The notes beneath the pieces were generated by a model. The model made no database searches, was not told the DNA's origin, and saw nothing but the letters and a program-made list of their open reading frames with translations. A stretch of DNA of 47,194 nucleotides, from positions 1 to 47,194 of the forward strand of contig JAKIUF010000035.1 in NCBI GenBank assembly GCA_021647705.1, in the 5' to 3' direction. The position numbers and the translations under genes were made by a program. Source of the DNA: Gammaproteobacteria bacterium (GTDB lineage: Bacteria > Pseudomonadota > Gammaproteobacteria > SZUA-152). Positions 1 to 47,194 of the stretch are shown here, in pieces (positions within the stretch are counted from its first letter, which is position 1; each line of letters starts with the position of its first letter).

Positions 1-104
1 AAACATTCAGGGCTGCTTGTATCAATTTCTTCAAGAAAATTGATCAATATGCTGATGAAATCACTTCTCTAATGAGCGGCGGATTTGAAATCGATTACAC
101 CTAA
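1..104 (+). mobile_element. C-terminal end of a probable IS630-type transposase (partial)
   Basis: An open frame enters from the left edge and stops with TAA at 102-104. Its 33 readable residues contain FRAACINFFKKIDQYADEI followed by a short Gly-rich end. This resembles the C-terminal tail of IS630-family transposases (FRxAxxxFF...L...NF), but it is too short for certainty. The frame ends only three bases before the stop of the truncated OmpA-family gene on the other strand, as expected if an insertion sequence has landed in that gene and its terminal inverted repeat lies at about 104-125. The rest of the element lies outside the window. Family assignment is an inference from a short tail. 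Confidence 0.45.
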
Positions 105-107
105 ATC

Positions 108-857
108 TCAATCGCTACGGGTATAGTAATTACTATTATCCTGTTTGAGATAATCAGCAATGGTTTTCAATGCATGCCTGGACTTGCCGGTGATTTTTGC
201 ACTGTCGGTTTCGAAATAAATATCGTAGACAGCAATTTTACCACTCTCTGCGATAGAATTTTTCATCACATCCAGATTTAGTTTTACTGTATCCTGCTCC
301 ATGCTGGCGGCCGTCAACTCATCAATTAAATACAGGTTTCTTTCTCTACTTAAAACTACAACGGCAAATAATGTTGATTTCTCCGTCTGTTTAACCGCAG
401 AAAGGTAATAATCACCAAACAGCCTAAGGCGATCAAGGTCGCTGGAGGAAACCTGAGCGCCGGTTTTTCTATAACGTCGTTTGCTTAAACCATTATCATT
501 GAAGAGTTTTTTTATCAGTGATTTGGGGTTACTCTTTTTTGGCGTGGCAGAATGTAAAATAATAAAACCTGCTTTTTTCAATGTGTTTTGATAACTTCGA
601 AAAATTTCAAGATTATTTTTACCGTCGGGCTTGAGTAAGACGCGACTGTATAATTTTCCTTCTACTGTTTTAATATCAGGTTGTTTTGTAGCGCTTTTGG
701 CAAAATCAAATTCAGCAAACTGTGTTTTATAAACGCCTTTTTCCGTACTACCCTTAAAAGCCTGCAATACGCTTGCGGCATGTACCGGCGGTATAATCAA
801 AGTTAAAATAAATAAGCTCAAACATAGATTAATCAGGTTGATTTTTAAGTTTTTCAT
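108..857 (-). pseudogene. OmpA-family envelope protein, truncated in its OmpA domain
   Basis: The product begins with a signal peptide (MKNLKINLINLCLSLFILTL, cleavage near HAA), so it is exported. The middle, about residues 30-180, resembles the N-terminal region that precedes an OmpA domain in DUF4892-like proteins. Near residue 210 a canonical OmpA opening appears (VYDIYFETDSAKITGKS), but only about 30 residues of a normally 100-residue peptidoglycan-binding domain remain before a stop. The last few residues probably come from the adjacent insertion-sequence end. ATG at 857 is preferred over GTG at 860, because AAGGA lies just upstream. This start overlaps the TGA of the upstream remnant (ATGTGATG), suggesting former translational coupling. 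The product probably cannot bind peptidoglycan. Confidence 0.6.
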
Positions 858-1198
858 CACATTCCTTCCAGTAAAAATCTGGCTGTCCAGTCAAAATCTC
901 CTGTTGCAGGCGGGTTAGAACCTCCACTAACACTTCAATACATATACACTGCGCCAGCATTGCTGTTTTCGCCAATGATGCTAATAGTAGTACTGGTATC
1001 ATTGCGAGCATCCAGTTACAAGCGAATATTAATAGATATAAATATCGTGTCCCCGGGTACGAAATTATCATTAACATCGGCGGCTACGGCTGTGTTGCCG
1101 GCACTGAAAGTATTTGGAATGATGACTTCTCCGGCTTGCAACGTGGATGCGCTTATCAAAGTAATAAACAGGGCACAAAAAATTCTTGAACTATCCAT
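857..1198 (-). pseudogene. Remnant of a coiled-coil/YadA-head-like exported protein, with two in-frame stops
   Basis: Reading from ATG at 1198, the product opens with a signal peptide and then GEVIIPNTFSAGNTAVAADV, nearly the same as the N-terminus of the intact neighbour at 1274-2497. After VNDNF the similarity ends and the frame meets TAA at 1016-1018. Without changing frame, it continues into a segment ending GENSNAGAVYMY and a TGA at 935-937. That ending matches the C-terminus of the FG-GAP proteins (SGAVYLY). Still in frame, SVSGG...FDWTA follows and ends at 857-859, matching the C-terminus of the 407-residue neighbour. So one frame joins pieces of two local protein families with two nonsense codons, best read as a decayed recombinant gene. 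Confidence 0.6.
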
Positions 1199-1273
1199 AA
1201 TTTTATCCTTCAAAGTAAAAAACGTGGCTTCTACCATTAAGTACAGGCCACGTTTTACCAATTTTAATGAGAT

Positions 1274-2497
1274 TTATTGATCTTCAAATAAGGTTCCAGC
1301 CCTCCAGTCAAACTGGCCACTAGCATCGTGATCGAAACCACCGCTAACGCTACTCTCAACCCCGCTGGCCTTATTAAAATTCCCACCACTGATACTACTA
1401 CTACTACTAAAACCACTGGCGATACCGGACTGTCCACCACTGATACTACTCTGGCTACCACTTGTAGTATTTTTAAACCCGCCACTTACGCTGCTGGATA
1501 CTCCACTCGCAATATTTAGAAGTCCACCACTGATGCCACTAGATGCTCCACTGGCAAGATTCGACTGTCCACCACTGATGCTACTGTCGGCCGCCTGTGC
1601 GGTATTCTTTTTACCGCCACTCACACTACTGGTCGAACCCAGCGCAGTATTGGATGCCCCCCCGCTGATACTACTTCTGAAACCGCTGGCGGTATTACTG
1701 GTTCCTCCGGTAACATTAGCATGGGTTCGGTTAATTACATTCAATGTGCCCAGTACGGTGCCGCCTGTTTGGGTATAGCTGTTACCGCTGCCTACTGCCA
1801 GATTGTGTGAACCCGTGCGCTGGTTATTTGACCAAACTTCAAAATTGACGTTGCAGTCAACCAGGTTGTCGTACTGACCATCAGAACAGAATTCTTCTCG
1901 CGAAGCACCTGCGAGTAAATTATACCCGACAACCAGGTTGCCCAGACCATTGGTAGTATCCTGGTCGATACCATTGATAATTTGTACATTGACACTGCTA
2001 AAACGTACCGTCAGAAAACCATTGGCATCATTGATCAGTTCAACATTGTCATTCAGCGATTGAACATTATTCGTTTCCAGAGCGGTCAAGCGATCTTTTA
2101 AACCGTCAATGATATTTTGTTGGACACTTATCGAAAGCTGTTGTGTATTATTCAATATGGTCTGAGAATTAACCTCAATTTGTAAATCGCTGAGCGTCAT
2201 TTGCAGCGTGTTTATCTCTGTTTGCTGAGCAGCTAATTGACTTTGCAGTGTAGTAATTTGAGTATCGTTGTCCGCTACATCGGTTACAATATTTGTAATC
2301 TGCGATTCCAGCGTTACAACCCGACTATTGTTATCATTCACCGCTGTTGAAACTGCGCCAAAATTATCATTAACTTCAGCGGCCACTGCTGTATTGCCGG
2401 CACTGAAGTTATTTGGAATAGTGACTTCTGCTGCCAATAACGTTGTGGTGCTCAGTAACGTAATTAATGCAATACACAAAGTTCTTACTTTGTTCAT
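1274..2497 (-). CDS. Exported coiled-coil protein with YadA-head-like SxSGG repeats
   Basis: 407 residues. A signal peptide (about 1-22, cut after LLA) shows export. Residues about 35-150 are rich in heptad-like Gln/Asn/Leu/Ile (SQLAAQQTEINTLQMTLSDL) and should form a coiled coil. From about residue 255 there are some nine copies of a 15-16 residue unit, SSxSGGxxNxASGxx, like the left-handed beta-roll of trimeric autotransporter heads. The order is odd: stalk first, head last, and no YadA C-terminal membrane anchor, ending instead at GQFDWRAGTLFEDQ. It is therefore probably secreted or held by another protein rather than being a classical trimeric autotransporter. Exact function is unknown; an adhesin-like structural role is an inference. 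A degraded paralogue lies immediately downstream. Confidence 0.7.
   Translation of the reverse strand: MNKVRTLCIALITLLSTTTLLAAEVTIPNNFSAGNTAVAAEVNDNFGAVSTAVNDNNSRVVTLESQITNIVTDVADNDTQITTLQSQLAAQQTEINTLQMTLSDLQIEVNSQTILNNTQQLSISVQQNIIDGLKDRLTALETNNVQSLNDNVELINDANGFLTVRFSSVNVQIINGIDQDTTNGLGNLVVGYNLLAGASREEFCSDGQYDNLVDCNVNFEVWSNNQRTGSHNLAVGSGNSYTQTGGTVLGTLNVINRTHANVTGGTSNTASGFRSSISGGASNTALGSTSSVSGGKKNTAQAADSSISGGQSNLASGASSGISGGLLNIASGVSSSVSGGFKNTTSGSQSSISGGQSGIASGFSSSSSISGGNFNKASGVESSVSGGFDHDASGQFDWRAGTLFEDQ
1300..1730 (-). repeat. Tandem DNA repeat encoding head-like SxSGG units
   Basis: About nine degenerate 45-48 bp units within the 407-residue gene. On the plus strand each shows the recurring words CCACTGATACTACT or CCGCCACT followed by a conserved GCGGTATT or GCAATATT. 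Such repeats can change number by slippage or recombination. The reading frame is kept throughout. Confidence 0.7.
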
Positions 2498-2556
2498 AGT
2501 TTTATCCTCTACGTTTTACTTTACTATATGTTTTTCAATTATCAGGCTTAATGCGG

Positions 2557-2718
2557 TCACTTCCATTTACCCTGATTCCACACCATGCTATTCCAGTCAC
2601 TGCTTTCTTCAGCAGGATTATCGTTGCTGTTACCTCCCCCTCCACCACAGGCTGTAAGCAATAAAATGCCGAGTACAGGAATAGCTTTGATAATGAAATA
2701 TTTAGTGAACTTTTTCAT
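2557..2718 (-). CDS. Very small lipoprotein (53 residues) with Cys-Gly5 leader
   Basis: ATG at 2718, TGA at 2557-2559. The product starts with a lysine-rich n-region and a hydrophobic core ending in the lipobox LLTAC, then five glycines. The mature part is only about 30 residues, acidic then tryptophan-rich (SSDWNSMVWNQGKWK). The leader is the same type as in the large lipoproteins downstream, so the product should be lipidated and exported. Either it is a true mini-lipoprotein or it is a large gene reduced to its leader by an internal deletion; the intact frame and clean stop permit both. No known family recognised. Confidence 0.55.
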   Translation of the reverse strand: MKKFTKYFIIKAIPVLGILLLTACGGGGGNSNDNPAEESSDWNSMVWNQGKWK

Positions 2719-2765
2719 TTTCCGGGTTCCTCAAATGATTATGAATAAGCTGGACAACTGAATTA

Positions 2766-3147
2766 TCAATACAGATACACCGCACCGGATGATTCTGCTG
2801 AGCTATCTCCAGCATCGCCATTTAGTCCAGTTGCATTGCTATCTTCCTTGCTCGCGCCAACAGCAAGTGTTTTACCATTGTTCGCCAGACTGATGGCTCT
2901 TCCGAAACGATCACCTGCTTCACTATTGCCAGACTTGATATAAGCCTGCTGGCTCCAGTTATTACCACTTCGAGAAAACATATACACCGCACCAGAGTCA
3001 TCATCAACTATCGGATCACTCCTCTGATTACCATTGATTCCAATGGAGTTGCTATCTTCCCTGCTCGCCGCTACCGCAGGCAAAGAGAAAGAACAGGCTG
3101 AAAACGCTGGCAATGCCAACACTAAAAATTTGACTTGACCTGTTCAT
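2766..3147 (-). pseudogene. Frameshifted, shortened FG-GAP repeat lipoprotein
   Basis: From ATG at 3147 a lipoprotein leader is read (MNRSSQIFSVGIASVFSLFF, then LFACGSGE), but this frame stops after about 31 codons. In another frame, from around codon 25, the sequence continues as SREDSNSIGINGNQ and one complete FG-GAP unit (FGRAISLANNGKTLAVGAS), ending ESSGAVYLY exactly as the 693-residue FG-GAP lipoprotein ends. The leader has thus been joined out of frame to the last one or two repeats of a large gene, with loss of the rest. A product read only from the ATG at 3122 would lack a sensible leader. Confidence 0.65.
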
Positions 3148-3219
3148 GATTTCTATCTCTTTTGAAATAGTTTGTTTAATATGAAAATCATTTTTTACAG
3201 TTTGCCCGCTCTCACCAGC

Positions 3220-5409
3220 TTATTGTGATGTTATGGCTCGATCACCCGTGGTCAGATCGACCACCAGCAGAGCATTGAGCACGCTATCCACTATCATGGC
3301 TCGATTATTTTCGTTATCGATGACAATACCTTTAGGGTTTACTAAAACAGGGCCAGCACCCATAACGGTATCCGACAATACAGATAGATTGCCGTTATTT
3401 ATATCGACGGACATCAAAGCAGGGTTTCCAGAGACATCATCGACTATCAGCACTCGGTTATTAGTGCTATCCATAGCCAGACCCTGTGGATCAGAAAGCC
3501 CACTACTGATGAAGTCGCCTCCTAACAGAGCGGTGCGGTCTCCTGTAGCTAAATCTATAGCCAGCAGGCCGGGTTCGGGAGGACCTCCCAGACCAAAACC
3601 CGGGAAGAAGTTCACAATCAATACCCGGTTATTTGCACTGTCCAATGTTATGCCGCCTGGACTAATATCTGGCCCACTGCCCGTGGCACTGTCAGAGATA
3701 ATGGCCTGATCAGCCGAATCTAAACCCACTGCCAGCAGGGCACCGTTACGTACCATCAATAACCGGTCGTTAGCACTGTCCAGAGTAATACCTGTAGCCA
3801 AGCCAGTAGCATCAGAGAAAATCGTGCGATTACCGGTAGTCAGCTCTAGTGCGATCAAAGCACTGCCATCCACAACCAGTGCTCGATTGTTGGCACTGTC
3901 CAGTTCAATATCGGTTGGACTTGAAAAGCCCGGGCCTGACCCGATGCCTGCTTTAGAAAAAATCGAGCGATTGCCTGTAACCAAGTCCACTGCAACGATA
4001 CCGTCATCTTCCACAATGAGCACCCGATTGTTAGCGCTATCCAGGACAATTTTTTGCGGGTTGTCAAAAGTCGCCCCTGAGCCGGTACTGGTTTTAGCAA
4101 AAGCCGTGCGAATGCCGGTATTTAGATTTATGGCTATCAATCCACCGCTACTCATAATATTAGGTAACAATACTCTCTGCTGCTCACTATCAATGGCAAA
4201 TCCAAAAACAAATCCAGGAAAATCAGAACCAGGACCAGATACAATGGTCCGATTTCCTAAAAGATCTACTGCATACAAACTGTCATTACCATTATTAAAA
4301 ATCACTACTCTATCGACGGAAGGGTTGCTGCTATCAAGTCCAACGGCTAGTGGACCATCAAAGTCAGGGCCAGAACCAAAGGCACTATTGTCAGATAAAA
4401 CCCTGCGCTCACCAGTCTCTAAATTCACTACAAAAAGCGGGTTTACCAGTGCAGTTCTTTCTATCGGCAAAAGCACACCATCATTAGCTGAATCCATCAC
4501 CAAAACAAAACCACTCTCGATAAATGCGATAGATTTTGGAGCTACAAAACCTGGTCCATCACCCAAAAGCAGTCCGCTACCGATAGACCCGGAGACAATG
4601 TGGCGCGCACCATCGATGAAATCAATTGCAATAATTGCATTGAGGCCATTATCAATCACCAGTGCTCTTTCATTTTCAGTGTCTACGATAAGGCTGACAG
4701 GGTTTGCAAAATCTCCCGCTGTTGAAAAAAAGCTGCGGTCACCCGTCGTTAAATCTATCGCTAAAATCACACTGGAACCGAACTGTATGACCAGGGCACG
4801 ATTATTAACATTGTCGATTGCCAGGGCTATTGGACTTGAGAGATCTGCACCAGCCTCTAAAGTGACGCCAACGTCAGCGCTTGATATGATGCTGTTCTCA
4901 CCGGTATCTAAATCTACTGCGCCCAGGACTGGTTGTGCAGCAAAAATACCGGACACCAGAAAGCGATTGTTGTCTTTATCCAGCACAATGTTAGATGCCT
5001 GAGAGAATTGAAGTGAGTTTTTCAGGCTGTGGCTTAGTGTATCTGTACTGCCATCACTATACCCAACAGTTATATCCAGGTTGGTCGTAGTATTAACCGT
5101 TACCGGTATCTGTACCGACCAACGTGAGGGATCATCTGCATCCAGCGTAGCGAATACACCATTGACACTAACAAAGTTAATATCATCAGCGGAGACCGGA
5201 GCGCTATCGGAGCGTGCCAGTTTACCGCTGATCAATGTCTGGCTGACACCACCCAGATCAGCACTGGCAGTAGGATAACTGAGACTGACCCTATAGTTGT
5301 CGGTGACAGCAAAAGAACTACCTCCGCCGCCTCCACCACAGGCAACCATCAGAAGTATGCTGAGCATATAAAAAATGTTGCGTGTGCAAGATCGATTCAA
5401 ATTTCCCAT
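3220..5409 (-). CDS. Large lipoprotein with 12 NHL-like propeller repeats
   Basis: 729 residues. The lipobox (MLSILLMVACGGGGGG) ends at about residue 24, followed by a Gly linker, so the protein is lipid-anchored in the envelope. Residues about 35-130 form a non-repetitive N-terminal domain. From about 135 to the end there are 12 units of roughly 45-50 residues with the core LDSANNRVLIVD...AVDLxTGxRTxxS, often separated by GSGPxFxxP. They resemble NHL/SMP-30-type beta-propeller blades; twelve would make two six-bladed propellers. The start is supported by AAGGA nine bases upstream. Propellers of this kind commonly bind ligands or proteins; no catalytic motif is seen and the ligand is unknown. 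A long plus-strand frame across it (3824-5002) is an antisense shadow. Confidence 0.75.
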   Translation of the reverse strand: MGNLNRSCTRNIFYMLSILLMVACGGGGGGSSFAVTDNYRVSLSYPTASADLGGVSQTLISGKLARSDSAPVSADDINFVSVNGVFATLDADDPSRWSVQIPVTVNTTTNLDITVGYSDGSTDTLSHSLKNSLQFSQASNIVLDKDNNRFLVSGIFAAQPVLGAVDLDTGENSIISSADVGVTLEAGADLSSPIALAIDNVNNRALVIQFGSSVILAIDLTTGDRSFFSTAGDFANPVSLIVDTENERALVIDNGLNAIIAIDFIDGARHIVSGSIGSGLLLGDGPGFVAPKSIAFIESGFVLVMDSANDGVLLPIERTALVNPLFVVNLETGERRVLSDNSAFGSGPDFDGPLAVGLDSSNPSVDRVVIFNNGNDSLYAVDLLGNRTIVSGPGSDFPGFVFGFAIDSEQQRVLLPNIMSSGGLIAINLNTGIRTAFAKTSTGSGATFDNPQKIVLDSANNRVLIVEDDGIVAVDLVTGNRSIFSKAGIGSGPGFSSPTDIELDSANNRALVVDGSALIALELTTGNRTIFSDATGLATGITLDSANDRLLMVRNGALLAVGLDSADQAIISDSATGSGPDISPGGITLDSANNRVLIVNFFPGFGLGGPPEPGLLAIDLATGDRTALLGGDFISSGLSDPQGLAMDSTNNRVLIVDDVSGNPALMSVDINNGNLSVLSDTVMGAGPVLVNPKGIVIDNENNRAMIVDSVLNALLVVDLTTGDRAITSQ

Positions 5410-5465
5410 GGTAATGCTTCCTTAGTGATTATTTGTAATCGGGTTATGCACCTGATTGTTTGCCA

Positions 5466-5502
5466 GGGAGCCTGCGTCCTCCAGACCAGGTCAGAGGCTC
5501 CC
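5466..5502. terminator. Hairpin between two lipoprotein genes
   Basis: GGGAGCCT (5466-5473) pairs with AGGCTCCC (5495-5502) around a 21-base loop. A weak T-rich tail follows on the plus strand only. It lies just downstream of the minus-strand gene 5511-6227, so it may act as a weak transcription stop or an RNA-stabilising hairpin. Confidence 0.3.
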
Positions 5503-5510
5503 GAATATTT

Positions 5511-6227
5511 TTATCGAAGAGAGATTGTAAGGGTTGTTTTAATGGAAACCAGGTGTTTACTGCCTACAGAGTCGGTTGCTTCGAAATCAGCTAAAACAAC
5601 GGTGGTACAGGCTGTGAGAGCGGGCGCTTCGACCGTTGGTATGCCCGCAGGACAATTGTTCGTTAACAGAGAGGGATCGCTCGGGCTTGTGAATACGGTC
5701 GCCAGGTCCGGGAGCGAGGCCGGGTCAGTAATTATGTCAGGCACAGGGCTTGTGTATGTTTCCTGACAGTTTTGTACCGTTGTGCCTTCTACTTCAATTA
5801 TTTTATTTTGGGTTCCGGCGGCATAATCTGCGACTGCGGTTACCTTTCCATGTGGCAAGCCATCACACATAGATACAAAAGTAACGGTTCTGTTTACCTG
5901 TGTAATCTCTAAAAATGTAGAGCCACTCATGCCATAGTCCTCTGTCACACAGTCGTAGGTGATGATGCCGTTGGTGCCGGATTCTGTTTTAGTCGAGAAA
6001 AAAACGCCTTTTCCAGCATCAGGATTGCCAGACGGAATATCGGGAACCACTCCTAATTGTATTTCTGGTTCAGTAGAATTACATGTTAACGGCACCAGGC
6101 TTGTACCTACGCTCAGGGTGTCGCCTCCACCAGCATCGCTGCCTCCACCGCCGCCACAGGCAGAGAGAAATAACAGGTTAAAGCTGTAGATGATTCCGGA
6201 AAAAAATTTATGGTTAGATCTTTTCAT
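5511..6227 (-). CDS. Unknown lipoprotein with Cys-Gly5 leader
   Basis: 238 residues from ATG at 6227, which has AGGA eight bases upstream; longer starts run into the preceding gene. The lipobox is LLFLSACGGGGG, followed by a Gly/Asp linker. The mature domain has several cysteines (TCNSTEPEI, YDCVTEDYG, SMCDGLP, VQNCQETY, NNCPAGIP), so disulfides in the periplasm or on the surface are likely. It lies 40 bases after the FG-GAP gene on the same strand and may be co-transcribed. I do not recognise a family. Confidence 0.6.
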   Translation of the reverse strand: MKRSNHKFFSGIIYSFNLLFLSACGGGGGSDAGGGDTLSVGTSLVPLTCNSTEPEIQLGVVPDIPSGNPDAGKGVFFSTKTESGTNGIITYDCVTEDYGMSGSTFLEITQVNRTVTFVSMCDGLPHGKVTAVADYAAGTQNKIIEVEGTTVQNCQETYTSPVPDIITDPASLPDLATVFTSPSDPSLLTNNCPAGIPTVEAPALTACTTVVLADFEATDSVGSKHLVSIKTTLTISLR

Positions 6228-6267
6228 ATTTTGCATCCTGATTTCTAATAGCTTGTTTAAATTTGGC

Positions 6268-8346
6268 TCAATACAAATAAACCGCACCGGAACCGCTACC
6301 TAAAATTGCATTATTGCCCTGATCACCATCAACACCGGTGGCATCGCTATCCTCAGAGCTCGAACTTACGGCCAGACTTGTTCCATCATTACTCAAGTCA
6401 ACAGATCCGCCGAAGGAATCGAGCACACCACTATTACTCGCCTTGATGTAGGTTTGTTGTTGCCAGCTAGCCCCACTGGTAATGCCACCACTGCGAACAA
6501 ATAAATAAGCAGCACCCGAAAGAATCGCCGAATCATCTGTTTCATCACCATTCATTACGGTAGTATTTGATGCTTCACCCGGCGCACCTACGGCCAGCGT
6601 GTTGCCACCGTTGCTTAAACTCACGGTGAACCCAAACTGATCACTTGCATCCGTATTACTGGCTTTGACATAAGCCTGTTGACTCCAGTTTCCTGAGCTA
6701 CGGGTGAACACATACACCGCTCCTGAATCAGTGGCCAGGTTATTATTTTCGTCATTATTGATTCCGATGGCATTACTGTCTTCACCTGTGGCACCCACCG
6801 CCAAAGTAGCCCCATCACCGCTCAAGCTTAACGAATGACCAAAACTTATATTCCACCCAAGCCGGCTATCTTTAAGATAAGCCTGTTGGCTCCAGGCTGT
6901 ACCGCTTCGGGTAAATACATAAACCGCTCCGGCACCCGGTGTTGAGTTATCCAGTTGATCGCCATTAATACCGGCAGCCATACTGGCTTCGTTATTGGCA
7001 CCCACGGCAAGGGTATTACCGTCTCCGCTTAAGCTGACATCCCAGCCAAAATTATCACCAGAACCAGTATTGCTGGCCTTGACATAGGCTTGCTGAACCC
7101 AGCTAACGCCCGTGCGTGTAAACACATAAACTGCACCAGAAGCACTCGCCAGGTCATTATTCTGGTCACCATTTATTCCTTCTGCATCACTGCGTTCTGC
7201 ATACGCTCCTACTGCTAGCGTATTGCCATCATCATTCAGGCTCAGCGCATAACCGAAGCGATCCTGAGTACCCGAGTTGCTGGCTTTTATATAAGCCAGC
7301 TGACTCCAGTCATTGCCACTGCGGGTAAATACATACACAGCACCCGATTCAATGGCCGTTTCATCATTCTGATCACCATCGATACCATCTGCGTCGCTGT
7401 GCTCGGCATAAGCACCAACCGCCATTGTATTACCGTTTTCATTCAGGCTGATTGCCCAGCCAAAACGATCACCGACATCGGTATTACTGGCTTTGACATA
7501 GGCCTGTTGTGTCCAGTCAGCACCATCACGCGTGAACACATAAACCGCGCCTGAGTTATAATTTTCATTCCATAACAGGTTTTCATTACCCTCATTTCCG
7601 TTAATTCCAGTCGCATCGCTATCTTCAAAAATGGCTCCGACTGCCAACGTATCGCCATCCCCACTGAGTTCAACAGAAACGCCAAAAGCATCATCGACTT
7701 CTGTGTTGCTGGCTTTGAAATAACCGATGGCTGAAAGCAGTGAAGCACTCGCGCTCAGGGTGGTTGAGTCGGTACAACCTGACGCATTACAGCTTTGTAA
7801 AATGTATGATGCATTCAGTCGTTTAAAGAGTGGCACAATATGATCAATACTCTGTACTCCCTGGGCTATATCACCGCCTGCCTGGGAAAAGCCACTGATA
7901 CCATTTGGGTTTTCCAACAACTTGTAGTGGGTTGCATCGGCTACATCCACCCAACTGAAGTGGAAGTTTTTAACTGCTGTAAAGTTTAAAACGGGTAACG
8001 CTGGCGTGGCCGGCACACCACCAGAACTGGTCAGGCTAAAGCTCGCGGTTACCGTACAATCACTTGTAATGGCATCAGTGATATAGCTATTTCCAACCAA
8101 GTTACCACCACAGCCGCTAACAGTATTAATCTCAAAGCCGGCATTTGCACTAACAGTAAAACTCGCCATATCACCATCGTCCACCGTTACATCGGAAGGA
8201 AAGATGGTGCCGCCAGAACCTGCATCACCCGTAACAAAGTGAGTGGTAGTGCCACCGCCACCGCCGCCACCACAAGCAGTCAGCAACAGAGAAATAAACA
8301 TATATAAAGTACAACGCACATAAGATGGCCGATTTAATTTCAACAT
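6268..8346 (-). CDS. FG-GAP repeat lipoprotein with InlB-like N-terminal domain
   Basis: 693 residues from ATG at 8346 (AAAGAGAT upstream; this start places the lipobox LLLTACGGGGGGG correctly, unlike the longer frame). After the Gly linker a domain of about 65 residues resembles the divergent InlB B-repeat (GGTIFPSDVTVDDGDMASFT, with a pair of cysteines). A fibronectin-III-like region of about 100 residues follows. The remainder carries seven units of 60-70 residues with the core FGxxxSLSxDGNTLAVGA and spacer GAVYVFTRSGxxWxQQAYVKASN. This is the FG-GAP/integrin-alpha pattern and predicts a seven-bladed propeller. Asp/Asn-rich loops (DSDATGINGDQ) look suited to calcium binding. A surface-exposed adhesive or binding role is an inference. 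A frameshifted, shortened relative lies at 2766-3147. Confidence 0.75.
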   Translation of the reverse strand: MLKLNRPSYVRCTLYMFISLLLTACGGGGGGGTTTHFVTGDAGSGGTIFPSDVTVDDGDMASFTVSANAGFEINTVSGCGGNLVGNSYITDAITSDCTVTASFSLTSSGGVPATPALPVLNFTAVKNFHFSWVDVADATHYKLLENPNGISGFSQAGGDIAQGVQSIDHIVPLFKRLNASYILQSCNASGCTDSTTLSASASLLSAIGYFKASNTEVDDAFGVSVELSGDGDTLAVGAIFEDSDATGINGNEGNENLLWNENYNSGAVYVFTRDGADWTQQAYVKASNTDVGDRFGWAISLNENGNTMAVGAYAEHSDADGIDGDQNDETAIESGAVYVFTRSGNDWSQLAYIKASNSGTQDRFGYALSLNDDGNTLAVGAYAERSDAEGINGDQNNDLASASGAVYVFTRTGVSWVQQAYVKASNTGSGDNFGWDVSLSGDGNTLAVGANNEASMAAGINGDQLDNSTPGAGAVYVFTRSGTAWSQQAYLKDSRLGWNISFGHSLSLSGDGATLAVGATGEDSNAIGINNDENNNLATDSGAVYVFTRSSGNWSQQAYVKASNTDASDQFGFTVSLSNGGNTLAVGAPGEASNTTVMNGDETDDSAILSGAAYLFVRSGGITSGASWQQQTYIKASNSGVLDSFGGSVDLSNDGTSLAVSSSSEDSDATGVDGDQGNNAILGSGSGAVYLY
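6290..7730 (-). repeat. Seven tandem FG-GAP-coding DNA repeats (about 200 bp period)
   Basis: Recurrent near-identical words such as ACATAAGCCTGTTG and ACATACACCGC or ACATAAACCGC occur about every 200 bases on the plus strand. The frame is preserved. Similarity between units is high enough for recombinational gain or loss of blades. Confidence 0.65.
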
Positions 8347-8721
8347 AGTTATCTCTTTAATTAGTAGTTGCATTGACTTCTTGAACTTTTTCTTCCTTAA
8401 AGATGTTGAAACACAAAAATAGACGCGCTCCTCAAGCTGGGGCTTCATTGCCTGGAGAATCAGCAAGGCAGTATGGATTGAGATCGATCTTGTCAGTCCC
8501 CGCTTCTCTACAACCTGATGCTAATAGCATCACCTACTGTAGACAATAGATACACATGCTCAATATTTGCGAGTACAAGTGCTTAGTGAGGCAGGCCTTA
8601 AAGATCGTTGCGGAGAAGCATCCGCAAAGTTATTAAATCAATCTGACACTGGTACTCCGTCCAGGTTTATTGAAAGAGTACCAGGCGCGAGGTGCGCGGT
8701 TTACGTTATTCTGAATAAGTA

Positions 8722-8922
8722 AGGGACGTGCATGTAATAACATCCCGATTTTGCATCTCAGCTTCAGCCCGTCTTCGCCTAAAGCGCCTACTGTTGGTGC
8801 CCGTTCTTCAATCACAAAAGCTCGAAATAGAACGACTATTCCTGCACTTTTGTTCAATCAGAACGAACAAATATAGACTAAATCTGAGCGCCAAATCGGG
8901 ATGTTATTACATGCACGTCCCT
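8722..8922. mobile_element. 201-bp element with perfect 30-bp terminal inverted repeats (MITE-like)
   Basis: Positions 8722-8751 (AGGGACGTGCATGTAATAAC onward) are the exact reverse complement of 8893-8922, with further imperfect pairing inward. The element lies in the otherwise gene-free stretch 8347-8982 and encodes nothing convincing. I saw no clear target-site duplication. It contains at 8775-8803 a 29-base word found again at 11671-11700. The remainder of 8347-8982 holds no feature I can support. Confidence 0.6.
8775..8803 (+). repeat. Short shared repeat, copy 1
   Basis: Begins TCGCCTAAAGCGCCTACTG and ends GTGCCCG. It is matched at 11671-11700 with only one extra A. This copy lies inside the 201-bp inverted-repeat element. 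Confidence 0.6.
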
Positions 8923-8982
8923 AAGAGCCTGCCCCGCGAGCACAGCGAGTGCTGTGGGTACTAGCCATCAACTCAATGAACA

Positions 8983-9630
8983 TTATTGATCAAAATACTC
9001 TCGGGCAAAGCTCAGCAGTTGATGCGCCCCTTTTAGATGAAGTTTGGAACATATGCTGCTGCGATGATTTTGCACCGTGCGATAACTAACCCCCAGCTCT
9101 TTACCAATCTCTTTGCTGGTGAGAAACCGGGCTACATGAGAGAGAATTTTACGTTCCATTTTTGTCAGCGAATCCAGAGAGGTATTTTTTTCTGTGGCGG
9201 TGGGAGGTAACTCAGGAAAGCGACTGCCCAGAGAGGGACTAATGTATACATCTTTTCTCTGCACAACCACTTCAAGGCAGTTAATCAGGTCTTCTCCCGC
9301 GCTATCCTTGACAACATAAGCATTTGCACCCAACTCAAACGCCCGGTCGACATAAGCGCTGTCATCGTAACTGGTTAAAATAATGGTAATAAGATTTGGG
9401 TATTCTTCCCGGGTACGCTGCAAAACAGTAAGACCATCCATATCGGGCATAGCAAGATCAAGAATTATAATGTCGGGCCTGAAATGCTTTATCTGACTTA
9501 ACGCCGAGCAACCGTTTTCAGCTTCAGCCACAATATGTAACCACTCAATGGATGCCAATAGCTGTTTCAGCCCTTGCCTGAAAATTGGGTGGTCATCCGC
9601 GATGAGCAGCCTTTTCTTTTGATTTGCCAT
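8983..9630 (-). CDS. NarL/FixJ-family response regulator
   Basis: 215 residues from ATG at 9630 (MANQKKRLLIADDHP); the longer frame adds unconserved residues. An N-terminal receiver has the acidic pair DD12-13, phospho-acceptor D58 (ILDLAMPDMDG) and a conserved Lys in VVKDSAGE. The C-terminal LuxR-type helix-turn-helix spans about 150-212 (LTKMERKILSHVARFLTSKE, then IGKELGVSYRTVQNHRSSIC). Phosphorylation by a HisKA_3 kinase should drive DNA binding. The gene lies about 50 bases after the matching sensor on the same strand. Because that sensor is interrupted by a stop codon, this regulator may now be orphaned or fed by another kinase. Targets unknown. Confidence 0.85.
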   Translation of the reverse strand: MANQKKRLLIADDHPIFRQGLKQLLASIEWLHIVAEAENGCSALSQIKHFRPDIIILDLAMPDMDGLTVLQRTREEYPNLITIILTSYDDSAYVDRAFELGANAYVVKDSAGEDLINCLEVVVQRKDVYISPSLGSRFPELPPTATEKNTSLDSLTKMERKILSHVARFLTSKEIGKELGVSYRTVQNHRSSICSKLHLKGAHQLLSFAREYFDQ

Positions 9631-9681
9631 GATAAAATTGCTAACCCTGGTTATCGCCGCCATAAATCAATGGCGGCAGCC

Positions 9682-11565
9682 TTATACTGTCGGCACGCTG
9701 ATTGTCAGATGAGTGCCAATATTTGGAGTGGAGTGGATACTCAAGTGCCCTCCAAATAACTTTAGTCGATCTCTCATGTTGTTGATACCCAGACTATCCG
9801 GGAAAACTTTGTCATCAAACCCCCTGCCATCATCTTTGATATTTACCAGGATTTTATCCTGATCTACCCGTAAAGAGAGAATGACCTCAGTTGCGTGTGC
9901 ATGCTTGAGAATATTATTAAAACTTTCCTGAATGGCTCGATAGATCAGATTTTTTCTTTCACTATCGATTTCAACCGGTGTCTCATCGACATCCATCTGC
10001 CAATGAATATCCTGAGCGGCAAACGCCCGCGTCATGGTCTCCTGAATGGCTGACTTAAAGCCCAGCCGAGTCAACAAATGCGGATGAAGATCATGTGACA
10101 TTTGTCTCACCTCAGTGAGAATTTCACTACAATAATTTGCTTGCAGATCTATTTCGCGCGCAGTTTTTTGTGCAACGTTGACTCCGGCCCTGCCGCCTTT
10201 GTTAGTCAAACAATCGTTAGCCAGGCTGGTCAGGTTTTGCTTAAGCACCAAAACTCCGTGGCCAATAGAATCATGCAAAGCACTGGAAAATTTTTCACGT
10301 TCCACTTCCTGCGCCTGAATAAGTTTTTTAGAAAAATCACGCTGGTGAAGCAGTGCTTCTCTCTCTGCCATCTCCTTTTGTTGTGACAACAGATTAATAC
10401 GATCTGCCAACGCCAGGGATAACAGCAAGCCTTCAGCAAGTATACCCAACTCCAGCATATGAATGAGAAAGATGTCAGGCTCAGCGCCCTGAAGAAGAAA
10501 TGTCTGGTAAAAATAGAAGCCAATTGAAAAAGCTGAAAATGCAACAATGACAAATCGGGCTTGCTTTATCCCTGTTCGATATGAGGCGATAGACACACCG
10601 AGATAATAAAATATTCCAAGATTACCTAAAACGAGAATAACGACCGGCAGAATTCCATTAGCCACACCAAGCGCCAAACCAAGAAACTCAGCAATGGCCG
10701 GCGGAATGATTAGAATCATGATCCACACGGAAGCTTTCCATAACCGTGGAAAATGAGAACGAACATTCAAAAAATGATTAATAAATTGAAGTGCAAATAT
10801 AATTGTACCAGCAGCCACTATTAATATGATTCTTGAATCAATCAACTCTGTTTCAGGCCACAAAAATATTTTACTGTGGCCGGAAACCATGGCGTTAATT
10901 AACACCAGTCCCATAAGATAAAGAACGTAGTAGACATAGCTGGCATCCCTGAGCGCCAAAGAGAGAAAAAAATTGTAGATAACAAGGATAGTGATGGCAC
11001 CAAAAAAGAAGCCTTACCATATCTTTGAGTGCAACCGGGACTCCATCCATACTTTTTTCTCCATCAACAACACAGAGAATGTGAGTAGAGATGAGGTATT
11101 CACCGCGATAACAATGTCAATATCTTCGACCAGACCCTTTGGCACAGGAAAAACAAGACCTGGATCATCTATAGCTCTATCAGCGTAGGGGTAAAGTGAC
11201 CCGGCCTGATAATGCCAGGCTCTGCCATCTGCCGTCCTGAACCAGACATCAACCTTGTCCAATAGCGGATAGGGTATTTCCAGAATGTACTCCTCATTCT
11301 TGAGCAGAGCAGCAGACAGTTTTGTCTTGTACCAGTAAGTGAGTTCCGGATTGCCCGAGAGGACTTTTTCTGGCGGGCGAATAAATTGTTTATCTGCCTC
11401 ACCATTCAATATCTGCTCTACTTTCATTTCACCTGACAGTAACTGTGCGGATGAAAATTGAGTGGTGAGGTTGCGCCTGTTTTCTTCTGCGTCATAGATA
11501 CTGCTACAGCCTGAAAAGATGATCAAAAGAACAAACAACAAAGGCGTTGAAAAGAATACATGCAT
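9682..11565 (-). pseudogene. 7TMR-DISM sensor histidine kinase interrupted by an in-frame TAA
   Basis: From ATG at 11565 the frame encodes a lipoprotein-like leader (LLIIFSGC) and an extracytoplasmic 7TMR-DISMED2-type domain, then stops at TAA 11014-11016 right after SRLHSKIW. The same frame continues without a gap as GFFFGAITILVIYNFFLSLA, LRDASYVYYVLYLMG, the normal start of the seven-helix 7TMR-DISM membrane domain. A coiled linker follows, then a HisKA_3 phospho-acceptor segment (KFSSALHDSIGHGVLVLKQ, His about codon 431) and a HATPase domain (ILKHAHATEV; DDGRGFD; LGINNMRDRL). In relatives an aromatic residue usually follows the W, so one base change TAY to TAA explains it. Both halves look well preserved, pointing to a recent mutation, readthrough or a sequencing error. 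Re-initiation at 10959 would lose most of the first helix. Partner: the response regulator downstream. Confidence 0.75.
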
Positions 11566-11670
11566 ACAGAGATCCAGGTCACCGCCGGAGATTCAAAATC
11601 AAGAGGGTTTTAGTGTATCCGTCAAACCATCTCTTGCAAAGGACGATAGCCATTCGCTACGAGATACGCC

Positions 11671-11700
11671 TCGCCTAAAAGCGCCTACTGTTGGTGCCCG
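11671..11700 (+). repeat. Short shared repeat, copy 2, in the gene-free stretch before amtB
   Basis: Thirty bases matching 8775-8803 with one inserted A. It lies in the 11566-12020 intergenic region between the divergent sensor gene and amtB. Apart from the amtB ribosome-binding site, I see nothing else certain in that stretch; a search for a sigma-54 site gave no proper GG/GC spacing. Confidence 0.6.
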
Positions 11701-12006
11701 GAATGCTGACAGACCAGCTGAACCCGTCAATATAATATGGTTGATGTGCTGGCTTGCAGCATAGCCTCGCTTTTTCCGTTAATTAACCGTCATCATCCGC
11801 GCCAGCCTGGATGGTGATAGTTGCTGTGGCACACAAGTGTTGTGCGTCCATCCTGTGTTCAAAACCCGAAATAGATGTCTTTCCGCAGGTTCGGTATAGT
11901 TTGTGCCAGTGTGGTGCGCGCACAAAAAACGCCATACAACGTCAATAACAACAATCGGTGACCGTGTTGCAGCCAGTTTGCGGGCAAACACCGTTTCGGA
12001 CAGATG

Positions 12007-12012
12007 AGGAGG
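12007..12012 (+). promoter_or_regulatory. Ribosome-binding site that sets the amtB GTG start
   Basis: AGGAGG lies eight bases before GTG at 12021. An upstream ATG-initiated extension in the same frame (11958) has no such site and adds 21 residues unlike ammonium transporters, so the GTG is preferred. Confidence 0.7.
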
Positions 12013-12020
12013 GCAGGCAA

Positions 12021-13217
12021 GTGGACAGTGTGCAGGCAGGCAGTGATGTTTTATTCATTCTTCTCGGGGCAATTATGGTGCTGGCCATGCATGCCGGGTT
12101 CGCGTTTCTGGAGGTGGGCACGGTACGCAAAAAAAATCAGGTCAACGCACTGGTAAAAATCATTGTGGATTTTGCAGTTTCCACTATTGCCTATTTTTTT
12201 ATCGGTTATGGCATTGCCTACGGCATAGGGTTTATGGACGGGGCACAGGCGCTTTCTGAAAAAAATGGTTATGAGCTGGTAAAGTTCTTTTTTCTGCTGA
12301 CTTTTGCGGCAGCCATTCCTGCCATTGTTTCCGGCGGTATTGCCGAGCGGGCGCGATTTTACCCGCAGGTGGTGGCGACCTTTTTTATCGTTGCCCTGTT
12401 GTATCCTTTTTTTGAAGGCATGACCTGGAACGGCAATTTCGGTATGCAGGACTGGATCAACGCCACTTTCGGTGCGGAGTTCCATGACTTTGCCGGTTCG
12501 GTCGTCGTACATGCCATGGGTGGCTGGATTGCGCTGGGCGCGGTGTTGCTGCTGGGCGCGCGCCATGGTCGTTATGACAAGGACGGCCGTATTTCTGCTC
12601 ATCCTCCATCCAGCATTCCTTTTTTGGCACTGGGTGCATGGATACTTACTGTTGGCTGGTTTGGTTTTAATGTGATGTCGGCGCAGACTATCGATGCGGT
12701 CAGTGGTCTGGTGGCGGTTAATTCCCTGATGGCCATGGTGGGCGGTATTCTTGCGGCCCTGGTGGTGGGCAAAAACGATCCGGGGTTTGTGCATAATGGT
12801 CCGCTGGCCGGACTGGTGGCCGTGTGTGCCGGTTCTGACATCATGCATCCTGGGGGTGCGCTGGTGACGGGAGCCGTTGCGGGCGGTTTGTTTGTCTGGA
12901 CTTTTACCCTTACCCAGAACAAATGGAAGATTGATGATGTGCTGGGTGTTTGGCCCTTGCATGGTCTGTGTGGTGCCTGGGGTGGTATTGCTGCCGGTAT
13001 CTTCGGGCTTGAGGCGCTGGGCGGTATGGGGGGTGTGACTTTTGGTGCCCAGTTGGCAGGTACGGTATTCGGTGTGGGCATCGCCCTGGGCGGTGGTTTG
13101 CTGATTTACGGTATTGTCAAAAAGACCACAGGCATTCGCCTCAGTCAGGAGGAAGAATATGAGGGTGCCGACCTCAGTATTCATAAAATTGCGTCTGAAT
13201 CGAGCTACGAAAAATAA
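12021..13217 (+). CDS. amtB: Ammonium transporter (Amt/MEP/Rh family)
   Basis: 398 residues, an inner-membrane channel that conducts ammonium/ammonia. About 11 hydrophobic segments are visible. Family marks are [15 protein letters not shown] in the first helices, [10 protein letters not shown], the pore twin-histidine sites [13 protein letters not shown] and [12 protein letters not shown], and [11 protein letters not shown]. No signal peptide precedes the first helix. The C-terminal tail carries a short acidic, basic-ended stretch ([16 protein letters not shown]) where P(II) proteins bind in this family. Unusually for proteobacteria, no glnK is adjacent; the upstream gene is a divergent sensor kinase, so P(II) control, if any, comes from elsewhere. 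Start codon GTG. Confidence 0.9.
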
Positions 13218-13345
13218 CGCTGCCGGCTTTCCGTCGGCGGTTGGAGAACAGGAAAAAATCGGGCAAATATGCTAGTCTGTGCGGCTCTGTCATTTTTGAA
13301 TGGTCGCTTGTCGGCCTCTGTTTTTTCGTCGATGGGCCACAGCAC

Positions 13346-14719
13346 ATGAAATCCGCACGCACGCTTTACATCAAAACCTTCGGCTGCCAGATGAACGAGT
13401 ACGACTCCGACAAGTTTGCGGAGCTGCTCGGTGAGAGTCACGGACTGACCCTGGTGGGTACACCCGAAGAGGCCGATGTGTTGTTGCTCAATACCTGCTC
13501 GGTGCGCGAAAAAGCGCAGGAAAAGGTTTTTTCGCAACTGGGTATGTGGCGTGAACTCAAGGCGCAGCGACCCGGCGTGGTGATCGGCGTCGGCGGCTGC
13601 GTCGCCAGCCAGGAAGGAAACGCCATCCGCCAGCGCGCACCGTACGTGGATCTGATTTTCGGTCCGCAGACCCTGCACCGTCTGCCGCAGATGCTGGATG
13701 CCCTGCAACAGCAAAAAAAACCGCAGGTGGATGTCTCTTTCCCTGAAATCGAAAAATTCGATAACCTGCCCGCACCCAAAGCCAATGGCCCTACGGCCTT
13801 TGTTTCCATTATGGAAGGTTGCAGTAAATATTGTACTTTTTGCGTGGTGCCGTATACGCGTGGAGAGGAAATCAACCGCCCCTTCGATGATGTGTTGGAC
13901 GAAGTGGCGCAACTGGCGATGCAGGGGGTGCGCGAAGTTACCTTGTTGGGACAGAACGTCAATGCCTTCCGTGGTGTCATGGATGACGGCGAAATTGCTG
14001 ATCTGGCCTTGTTGATCCACTATGTGGCCGCAGTGGAAGGCATTGATCGCATTCGTTACACCACCTCACATCCCGTGGAATTGTCTGATTCGTTGATTCA
14101 GGCCTACGCCGAGGTGCCGGAGCTGGTGGGTCATTTGCACCTGCCGGTACAGACCGGCGCAGACCGCATCCTGATGCAAATGAAACGTGGCCACACTGCG
14201 CTGGAATACAAAGCCAAAGTACGTGCCTTGCGCGAAGTGCGACCTGATTTGAGTCTGTCGTCGGACTTTATCATCGGTTTTCCTGGTGAAACCGAAGCAG
14301 ATTTTCAGGCCACCATGAAACTGATTGAAGACATCGGCTTTGATCACTCCTTCAGCTTTGTTTACAGTGCCCGCCCCGGTACTCCAGCGGCGGGATTACC
14401 GGATGACGTGCCGCTGACAGTAAAAAAACAGCGTCTGGCTATTTTGCAGGCACGCATCAGCGAAATGGCGGCGGCTATCAGTGCCGGAATGGTGGGCACA
14501 GTGCAGCGCATATTGGTGGAGCGCCCCTCGCGCAAAGACGCCAATGAAATGAGCGGGCGCACGGAAAATAACCGTGTGGTCAACTTTGCCGGGCCACCAC
14601 GGTTGATTGGTGAATTTGTGAATGTGCGTATTACCGAAGCCATGCCCAACTCCCTGCGCGGCGAAGTTGTGTTGCTGGATGATGAAAAGGCATTGGCGGT
14701 TGAGCGCAGAATGGCGTAG
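13346..14719 (+). CDS. miaB: tRNA-2-methylthio-N6-dimethylallyladenosine synthase MiaB
   Basis: 457 residues from ATG at 13346 ([20 protein letters not shown]); the upstream in-frame extension is not conserved. It is a radical-SAM methylthiotransferase that adds the 2-methylthio group to i6A37 of tRNAs. Domains are an N-terminal UPF0004 domain with three cluster-binding cysteines ([25 protein letters not shown]), a radical-SAM core with C159-x3-C163-x2-C166 ([16 protein letters not shown]) and a C-terminal TRAM domain. It heads the conserved run with ybeZ, ybeY, ybeX and lnt, a translation and RNA-maturation cluster in gammaproteobacteria. No strong Shine-Dalgarno is visible. Confidence 0.95.
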
Positions 14720-14755
14720 CCTGTCACCTATGCGCCAAGGAACCTCTTTCCCGAT

Positions 14756-15760
14756 TTGAACGATCAGCCCGATTCTCGAAGTTTTACCCTCGAACCCGCC
14801 GATAATTCGCGACTGGCTAACTTGTGTGGTCAGTTCAATGAGCATCTGCGTCTGGTGGAGGAGCGACTGGGCGTGGAAGTGAATAATCGTGGCAATACAT
14901 TTACCGTGCTGGGGGACAGCATTCCGGTGCAGGCTGCGGAGCAGGTGTTGATGCAGCTTTATGCCGACACCGCGCAAGGTGAACTGAAAGCAGAGCGGGT
15001 ACACCTGTTGTTGCAGGAAACACAGGCCCACGATGATGCGCATACGAGTGATGGCAAAGAAGCAGATAAATTTGATGTCAGCATTACTACTCGCCATGGC
15101 ATCATTAAAGGGCGCGGTACCAGCCAGCGCCGGTATTTGCACAACATACTTACCCACGACATCAATTTTGGCGTGGGCCCGGCGGGTACTGGAAAAACCT
15201 ATTTGGCCGTCGCCTGTGCGGTGGAAGCATTGGAAAAACAAACGGTGCAACGCATTGTGTTAGTGCGGCCAGCTGTGGAGGCCGGTGAGCGACTGGGTTT
15301 TTTGCCGGGTGATCTGGCACAAAAAGTCGATCCCTATTTGCGTCCGCTTTACGATGCGTTATATGAAATGCTGGGTTTTGAACGAGTCGATAAGCTCATC
15401 GAGCGTAATGTCATAGAAGTCGCTCCCCTGGCTTACATGCGTGGGCGCACACTCAATGATTCGTACATTATTCTGGACGAGGCGCAAAATACCACGGTTG
15501 AGCAAATGAAAATGTTCCTGACCCGTATCGGTTTTGGTTCCACGGCGGTGGTCACGGGGGATGTCACGCAAGTGGATTTACCCAAAAATACCCGATCCGG
15601 GTTGCGCCATGTTGTGGAAGTGTTGAAAGAGGTGAAAGGCATCAGTTTTACCTTTTTTCAGGCTCGGGATGTGGTACGTCACCCATTGGTGCAAAAGGTG
15701 GTGGTTGCGTATGAAACCTATGAAAAAGCTGAATCCAGTGCCGAGCCTAAAGGGAATTAA
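14756..15760 (+). CDS. ybeZ: PhoH-like ATPase YbeZ
   Basis: 334 residues starting at TTG 14756, which gives the conserved opening SRSFTLEPADNSRLANLCG; AAGGAA lies about 12 bases upstream. Walker A is GPAGTGKT at 141-148 and Walker B is in SYIILDEAQNTT. Very similar to enteric YbeZ through PAVEAGERLGFLPGDLAQKV and IERNVIEVAPLAYMRGRTLN. It is a cytoplasmic P-loop ATPase of the PhoH family, known to associate with the endoribonuclease YbeY and implicated in RNA metabolism. It follows miaB by 36 bases and precedes ybeY by 3, so co-translation is likely. Confidence 0.93.
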   Translation: MNDQPDSRSFTLEPADNSRLANLCGQFNEHLRLVEERLGVEVNNRGNTFTVLGDSIPVQAAEQVLMQLYADTAQGELKAERVHLLLQETQAHDDAHTSDGKEADKFDVSITTRHGIIKGRGTSQRRYLHNILTHDINFGVGPAGTGKTYLAVACAVEALEKQTVQRIVLVRPAVEAGERLGFLPGDLAQKVDPYLRPLYDALYEMLGFERVDKLIERNVIEVAPLAYMRGRTLNDSYIILDEAQNTTVEQMKMFLTRIGFGSTAVVTGDVTQVDLPKNTRSGLRHVVEVLKEVKGISFTFFQARDVVRHPLVQKVVVAYETYEKAESSAEPKGN

Positions 15761-15763
15761 AGG

Positions 15764-16252
15764 GTGCGGGTGGATGTGCAAACGGTGCTGGAAAATGCCG
15801 AACAACAGGACGTGCCTGATGTCGGACATATACAAACCTGGGTGAACGCCGCCGTGCAACAGGCTGGATCAGATGGGTTGACGACAAAAACGGCGACACA
15901 AATGACCGTGCGCATTGTCGAGCAGGATGAAATGACCGGACTTAACGAACAGTATCGGCAAAAAACCGGAGCAACCAATGTGCTGTCTTTTCCGTTTGAA
16001 ACACCACCGGGTATGCCGACCGACCTGATCGAGCCGGAACTGGGTGATGTTGTGGTGTGCGCAGCTGTCGTTATGCGTGAGGCGGTCGAACAGGCTAAAA
16101 CACCGGTTGCACACTGGGCACACATGATTGTACATGGCACCCTGCATTTGCTGGGTTATGACCACATACAGGACAGTGACGCACAAAAAATGGAATCACT
16201 GGAAATAGCCGTACTGGCCAAACTGGGTTATGAAAATCCCTATTCGGTATAA
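15764..16252 (+). CDS. ybeY: Endoribonuclease / rRNA maturation factor YbeY
   Basis: 162 residues starting at GTG 15764 (a second GTG at 15770 is possible), only three bases after ybeZ. The catalytic metal site HGTLHLLGYDH, the H-x3-H-x5-H pattern of the UPF0054 family, is intact. Other conserved parts are TNVLSFPFETPPGM and ELGDVVVC. YbeY acts in 16S rRNA 3' maturation and 70S quality control. Length is normal for the family, with a slightly longer N-terminus. Confidence 0.93.
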   Translation: MRVDVQTVLENAEQQDVPDVGHIQTWVNAAVQQAGSDGLTTKTATQMTVRIVEQDEMTGLNEQYRQKTGATNVLSFPFETPPGMPTDLIEPELGDVVVCAAVVMREAVEQAKTPVAHWAHMIVHGTLHLLGYDHIQDSDAQKMESLEIAVLAKLGYENPYSV

Positions 16253-16312
16253 TCCCGATACAGGCTACCTCTCAATAAAAACCAACCAATATCAGAGCAT
16301 GCATAAATTATT

Positions 16313-17260
16313 ATGAGTGAAGAACAATCCGGTGGAGCCATCGCCGATAATGGACAGCAACACGACTCCTGGCTTGGTCGGCTGACGCAATCCCTGTTGA
16401 ACAAACCCTTTTCCTCTGTACCGAAGGACCGCGAGCAACTTGCAGCGGTGCTGCGCGATGCTGAAAAAGAAGGGTTGCTGAATCATGACGCCCTGGCAAT
16501 GATTGAAGGTGTACTCACCGTTGCGGATATGCAGGTACGTGATGTGATGGTGCCACGCTCACAAATGATCGTGGTGGAAGAGTCCGCATCGCCGGACACT
16601 TTTTTACCAGTGGTCATTGAATCTGCACACTCACGTTTTCCTGTGGTAGGCGATTCTCGGGATGAAATTGTGGGTATTCTGCTGGCCAAAGATTTGCTGG
16701 CCTATATCGGTGAGCGTGATGCACAACCCACAGAAGGCAGTGATCGTCACTTCCGGTTAAATGATTTATTACGCCCCGCCGTATTCATTCCGGAAAGCAA
16801 ACGGCTCAATATTTTACTCAAGGATTTTCGCGCCAACCGCAATCACATGGCTATTGTGGTGGACGAATACGGTGGTGTCGCCGGTCTGGTGACTATTGAA
16901 GATGTACTGGAGCAGATCGTCGGTGACATCGAAGATGAACATGATTTTGCGGATGATGCCTTTATCGTCAAACACTCAGAACAACAATTTACGTTGAAGG
17001 CACTGACGCCCATTGATGAGTTTAACGAGTATTTTGAATCTGAACTCAGTGATGACGATGTAGATACGGTTGGTGGTTTACTGATGCGTGAATTTGGTCG
17101 TATGCCAGAGCGGGACGAGCAATGCAAAATAGGTCGTTTTGAATTCAAAGTATTACGTGCCGACAGTCGGCGTATTCATCTATTGCAATTGAATGTGCTG
17201 CCGGAAGATGATGTGGAATCTCCGTCTGAATCAGATGATGCCGTGGATAACGAAGATTAA
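16313..17260 (+). CDS. ybeX: CBS-domain protein YbeX (CorC family)
   Basis: 315 residues. Two CBS domains span about 65-190 (VRDVMVPRSQM; HSRFPVVGDSRDEIVGILLA; FRANRNHMAIVVDEYGGVAG; TIEDVLEQIVGDIEDEHD), then a CorC_HlyC domain (about 215-300) with DDVDTVGGLLMREFGRMPER. No transmembrane segment, so this is the soluble YbeX type. Historically tied to Mg/Co efflux (corC); in enterics it is also linked to ribosome metabolism with YbeY/YbeZ. Its 3' end overlaps the start of lnt by 23 bases. Confidence 0.9.
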   Translation: MSEEQSGGAIADNGQQHDSWLGRLTQSLLNKPFSSVPKDREQLAAVLRDAEKEGLLNHDALAMIEGVLTVADMQVRDVMVPRSQMIVVEESASPDTFLPVVIESAHSRFPVVGDSRDEIVGILLAKDLLAYIGERDAQPTEGSDRHFRLNDLLRPAVFIPESKRLNILLKDFRANRNHMAIVVDEYGGVAGLVTIEDVLEQIVGDIEDEHDFADDAFIVKHSEQQFTLKALTPIDEFNEYFESELSDDDVDTVGGLLMREFGRMPERDEQCKIGRFEFKVLRADSRRIHLLQLNVLPEDDVESPSESDDAVDNED

Positions 17261-18752
17261 TACCCGTCAGTACGTTATTGCTTTACTGGCAGGTGCAGGC
17301 CTGCCGCTGGCTTTTTCTCCTGTAGGTCTCTTTCCCCTTGCTGTCTTTCTGCCTGCAATACTGTTCTATTTCTGGCTGCGATCTTCACCCCGTCAGGCTT
17401 TTATCGTCGGCTACCTGTTTGGCGTCGGATTTTTTGGTGTCGGTGTTTCCTGGGTAGCGGTGAGCTTTTACCGTTTCGGCAGTATGGGAATGGCCTTGTC
17501 GCTTGCTGCGACGTTGTTGTTTGTATTATTCCTCGCACTGTTTCCTGCATTGTTGGGTTGGGTTTCGCGGCGTTATTTTTCTGCGCTCAGCGAAAGACGC
17601 TACTTACTGTTGTTGATTCCCGCGTTGTGGGTGTTTTTTGAGTGGGTACGCGGCTGGGTTTTGACCGGGTTTCCATGGCTGAATCTGGGTTACAGTCAAA
17701 CGGATTCACCGTTAGTGGGTATCGTGCCGGTGCTGGGTGTATATGGCACGTCCTGGGCGGTGGCATTCAGTGCGGGTTTGTTGGTTTGTGTACTGATCAG
17801 TAAAAATAAACCACGTTATATCGCATTGGCCATATTGTCGGTATTTTGGCTGGTAGCCGGTGGTCTGACACAAGTTATGTGGTCGGAAGCCAAAGGCGTA
17901 CCGTTAACGGCCAGCCTGATTCAGGGAAATGTGCCGCAAAATATAAAATGGCAGCCCGATCAGCGCGGCCCAACTATAGAATTGTACACACGGTTAAGCA
18001 GTGACCGCTGGGATCGTGACATTATCATCTGGCCGGAAACAGCGTTGCCAGCCTATCTCCATCAGGCACAATCTTTTCTGGAAAACCTGGTTAGTAGAGA
18101 GCATAAAAATGGTGGCGCGACATTATTAACCGGCCTGCCTGTCATGTCTGAACAGGATGACAGTGAGTATTACAACGGAGTGGTACGTGTGGGCGTTAAC
18201 GATACCGGTGAGGTTTCTACGCAAATTTATCGGAAGTCACATTTGGTGCCCTTCGGTGAATATATCCCACTCAAATCCGTGCTGGGTGGTCTGCTGGATA
18301 TTTTGCAAGTCCCCATGGCGAATTTCAGTCGTGGAACTGTGAAACAACCGTTGCTGGAAGTTGGGGATAATAAAATTGGCATGTCCATTTGTTATGAAGA
18401 TGCTTTTGGAGAAGAAGTGATTCGCGCACTGCCTGCTGCATCATTGTTAGTGAACGTCAGTAATGATGCCTGGTTTGGTGATTCTTTTGCGCCACATCAA
18501 CATTTACAAATGGCACGTATGCGTTCCATCGAAACAGCACGGCCGATGTTACGGGCAACCAATAATGGTGTGTCTGCGGTCATTGATCACCGTGGAAAAT
18601 TATTGGCAACCTCGCCGCAATTTGAAATTGCGGTACTGGATGGGGAAATTCAACCACAGCAAGGTGCAACCCCCTATGTGCGGGTGGGTAATTGGCCGGT
18701 GTTGTTCGCCCTGTTGGTCACGTTGTTGATATGCGTATTACGTGTCCGGTAA
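17238..18752 (+). CDS. lnt: Apolipoprotein N-acyltransferase
   Basis: 504 residues. ATG at 17238 (MPWITKINTRQYVIALLAGA) is chosen over in-frame upstream ATGs. With it, the catalytic triad falls at E267 (WPETALPAY), K333 (RKSHLVPFGEYIPL) and C385 (SICYEDAFGEE), almost exactly the E. coli numbering of 267/335/387. Several N-terminal membrane helices precede a periplasmic nitrilase-type domain. Lnt adds the third acyl chain to lipoproteins in the inner membrane, relevant here because the window encodes many lipoproteins. The start lies inside the end of ybeX, implying translational coupling. Confidence 0.94.
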   Translation: MPWITKINTRQYVIALLAGAGLPLAFSPVGLFPLAVFLPAILFYFWLRSSPRQAFIVGYLFGVGFFGVGVSWVAVSFYRFGSMGMALSLAATLLFVLFLALFPALLGWVSRRYFSALSERRYLLLLIPALWVFFEWVRGWVLTGFPWLNLGYSQTDSPLVGIVPVLGVYGTSWAVAFSAGLLVCVLISKNKPRYIALAILSVFWLVAGGLTQVMWSEAKGVPLTASLIQGNVPQNIKWQPDQRGPTIELYTRLSSDRWDRDIIIWPETALPAYLHQAQSFLENLVSREHKNGGATLLTGLPVMSEQDDSEYYNGVVRVGVNDTGEVSTQIYRKSHLVPFGEYIPLKSVLGGLLDILQVPMANFSRGTVKQPLLEVGDNKIGMSICYEDAFGEEVIRALPAASLLVNVSNDAWFGDSFAPHQHLQMARMRSIETARPMLRATNNGVSAVIDHRGKLLATSPQFEIAVLDGEIQPQQGATPYVRVGNWPVLFALLVTLLICVLRVR

Positions 18753-18800
18753 AGTTAAATAAACATCAGGCAATGTCGATACTTATTTATAACGAAAACT

Positions 18801-19062
18801 AAATGTGAACTAAAGGCTAAATCACTCTGTAAGTGCTTTTTTATTGGAGAATATCGTTAGCCGGAACCCAGAGGTTTACACCTTCGGACAATCGTTTCAG
18901 TCTGTATTGCCGTGGTGCTGACAAGTGGCGTGTTATAAACGCAGAGGTCGCAGAGGTCGCAAAGGCGCAAAGGACGCAGAGAAAAACACTGCGTCGCTGC
19001 GGCTTCTGCGTTAAATGCCGGGTAATTTTTTAAAAGGTGTTTTCAGCACTTAATTTACATTT
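18801..19062. repeat. Dispersed MITE-like repeat, copy A
   Basis: Begins AAATGTGAACTAA and ends TTAATTTACATTT, near-perfect terminal inverted repeats. Internal landmarks are TCGGACAATCG, CTGACAAGTGGCGTGTTATA and a core at 18938-19012 bounded by AACGCAG and CTGCGTT, made of short GC-rich runs such as GCAAAGGCGCAAAGGACGCA. It lies between lnt and the dehydrogenase gene, whose start follows 55 bases later, so it may carry or disrupt that gene's promoter. Short frames inside it are not genes. Confidence 0.7.
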
Positions 19063-19117
19063 AACAATTCGCGTATTTCGGTCAGTCGTTCCGGCCAAAA
19101 AATATCAGGAGACCACT

Positions 19118-20545
19118 ATGTCAAATGGCCAAAACCAGGAAATTTCTTTTCGCGAAAGTGTAGATCGTATGGTGGACCGTGCCCTTGAGGCCATAGATTT
19201 GTCGGCTGATATCGCAGCGGCGATTAAATCTTGCAATGCAGTATTACAAGTTAAATTTCCCGTCAAAATTAAAGGTAAGATTGAAGTTATTTCTGGCTGG
19301 CGAGCGGTACACAGCACTCATCGTCTGCCCGCCAAAGGCGGTATTCGTTATGCGCCTTGCGTGAATCAGGACGAAATGGAAGCGCTTGCGGCATTGATGA
19401 CTTACAAGTGCTCCATCGTGGATGTGCCCTTTGGTGGTTCTAAAGGTGGTCTACTGATTGATCCGCGAAAATATGACCGGGATGAAATGGAATTGATCAC
19501 CCGGCGTTTCACTCTTGAATTAGTGCGCAAGGGCTTTCTGAACCCGGCCACCAATGTGCCAGCGCCGGACATGGGTACCGGTCAGCGTGAAATGGCCTGG
19601 ATGGCAGACACTTACAAACACCTCAACCCGGATGATATTAATTATACGGCCTGTGTCACTGGCAAGCCTGTGGAACATGGTGGTATTCAGGGGCGGACAG
19701 AAGCCACGGGTCGTGGTGTGCAATATGCCTTACAGGAATTTTTTCGTCATGACGATGCGGTGAAAGAAGCCGGTCTGGAAGGCGGTTTGGGTGGTAAACG
19801 GGTGGTGGTGCAAGGTTTTGGCAACGTGGGTTATCACGCATCTAAATTTTTGTTTGAAGAAGATGGCTGCAAGGTCATTGCGATTGCTGACAGCAAAGGT
19901 GTGCTGGTGAATGAGGACGGCCTCGCTATCGAAGAGGTGTATCGTTACAAGGTGGAGCATAAAACGCTAAGCGGTTTTTCAGGCGGACGTTATGAAGAAG
20001 GCAGCACCGCGCGCGCACTGGAAATGGATTGTGATATTTTGATTCCTGCCGCATTGGAAGGACAAATTAACCTTGCCAATGTGGATAGGGTAGTGGCGAA
20101 GATTATTGTAGAAGCAGCCAACGGTCCGATTACTTTTGCTGCCGATGAAAAGTTGAGTGAACGTGGCACCATTGTTATTCCTGACGCCTACGCCAATGCG
20201 GGGGGGGTTATCGTTTCCTATTTTGAGTGGATTCGTAACCTGTCACACATCCGTTTTGGACGTATGCAACGGCGTTATGATGAGATTCGTGGACAAAACC
20301 AAATTGATGCACTGGAAGATGTGACGGGTAAACGAGTGCCTGATCGATTTCGGAAAAAAATTAACGGCGGTGCCAGCGAACTGGATTTAGTGCGCTCAGG
20401 GTTGGATGATTCCATGCGCCAAGCTTTCCAGGAAATGCGTGCGACACGAGAGTCAAATAAAAAAATAACCAGTTATCGCATGGCTGCGTATGTTAATGCC
20501 ATTCGTAAAATTGCGCGTTCATATCTGGATATTGGTGTTTATTAA
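19118..20545 (+). CDS. Glu/Leu/Phe/Val dehydrogenase family (glutamate dehydrogenase-like)
   Basis: 475 residues from ATG at 19118, with AGGAG seven bases upstream. The N-terminal substrate domain shows PAKGGIRYAP (K73), the neighbouring K97 in TYKCSIVDVPFGGSKGG, and NVPAPDMGTGQREMAWM. The Rossmann domain has VVVQGFGNVGYHASKFL and IAIADSKG. This is the oxidative deaminating dehydrogenase fold; length and motifs favour glutamate dehydrogenase interconverting glutamate and 2-oxoglutarate with ammonium. The C-terminus (about 390-475) carries an extra basic stretch (GRMQRRYDEIRGQNQ; GKRVPDRFRKK). Cofactor preference is uncertain. An ammonium transporter lies 6 kb upstream, but the genes are not in one operon. 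Confidence 0.88.
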   Translation: MSNGQNQEISFRESVDRMVDRALEAIDLSADIAAAIKSCNAVLQVKFPVKIKGKIEVISGWRAVHSTHRLPAKGGIRYAPCVNQDEMEALAALMTYKCSIVDVPFGGSKGGLLIDPRKYDRDEMELITRRFTLELVRKGFLNPATNVPAPDMGTGQREMAWMADTYKHLNPDDINYTACVTGKPVEHGGIQGRTEATGRGVQYALQEFFRHDDAVKEAGLEGGLGGKRVVVQGFGNVGYHASKFLFEEDGCKVIAIADSKGVLVNEDGLAIEEVYRYKVEHKTLSGFSGGRYEEGSTARALEMDCDILIPAALEGQINLANVDRVVAKIIVEAANGPITFAADEKLSERGTIVIPDAYANAGGVIVSYFEWIRNLSHIRFGRMQRRYDEIRGQNQIDALEDVTGKRVPDRFRKKINGGASELDLVRSGLDDSMRQAFQEMRATRESNKKITSYRMAAYVNAIRKIARSYLDIGVY

Positions 20546-20640
20546 GCCATATTATTGATGTTGCGTACTCGAATAATGAGTCGATGACTGATGGTTTTTA
20601 CATGATGCTGCAACGCGTATTTTGACTGAAGTCTGCGCAA

Positions 20641-20834
20641 TACCAGAAGCTCTCGGACAATCGCTCCAGTCTATTGGGAGGTTATGTTGTCGTGCTACTG
20701 ACAAGTGGTGTGTTATGAACGCAGCGGCCGCAACATTTTTAGTGTTTTTCTCTGCGTCCTTTGCGCCTCCGCGACCTCTGCGTTAAATACTCGGTGATTC
20801 TAAAACAAATATTTTTAGCGCTTAATTCACATTT
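20641..20834. repeat. Dispersed MITE-like repeat, copy B (inverted core)
   Basis: Shares CTCGGACAATCGCTCCAG and CTGACAAGTGGTGTGTTAT with copy A and ends TTAATTCACATTT (20822-20834). Its core, 20718-20784, still bounded by AACGCAG and CTGCGTT, is the reverse complement of the copy A core (TTTTTCTCTGCGTCCTTTGC), while both flanks keep the copy A orientation. The usual left terminus is missing or diverged; sequence at about 20553-20605 resembles 26530-26575 instead. It lies between the dehydrogenase and the ybeL-like gene. Confidence 0.65.
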
Positions 20835-20871
20835 AAGACCTGCGTAACATCAGTGACTAAACACCATTAGT

Positions 20872-21426
20872 TTAGTTGCTAGAGCGTTTATACACCGTCG
20901 CATGGCATTTGGGGCAAGGTGGTATATGCCCGGTTTTGTGAAAATGCAATTGTTTGCCACAGGCAGTGCATACCAGTGTGCCCGGCCCGGTAATTTCACC
21001 TGTGTGCCACTCACCCAAACGGTTTGCACGGGCTTTTAGCTGTTCCAGTTCGATGGTGGTTTTATCTACTAGCAGAGACAGTGAATCCCAGATTTTCCTC
21101 TCAATTTGCTCGACATCAAAACGTAACCAGTCTGCCAGTTCACCGCGTTGTTGTTTGATGTACTCCCCCGCATCATGCAGGTCGCGGCGTAAATAGGTGC
21201 TGATCAATTCAGCTTCGTCTCTGGTGAGTTCTCCCAGATGGATGGCCTGTTCTTTTGCAGATTCGAGTGCATCAATCAGATTGGGCACTAAATCTTGAGT
21301 GTTTTCATCAAAAAATTGAAGGGTGCGTTCCCGCATGCGCTCGTAGGCACTGGTATGTCCACTATCCTTGTGGCTGGCGTCTGGTTGCTCGGGCTTTTGG
21401 TTCGAGTGTCGGGAATGGGTGTTCAT
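20872..21426 (-). CDS. ybeL: Zinc-ribbon protein of the YbeL (DUF1451) family
   Basis: 184 residues. A long helical N-terminal part (about 25-140; SAYERMRERTLQFFDENTQD) ends in a C-terminal zinc ribbon with VCTACGKQLHFHKTGHIPPC and CPKCHATV, two CxxC pairs. This matches the DUF1451 family typified by E. coli YbeL, whose gene is next to leuS. Here it also lies between the lnt block and leuS, although other genes have moved in between. Soluble and cytoplasmic; molecular function unknown. It is transcribed against the dehydrogenase gene, with repeat copy B between the two ends. Confidence 0.85.
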   Translation of the reverse strand: MNTHSRHSNQKPEQPDASHKDSGHTSAYERMRERTLQFFDENTQDLVPNLIDALESAKEQAIHLGELTRDEAELISTYLRRDLHDAGEYIKQQRGELADWLRFDVEQIERKIWDSLSLLVDKTTIELEQLKARANRLGEWHTGEITGPGTLVCTACGKQLHFHKTGHIPPCPKCHATVYKRSSN

Positions 21427-21770
21427 GATCTGTGCTCCTTCATGATTACAAGCTGTAGTATAAGTATGGTAGAAGGGGCTAAAGCTGTATAGTTGAGATA
21501 TTGCATAATTTGGTGCGTGGGGTGCTGGCTGTCTGGGTTAAAACGGTAATAATGCACCTTGACAATGATGCTGTTGCTCGTGATTATCAATGGGTTCGTT
21601 GCTGAGCCTTGATCGTTTCTCGAAATGGGTGTTAAATTGCTCGGGCGTTGGGTAGTAAAAACAAGAGCATACATCTTTGCATTCGTAATTAGAGTTTCTT
21701 GTGGTTTGTCTGCTGTGTCTATGTTGTGCTTTGCGGTACCGGCTTATCGGGCATAGCAAACTTGAGTGTT

Positions 21771-21799
21771 TTGAACTTCGGTTTTTGTCAGGATTTAAA
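21771..21799 (+). promoter_or_regulatory. Candidate sigma-70 promoter for the envelope operon
   Basis: TTGAAC (21771-21776) and TTTAAA (21794-21799) are separated by 17 bases, about 43 bases before the first gene. Each box matches consensus at four of six positions. It lies at the end of the gene-free stretch 21427-21842, in which I see no other supported feature; a 73-codon minus-strand frame there (21538-21759) resembles nothing I know. Confidence 0.3.
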
Positions 21800-21842
21800 A
21801 CAGAAGTCCCTTGTCTTTCAGTGAGTTGAACAGGAATTTTTT

Positions 21843-22796
21843 ATGAATTTTTCACGCACGGTTTCCCGATTTTTTCATTCCCTTTTTCTCTTTGGGTTGT
21901 TGGCAATTCCGGTGGTGGCGATGGCTGCCCGGCCAACCATTGCGGTGTTGGATTTTAATGCTGACAAGGCAAGTATCACCATCGCTCCTGGTTTTGTGGT
22001 GGTACAAACGATAGAGGACAGCACTCGTTTGTTGTCATCTGATCTTATGACCTATCTGGTCAAAACCAACAAATTCAACGTAGTGGAAAGAAATCGTATG
22101 AAGGATATCCTTACTGAACAGGAATTCAGTGAATCCGGGTACATTTCACCTGAGAGCGCGGTAAAAATGGGAGAGCTCATTGGTGCCGATTATTTTGTGA
22201 TGGGTAAAATTGAAATGTTGAAGGCTGGGGTGAAGCGTAAAAAAACTCCTTATACCGATACCGTTCGTTCCCTTTACGTTGGCAAAATGATTGTTAATGT
22301 GCGCATTGTGGACAGTCGTGGTGGCAAAATTGTTGCTGCCGAAAAATTTACCGTTGAACACGAAGATCGAAACCCGAAAGGGGAGCTTACTGCTGATGAA
22401 TTTTTAGAAGCGTTAAAGGAAAAAACGGTAAAAGAAATCGTCAATGGTGTGGTCGCTGGTGTATTTCCGCTGAAAATAGCCAAAGTGACCGGTAATACGG
22501 TATACATCAATCGTGGTTCCGGGGTTGATTTTGAAGTGGGGGACCACTTGTCTGTGTTGGCACAGGGAGAAGGATTGATCGACCCTGATACTGGTGAGTC
22601 GCTGGGCAGTGCGGAAGAAGAAGTAGGCGTTGTGGAGGTAACCTCCATTCAGAAGAAATTCTCCAAGGCCAAAATCATCAGTGGAGAAAAGAACATCAAA
22701 AAGGGTGCGCTGGTACGCTCACGGCAGATCGAGTCTGAAGAGTCAGCACCAATGGAGTTGACTCCGGGTTCGAGCGACAAACCGTTCAGCTGGTAA
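21843..22796 (+). CDS. CsgG-like exported protein, first gene of the LpoB operon
   Basis: 317 residues with a signal peptide (cut near VAMAA), but no lipobox cysteine, unlike CsgG itself. Residues about 30-200 are a CsgG-family domain: RPTIAVLDFNADKA, SSDLMTYLVKTNKFNVVERN, AVKMGELIGADYFVMGKIEM. The C-terminal part (about 205-290; GSGVDFEVGDHLSVLAQGEG) resembles the FlgT C-terminal-type beta domain. Periplasmic location is likely. Its fold parallels LpoB, encoded three genes downstream: compare LLRSGKFRFVDMTKV and MKMGQQVGAEYMLYGNL there. It probably works with the other envelope proteins of the operon; precise role unknown. Confidence 0.75.
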   Translation: MNFSRTVSRFFHSLFLFGLLAIPVVAMAARPTIAVLDFNADKASITIAPGFVVVQTIEDSTRLLSSDLMTYLVKTNKFNVVERNRMKDILTEQEFSESGYISPESAVKMGELIGADYFVMGKIEMLKAGVKRKKTPYTDTVRSLYVGKMIVNVRIVDSRGGKIVAAEKFTVEHEDRNPKGELTADEFLEALKEKTVKEIVNGVVAGVFPLKIAKVTGNTVYINRGSGVDFEVGDHLSVLAQGEGLIDPDTGESLGSAEEEVGVVEVTSIQKKFSKAKIISGEKNIKKGALVRSRQIESEESAPMELTPGSSDKPFSW

Positions 22797-22936
22797 TTGA
22801 TTTGGGCGGTCTTTATCCGTGTCGGCATGGGTTTGGAATTTAAAAACAATAACTGATTCAAACAACAAGTAAAGTCCTGGCAGGTGCCAGCAGGGGAATT
22901 TGTCAGAGACTTCCAAAAAGATTCCGGGGAGGAGTC

Positions 22937-24361
22937 ATGTCTCATTTATTAGTCAGAAAACTGCCACGGCTGACGCTGTTGGTAGTTGCTGTATTGCTGC
23001 TGGGCGGCTGTGCGACCGGCTCAATTTTCACTTCGTATCCAAAACAGATACAGCCCATCAAAGTACAACTGGAAGCCAGGCAATACACGATGGCGCAGGC
23101 TGCACTTGACGGGCGTCAGGATGATGCGGATAAAATTCTGTATCTCATGGAGAGAGGACGAGTGGCGCAGCTGGCTGGAGACGCCGAGGCTAGTATCGAA
23201 GACTTCAGGCGGGTTATTGAGGCCTTTGAGGAGAATGACGAAAAGGCGAAGGTATCCGCGTCAGATGCCGCAGCGCAGGGAGCATCCTTGCTGACGAACG
23301 ACAATGCGATTCCCTATGCGGGTGAGGGTTACGAGCGAGTCTTTGTGCATCAGTTTCAGGCAATGAACTACCTGCTGGCCCACAATCTGGAGGCCGCAAT
23401 GGTGGAGGTGAGGCGGGCCAACCAGGAGCAGCAATATGAACTGGAACGCTTTGAAGATGAAGTCGCCGATGCTGAAGAAGATGCCCGCGAGCAAATGGAA
23501 AAAAATGATGGTTTCATGGACTCATTTGCGTCGTTGCAGGCTGCTGCTGGGCAGGTAAAAAACTCCTTCCAGAATGCCTATACCTTTTATGTATCCGGTG
23601 TTTTGTTTGAGGCGACGGGAAAACCTAATGACGCCTACATCGACTACAAAAAGGCGCTGGAAATTTTTCCTGACAATGTTTACGTGCAGCGGGATGTATT
23701 ACGGTTGGCGCAGTCATTGGGGATGAGGGAAGACTACGAACGATTCAAAAAAGAGTTTGGTGCTGACCTCTCTCCACCAAAGGCCGATGAAGGTGAAATC
23801 GTGCTGTTGTTTGAACATGGTTTTGCCCCGGTAAAAACGAATGTGGACATTGACCTGATCATAGATAATGGTGTGCGTTCCATCGCGTTTCCCACATATG
23901 TGGAGCAGTGGCAAGCTCCTTCATTGCTGAATGTCTCGATTTCCGACGGTGCTCTGATGGGCAAAACGATAGGTGAAACCAGTCCCATCGTGAGCGTGCA
24001 GGCACTGGCAGCAAAGGCACTGGTTGAACGTCTGCCGGGGATGATGGTTCGACAGGTTTTACGAATTGTTGCCAAGGGTAAAGCGGCTGAGCAGGGTGGA
24101 AAATTGCTGGGCGGTTTTGGGGCGTTGGCGATAAATGTGCTTAACGTGGTCACCGAACAGGCTGACCGGCGTAGCTGGCTGACACTCCCGCACGATGCGC
24201 AAATCCTGCGTAGCAACCTGCCTGAAGGGCAGTACCAGTTACAGCTTCAAAATGGCACTGCAATGGGAACCATGGACATAAAAGTTATTCCCGGCAAAAA
24301 AACCCTGATTCGGGTTGTGGCTACGGGGAACACCTTTCATACTGCGTTCGTTGTGCTGTAG
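22937..24361 (+). CDS. COG3014-family lipoprotein with TPR-like repeats
   Basis: 474 residues. A lipobox LLLGGC at about residue 30 marks an envelope lipoprotein. Residues about 40-290 are helical with TPR-like features (LMERGRVAQLAGDAEASIED; AYIDYKKALEIFPDNVYVQR) and an acidic coiled stretch (ERFEDEVADAEEDAREQMEK). The C-terminal half is beta-rich (VSISDGALMGKTIGETSPIV) and ends in GNTFHTAFVVL. This matches uncharacterised COG3014 proteins. GGAGG lies a few bases before the start. It lies 140 bases after the CsgG-like gene and 57 before ycfL, so one transcript is plausible. Confidence 0.75.
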   Translation: MSHLLVRKLPRLTLLVVAVLLLGGCATGSIFTSYPKQIQPIKVQLEARQYTMAQAALDGRQDDADKILYLMERGRVAQLAGDAEASIEDFRRVIEAFEENDEKAKVSASDAAAQGASLLTNDNAIPYAGEGYERVFVHQFQAMNYLLAHNLEAAMVEVRRANQEQQYELERFEDEVADAEEDAREQMEKNDGFMDSFASLQAAAGQVKNSFQNAYTFYVSGVLFEATGKPNDAYIDYKKALEIFPDNVYVQRDVLRLAQSLGMREDYERFKKEFGADLSPPKADEGEIVLLFEHGFAPVKTNVDIDLIIDNGVRSIAFPTYVEQWQAPSLLNVSISDGALMGKTIGETSPIVSVQALAAKALVERLPGMMVRQVLRIVAKGKAAEQGGKLLGGFGALAINVLNVVTEQADRRSWLTLPHDAQILRSNLPEGQYQLQLQNGTAMGTMDIKVIPGKKTLIRVVATGNTFHTAFVVL

Positions 24362-24418
24362 TGCTTGTATTGCAATAATCGTGCTGTAACAGTTGAAACA
24401 GCGTAGGAGAATAAAACA

Positions 24419-24823
24419 ATGAATATCGTGAAATTGTCAGCCTTGCTTTCGGGTGTAGTATTACTTGCGGGCTGTGCTACATCAGGAATTGAGGCCACGG
24501 GGAAAACTGAAGGTGATCCAGAATATGCCAAACATCTGGTGATCCACAATGAACCATTGGCGAAAGCAATTACCATTACGGATATGAAATCCCGCTTCAA
24601 GGGAGACTTGCTGGAGGTGAACGTGGTGCTCAGTAACCTTTCCAGCTCAGATAAAAGTATCCAATACCGTTTCGCATGGTATGACGGCGATAATTTTGAA
24701 GTAGAGCAAGGGGGGCGATCCTGGATCCCGGTCGTGTTGCACGGAAAATCTAGTACCACCATGCGTGCCGTAGCCCCTAATCCTTCTGTAAAAACCTATA
24801 AAGTCAACGTAAGGGAGTTGTAA
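24419..24823 (+). CDS. ycfL: YcfL-family lipoprotein (DUF1425)
   Basis: 134 residues. Lipobox VLLAGC at about residue 19. The mature domain, about 35-134, is a small Ig-like beta fold with DLLEVNVVLSNLSSSDKSIQ, YRFAWYDGDNFEVE and SWIPVVLHGKSSTTMRAVAP, as in E. coli YcfL (125 residues). In E. coli ycfL immediately precedes lpoB, and the same order is kept here with a gap of only three bases. Probably a periplasmic-facing partner of the LpoB pathway; biochemical role not established. Confidence 0.85.
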   Translation: MNIVKLSALLSGVVLLAGCATSGIEATGKTEGDPEYAKHLVIHNEPLAKAITITDMKSRFKGDLLEVNVVLSNLSSSDKSIQYRFAWYDGDNFEVEQGGRSWIPVVLHGKSSTTMRAVAPNPSVKTYKVNVREL

Positions 24824-24826
24824 AAA

Positions 24827-25468
24827 ATGATGTTATCAGAACAGTCAGTTCAAACAGCAGCAGGCAAAAAGCTGAAATCAGCAGGCGCACTTCTTGTTGC
24901 CGGTTTGCTATCGGTGTCATTGGTCGGTTGTTCAAAGGCCATCAAATACGGTGATGCCGCCGAAGTAGAAACGACTACGACCGGTTTTGGTTCAACAGAT
25001 TTGCAGCAGATTGCGGCAAAAATGGTGGACTCGGTGCTGACCTTTCCACCCGTTGTGGAAATCACAGCAAAGCGCCGACCGGTAATGTTTGTTGATACCA
25101 TCAAAAACAAGACCACCGAGCATATCGATACAGAATCCATTACCGATACCATTTCTACGAAACTGTTGCGTTCCGGAAAATTTCGTTTCGTGGATATGAC
25201 CAAGGTCGCAGCAGTGAAACAGCAACTTGATTATCAAAGTGATAGTGGCATGGTCAACCAGAATGCCGCGATGAAGATGGGACAGCAAGTTGGTGCCGAA
25301 TATATGTTGTATGGCAATCTTTCCAGCATCGTGAAACGTAACAGCAGCCGCAAGGATGTTTATTATAAATTCACCTTAAAGTTGATGCATTTGCAAAGCG
25401 GTATTGTTGAATGGTCTGACGAAAAAGAAATTCGTAAGTCCAAAGAGAAATCTTTGTTCGGTCTTTAG
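24827..25468 (+). CDS. lpoB: Penicillin-binding protein activator LpoB
   Basis: 213 residues. Long n-region, then lipobox SLVGC at about residue 35: an outer-membrane lipoprotein. The globular domain (about 80-210) has VMFVDTIKNKTTEHIDTESI, KLLRSGKFRFVDMTKVAAVK and MGQQVGAEYMLYGNL, matching LpoB, which reaches through the periplasm to stimulate the peptidoglycan synthase PBP1B. The flexible linker after the Cys is much shorter than in E. coli and lacks its proline-rich stretch. Two adjacent ATGs (24827 and 24830) are possible starts. Last gene of the operon, followed by a strong terminator. Confidence 0.87.
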   Translation: MMLSEQSVQTAAGKKLKSAGALLVAGLLSVSLVGCSKAIKYGDAAEVETTTTGFGSTDLQQIAAKMVDSVLTFPPVVEITAKRRPVMFVDTIKNKTTEHIDTESITDTISTKLLRSGKFRFVDMTKVAAVKQQLDYQSDSGMVNQNAAMKMGQQVGAEYMLYGNLSSIVKRNSSRKDVYYKFTLKLMHLQSGIVEWSDEKEIRKSKEKSLFGL

Positions 25469-25510
25469 ACTGATGTAGCGCTGTTATCAATAAGCGATAA
25501 ACAAGTGCGT

Positions 25511-25539
25511 AAAAAAGCGGACCAATGGTCCGCTTTTTT
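25511..25539. terminator. Bidirectional intrinsic terminator after lpoB
   Basis: AAAAAAGCGGACC and GGTCCGCTTTTTT pair perfectly around AAT. T-runs occur on both strands, so it can end both the lpoB operon and the convergent outer-membrane gene at 25548-26159. Confidence 0.9.
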
Positions 25540-25547
25540 ATTGTCAT

Positions 25548-26159
25548 CTACAAATGGAAAATATAACCAATTGAAAATAGTGAAATATTTTCTTCAGCAG
25601 GCGTGCTGGATATCGGTATGGAAGGTTTCATATTGTAAAAATCGGCACCAAAACGCACGGCAGATCGACCGCTGATATGATAATCAGCACCGACGCCGAA
25701 ATACACATTAACGTCGTCGTCGCTAGCGGAAAAAGAGGGAGTACTGAAATCATATGCCCATCTAGCGAGCCCGACTTTGCCAAATAGTGAGAAATCAGTG
25801 CTGGCGTGCAGTTTCCCCAGCAGGGCAACTTGTAGCACGCTGACTTTTGCTTTATAGGCTCCTTCTGAAGCTTCTCCCAGGTTTGCCCAACCAAAGTCAA
25901 TTGCCAGTGCTTCATTGATGTTGAATCCGCCAAAAACACCAAAGGCTGCACTGGAGTCATTGGCTTCATCATACATGGCGTTTCCAAGGTTTGCTCCTAT
26001 GTATATGTTTGATGACATATTGGAGGACATGCTATGCGGCCGGGTAACGATAATATCATTAGCAGCGTATGCAGCGATGCTGCTGAAAAAAGACAATGCG
26101 CCAAGGGCGAGTGCGCCACAGGTCATATGTGGTTTTCGACAGATAGTGTTAGGTTTCAT
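25548..26159 (-). CDS. Small outer-membrane beta-barrel protein
   Basis: 203 residues from ATG at 26159, with AAGGAG six bases upstream. The signal peptide ends near AYAAND. The mature part reads as alternating beta strands typical of eight-stranded OmpA/OprF or OmpW-like barrels: NIYIGANLGNAMYDEAN, FGVFGGFNINEALAIDFGWA, VLQVALLGKLHASTDFSLFG, VYFGVGADYHISGRSAVRFG, and a C-terminal Phe-x-Leu ending (FSIGYIFHL). No peptidoglycan-binding domain. It should sit in the outer membrane; ligand or pore role unknown. Confidence 0.75.
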   Translation of the reverse strand: MKPNTICRKPHMTCGALALGALSFFSSIAAYAANDIIVTRPHSMSSNMSSNIYIGANLGNAMYDEANDSSAAFGVFGGFNINEALAIDFGWANLGEASEGAYKAKVSVLQVALLGKLHASTDFSLFGKVGLARWAYDFSTPSFSASDDDVNVYFGVGADYHISGRSAVRFGADFYNMKPSIPISSTPAEENISLFSIGYIFHL

Positions 26160-26279
26160 GGGGAACTCCTTGTGAATCAATGTTGAATGGCTAAATGCCG
26201 GAGCAAGGTGATAGAGTATGTGCCAATTCCTGAAGTTTCAAGTCGTACAGGATACGGGGCTGCGGGTACTCAGGAGGTT

Positions 26280-26516
26280 AAATGTGAATTAAGGGCTGTA
26301 TCACTCTGTTAGCGGGGATCCAGAAATTTACACCCTCGGACAATCATTTCAGTACAGTGGGAGCTTATATTGTCGTGGTGCTGACAAGTGGCGTGTTATA
26401 AACGCAGAGGTCGCAAAGGCGCAGAGGACGCAAAGAAAAACACTAAAAACTCTGTGCTCTCTGCGTTAAATACCCGGTAATGTTTAAAAAAGTATTTTTA
26501 GCGTTAATTCACATTT
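26280..26516. repeat. Dispersed MITE-like repeat, copy C
   Basis: Begins AAATGTGAATTAA (26280-26292) and ends TTAATTCACATTT (26504-26516), exact reverse complements. The core at 26401-26467 has the same orientation as copy A. It occupies, with copy D, most of the gene-free stretch 26160-26850. Confidence 0.75.
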
Positions 26517-26571
26517 GAGCATGAATTAACGGATGTTACGCACTTGAGTATGCATTAATGGCAGATGGTTT

Positions 26572-26706
26572 TTATGTGAATTAAGGACTAAACCGCCCTG
26601 TTTTCGGTGTATGGAGTAGCGTTTGGGTAATGAAAATCCAATGCAAAGGCTGAAAGGATAAAGAATATCTCTTTGCGCTCTCTGCGTCTTCGCGCCTTTG
26701 CGTTAG
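26572..26706. repeat. Dispersed repeat, partial copy D
   Basis: Starts TTATGTGAATTAA, then diverges, and resumes as CTCTGCGTCTTCGCGCCTTT with the core in copy B orientation, ending near GCGTTAGAT. No right terminus is found, so it is a truncated or rearranged copy. Confidence 0.5.
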
Positions 26707-26850
26707 ATTTTATGGTTCTGCAATTCGTGGTCCGGGAACGGCCTGCCTCACTGAATTAGAAAACATCTAGCATGTTCCTGGGAGCTAAAAAACACACGGT
26801 TGCGAAAAGCCAGTGAGTATTAAAGAGCTTATGCAAAGGTATGTTTCCTG

Positions 26851-29232
26851 TCAGTTGTTCAGGGTGAAATAAAAGGCTGCACCTTTCCCCATTTCCGCCG
26901 TGGCCCACACAGACCCAGCATGGCGATTAACAATGCGTTGCACGGTGGCCAAGCCAATGCCTGTGCCTTCAAACTCCCGGTCCGAATGCAGTCGTTTAAA
27001 TGCGGTAAATAATCGTTCTGCATATTTCATGTCAAAGCCCGCACCGTTGTCACGCAGACAAAACACGGCCTCGCCTTTTTTATTTTTTTTCGCATCAAAG
27101 CTTATATTTGCATGGTCGATTTTGGATGTATATTTCCACGCATTACCAATAAGATTTTCCAGTAGAACATGCACCAGTCGATGATCTGCCGAGGTCAACA
27201 TTTCACTTTGGATATTGATGTTGACTTTGCGATCGGCATCATAATATTGCAGCTTGTTAAAAATATCCTGTGCCATGCTGGATAAGTTGAGTGGCTCACG
27301 TTCGACATTGCCACAGGATACCCGGGACAGCTCCAGCAAATCATCGATAAGCTGTCCCATGCGCTGCGCGCTGCTGCGAATGCGCTGCAATTGTTGTTGA
27401 CCTTCTTTGTTCAGTTGTTTGGCATGGTCTTCCTGTAGCGCCCGACTGAAACCATCGATGTGACGCAGTGGCGCACGTAAATCATGTGACACGGAGTAAC
27501 TGAATGATTCCAGCTCCTGATTGATATTGGTTAACTCTGTGGTACGTTGTTCTACCAGTTCTTCTAGATGCTCACGATGTGCTTTAAGTTCTGTTTCGGT
27601 GTTGATGCGTTTGGTTACATCGCTCACCAGTGACGCAACACCGATAACTTCTCCATTATTTGCGACCAGAGCTGTGTTGTGCCATTCGCAGGTAATATTT
27701 TTTTTGTTTTTTGTGATATTACTGTTGGTGCTGCGAGTGCCACCATGATTTTCCAAAAGAGCCCGCCAGATGGCATCCACACAGGGCAGGGACTCATCGG
27801 GAATAATTAGTTTGATAGCCGTTTTCCCCAACACTTCCTGCTTACGGTAACCAAAGATTTTTTCTGCAGCGGAATTCCAGTCTGTCACACAAAAATCGGT
27901 ATCCCATTCAATAACCCCGAGCGGGGTTTGTTGTACATGCAGAGCTAGTTTTTGTCGCGTATTTTCGAGCCGCCGATGAATTTTGTCGCGCTCAAGTTCC
28001 GTTGAGGCTCTTGCGGCAAAAATTTCCAGGATCTCGGTAAGTTGTTTTTGCAGCTTCATCGGCTTGCTGTCAAGTACCTCTATTAGACCGATGGCTTGGT
28101 TATCGCTGCCAAACAATGGAACGCCAATAAAACTGTCTATTCCCATATCGATTAGTAGCTGATCATCGGGATACAGTTGTTGTACATTGCTGGGATGGCA
28201 GCAGATACTTTTGCCAATAACTTTGGCACAGGGTGTGCCGGATAAAGAGTAGGACATGTTTGCCGCAATACTGCCATGGGCAAAAACTGATAAGGTATTA
28301 ATGGTTTCGGGGTTGTTTTCGTCGAGCAAACCAATAAAGGCATAATCAGCATCAAAAAGCTTGGCCAGATGCGTCACCATTTGCTGGTAAAACGCATCCC
28401 CACTTTCTGCAGAAACACCAGCTGCAATATTTTTGATGGACTCTTCTGTACGTTTGCGCTCTGTGATATCACGTATGGTGGCGATAACTGCCGGGGCGCC
28501 GGGAGCACTGTGTCCTTCCAGTTTGCGCAAGCGAACTTCTACGGGAAATGATTTACTCTTGCTATCCTTGGCCAGCCATTCGAAGTCGAGTTCTTCACCA
28601 TTTAAGACCCGCTGCATACATTCGCTTACCAGTGGCAGGCTATCAGGGTCGGCAGAGACATCGGCTATGCTGAGTTCACGCATTTCCTCCATCGTGTAAT
28701 GGTAGCGCTGTGCGGCGTTGTGATTAACGTCGAGAATACGTCCGGTACAATCGTGAATAAAAATCATGTCGGGTGAAGCACGATACATGGCATCGAGCAA
28801 CGCAGTATGTTCTTGCAGGGTTTGTTCTGCCTGTTTGTCCCTGCTGGTATCAAACATGAAACCTTGCAATCGCACTGGCCTGCCATCTTCGATAACGATA
28901 TTCACGTAATCTAGAATCCACACACTGTGGCCGTCGCGATGGATCATGCGGTATTCGAAATTATAATCTTTGTCTTTTTGTGAAGCCTCCATGCAATAGT
29001 CGAGAGCGGCCTGACGGTCATCGGGATGGATGTGTGTACTCCAGAAATCGGTTTCGTACCACTGCCCCACAGGGTAGCCGAGTATCTTTTCCGCCTGCGG
29101 ACCTACATAGGTAAACTGGAAGGTGACAAAATCCACAATCCAGGGAATGCCGGTGGTGGACTCAATCATGCCCCGGAAATGTTTTTCACTGATGTCGCTT
29201 TGAGGCAAATTGTGTTTAATGCTTTTATTCAT
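26851..29232 (-). CDS. PAS-PAS-GAF-PAS sensor histidine kinase
   Basis: 793 residues, no transmembrane segment, so cytoplasmic. Order: PAS/PAC (about 18-140; FTYVGPQAEKILGYPVGQWY), PAS (about 145-265; MIFIHDCTGRILDVNHNAAQ), GAF (about 270-410; DADYAFIGLLDENNPETINT), PAS (about 425-545; IEWDTDFCVTDWNSAAEKIF), coiled linker, HisKA with H583 (FSYSVSHDLRAPLRHIDGFS), and HATPase (NAWKYTSK; DNGAGFDMKYAERLFTAFKR; GTGIGLATVQRIV). The bacteriophytochrome-like kinase core closely resembles that of the receiver-kinase at 40350-41594. The inputs are probably small ligands or redox state. No response regulator is adjacent. Confidence 0.87.
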   Translation of the reverse strand: MNKSIKHNLPQSDISEKHFRGMIESTTGIPWIVDFVTFQFTYVGPQAEKILGYPVGQWYETDFWSTHIHPDDRQAALDYCMEASQKDKDYNFEYRMIHRDGHSVWILDYVNIVIEDGRPVRLQGFMFDTSRDKQAEQTLQEHTALLDAMYRASPDMIFIHDCTGRILDVNHNAAQRYHYTMEEMRELSIADVSADPDSLPLVSECMQRVLNGEELDFEWLAKDSKSKSFPVEVRLRKLEGHSAPGAPAVIATIRDITERKRTEESIKNIAAGVSAESGDAFYQQMVTHLAKLFDADYAFIGLLDENNPETINTLSVFAHGSIAANMSYSLSGTPCAKVIGKSICCHPSNVQQLYPDDQLLIDMGIDSFIGVPLFGSDNQAIGLIEVLDSKPMKLQKQLTEILEIFAARASTELERDKIHRRLENTRQKLALHVQQTPLGVIEWDTDFCVTDWNSAAEKIFGYRKQEVLGKTAIKLIIPDESLPCVDAIWRALLENHGGTRSTNSNITKNKKNITCEWHNTALVANNGEVIGVASLVSDVTKRINTETELKAHREHLEELVEQRTTELTNINQELESFSYSVSHDLRAPLRHIDGFSRALQEDHAKQLNKEGQQQLQRIRSSAQRMGQLIDDLLELSRVSCGNVEREPLNLSSMAQDIFNKLQYYDADRKVNINIQSEMLTSADHRLVHVLLENLIGNAWKYTSKIDHANISFDAKKNKKGEAVFCLRDNGAGFDMKYAERLFTAFKRLHSDREFEGTGIGLATVQRIVNRHAGSVWATAEMGKGAAFYFTLNN

Positions 29233-29245
29233 TTTCCAGCCTGGG

Positions 29246-29410
29246 TCAGGAGCCTGTCGGAGAATGAAAAGCCTGCTGCGGAAAATCCATTTTGGTCACA
29301 TTTTCTGTTCATTTTTGTTAAATAGAACCACTGTTCGCCTCAAATGAACGAAAAACCTGCTTCAAAATGGTTTTCCCTCGCGACGACTTTCATTCTCAGA
29401 CAGACCCTGA
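29246..29410. repeat. 165-bp imperfect inverted repeat upstream of leuS
   Basis: Left arm starts TCAGGAGCCTGTCGGAGAAT, and the right arm read on the minus strand starts TCAGGGTCTGTCTGAGAATG. Pairing continues with gaps through GGAAAA, CCATTTTG and GTTCATTT, giving arms of about 60-70 bases around a central 30. This is a large cruciform or RNA hairpin between the divergent kinase and leuS, probably a non-autonomous mobile repeat. The surrounding stretch 29233-29668 otherwise holds only a candidate promoter. Confidence 0.6.
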
Positions 29411-29612
29411 GTGACGGATTGCTGTCAGAAATGATGATCATTGGATGCTACACAACATATCTGCACCTTCATACCGAAACTTCAGTTTATTTCCTCAAAA
29501 ATACTTTGGAAACAAAGTGATGTGCCAATGAGCGGTATAGCTCGGGCAACCAGAATTCAGCAAGCCAATTCTGGTGCCAGGACAGGAGAGTGCGGTATCC
29601 TGTACGTCTTTT

Positions 29613-32143
<2,531 letters not shown>

Positions 32144-32146
32144 GAC

Positions 32147-32446
32147 ATGCCAATGAAAGACCTACAGAAAAAATTAGAGGAAAACTGGAAAAATAACCAC
32201 CCCTCATGCTCAGATGTTAAAGTATTAGATTGGGATCATTTTTCAGATAATGATATGGAACAAATATGTCCAGAAGGGTGCAATCTTGTGGCTGATCCTG
32301 TGGATAAAGTAAAACCATGGAGAGCTTTAGCGAATACAGATGATTATTACGAAGCAATTCGCATTTGTCGTTCCCATGGCTTTGTACGAATATACATAGT
32401 AGAGGGACTGGCTCGCGCTCATGCTGGTTGTCCTGTTAATTCGTAA
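32147..32446 (+). CDS. Hypothetical 99-residue protein
   Basis: Starts three bases after leuS (a second ATG at 32153 is possible) and so may be translationally coupled. The sequence is acidic, with cysteines in HPSCSDV, QICPEGCNLV, IRICRSHGF and AHAGCPVNS. No signal peptide or membrane segment. I do not recognise a family. Base composition is more AT-rich than leuS, like the next genes, hinting at acquired DNA. It occupies the place where lptE normally begins, but no similarity to LptE (no lipobox) is seen. Confidence 0.55.
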   Translation: MPMKDLQKKLEENWKNNHPSCSDVKVLDWDHFSDNDMEQICPEGCNLVADPVDKVKPWRALANTDDYYEAIRICRSHGFVRIYIVEGLARAHAGCPVNS

Positions 32447-32506
32447 GTCGATGTGCTGGTGCGCTGTTTGCGGGAATGCATGAAATAGTATTTAGGGAAA
32501 AATAAA

Positions 32507-33103
32507 ATGAATGGAATTAAAGAATCAAATAAAAAAATTACGATTGTTATCGACCCTGGGCATGGGGCAACGTACAACAAATGGAATACTGTTGATCCTG
32601 GCGCATTAGGTTTTACAGGAAAACATGAAAAAGATTATACGGTTGACATTTCATCCCGCCTTGGTTCGGAGTTGGAAAAGACATTTGGTTACAATGTTGT
32701 TTATACACGACAAATTGATATTACAAAAAAACAAAAACGCTTAGCATGGCGAGTAGATTTTGCACATAACAAAAATTCCGACTATTTTATTTCTATTCAC
32801 TTGGACTCATTTTCGGCAGAGAGCAATCGTTTTTCTGTTTATTATTGGTTTAAAGGTGAAAATTTCAGCAAAGAAGGTAAACGATTTGCCGAGAGTGTTG
32901 TGAATGCAGTAACGCCTCGTGGGTTTAGCAGATCAGTTGTTAAATCTGCAAATCATTATGTGACTCGTAATACCAGAGTTCCGGCAATACTAGTTGAATG
33001 TGGAAACATACAAAACCCTGTTAATGAAAATGAAATCAGTAATGAAAGATTCATCCAGGAGTTTGCTAAAGGCATTGATAATTACATCCAGGCTGAAAAA
33101 TAG
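32507..33103 (+). CDS. Leaderless zinc N-acetylmuramoyl-L-alanine amidase (Amidase_3)
   Basis: 198 residues consisting only of the catalytic domain. Zinc ligands are visible at H19 (VIDPGHGA), E41 (GKHEKDYTVDIS) and H98 (FISIHLDS), with the catalytic glutamate E164 (VPAILVECGNIQNP). Such enzymes cut the amide bond between MurNAc and the stem peptide. There is no signal peptide or AMIN domain, unlike housekeeping AmiA/B/C, so the Sec/Tat route is not available from this N-terminus. Fourteen bases downstream is a gene for a small exported protein. AT-rich coding unlike leuS. Possible roles: interbacterial effector, phage-type lysin, or a spore/cyst-type enzyme; the first is raised in the findings. 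Confidence 0.82.
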   Translation: MNGIKESNKKITIVIDPGHGATYNKWNTVDPGALGFTGKHEKDYTVDISSRLGSELEKTFGYNVVYTRQIDITKKQKRLAWRVDFAHNKNSDYFISIHLDSFSAESNRFSVYYWFKGENFSKEGKRFAESVVNAVTPRGFSRSVVKSANHYVTRNTRVPAILVECGNIQNPVNENEISNERFIQEFAKGIDNYIQAEK

Positions 33104-33117
33104 AGAGAGTTAATTTT

Positions 33118-33537
33118 ATGTATAAAATTATGGGTAGTGTTTTTATACTATTAATGCTGTTTTCTCAACAGTCTATAGCAGTTGATGAAAGTATTTATTA
33201 TGGGAAATGGGAAGGTGTTGTTTGTAACACGGCATTGTCTTTAGCACTATCAAAAAAATCCGTTGTTGTTGAAATGAAGGGCGGTGAAAAGATTCAGGAT
33301 GTTAAATATGAATATGTATATTCGAATATTTCACCATACCCGTTTTTGAGCGTTATGTTTACGGATAATAATAAGATTGAACATCTTTTGTATGTTGTAA
33401 TCGGTTCAGACTCTGAAGATAAAAAAGGGAGGTTGACAGGATTTTATGAAAAATCGAAGATTATTGAAGATAGTCATGGACGACTGGAAACATCTTCTGA
33501 GAGGATTGAGCTTATCAGGACTGAGGGTTTAAAATAA
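33118..33537 (+). CDS. Small exported protein paired with the amidase
   Basis: 139 residues. A signal peptide (MYKIMGSVFILLMLFSQQSI, cut near IAVDE) indicates a periplasmic product. The mature part is about 115 residues, beta-rich (YYGKWEGVVCNTALSLALS; PFLSVMFTDNNKIEHLLYVV) with a single cysteine. No family recognised. It follows the amidase by 14 bases, with AGAGAG as a likely ribosome site, and shares its AT-rich composition, so the two are probably co-expressed. A periplasmic inhibitor or immunity role toward the amidase fits the arrangement but is inference. Confidence 0.65.
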   Translation: MYKIMGSVFILLMLFSQQSIAVDESIYYGKWEGVVCNTALSLALSKKSVVVEMKGGEKIQDVKYEYVYSNISPYPFLSVMFTDNNKIEHLLYVVIGSDSEDKKGRLTGFYEKSKIIEDSHGRLETSSERIELIRTEGLK

Positions 33538-33747
33538 ATTTTTTCATGCTTTAAATGGCAGGCAGCTCTCTTTTTTAGCGTTCCAGAACGGTGTTCTCTG
33601 CGTTAATTACACCGCACCTCTATAGCGCTCTTTAGCTTGCTTATGCGACAGTTTTTCCAAAACCAGCAACAAGATGTCACCACAATGGTGTTTCACAACA
33701 GAAAGTACAAGAGTCGGTTTAAAATAATATTGCTCGACAATTAAAAT
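33538..33747. other. Intergenic stretch with fragments of the dispersed repeat
   Basis: Contains TTTTTTAGCG and CTCTGCGTTAATTACAC, words from the right end and core of the dispersed repeat, in scrambled order. This suggests a decayed copy just upstream of the kinase gene. No clear promoter or terminator found. Confidence 0.35.
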
Positions 33748-36195
33748 ATGACAGATATACCCACCATGATCGATGACGAGAAAGAAATCTACCGGGATGT
33801 TTTGCCCAAAGGTTTTTCACTTCATTGGTATGAAGTGCAATCCGTTCTCGGTCGTGGTGCCTTCGGTGTTACTTATCTTGCCAGGGACAAAAACCTCGAT
33901 CAATTTGTTGCTATCAAGGAATATTTCCCTAATGAGTTTTCGACTCGGGAGTCAGGTTTTACCGTTCATCCAACCTCCAGTCAAAACAAAGAAATGTACG
34001 AATGGGGGCTGAATCGTTTTGTCCGTGAAGCCCGTACGCTGGCTAAATTTAAACATGGCAATATTGTGCGTGTCTTGAGTGTTTTTGAAAACAACAACAC
34101 TGCGTACATGATCATGGAATATGAGCGGGGAAAAGAATTGTCCCGGCTGTTCAAAGAAAAAAAGCATTTTACCGAGCAGGAATTATTGGATATTTTTCTG
34201 CCAATAATGGAAGGCTTGAAGCTGGTTCATGATGCTGGTTTTATTCACCGCGATATTAAACCCTCCAATATCTACATTCGTGAAGATGGCTCACCTGTTT
34301 TGATCGATTTTGGTTCTGCCCGACAGGTGTCCGGCGCGCCCACGAGGGCTCTCACGAGTTTGGTGACGTACGGTTATGCCCCCTTTGAGCAGTATAATGA
34401 AAGCGAAGAAAAACAAGGGCCGTGGACTGATATCTATGCTCTTGGTGCGAGTCTGTTTTTTGGCTTGATGCATGAATTGCCCGTTGAGTCGTTGACTCGT
34501 GGATCAAATATGTTGTCAACCGGCATCGATTCATATAGGCCATTGTCTGTTATGTTAGCAGGACAATATTCGACTTCATTTTTGCTCGCTATTGATCATG
34601 CCTTGTTGTTTCATGCTAATGAGAGACCACAGGATGTTTTGGTTTGGGCGGATATGCTCAGCGGTAAAAAGGACGTACCGGCATTGCCTGCATCCATGCC
34701 GAAAAAAACATTACCGGCAGAAAATTCGGATGCTACTGTTATTAGAAAACCCAACGCTGAATCTGTTACACAGGGAGCAACAAGCAAAGAAAAACCGGCT
34801 ACTGAGCCTCAAAGGCGGTCTGTTTCCCAGTCAATTCGATGGAAACCAATATTGCTGATTTTGGTTGTTGTTATCGCGGCGGGTACGGTCCTGTTGATGC
34901 AAAAACAGGAAAACACACAGGCGCTACCATCCGAAAAAATTGTGAGTACACCGGCTGATTTATTATTGGGTCAGGCGATTCAAGCATATCAAGCCGATAA
35001 TTACATAATGCCTGAAGGCAATAATGCGTTGCAATTCTATCTCCAGTTGTTGATGTTTGAACCGACTAATGAACAGGCTAGTAAAGGTGTTGCAGAAATC
35101 ATTAGGTTTTATGACGATAGTATTCACAATGATCTTGCCGAGGAAAATTTTAACAAGGCAGGAAAGAATCTTCAGCGGTTACTTGTGATAATGCCTGAAT
35201 CAGAAAAATGGAAAGAACTCCAGACTGATCTGGAAAAAGTACAATACGACCATTCTAAACAACGTCAACTTCTGGCTCAGGCCGATGAATATCTAAAAAA
35301 TAATAACCTGTTATCACCTATTGGTAATAATGCATTATCAACGTTGCGTAAGATGCTTGAGTTTGACTCGGGCAGTAAAGCGGCGCTACAGCGTGTTGAA
35401 ATAATAGCTTCTCACTATATTAATCAGGCAGAAAAAGAAATTGCGTCGGGTAAGCTTACCGCAGCACATAAAAGCATCCGTAATATTAAACTTGTCGATG
35501 TAACCCATCCGGAAATTGAACGGTTGAATAGCATGCTTGTGAATGCAAAAAGGAAAAAACAACAACAAGAGCTGGCCTTTCTTATTTCTCAAGCTAAAAA
35601 GTCCTTGGATGCAAACAATCTACTGTCTCCACCAAAAAAGAATGCATTTTATTTATATCAGCAAGTCCTGAAGCAGAGTCCACAAAATACAAAAGCAAAA
35701 CGTGGCTTGGAAAGGGTCAGAGGTAAACTTGAAGCAGAGTTGGATGAACGCCTGAAAAAGAAAAACTTTCCAAAAGCAGAATTACTTGTCAAGACCATTG
35801 AAACATCTTTTCCAGGATCAAAGTTCGCTAGAAGCATGCGTGCCAAGTGGGATAAAAATAAATTAGCATCAAAATCCGATGTGCAGATTATCGAAGAGAT
35901 GATTGGTAATTTTAAACAGGCGCTTGAATCACAAAATCAAAGCGCATTGGAAAAAATGAGTGAACTTCAATCAAACCGTAAAGGTTTCATTAGCCAATTG
36001 ATCAAAAACTATCAATCATTCAAGGTGAAAGTTTCAAATGTCAGGATCATTGGTAAGAAAAAAACAGGTCAAGCGGATATTAAACTGATTCAGTTGGTTA
36101 ATCTTCAAGGGTTATCTGTTCAGCCGGGGGCATGGAGCCAGTTTGGAATTGATATTAAAAAGAATAAAACAGGGGAATGGAAAATATATTGGTAG
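33748..36195 (+). CDS. Membrane Ser/Thr protein kinase with periplasmic repeat domain
   Basis: 815 residues. Cytoplasmic Hanks-type kinase (about 25-305): glycine loop LGRGAFGVTYLA, ATP-binding K57 (VAIKEYFPNE), catalytic HRDIKPSN (H167-D169), D187 of DFGSARQ, and the P+1 region YGYAPFEQY. A proline/charge-rich linker leads to one transmembrane helix (about 365-384). The C-terminal 430 residues should be periplasmic and contain three related units of about 100-110 residues, each with a motif like NNLLSPIGNNAL followed by a TPR-like helix pair. They end in a beta-rich domain (VSNVRIIGKKKTGQADIKLI). This is a sensor-like layout in which the outside repeats could bind cell-wall or protein ligands. 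No phosphatase or FHA partner is adjacent. Confidence 0.87.
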   Translation: MTDIPTMIDDEKEIYRDVLPKGFSLHWYEVQSVLGRGAFGVTYLARDKNLDQFVAIKEYFPNEFSTRESGFTVHPTSSQNKEMYEWGLNRFVREARTLAKFKHGNIVRVLSVFENNNTAYMIMEYERGKELSRLFKEKKHFTEQELLDIFLPIMEGLKLVHDAGFIHRDIKPSNIYIREDGSPVLIDFGSARQVSGAPTRALTSLVTYGYAPFEQYNESEEKQGPWTDIYALGASLFFGLMHELPVESLTRGSNMLSTGIDSYRPLSVMLAGQYSTSFLLAIDHALLFHANERPQDVLVWADMLSGKKDVPALPASMPKKTLPAENSDATVIRKPNAESVTQGATSKEKPATEPQRRSVSQSIRWKPILLILVVVIAAGTVLLMQKQENTQALPSEKIVSTPADLLLGQAIQAYQADNYIMPEGNNALQFYLQLLMFEPTNEQASKGVAEIIRFYDDSIHNDLAEENFNKAGKNLQRLLVIMPESEKWKELQTDLEKVQYDHSKQRQLLAQADEYLKNNNLLSPIGNNALSTLRKMLEFDSGSKAALQRVEIIASHYINQAEKEIASGKLTAAHKSIRNIKLVDVTHPEIERLNSMLVNAKRKKQQQELAFLISQAKKSLDANNLLSPPKKNAFYLYQQVLKQSPQNTKAKRGLERVRGKLEAELDERLKKKNFPKAELLVKTIETSFPGSKFARSMRAKWDKNKLASKSDVQIIEEMIGNFKQALESQNQSALEKMSELQSNRKGFISQLIKNYQSFKVKVSNVRIIGKKKTGQADIKLIQLVNLQGLSVQPGAWSQFGIDIKKNKTGEWKIYW

Positions 36196-36253
36196 TAGCC
36201 AGAGTTGTGCATTAACCCCCCTCTTTTTTGACCAACGCCAGAGAGAATGAATC

Positions 36254-36631
36254 ATGAATATCACCCATCTTGATCATTTAGTGCTTACTGTGGCCAATAT
36301 CGAAATTACTCTAAATTTCTATCAGCGCGTCCTTGGCATGGAAAAACAAACCTTTGCCAGTAATCGTGTTGCCTTGAAATTTGGTAACCAGAAAATCAAC
36401 CTCCATCAGGCGGGTAACGAGCCCGAGCCCAAGGCTACTATGCCTTTGCCGGGTTCGGCAGATTTATGTTTTGTTGCGCAATCACCACTATCGGATGCGA
36501 TGCAACATGTGCGAGACTGCGGGGTAGATATTCTGGAAGGGCCGGTGGCGCGCACAGGTGCGATGGGGCCGATGGCGTCGTTTTATTTTCGTGACCCGGA
36601 TTTGAACCTGATCGAGCTGTGTCATTATTAA
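36254..36631 (+). CDS. VOC-superfamily (glyoxalase/bleomycin-resistance-like) protein
   Basis: 125 residues, two beta-alpha-beta-beta-beta modules. The motifs are THLDHLVLTVANIEITLNFY at the start, RVALKFGNQKINLHQAG in the middle and SFYFRDPDLNLIELCHY at the end. Metal-ligand positions H8, H54 and E121 are plausible. The pattern matches the small single-domain VOC subgroup often annotated as glyoxalase or virulence-associated protein (STM3117-like). Cytoplasmic; substrate unknown. It lies 12 bases before the large sensor kinase gene and may share its transcript. Confidence 0.8.
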   Translation: MNITHLDHLVLTVANIEITLNFYQRVLGMEKQTFASNRVALKFGNQKINLHQAGNEPEPKATMPLPGSADLCFVAQSPLSDAMQHVRDCGVDILEGPVARTGAMGPMASFYFRDPDLNLIELCHY

Positions 36632-36643
36632 TACGTTGGGGGG

Positions 36644-39600
36644 ATGAGGCAGATTGTGAAACGGAATTTGTTTTTTTGCGTTTGTATTTTTTTATTGGGA
36701 GGCTTGGGCTACTACGGCGTTGCAACGGCGCAGAATATTCCAGCCTCATTGGTTCGGGCAGGTATTGATAAAGAACTGGTGATTGCCTATCGACTGGATA
36801 GTGCGCCCATCCAGTTTAAAAATGCGGGGGGTGAGCCGGACGGCATACTTGTCGATGTTTGGCGGTTGTGGGCCAGGAAATCGGGTATTCCGATTCGTTT
36901 TGTGGGTGCTTACAGCCAGGAAACCCAGGCGATGGTAAATGAGGGCACGGCCGATATTATTGCCGGGCTTTTCCCCAATCAGCGACGTGCTGAGTTTCTG
37001 GATTTTTCTAAACCCATTCTAAGCAGCCCTTATCACCTGTACTTCAATGCGCAGGTTGATGATTTGTTGAGTATTGGTGATTTGCCGCGTTTTCGTGTTG
37101 GTGTTACACAGGGCAGTTTTCATGCGGACTATTTGCGCGAACACTTTCCCGGTGTTGAACGAGTGCTTTTTAAAGGTTACCGCAATTTATTTAAGGCCGC
37201 AGAACGCGGTGATGTTTCTGTTTTTGTGACCCAGCCTCTTTATCTGTCGCACTATCTGACGGATGAAGGTGTGCCCAATCGTTATCGCTATCTTGAGCCA
37301 CCACTTTATACCCGCGCCTATCAGGCGGGAGTGACGGCAGGGCGCACTGAATTGCTGGAAACGGTTGATTATTACATGAGCCAAATTACCGCTGACGAAC
37401 GGCGTGCGATTACCAGTAAATGGTTGGGACTGGGCTGGGCGAATGGCGGGGCATCCACTTTGCAGTTATCCGCAAGTGAAAAGCAGTGGCTGGCAGATCA
37501 TCCCGTTATACGCCTGGGGGTCGATCCTTCCTGGCCACCTTTTGAGTTTGTCGATGAGCAGGGACGTTACCGTGGCATTGGTGCAGATGTTATCACGCTG
37601 TTAAATGGCTTACTGGATACATCTATGTTTCCTGTTTCCGGGCTGAGTTGGCAGGAGGTAATGGATAAAGCCCGCAAACGTGAAATTGATGTTTTACCTG
37701 CGGCGACGATGACGGAAGAGCGTCAGGAGTTCCTTGATTTTACTGAGCCTTATTTTGTTTATCCTTATGTGATTTTTGTCCGTGAGGATACTCATCTTGT
37801 CACCAGTCTTGCGGATTTGCAGGGTAAGCAGGTGGCCGTGGAACAGTCTTACGCAACGGAAGATTTATTACGGGGTAAACATCCGGGGCTTGCGTTGCGT
37901 ACTTATGCCAATACCACAGAAGCGTTGTATGCCCTGAGTCGCGGGGAGGTGAGCGCTTATGTGGGCAACCTGAATGCGACCGCCTGGGTGATGGACAAAC
38001 TGGGAATGACCGGCATCAAAGTTGCTGCGCCAACCCCCTACAGTTTTGAGCAAAGCATTGCGGTGCGCAATGACTGGCCGCAACTGGTAACGATACTCAA
38101 TAAGGCTATCGCGCAGATTACGCCGCAGCAGCGACAGGAAATCAAGAATCGCTGGTTTGCAGTACGTTTTGAATATACCCAGGCTGTAGATTCCCGAACG
38201 TTGTGGCGGGCGGTGTTGATTACTATCGTGCTTGCTTTGCCAATTCTGGGGGTTATTCTCTGGTGGAATCGGCGGCTACAGCGTGAGATCAGGCATCGCC
38301 ATGAAATAGAAGCCGCTCTGCGCAGCAGTGATGAACGTTATGAGCAGGCGATTGCTGCGGTGCAGGAAAGCGTTTGGGAATGGAATGTGGAAACAGGTGT
38401 GCGTTATTTTAGCCCGCGTTTATTTTATGATTTGGGTTATGGCGATGGAGAAATACCCGGCACGGACCAGGCATGGGTTGAAATGATTCATGCTGAGGAC
38501 CGTGAAGAGCGTGAGCGTGCCCTGCTTGAATATGAAGCTGATCCTCAGCGTTGGGAGTTAGCTTTGATACTGGATTATCGGGTACGCCGTCGGGACGGCG
38601 AATATGCAATCATTCGCACCGAAGGGCGTGCGGTCAGCCGGGATTCCTCGGGAAAAGCGCTCCGACGGGTAGGTACCCTGCGAGATATCACTGTTCTGAA
38701 GGCGGCAGAAAAGCAGTTGCGGGATAGTGAAGGACAGTTAAAAACAATCCTGAACACCATTCCTTTAACGGTTGTGGTGGCATCGCTGGAAGGTGTGGTT
38801 TTGATGGCTAACCCATACGCGGAGCGTGAAATTGAAAGTAAGTCCCGTTCTATGGTGGGACGTAACATGGCAGAGTTTTATGCGAACTCAGCAGACCGCG
38901 ATGCAGTGATGCAGGAATTGTCAGAATATGGTCAGGTACGCGACAAAATGCTCACATTCAGAACAGACTCCGGTCGGATTGTAGAGGGCTTGTTGTCCGC
39001 TATACTGATAAAAATGGGCAAGCAAACGGTATCTTTGGGTATTTTGGTGAATCTTACCGAGCGCCTGCAAATGGAACGGGCGCTGGCAACTGCGCGCGAT
39101 CAGGCCGAGCAGGCCAATCGTGCCAAGTCAGAATTCCTCGCTAACATGAGCCATGAATTGCGCACACCACTGAATGCCATTATTGGTTTTACCGGCATTA
39201 TCAAAGATGGCATCGTGGGAACTGTCAATGAAGAACAGGCTAAACAACTGGGTATGGTGTATCGTTCCGCCCAACATCTGCTGGAGCTCATTAACGATAT
39301 TCTTGATCTCTCCAAAGTGGAAGCAGGCAGAGTGGAAGTCTCAGCCGAATCATTCCTGCTTGCACCGTTGTTGGAAGAACTTCAGGCGCTGATGCAGCCA
39401 CTGGCGGATGCGAAAGGACTGATATTGCAACAAGAGAATTCCGGCCTGGACAGCCTGATGACGGATCGCGGAAAATTACGACAGGTACTGGTTAACCTGC
39501 TGGGTAATGCCATCAAGTTTACTGAAACGGGTTCAGTCACTTTGTCTTGCCAGCAAGTGGGGACTGATATTTTGTTTGAGGTGACCGATACTGGTGTGGG

Positions 39601-39817
39601 CATTGCCAGTGCTGATCAGCAACGGGTTTTTAATACCTTTGAGCAGGCAGACACAGGTGCCGGGCGAGAATACGAAGGCACCGGTCTGGGGTTGGCCATC
39701 AGTCAACGTTTTATCGAAATGCTAGACGGAGAGATTGGTGTGGCGCGTAGCGCGCCTGGTGAAGGCAGTACGTTTTATATTCGCTTGCCCTGCAATGGAG
39801 GCCGTACTCAGTCGTAG
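36644..39817 (+). CDS. BvgS-like sensor histidine kinase with two periplasmic binding domains
   Basis: 1057 residues. Signal/anchor (about 1-28), two tandem SBP_bac_3 solute-binding domains (about 44-265 and 285-510; second opens VIRLGVDPSWPPFEFVDEQG), a transmembrane helix (about 520-542; VLITIVLALPILGVILWW), PAS/PAC (about 565-690), a second PAS (about 695-815), HisKA with H837 (EFLANMSHELRTPLNAIIGF) and HATPase (GNAIKFTETG; DTGVGIASADQQRVFNTFEQ; GTGLGLAISQ). Unlike classical BvgS it carries no receiver or Hpt domain. Two receiver-containing genes follow downstream on the same strand and presumably complete the relay. Venus-flytrap domains usually sense amino acids or similar small molecules in the periplasm. 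Confidence 0.9.
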   Translation: MRQIVKRNLFFCVCIFLLGGLGYYGVATAQNIPASLVRAGIDKELVIAYRLDSAPIQFKNAGGEPDGILVDVWRLWARKSGIPIRFVGAYSQETQAMVNEGTADIIAGLFPNQRRAEFLDFSKPILSSPYHLYFNAQVDDLLSIGDLPRFRVGVTQGSFHADYLREHFPGVERVLFKGYRNLFKAAERGDVSVFVTQPLYLSHYLTDEGVPNRYRYLEPPLYTRAYQAGVTAGRTELLETVDYYMSQITADERRAITSKWLGLGWANGGASTLQLSASEKQWLADHPVIRLGVDPSWPPFEFVDEQGRYRGIGADVITLLNGLLDTSMFPVSGLSWQEVMDKARKREIDVLPAATMTEERQEFLDFTEPYFVYPYVIFVREDTHLVTSLADLQGKQVAVEQSYATEDLLRGKHPGLALRTYANTTEALYALSRGEVSAYVGNLNATAWVMDKLGMTGIKVAAPTPYSFEQSIAVRNDWPQLVTILNKAIAQITPQQRQEIKNRWFAVRFEYTQAVDSRTLWRAVLITIVLALPILGVILWWNRRLQREIRHRHEIEAALRSSDERYEQAIAAVQESVWEWNVETGVRYFSPRLFYDLGYGDGEIPGTDQAWVEMIHAEDREERERALLEYEADPQRWELALILDYRVRRRDGEYAIIRTEGRAVSRDSSGKALRRVGTLRDITVLKAAEKQLRDSEGQLKTILNTIPLTVVVASLEGVVLMANPYAEREIESKSRSMVGRNMAEFYANSADRDAVMQELSEYGQVRDKMLTFRTDSGRIVEGLLSAILIKMGKQTVSLGILVNLTERLQMERALATARDQAEQANRAKSEFLANMSHELRTPLNAIIGFTGIIKDGIVGTVNEEQAKQLGMVYRSAQHLLELINDILDLSKVEAGRVEVSAESFLLAPLLEELQALMQPLADAKGLILQQENSGLDSLMTDRGKLRQVLVNLLGNAIKFTETGSVTLSCQQVGTDILFEVTDTGVGIASADQQRVFNTFEQADTGAGREYEGTGLGLAISQRFIEMLDGEIGVARSAPGEGSTFYIRLPCNGGRTQS

Positions 39818-39975
39818 GCTTATTCTTCATGTCGTATTTTCCACTCGTTATTACTGATGACCATGCAGGGATATCACCTTGCACGCAACAATAGCGCTTT
39901 AAATATTATGGATTTTGTGGTGCAGGCAACTTATATTTGTAACAGAAATGAGTACGCAAAAAACAGGGAGCATTT

Positions 39976-40353
39976 ATGCGCACGCCATTGATTCTTGTTG
40001 CTGATGACAATGCCCATAATCTCTATCTGGCACGTTTTTTATTGGAGAAAAAAGGCTATCAGGTATGTGAGGCGCATAACGGTGATGAAGCTGTCGCAGT
40101 ATGTCGGGCAGAGACGCCTACCTTGATTTTGATGGACATTCAAATGCCAGGCATGGATGGGTTGGAAGCCACGCAACGCATTAAAAGCAGTACTCCCGTT
40201 CCGCCCCCCATCGTGGCGCTCACTGCGCGCGCCATGAGTGGTGACCGTGAGACCATTTTGGCTGCTGGCTGCGATGGTTATATCGAAAAACCCATCGATC
40301 CTGACAATTTTGTTACCAGGGTTGAAAATTATTTGCCGGAGCCATTGGTATGA
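39976..40353 (+). CDS. Single-domain response regulator (CheY/DivK-like)
   Basis: 125 residues, one receiver domain. Acidic pair D10-D11 (VADDNAHNLYLARFLLEKKG), phospho-acceptor D54 (LILMDIQMPGMDG), T/K switch residues in VALTARAMSGDR and YIEKPIDPDNF. No output domain, so it relays phosphate or acts by protein contact. Its stop overlaps the start of the next gene by four bases (ATGA), giving translational coupling. The preceding sensor ends 158 bases upstream; that gap shows no clear feature. Confidence 0.9.
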   Translation: MRTPLILVADDNAHNLYLARFLLEKKGYQVCEAHNGDEAVAVCRAETPTLILMDIQMPGMDGLEATQRIKSSTPVPPPIVALTARAMSGDRETILAAGCDGYIEKPIDPDNFVTRVENYLPEPLV

Positions 40354-41594
40354 ATGTATTAATCGTGGATGACAAACCAGAAAATTTATATTTGTTGCGT
40401 ACCTTGTTGAGCGCCAAGGGTTATGAAGTGACGGAGGCGATGAATGGCGAGCAGGCTCTGGTGAGTGCCCGTCAGACGCTACCGGATCTGATTGTTTCCG
40501 ACATCCTTATGCCCGTGATGGATGGCTTCGCCCTGTGCCGGGCCTGGAAAGCGGATGAACAATTCAAGTTAATTCCTTTTGTTTTTTATACCGCCACCTA
40601 TACCGAAGCCAAAGACAAAGAATTTGCCCTTAATCTGGGGGCGGACCTGTTTCTTGTCAAACCACAGGAAATCCATGTCTTCCTGCGCGAAATTGAAAAG
40701 GTATTAGCTATTGATGATACGCAGGATCGCTCAACGGTACGTCCTATTGAAGTGAAAGAAGAAGATTTTTATCGTCAGTATAATGTTCGACTGGTGCGCA
40801 AGCTGGAAGACAAGGTAGAGGAAATCGCGCAAAAGAACCGGGCTTTGGCGACCAAAGAGCTAGCCTTGTACGAAGCTAATGCCCGATTGGAAAAACGTGT
40901 AGAACAAAGAACCCGAGAACTGGAAGCCGTTAATAAAGAAATGGAAGCTTTCAATTATTCTGTTTCTCATGATCTGCGAGCACCTTTGCGGAGAATAGAT
41001 GGTTTTAGCCAAGCTTTACATGAGGAATATGCAGATCAGCTGGGAGAGCAGGGGCAGGATTACCTGCAACGTATTTGCAGGGCGGTTGGCCATATGGGTG
41101 AATTGATTGATGGCATGCTGGAATTATCTCGCCTGAACCACAGCGAATTGGTGCGAGAAAGTGTCAATCTCAGCGCTTTGGCAGAGGCCGAAATAACCCG
41201 GTTACGAGAAGCAGAGCCAGAACGGGAAGTCGAGGTGTACATCCGGCCAGGCATCGTAGTGGAAGGCGATCGCCGCTTGTTGGGAATTGTCTTTGACAAC
41301 CTGTTGGGCAATGCATGGAAATTTACCGCCAAAACAACACAGCCCTATATCGAGTTTGGTGTAACCGAGCGAGAGGATGAACTCGCTTATTTTATCACGG
41401 ACAACGGTGCGGGCTTTGATGTACAACATGTTGATAAACTGTTTGGCGCTTTTCAGCGCCTGCATGTTGACGAAGAATTTCCGGGAATTGGTATCGGGCT
41501 GGCCTCAGTCGCACGCAGCATTCATCGTCACGGCGGGCGGGTTTGGGCCGAAGGTGAAATTGATAAAGGCGCAACGTTTTATTTCGTTCTTTGA
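40350..41594 (+). CDS. Receiver-histidine kinase fusion
   Basis: 414 residues. N-terminal receiver with D51 (IVSDILMPVMDGF) and K in LFLVKPQE, then a coiled linker (about 135-200; ALYEANARLEKRVEQRTREL), HisKA with H207 (FNYSVSHDLRAPLRRIDGFS) and HATPase (NAWKFTAK; DNGAGFDVQHVDKLFGAFQR; GIGIGLASVARSI). No membrane segment. The kinase core closely resembles the phytochrome-type kinase at 26851-29232. A receiver upstream of a kinase lets the kinase be controlled by an upstream phosphodonor, probably the BvgS-like sensor in this operon. Confidence 0.9.
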   Translation: MNVLIVDDKPENLYLLRTLLSAKGYEVTEAMNGEQALVSARQTLPDLIVSDILMPVMDGFALCRAWKADEQFKLIPFVFYTATYTEAKDKEFALNLGADLFLVKPQEIHVFLREIEKVLAIDDTQDRSTVRPIEVKEEDFYRQYNVRLVRKLEDKVEEIAQKNRALATKELALYEANARLEKRVEQRTRELEAVNKEMEAFNYSVSHDLRAPLRRIDGFSQALHEEYADQLGEQGQDYLQRICRAVGHMGELIDGMLELSRLNHSELVRESVNLSALAEAEITRLREAEPEREVEVYIRPGIVVEGDRRLLGIVFDNLLGNAWKFTAKTTQPYIEFGVTEREDELAYFITDNGAGFDVQHVDKLFGAFQRLHVDEEFPGIGIGLASVARSIHRHGGRVWAEGEIDKGATFYFVL

Positions 41595-41643
41595 ATCAGG
41601 CTCCGGGAGTAGAAAAATGGAATGGCATTATGCTTCCTACTGT

Positions 41644-41782
41644 AAATGTGAATTAAAGGTTAAATCATACTGAGAATACGGCCATTTCAGTATGTCTTTA
41701 GCAGGGATTCAGAGGTATAAATCTCTGGAAAAACACCCCGGAGATTTTTAAAAGAGTGTTTTTTAGTGCTTAATCCACATAT
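41644..41782. repeat. Dispersed MITE-like repeat, short copy E without core
   Basis: Begins AAATGTGAATTAA (41644-41656) and ends TTAATCCACATAT (41770-41782). Between them the AACGCAG...CTGCGTT core and the ACAAGTGGCGTG block are missing, leaving 139 bases, apparently by internal deletion. It lies between the receiver-kinase gene and the next hypothetical gene. Confidence 0.6.
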
Positions 41783-41797
41783 CAATAAACAGTAAAA

Positions 41798-42439
41798 ATG
41801 AAATATAAAGTCATAGCCGTTCAATTTCTTGCGCTGGTGGGTTTTGTCACCCTATGTCTTATTGCCATCACTGCACTTTGGTTGGCGACTGCACCAGATA
41901 AAAATACGGGCATTACCATTCCGCTTGAAAAAAATCTGACGACTGAAAGGTTTTTCAAAAACATCAATGATCGCCCATTAATAAAGTCAGAAAAAATTCA
42001 CGTTGTTAACGTAAAAGTTCTTAGTGAAAGCCCAAAAACGGCCGCCTTCAAAATACACTACGACTTAAAACATGATGAGTCGTTTGATGATATATGGGTC
42101 TCAGCCAGTATATTACAAAACTCCGGATGGCCCTCAATGCATTATTATCGTCCCGCAAAAATTATGGCCGGATATGGAAATACCGCTATCGTAGAGCTGG
42201 GGGTGACTGATGAATCGAAACTGGAATTGTTGACCTCTAACTCAATCATCATCAGTTTTTACAAAGGAGGTCACTCACCTTTTCATGAGGTTAGATACGA
42301 ATATGAAAGAATCTGGTGTAGAAACGCCACAGAAATAAGCGACCTTTGGAAGCAGCCTTATCCGCTAGAGAGCGGGAGTAAATATTCGATCAATGGAACA
42401 AGAAGTGTATCGCGGCTCTGTTTGAGAGATGAACATTGA
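41798..42439 (+). CDS. Hypothetical membrane-anchored protein
   Basis: 213 residues. One N-terminal hydrophobic helix (about 5-31; LALVGFVTLCLIAITALWLA) without an obvious cleavage site suggests an inner-membrane anchor with a periplasmic domain. The rest is beta-rich (KIHVVNVKVLSESPKTAAFK; FDDIWVSASILQNSGWPSMH) with two late cysteines (RIWCRNATEI; SRLCLRDEH). No family recognised. The start lies 15 bases after repeat copy E, so its expression signals may come from that repeat. Composition is AT-rich. Confidence 0.6.
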   Translation: MKYKVIAVQFLALVGFVTLCLIAITALWLATAPDKNTGITIPLEKNLTTERFFKNINDRPLIKSEKIHVVNVKVLSESPKTAAFKIHYDLKHDESFDDIWVSASILQNSGWPSMHYYRPAKIMAGYGNTAIVELGVTDESKLELLTSNSIIISFYKGGHSPFHEVRYEYERIWCRNATEISDLWKQPYPLESGSKYSINGTRSVSRLCLRDEH

Positions 42440-42535
42440 TGTAATAGGAGCGCGGTGAAAGCCAAGGGTTTGTTGGGAAAGAATGAGAATTAAATAACGT
42501 AATAATATTCGTGGCACCCTTTTTAAAATCATTAA

Positions 42536-42808
42536 TTATTCTGAGCTTTTCAGAGTTTTATTAGCGTTATAATATTTCCCAATACCAAAGGTTTCCAAGT
42601 TGTCTATGGTTTTATCGCCTTTGATGCCCCATAGAAACGGACCTTTCAATATTTTTTGTTTTATTACATTGCCATCGTAAATGGTGATGAAAAAATCACT
42701 ATACGTGTATTTATACCGTTCAATACTTTTACTTGGATCAAACTCCAGTTTTTGCAGTGGCAGATGAAACCATTGATCTATGATTGCATGTTCCTTATTT
42801 ATGGAGCG
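42536..42808 (-). pseudogene. C-terminal remnant of an unknown gene
   Basis: A 91-codon open frame (TAA at 42536-42538, upstream stop at 42809-42811) has no ATG, GTG or TTG near its beginning, yet reads like a protein: DQWFHLPLQKLEFDPSKS, then YSDFFITIYDGNVIKQKIL, GPFLWGIKGDKTIDNLETFG. It is probably the tail of a gene whose 5' part was deleted or frameshifted near the end of the SH3-domain gene. No family recognised. It occupies most of the otherwise gene-free 42440-42842. Confidence 0.4.
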
Positions 42809-42842
42809 TTATCTCTAGCTTGTTTTCATCAATTATTCGGTA

Positions 42843-43664
42843 TTAATAAATCCTGAATCCGCCATGTTTCCGTCGGATACGTTTATCCAACCAAGTGAAT
42901 CCGGCTATAAAGCCGATGACCAGAGTGGTAAGCAAACCACCCAAAAACCATTGTATGTTGATTGTTTTGTTATCGTCGATTTTTCCGGTTATAGGTGTTG
43001 TAACAAAGGCGACAGGTGTCAGTTCCGGACTGGTGGATTCACTTTGTTGTTCGTTGACCAGCAGGGCCGCAGCGAGGCGTGTCTCCAATTCATGGTTTTG
43101 TGTGCGCAAGTCCTCAAGCTGTTGTTTGGTATCGTTGTTCTGTTCGCCCTTTTTCGATTGTTTTTTGAGTTCAGCTTTTAACTTTTCTTCTGCTTTTTCG
43201 GCACGGCGGCGAGCTTTTTGCATCTCCGCTTTCATCCACTGGGCATCTTTTGCTTGTTTCTTGAGAATTTCGATTTCTTCGGTGCTGATGTCTGAGCCAG
43301 TGGTCGGAGCGCTGGCAAATTTTTCTTCAGCAGCGCGTAATTTTTCCTCAGTAGCTTTGATTTTTCCGAGCAATTCCAGATGTTCCAGTTGGTTGGGTTT
43401 TTCGTTGGTGAGAAACCTGGAATTGACCCAGCCGGTGATGTTGTCCGTAGTGCGCACGCGTGTGTATTTTCCATCGGACATGAGCACTTCCACTGAGGCA
43501 CCGCTGGAAAGTTCTTTCAGTACCGCTCCCTGGTCAAAACGTTCGGTGCGTACTTCGGCGACAATTTTATCCGTGATGAAAGCGGCACTCGCGGCCAGTG
43601 GCAGGCAGGTTAACAGGCCTGTGAATATGCTAAAAATGATGCGATGTAGTGTTGGTGTTTTCAT
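42843..43664 (-). CDS. SH3-domain, coiled-coil membrane protein (TIGR04211/YgiM-like)
   Basis: 273 residues from ATG at 43664 (MKTPTLHRIIFSIFTGLL), with AGGA upstream. Signal peptide cut near ASA, then a bacterial SH3 domain (about 27-95; VAEVRTERFDQGAVLKELSS, TGWVNSRFLTNEKP), a long Lys/Glu-rich coiled coil (about 100-215), one C-terminal transmembrane helix (about 240-262; IQWFLGGLLTTLVIGFIAGF) and a basic tail. The architecture matches the YgiM family of inner-membrane-anchored periplasmic SH3 proteins. It follows prlC by 40 bases on the same strand. Molecular role unknown. Confidence 0.82.
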   Translation of the reverse strand: MKTPTLHRIIFSIFTGLLTCLPLAASAAFITDKIVAEVRTERFDQGAVLKELSSGASVEVLMSDGKYTRVRTTDNITGWVNSRFLTNEKPNQLEHLELLGKIKATEEKLRAAEEKFASAPTTGSDISTEEIEILKKQAKDAQWMKAEMQKARRRAEKAEEKLKAELKKQSKKGEQNNDTKQQLEDLRTQNHELETRLAAALLVNEQQSESTSPELTPVAFVTTPITGKIDDNKTINIQWFLGGLLTTLVIGFIAGFTWLDKRIRRKHGGFRIY

Positions 43665-43704
43665 ATACACATGTTCCTGATTCGGTCTGATAGCTTGCTT
43701 TTTG

Positions 43705-45732
43705 TTATTGAATGCCCGAATGCCGCAACAGGGCATCTATTTCTGGTTCGCGGCCACGGAATTCAATAAATAAATCCATGGGTTCGCGTGAGCCCCCTTG
43801 TTCCAGTATGGCTTCCAAAAAGGCCAGCCCGGTTTCTCGGTTGAAAATACCGGTCTCTTCAAATTTTGAGAAGGCGTCGGATGATAATACTTCCGCCCAT
43901 TTGTAACTGTAATAACCCGCAGCATAACCGCCCGCGAAAATATGTGAAAAGCTGTGTTGAAAGCGGTGATATTCAGGGGGTTTGATGACAGCCACTTCGG
44001 CACGTACTTCGTCAAGAATTTCCTGTACGCGCGCGCCTTTTTCCGGATCGTATTCGGCGTGAATGCGAAAGTCGAACAGAGAGAATTCCAGTTGCCGTAC
44101 CATTTGCATACCCGCCTGGAAATTTTTGGCGGAAATCATTTTGGCAAACAGTGCGTCGGGCAGTTGTTCTCCGGTTTGATAATGTCGCGCAATGAGGTTG
44201 ACGGCCTGTGATTCCCAGCACCAGTTTTCCAGAAACTGGCTGGGCAGTTCCACAGCATCCCAGGGTACGCCGCTGATGCCGGATACGGCCAACGTATCGA
44301 TTTGGGTCAGCATGTGGTGCAGGCCATGGCCGAATTCGTGAAACAGAGTGATGACTTCGTTATGGGTGAACAGCGCCGGGTCATCGCCTACTGGAGCGGA
44401 AAAGTTGCAGGTGAGGTAGGCAACAGGCAATTGCACGCCTTGTTCGGTCTGGCGGCGGGAGATGCACTCGTCCATCCATGCGCCACCGCGTTTGTTGGCG
44501 CGGGCGTACAGGTCGAGATAAAACCGGCCACGGGCATCGCCGTTGCGGTCAAAAATTTCAAACGCGCGTACGTCTTTGTGCCAGGTATCGATGTTCGTCA
44601 GCTCGCGGGTTTCCAGGCCATAGAGTTTGTTGACCACTTCGAACATGCCGCTGACCACACGCGGTTCGGGGAAATAGGGTTTGAGATCTTCCTGGCTGAT
44701 GGCGTACCGGTGCAGGCGCAGTTTTTCCGAGGCGTAGGTGATGTCCCAGGGTTCGAGCGTGTCCAGACCCAATTCATCATGAGCAAATGTTTTCAGTTCG
44801 TTGAGTTCTTCCTGTGCCATGCCCAGCGAGCGGTCGGCGAGGTCGCGCAAAAAAGCGGTGACTTTTTCGGTGCCGGGAGCCATTTTGGTGGCCAGTGACC
44901 GTTGCGCGTAATTTTCAAAGCCAAGAAGCTGAGCCAGTTCGTGACGCAGGGCGAGAATTTTTCCCATCAGCGGAGTGTTGTCGAATTCACCGACGTTAGG
45001 CCCCTGGTCCGAAGCGCGGGTAACATAGGCGACATACATTTCTTCACGCAGTGCGCGGTCATCGGCATAACTCATTACTGCAAAATAGCTGGGGAATTCC
45101 AGGGTAAACAGCCAGCCACTTTGTTCTTTTTGTTCGGCGGATTGTTTGGCCATAGCGATGGCCGACTCCGGCAATCCGGCGAGAAGTTTTTCATCCCCGA
45201 CAAGTTTGCTCCATGCCTGGGTGGCATCCAGCACATTTTCCGAGAATTTGGCGGTGAGGCCAGACAGTTCCTGCTGAATGGCCATGTAACGCTGTTTTTT
45301 ATCTTCGGGCAGATCAACGCCGGAGAGCCGGAAGTCACGCAAGGCATTGTCGATGGCTTTTTGTTGGGCGGCGGAAAGTGTGGTGTCTTTGGCCACAGTT
45401 TTGAAAGCGGCAAACAGCGGCTGATTTTGGCCGATTTCGGTAGCATATTGACTGAGTTTGGGCAGGCAGGCGTTGTAGGCATTGCGCAGTGCATCACTGT
45501 TCAGCACCGAATTCATATGACTCACGGGTGACCAGGCGCGCGCGAGACGATCCTCCAGGTTTTCCAGAGGGCGCATCAAGGTATTCCAGCTGGGTGTCGA
45601 GTTCTCCGCCAGCAGAATTTTGATCGCAGCGCGGTTATCGGCCAGAATCTGGTCGATGGCCGGTTCCACATGTTCGGGTTTAATGGCACTGAAAGGTGGC
45701 AGATCGGTCAAATGCAGCAGAGGATTGGTCAT
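43705..45732 (-). CDS. prlC: Oligopeptidase A (M3 metallopeptidase)
   Basis: 675 residues from ATG at 45732, giving the family opening MTNPLLHLTDLPPFSAIKPE. An alternative ATG at 45753 adds only seven residues. Thimet-oligopeptidase fold with zinc motif HEFGH at 465-469 (VITLFHEFGHGLHHMLTQID) and the downstream glutamate in SQFLENWCWE. Cytoplasmic enzyme that degrades short peptides, including cleaved signal peptides of lipoproteins. Length and motifs are normal. It is divergent from srkA, with 145 bases between the starts. Confidence 0.95.
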   Translation of the reverse strand: MTNPLLHLTDLPPFSAIKPEHVEPAIDQILADNRAAIKILLAENSTPSWNTLMRPLENLEDRLARAWSPVSHMNSVLNSDALRNAYNACLPKLSQYATEIGQNQPLFAAFKTVAKDTTLSAAQQKAIDNALRDFRLSGVDLPEDKKQRYMAIQQELSGLTAKFSENVLDATQAWSKLVGDEKLLAGLPESAIAMAKQSAEQKEQSGWLFTLEFPSYFAVMSYADDRALREEMYVAYVTRASDQGPNVGEFDNTPLMGKILALRHELAQLLGFENYAQRSLATKMAPGTEKVTAFLRDLADRSLGMAQEELNELKTFAHDELGLDTLEPWDITYASEKLRLHRYAISQEDLKPYFPEPRVVSGMFEVVNKLYGLETRELTNIDTWHKDVRAFEIFDRNGDARGRFYLDLYARANKRGGAWMDECISRRQTEQGVQLPVAYLTCNFSAPVGDDPALFTHNEVITLFHEFGHGLHHMLTQIDTLAVSGISGVPWDAVELPSQFLENWCWESQAVNLIARHYQTGEQLPDALFAKMISAKNFQAGMQMVRQLEFSLFDFRIHAEYDPEKGARVQEILDEVRAEVAVIKPPEYHRFQHSFSHIFAGGYAAGYYSYKWAEVLSSDAFSKFEETGIFNRETGLAFLEAILEQGGSREPMDLFIEFRGREPEIDALLRHSGIQ

Positions 45733-45877
45733 GGCGTTATTTGTAATTTCCATAGTCAGCTTAAAGGCGCAATGATGATACTCTAATCTGACAAGACCCA
45801 AACCGGAAAATTGTGTTATTGGATATTATTTACACAGTAAAAAGGCCTGAAACGCTGACAACCATGGATTTATTCTT

Positions 45878-46885
45878 GTGACTGATACTGAATTTGTGCC
45901 AAGCGCACACCCTTACGAAGCGTTAACGCCTGATGTGGTGCTGGATGCCGTGGATAGTCAGGCGGGACTGGCAGGTGGTCGCAGTGATGGTCGGCAACTG
46001 GCGCTGAACAGCTATGAAAACCGGGTCTACCGGGTCGGCGTGGAGGATGGCGATGCGCTGATCGCAAAATTCTACCGGCCCGATCGCTGGAGCGAGGAAC
46101 AGTTAAAAGAAGAGCAGGATTTCTGTTTTGAATTGCAGGCCGAAGAGTTGCCGATCCTGGCACCACTCAAGATCAACGGGCAGAGTCTTCACCGCTTCAA
46201 AGGATATCTCTTCAGCCTGTTCCCCCTGCAGGGTGGCTACGCGCCTGAATTCTCGCGGCCCGAAACCTTAAAGGCCCTCGGCCGCCTGGTAGCGCGCTTG
46301 CATAATGTCGGGCGACGCCAGGCCTATAGATATCGACCAACCCTGGATGTTGTCTCTTTCGGCCACAATTCGGCTGAATTTATGCTGAACGCGGGATTGA
46401 TTCCCGATACCTACCAGCAGGCCTACGAAAGCTTGATCCATGATCTGCTGGCGGCGGTGGAGCAAAAATTCGCCCTGATCACCTCGACCCCGTTGCGGGT
46501 TCACGGCGACTGTCATGTCGGCAACTTTTTAGAACGTAACGAGCGTTATTACCTGGTTGACTTTGACGATTCCCGCATGAGTTATGCGGTTCAAGACCTG
46601 TGGATGTTCCTGTCGGGCGACACTCCCCAGCAACAGCAACAATTAGAACCACTGTTGGAGGGCTATCATACCTTTGCCGATTTCAACATGGCCGAACTGC
46701 AGCTGATTGAAGCCTACCGCAGTCTACGGATTATCCATTATGCCGCCTGGCTCGCGCGACGTCAGGATGATCCTGCCTTTCAACGTTATTTCCCCTGGTT
46801 CGGCACCCCGCAATACTGGGGCGAACACATCCTTGAACTCCGTGAGCAGTACGCCGCGCTTAACGAAGGTCCGCAGGACTACTGA
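45878..46885 (+). CDS. srkA: Stress response kinase A (YihE-type)
   Basis: 335 residues starting at GTG 45878. APH/choline-kinase-like fold: YENRVYRVGVEDGDALIAKF (nucleotide-binding Lys), RVHGDCHVGNFL (catalytic Asp) and YYLVDFDDSRM (metal-binding DFD). Closely matches E. coli SrkA/YihE (328 residues), a cytoplasmic Ser/Thr kinase that protects against stress-induced death and MazEF-type toxicity. In E. coli srkA is co-transcribed with dsbA; here the next gene is convergent msrB. The stop codon is part of a terminator hairpin. Confidence 0.92.
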   Translation: MTDTEFVPSAHPYEALTPDVVLDAVDSQAGLAGGRSDGRQLALNSYENRVYRVGVEDGDALIAKFYRPDRWSEEQLKEEQDFCFELQAEELPILAPLKINGQSLHRFKGYLFSLFPLQGGYAPEFSRPETLKALGRLVARLHNVGRRQAYRYRPTLDVVSFGHNSAEFMLNAGLIPDTYQQAYESLIHDLLAAVEQKFALITSTPLRVHGDCHVGNFLERNERYYLVDFDDSRMSYAVQDLWMFLSGDTPQQQQQLEPLLEGYHTFADFNMAELQLIEAYRSLRIIHYAAWLARRQDDPAFQRYFPWFGTPQYWGEHILELREQYAALNEGPQDY

Positions 46886-46919
46886 CTTAAAAAATCAAAA
46901 CCTTCGATTTTTTAAGTCA
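46883..46919. terminator. Bidirectional terminator between srkA and msrB
   Basis: TGACTTAAAAAATC (46883-46896) pairs with GATTTTTTAAGTCA (46906-46919), a 14-bp perfect stem with a nine-base loop. The TGA of srkA is the first three bases of the stem. The stem is AT-rich with internal T/A runs; convergent genes lie on both sides. Confidence 0.7.
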
Positions 46920-46933
46920 TGATATTCAATTGT

Positions 46934-47194
46934 TTAGAGCTTCGCAAAGGTCAACGCAACGGAATTGATGCAATGCCGTTTGCCGGTCGGTGCGGGTCCG
47001 TCACCAAACACGTGGCCTAGATGAGAATCACAGCGACTGCAGACCAGTTCATTGCGCGTCATAAAGAAGCTGCGATCTTCGCGCGTACGTACGTTTTCGG
47101 CGGCGAATGGTTGGTAGAAGCTCGGCCATCCGCTCTTGGAATCGTACTTGGTTTCGGACAGATAAAGGTCTAATTCGCAAGCAGCACAGCGATA
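46934..47194 (-). CDS. msrB: Peptide-methionine (R)-S-oxide reductase MsrB (C-terminal part)
   Basis: The last 86 codons are visible; the gene runs off the right edge. Zinc-binding pairs CAAC and CSRC, the substrate motif SGWPSFYQP, HLGHVFGDGPAPTGKR and the catalytic cysteine in RHCINSVAL are all present. This enzyme reduces the R epimer of methionine sulfoxide in proteins, using thioredoxin. It is convergent with srkA, sharing a hairpin terminator. Confidence 0.93.
   Translation of the reverse strand, partial: YRCAACELDLYLSETKYDSKSGWPSFYQPFAAENVRTREDRSFFMTRNELVCSRCDSHLGHVFGDGPAPTGKRHCINSVALTFAKL

Follow-up and report, generated by a model that had tools for sequence, protein, structure and literature searches.

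The window analyzed here, a stretch of 47,194 nucleotides from a genome of the Gammaproteobacteria, harbors several copies of a MITE-like, non-coding dispersed element with an invertible palindromic core of variable length. Orientation of the core is mostly inherited within subtypes of the element; the character that changes fast is the length of the core arms, not the orientation. We consider it probable that the core inverted on rare occasions between the inverted arms within the element, and that changes in the number of arm units and mixing of flanks share a cause with these inversions, namely exchange between arm sequences able to pair.

Distribution and structure of the repeat family

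The left junction of the element (TGACAAGTGGCGTGTTATAAACGCAG) gave 107 matches with at most three mismatches in the 4.44 Mb genome containing the window (82 contigs), and the reversed pattern used as a control gave none in this genome, a difference far larger than chance would produce. With one ambiguous base in the pattern, the junction was found in 9 of 30 genomes including the own genome, which had 113 matches; 7 of 11 congeners had 2 to 105 matches each, and beyond the genus, 7 genomes of the family were covered, one of which had a single match. A related pattern was matched exactly in the Gammaproteobacteria MAGs S013_42, M_MetaBat.51, M_MetaBat.201, D96SM.bin.23, and HyVt-540. Eighty regions around copies of the own genome and then 33 more were retrieved. 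Two of the match lists gave 100 entries each, out of 107 and 118 matches; the copies were collected via left junction, ends, or loop, and the set consists of copies carrying at least one of these features.

Elements of type 1 span AAATGTGAATTAAGGGCTAAA to TTAGCGCTTAATTCACATTT and have a commonest length of 250–300 bp, and those of type 2 differ in the outer portion on the left and continue further on the right (ACTGATGTTACGCA ... TGCGTAACATCAGT). Inverted ends resembling AAATGTGAATTAAG and CTTAATTCACATTT were detected in 24 copies by a permissive search, and ends resembling ACTGATGTTACGCA and TGCGTAACATCAGT in 11 type 2 copies. The end-to-end spacing at 114 loci of the own genome peaked at 250–300 bp, with a few longer spans of 550–2595 bp. 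As is characteristic of MITEs, the elements are short, non-coding, present in high copy number, and mostly intergenic, and they have terminal inverted repeats; according to rough ORF calls, the core overlaps an ORF of at least 100 aa in 4 of 117 copies. No match to an Rfam family above the gathering score was obtained in the window.

The core is an imperfect hairpin consisting of two arms around the lopsided loop AAAAACACTAAAAA. The arms are built of units of 8–9 bp; the modal arm has 34 nt, and arms of 25 or 17 nt are frequent. Typical cores start with AACGCAG and finish with CTGCGTT. These heptamers, described in the earlier note on this DNA as inverted repeats bounding the core, are indeed its inverted ends, but they belong to the outermost units of longer arms, mostly 17–34 nt in length, and do not bound the core as heptamers alone. 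The stem is nearly palindromic, and the loop and the inequality of the arms served to determine orientation. A symmetrical palindrome, in which orientation would be meaningless, is not what was found: the loop gives orientation a meaning.

Copies in the window

The features identified in the window are listed in Table 1. In copies A, B, and C alike, the left flank (...GACAAGTGGYGTGTTAT) points the same way, as does the right flank (AATACYCGGTRATT-like). The cores of A and C had been described as sharing an orientation (here called forward, F) and that of B as reversed (R) between fixed flanks, and this proved correct: positions 18949–18990 of A and 20741–20782 of B form an inverted repeat of 42 nt with a match of 95%, and the cores of B and C are 80% complementary across 76 nt. 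On a profile of F cores, copy C scored 67.6 bits directly and 12.1 bits in reverse, copy A 47.5 and 20.9 bits, and copy B 10.8 and 61.0 bits. The orientation of A rests on this profile score; its loop is half deleted, and the loop search left the copy uncalled. A further copy D had been assigned the orientation of B. It probably corresponds to a degenerate core-like stretch at about 26672–26711 within the type 5 element; this stretch has no loop and scored 16.1 bits directly vs 19.8 bits in reverse, and the assignment could not be upheld. The copy at 41644–41782 has no core at all.

Table 1. Elements of the repeat family and their cores in the window
Feature	Position	Strand	Remarks
Copy A, complete type 1 element	18801–19064	+	Ends AAATGTGAACTAAAGGCTAAA / CAGCACTTAATTTACATTT
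Core of copy A, orientation F	18938–19012	+	A-rich loop shortened to AAAAACACT
Copy B, type 2 element between convergent genes	about 20555–20854	+	Ends TTGATGTTGCG / CGTAACATCAGT
Core of copy B, orientation R	20718–20784	-	T-rich loop ATTTTTAGTGTTTTT on + strand
Copy C, type 1 element	26278–26517	+	About 98 bp upstream of minus-strand OmpA-like ORF 25548–26180
Core of copy C, orientation F	26401–26467	+	Orientation from F-core profile score
Type 5 element	26573–26760	+	Left end as in A–C, other inner flanks; right limit uncertain
Short type 1 copy without core	41644–41782	+	Read as internal deletion

RNA folding of the cores of A, B, and C was more stable than the shuffle mean, with z values of -7.7, -2.8, and -4.6; 0, 2, and 0 of 200 shuffles, respectively, folded as well. 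Comparison with relatives was carried out for the sites of A and B. In alignments there is no room for copy A at the same place in genomes G002, G004, G006, and G007, and the sequence of the empty site was obtained from G004, G006, and G007; the site in G008, whose flanks lie on two contigs, was left out of this comparison. Copy B is present in the own genome and in G007, and the alignments leave no room for it in G002, G004, G006, and G008; here, the site sequences are filled in G007 and empty in G004 and G006. The empty sites in relatives indicate that both copies are insertions. A duplication of the 4 bp TTAA fits copy A by eye; the ends of 24 copies showed no constant duplication.

Orientation of the core across the genome

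A first pass over 105 junction matches gave 62 F and 35 R cores, with 8 copies, A included, remaining uncalled. A second pass over more loci, in which core orientation was scored in the genome copies as the earlier note had proposed, resulted in 68 F and 49 R cores, between flanks of constant orientation, among 117 distinct copies with the left flank. These counts, like the profiles and the flank mixtures described below, derive from a best-match search that may skip a weaker neighboring core; a rescan gave 146 cores in the own genome as compared to 140 earlier, and 143 once repeats were removed. All 44 of the R cores among 99 complete cores scored better on the F profile when reversed (mean 68.8 vs 25.8 bits). 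On the R profile, each of the 55 F cores likewise scored better when reverse-complemented; these scores include the loop, which is itself the basis of the orientation calls. F and R cores are the same sequence, and separate insertions of GC-rich repeats, which had been named as another possible origin of the copies, do not apply. Both orientations are present in four genomes, i.e., the own genome, G007, G008, and G002.

Furthermore, an arm signature independent of the loop was examined. Among 143 cores of the own genome it was located on the side of the A-rich loop in 73, and on the T side alone in none; both sides carried it in 4 cores and neither side in 66. The corresponding numbers for 86 cores of G007 were 50, 2, 1, and 33. 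The signature thus stays with the A-rich side of the loop, which indicates that the inversion covers the loop together with the inner arms and ends in the outer units.

Orientation is strongly linked to subtype. Type 1 copies comprised 40 F and 8 R cores and type 2 copies 9 F and 32 R cores (Fisher P = 4e-9 for types 1 and 2, calculated with 28 unassigned copies, 19 F and 9 R, excluded). On a tree constructed from the flanks only, orientation needs 17 changes (bootstrap range 16–18) as compared to a mean of 32.6 for shuffled orientations, and none of 500 shuffles reached 17 or fewer; exchange between flanks would inflate the number of 17. This tree has 99 rows and 133 columns, 14 of its 96 inner branches are well supported, and its bootstrap is unsettled; at least 5 orientation changes are forced by the well-supported branches. 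Judging from these sequences, several inversions of the core seem to have taken place, with orientation otherwise handed down from copy to copy.

Comparison with orthologous copies

The congener G007 is about 93% identical to the own genome over shared loci, with most matches longer than 1 kb ranging from 88% to 97%. It gave 105 junction matches; part of these regions was retrieved, and 86 cores in 61 loci were compared. Ortholog pairs were required to have both unique flanks, which yielded 42 lines, 39 with the same and 3 with opposite orientation. Subtraction of one doubtful opposite line and three duplicates left 38 pairs, of which 36 have the same orientation and 2 the opposite one, both of the latter at one locus. 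Copy B is among the 36 and has the R orientation in G007 as well. Base-by-base reading covered some of the pairs, and flank homology was used to drop lines among the opposite ones alone; the near flanks of the same-orientation pairs mostly match to a high degree, with a few low values (e.g., 70/125 for L136/L099 and 84/126 for L149/L123).

The excluded third pair, L132 1230 / L079 3884, differs in 20–30 nt beside the core on both sides, and its loops are matches with four errors. Its outer flanks match well (99/117 and 104/122). This pair is possibly a diverged flipped ortholog, and the count of unchanged orientations would then be 36/39.

The two opposite copies are located 1.8 kb apart in inverted positions at locus L106/L130. 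In element 2, the core is reversed and the flanks adjoining it are kept on both sides; further out, the left flank is shorter in G007. In element 1, the core is reversed and the right flank differs, too. Element 1 is R in the own genome and also in G004, which resembles the own genome less closely than G007 does, and F in G007; hence, parsimony places the flip in the G007 lineage. A swap of the two neighboring cores was considered and found to be unsupported: the arm start of element 1 common to the own genome and G004 is missing, by eye, from element 2 of G007.

An inversion between inverted repeats had been suggested as the explanation for the difference between copies. In agreement with this suggestion, loop and arms are reversed together, and both orientations occur at one orthologous site in two species. 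These comparisons of sequences support inversion as part of the history of the repeat. That a segment is found in both orientations and bounded by inverted repeats does not suffice to demonstrate a switch; the further proposal of an actively switching orientation is unsupported, with orientation unchanged in all but two of the orthologs (or three, if the doubtful pair is included) and following subtype.

Turnover of arm units and mixed flanks

In 29 of the 36 same-orientation ortholog pairs at least one internal indel of at least 6 bp was found within 110 bp of the loop. The indels had lengths of 8, 9, or 17 bp in 32 of 42 cases, corresponding to one or two arm units. The match between the two arms within a copy was compared to shuffles: none of 300 shuffles was as high in G007 (n = 81), and 172 of 300 were in the own genome (n = 132). 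The asymmetry of the arms is well kept.

Additionally, the same core and loop occur between a third pair of flanks (L235, L240, L241, L243, and others), with the loop in both orientations. Besides L1-R1, the flank mixtures L1-R3, R1-L3, R1-R3, and R1-R1 were observed around the core; flank labels were assigned by permissive patterns, and some copies carry two labels. The class was represented by 369 genomes, 27 of which contain the sequence of the arm unit with one mismatch allowed; 13 of these, the own genome included, had two or more matches (counts by eye), and the reversed control gave single matches in 9 genomes. Of six foreign loci inspected, four have the appearance of hairpins with different loops, unlike L211 and L213.

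Origin of inverted cores

Flips, unit changes, and flank mixtures, we infer, have exchange within the arms as their common cause. Template switching by a polymerase, or recombination, between the two inverted arms would invert the segment between the switch points; slippage between direct arm units would gain or lose 8, 9, or 17 bp; and exchange between copies via their common arms would produce mixed flanks. A dedicated invertase or a switch function would not be needed. A study in yeast (PMC8604942) describes that template switching at short inverted repeats leads to inversion of the spacer and homogenization of the arms. Template switching also predicts that the arms of a copy are alike, which was seen in G007 and was absent in the own genome.

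Exchange of whole cores between oppositely oriented copies by gene conversion, without any inversion within a copy, is a less probable alternative. It would explain mixed flanks as exchange between copies at the core, and it would fit the altered right flank of element 1 and the shorter outer left flank of element 2 at L106/L130. However, no trace of a swap of neighboring cores was visible there by eye, and the flanks of element 2 are kept right up to the core.

Another explanation, which appears unlikely, regards the core as a small mobile palindrome (AACGCAG...CTGCGTT) that was inserted either way into larger repeats and never inverted in place. An identical core and loop between several pairs of flanks, and similar arm units with other loops and flanks in other Gammaproteobacteria, would agree with such a module. 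On the other hand, left and right flanks joined without a core were not found in 12 genomes of the genus (exact pattern of 18 bases, an insensitive search), and short copies without a core look, by eye, like internal deletions with differing ends. Moreover, the opposite orthologs with adjoining flanks kept would demand excision and reinsertion at an identical point. Mobilization by a RAYT received no support, either: neither core arm nor loop was found within about 1.5 kb at the IS200-like transposase loci examined, i.e., 6 loci of the own genome (of 13 IS200-like matches) and 6 of G007 (of 8).

A more far-reaching version assumes that the palindrome is a separate and still active module, either a self-mobilized hairpin or a recombination joint, which flips, changes its size, and swaps flanks among repeat families. 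We regard this as quite improbable. If it were true, such a module would be the driving force behind new mosaic repeats, and the arm-unit hairpins of other Gammaproteobacteria would be the same module.

Gene context

Copy A is located 54 bp upstream of the ATG of a Glu/Leu/Phe/Val (ELFV) dehydrogenase gene, which lies downstream of A and upstream of B; across copy B, a DUF1451 gene is convergent with it. The genes around copy C encode an OmpA-like protein and a PAS/GAF histidine kinase. Among 110 copies with neighbors on both sides, 60 lie between tandem, 37 between convergent, and 13 between divergent genes, and 7 more copies lie at locus edges. Crude ORF calls for 370 adjacent gene pairs of the same loci, the copy-bearing pairs included, gave 249 tandem, 67 convergent, and 54 divergent pairs. 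The copies are thus over-represented between convergent genes. The statement that the repeat is placed before genes holds for A, for C, and for 73 of the 110 copies, but not for B; since 73 of 110 copies precede a gene, their position alone leaves room for an effect on expression. A scan of the cores of A, B, and C alone with the sigma-70 consensus revealed no promoter-like site inside, and no terminator-like site was detected in them either.

A phase-variable inverton, turned by a recombinase and altering the expression of the neighboring gene, is very unlikely in the light of these data. Inverted repeats do bound the segment, both orientations exist in the genome, and the short distances of A and C to ORFs (54 and about 98 bp) would suit it, as would the 73 copies preceding a gene. 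Yet orientation is kept across species in 36 of 38 orthologs, the proportion of copies preceding a gene is lower than that among gene pairs at large (73/110 vs 303/370), and the cores of A, B, and C lack a promoter-like site; in addition, a loop of about 14 nt and an arm length that differs in 29 of 36 pairs speak against it. Apparent inversions caused by assembly errors at the hairpin are highly improbable. The assemblies compared are split into 82 to several hundred contigs, and their stems contain repeats, but most cores are shorter than about 100 nt and their flanks have diverged. Moreover, F and R cores are both found in four genomes and cluster by subtype, and 36 of 38 orthologs agree.

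Most likely, the element with its rarely inverting core has no fixed role that depends on orientation. Transcripts, such as those of convergent genes flanking a copy, may be affected by the predicted hairpin.

Relation to known repeats

Among the literature matches listed, a family with an invertible core is undescribed. Titles and abstract openings of the matches listed for MITEs and inversion mention no bacterial element with an inverting core; the matches listed for AACGCAGAGG and for CGCAGAG palindromes are unrelated, and the accessible text of PMC4666352 contains none of the unit sequences. The comparisons below likewise refer to the accessible parts of the papers cited. BrickBuilt, a MITE of Porphyromonas gingivalis (PMC4596501), is also short and intergenic and has inverted ends and an inner array of short units. 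Its units are 23 nt long and arranged in tandem, whereas those described here make up a pair of inverted arms, and the core in its entirety is found in both orientations. Correia elements, RUP, RPE, and YPAL/RU-2 (PMC2229807) are likewise dispersed, often intergenic, and able to form stem-loops, and none encodes its own transposase. Unlike the situation found here, an inner segment occurring both ways round between fixed flanks is not described there. The spacer inversions in yeast (PMC8604942) and the inversions of small hairpins in chloroplasts resemble the present case in that inversion between short arms is recurrent and reversible. In yeast, the spacers have a few bases, whereas here the inverting stretch comprises loop plus inner arms, some 44 bp or longer, and lies in a repeat of high copy number.

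More than 100 copies with constant flanks and readable orientation, together with a congener of about 93% identity that has many insertion sites in common, provide a natural experiment on the frequency of hairpin inversion, slippage, and recombination in a bacterial genome. First counts from the orthologs are 2/38 for opposite orientation and 29/36 for a change in unit number.

REP and BIME sequences with their RAYT (PMC2817692) are, like the present elements, extragenic palindromes of high copy number that form mosaics in alternating orientation. REPs have a GT(A/G)G head and flank a rayt gene; the cores described here have no head of the GTAG type. In G007, a match to the right-flank pattern was observed about 600 bp from an IS200-like transposase gene (L274), and at L296 a different repeat, GTAGGGTGG, is present on both sides of an IS200-like gene.

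Tandem copies of the element and further core arrangements

The MITE-like element was found in tandem at L123 (12384-12752), L055 (7763-8033) and L151 (9218-9524), the figures being positions within each fetched locus. At these orthologous sites, the tandem copy number of the element is unequal between the source genome and its congener G007.

The core, the central imperfect hairpin of the element, was also observed in other settings. A fragment of the third flank type interrupts it at L099 2374 and L136 1648, as if one repeat were nested inside another; this arrangement is common to both genomes. Furthermore, the same intergenic gap in the two genomes holds core-bearing elements with unlike adjoining sequence (L079 3884, L132 1230). 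At L073 3807 and 4817, hairpins are built from the arm units of the core, but their loops differ (AAAAATAAATAAAAA, AAAAACAAATAAAAA), as do their flanks, which constitute a further flank type.

Other repeats

Dispersed palindromes of REP type, distinct from the core, were detected at L050, L102, L106, L107 and L296, namely GTAGGTTGG...GAACCCCAAC and GTAGGGTGGAACAAGCG...GGTTCCACC. An IS200-like transposase gene of G007 (L296) has the latter palindrome on either side.

Additional repeats are located in the window itself. Ends resembling those of the inverted pair at 8722-8922 were also observed at L049, L101 and L192; together, these sequences perhaps represent another MITE family.

Repeat features of the window
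Feature	Position	Strand	Remarks
Inverted pair	8722-8922		33 nt arms (AGGGACGTGCATGTAATAACATCCCGATTTTGC), 97% complementary; spacing 135 nt
Repeat-bearing region, overall	2766-7722		
ORF with repeats	6268-8466	minus	repeats at 207 nt spacing
Repeat units	2766-3122		related to the 207-nt-spaced repeats
ORF with other repeats	3220-5409
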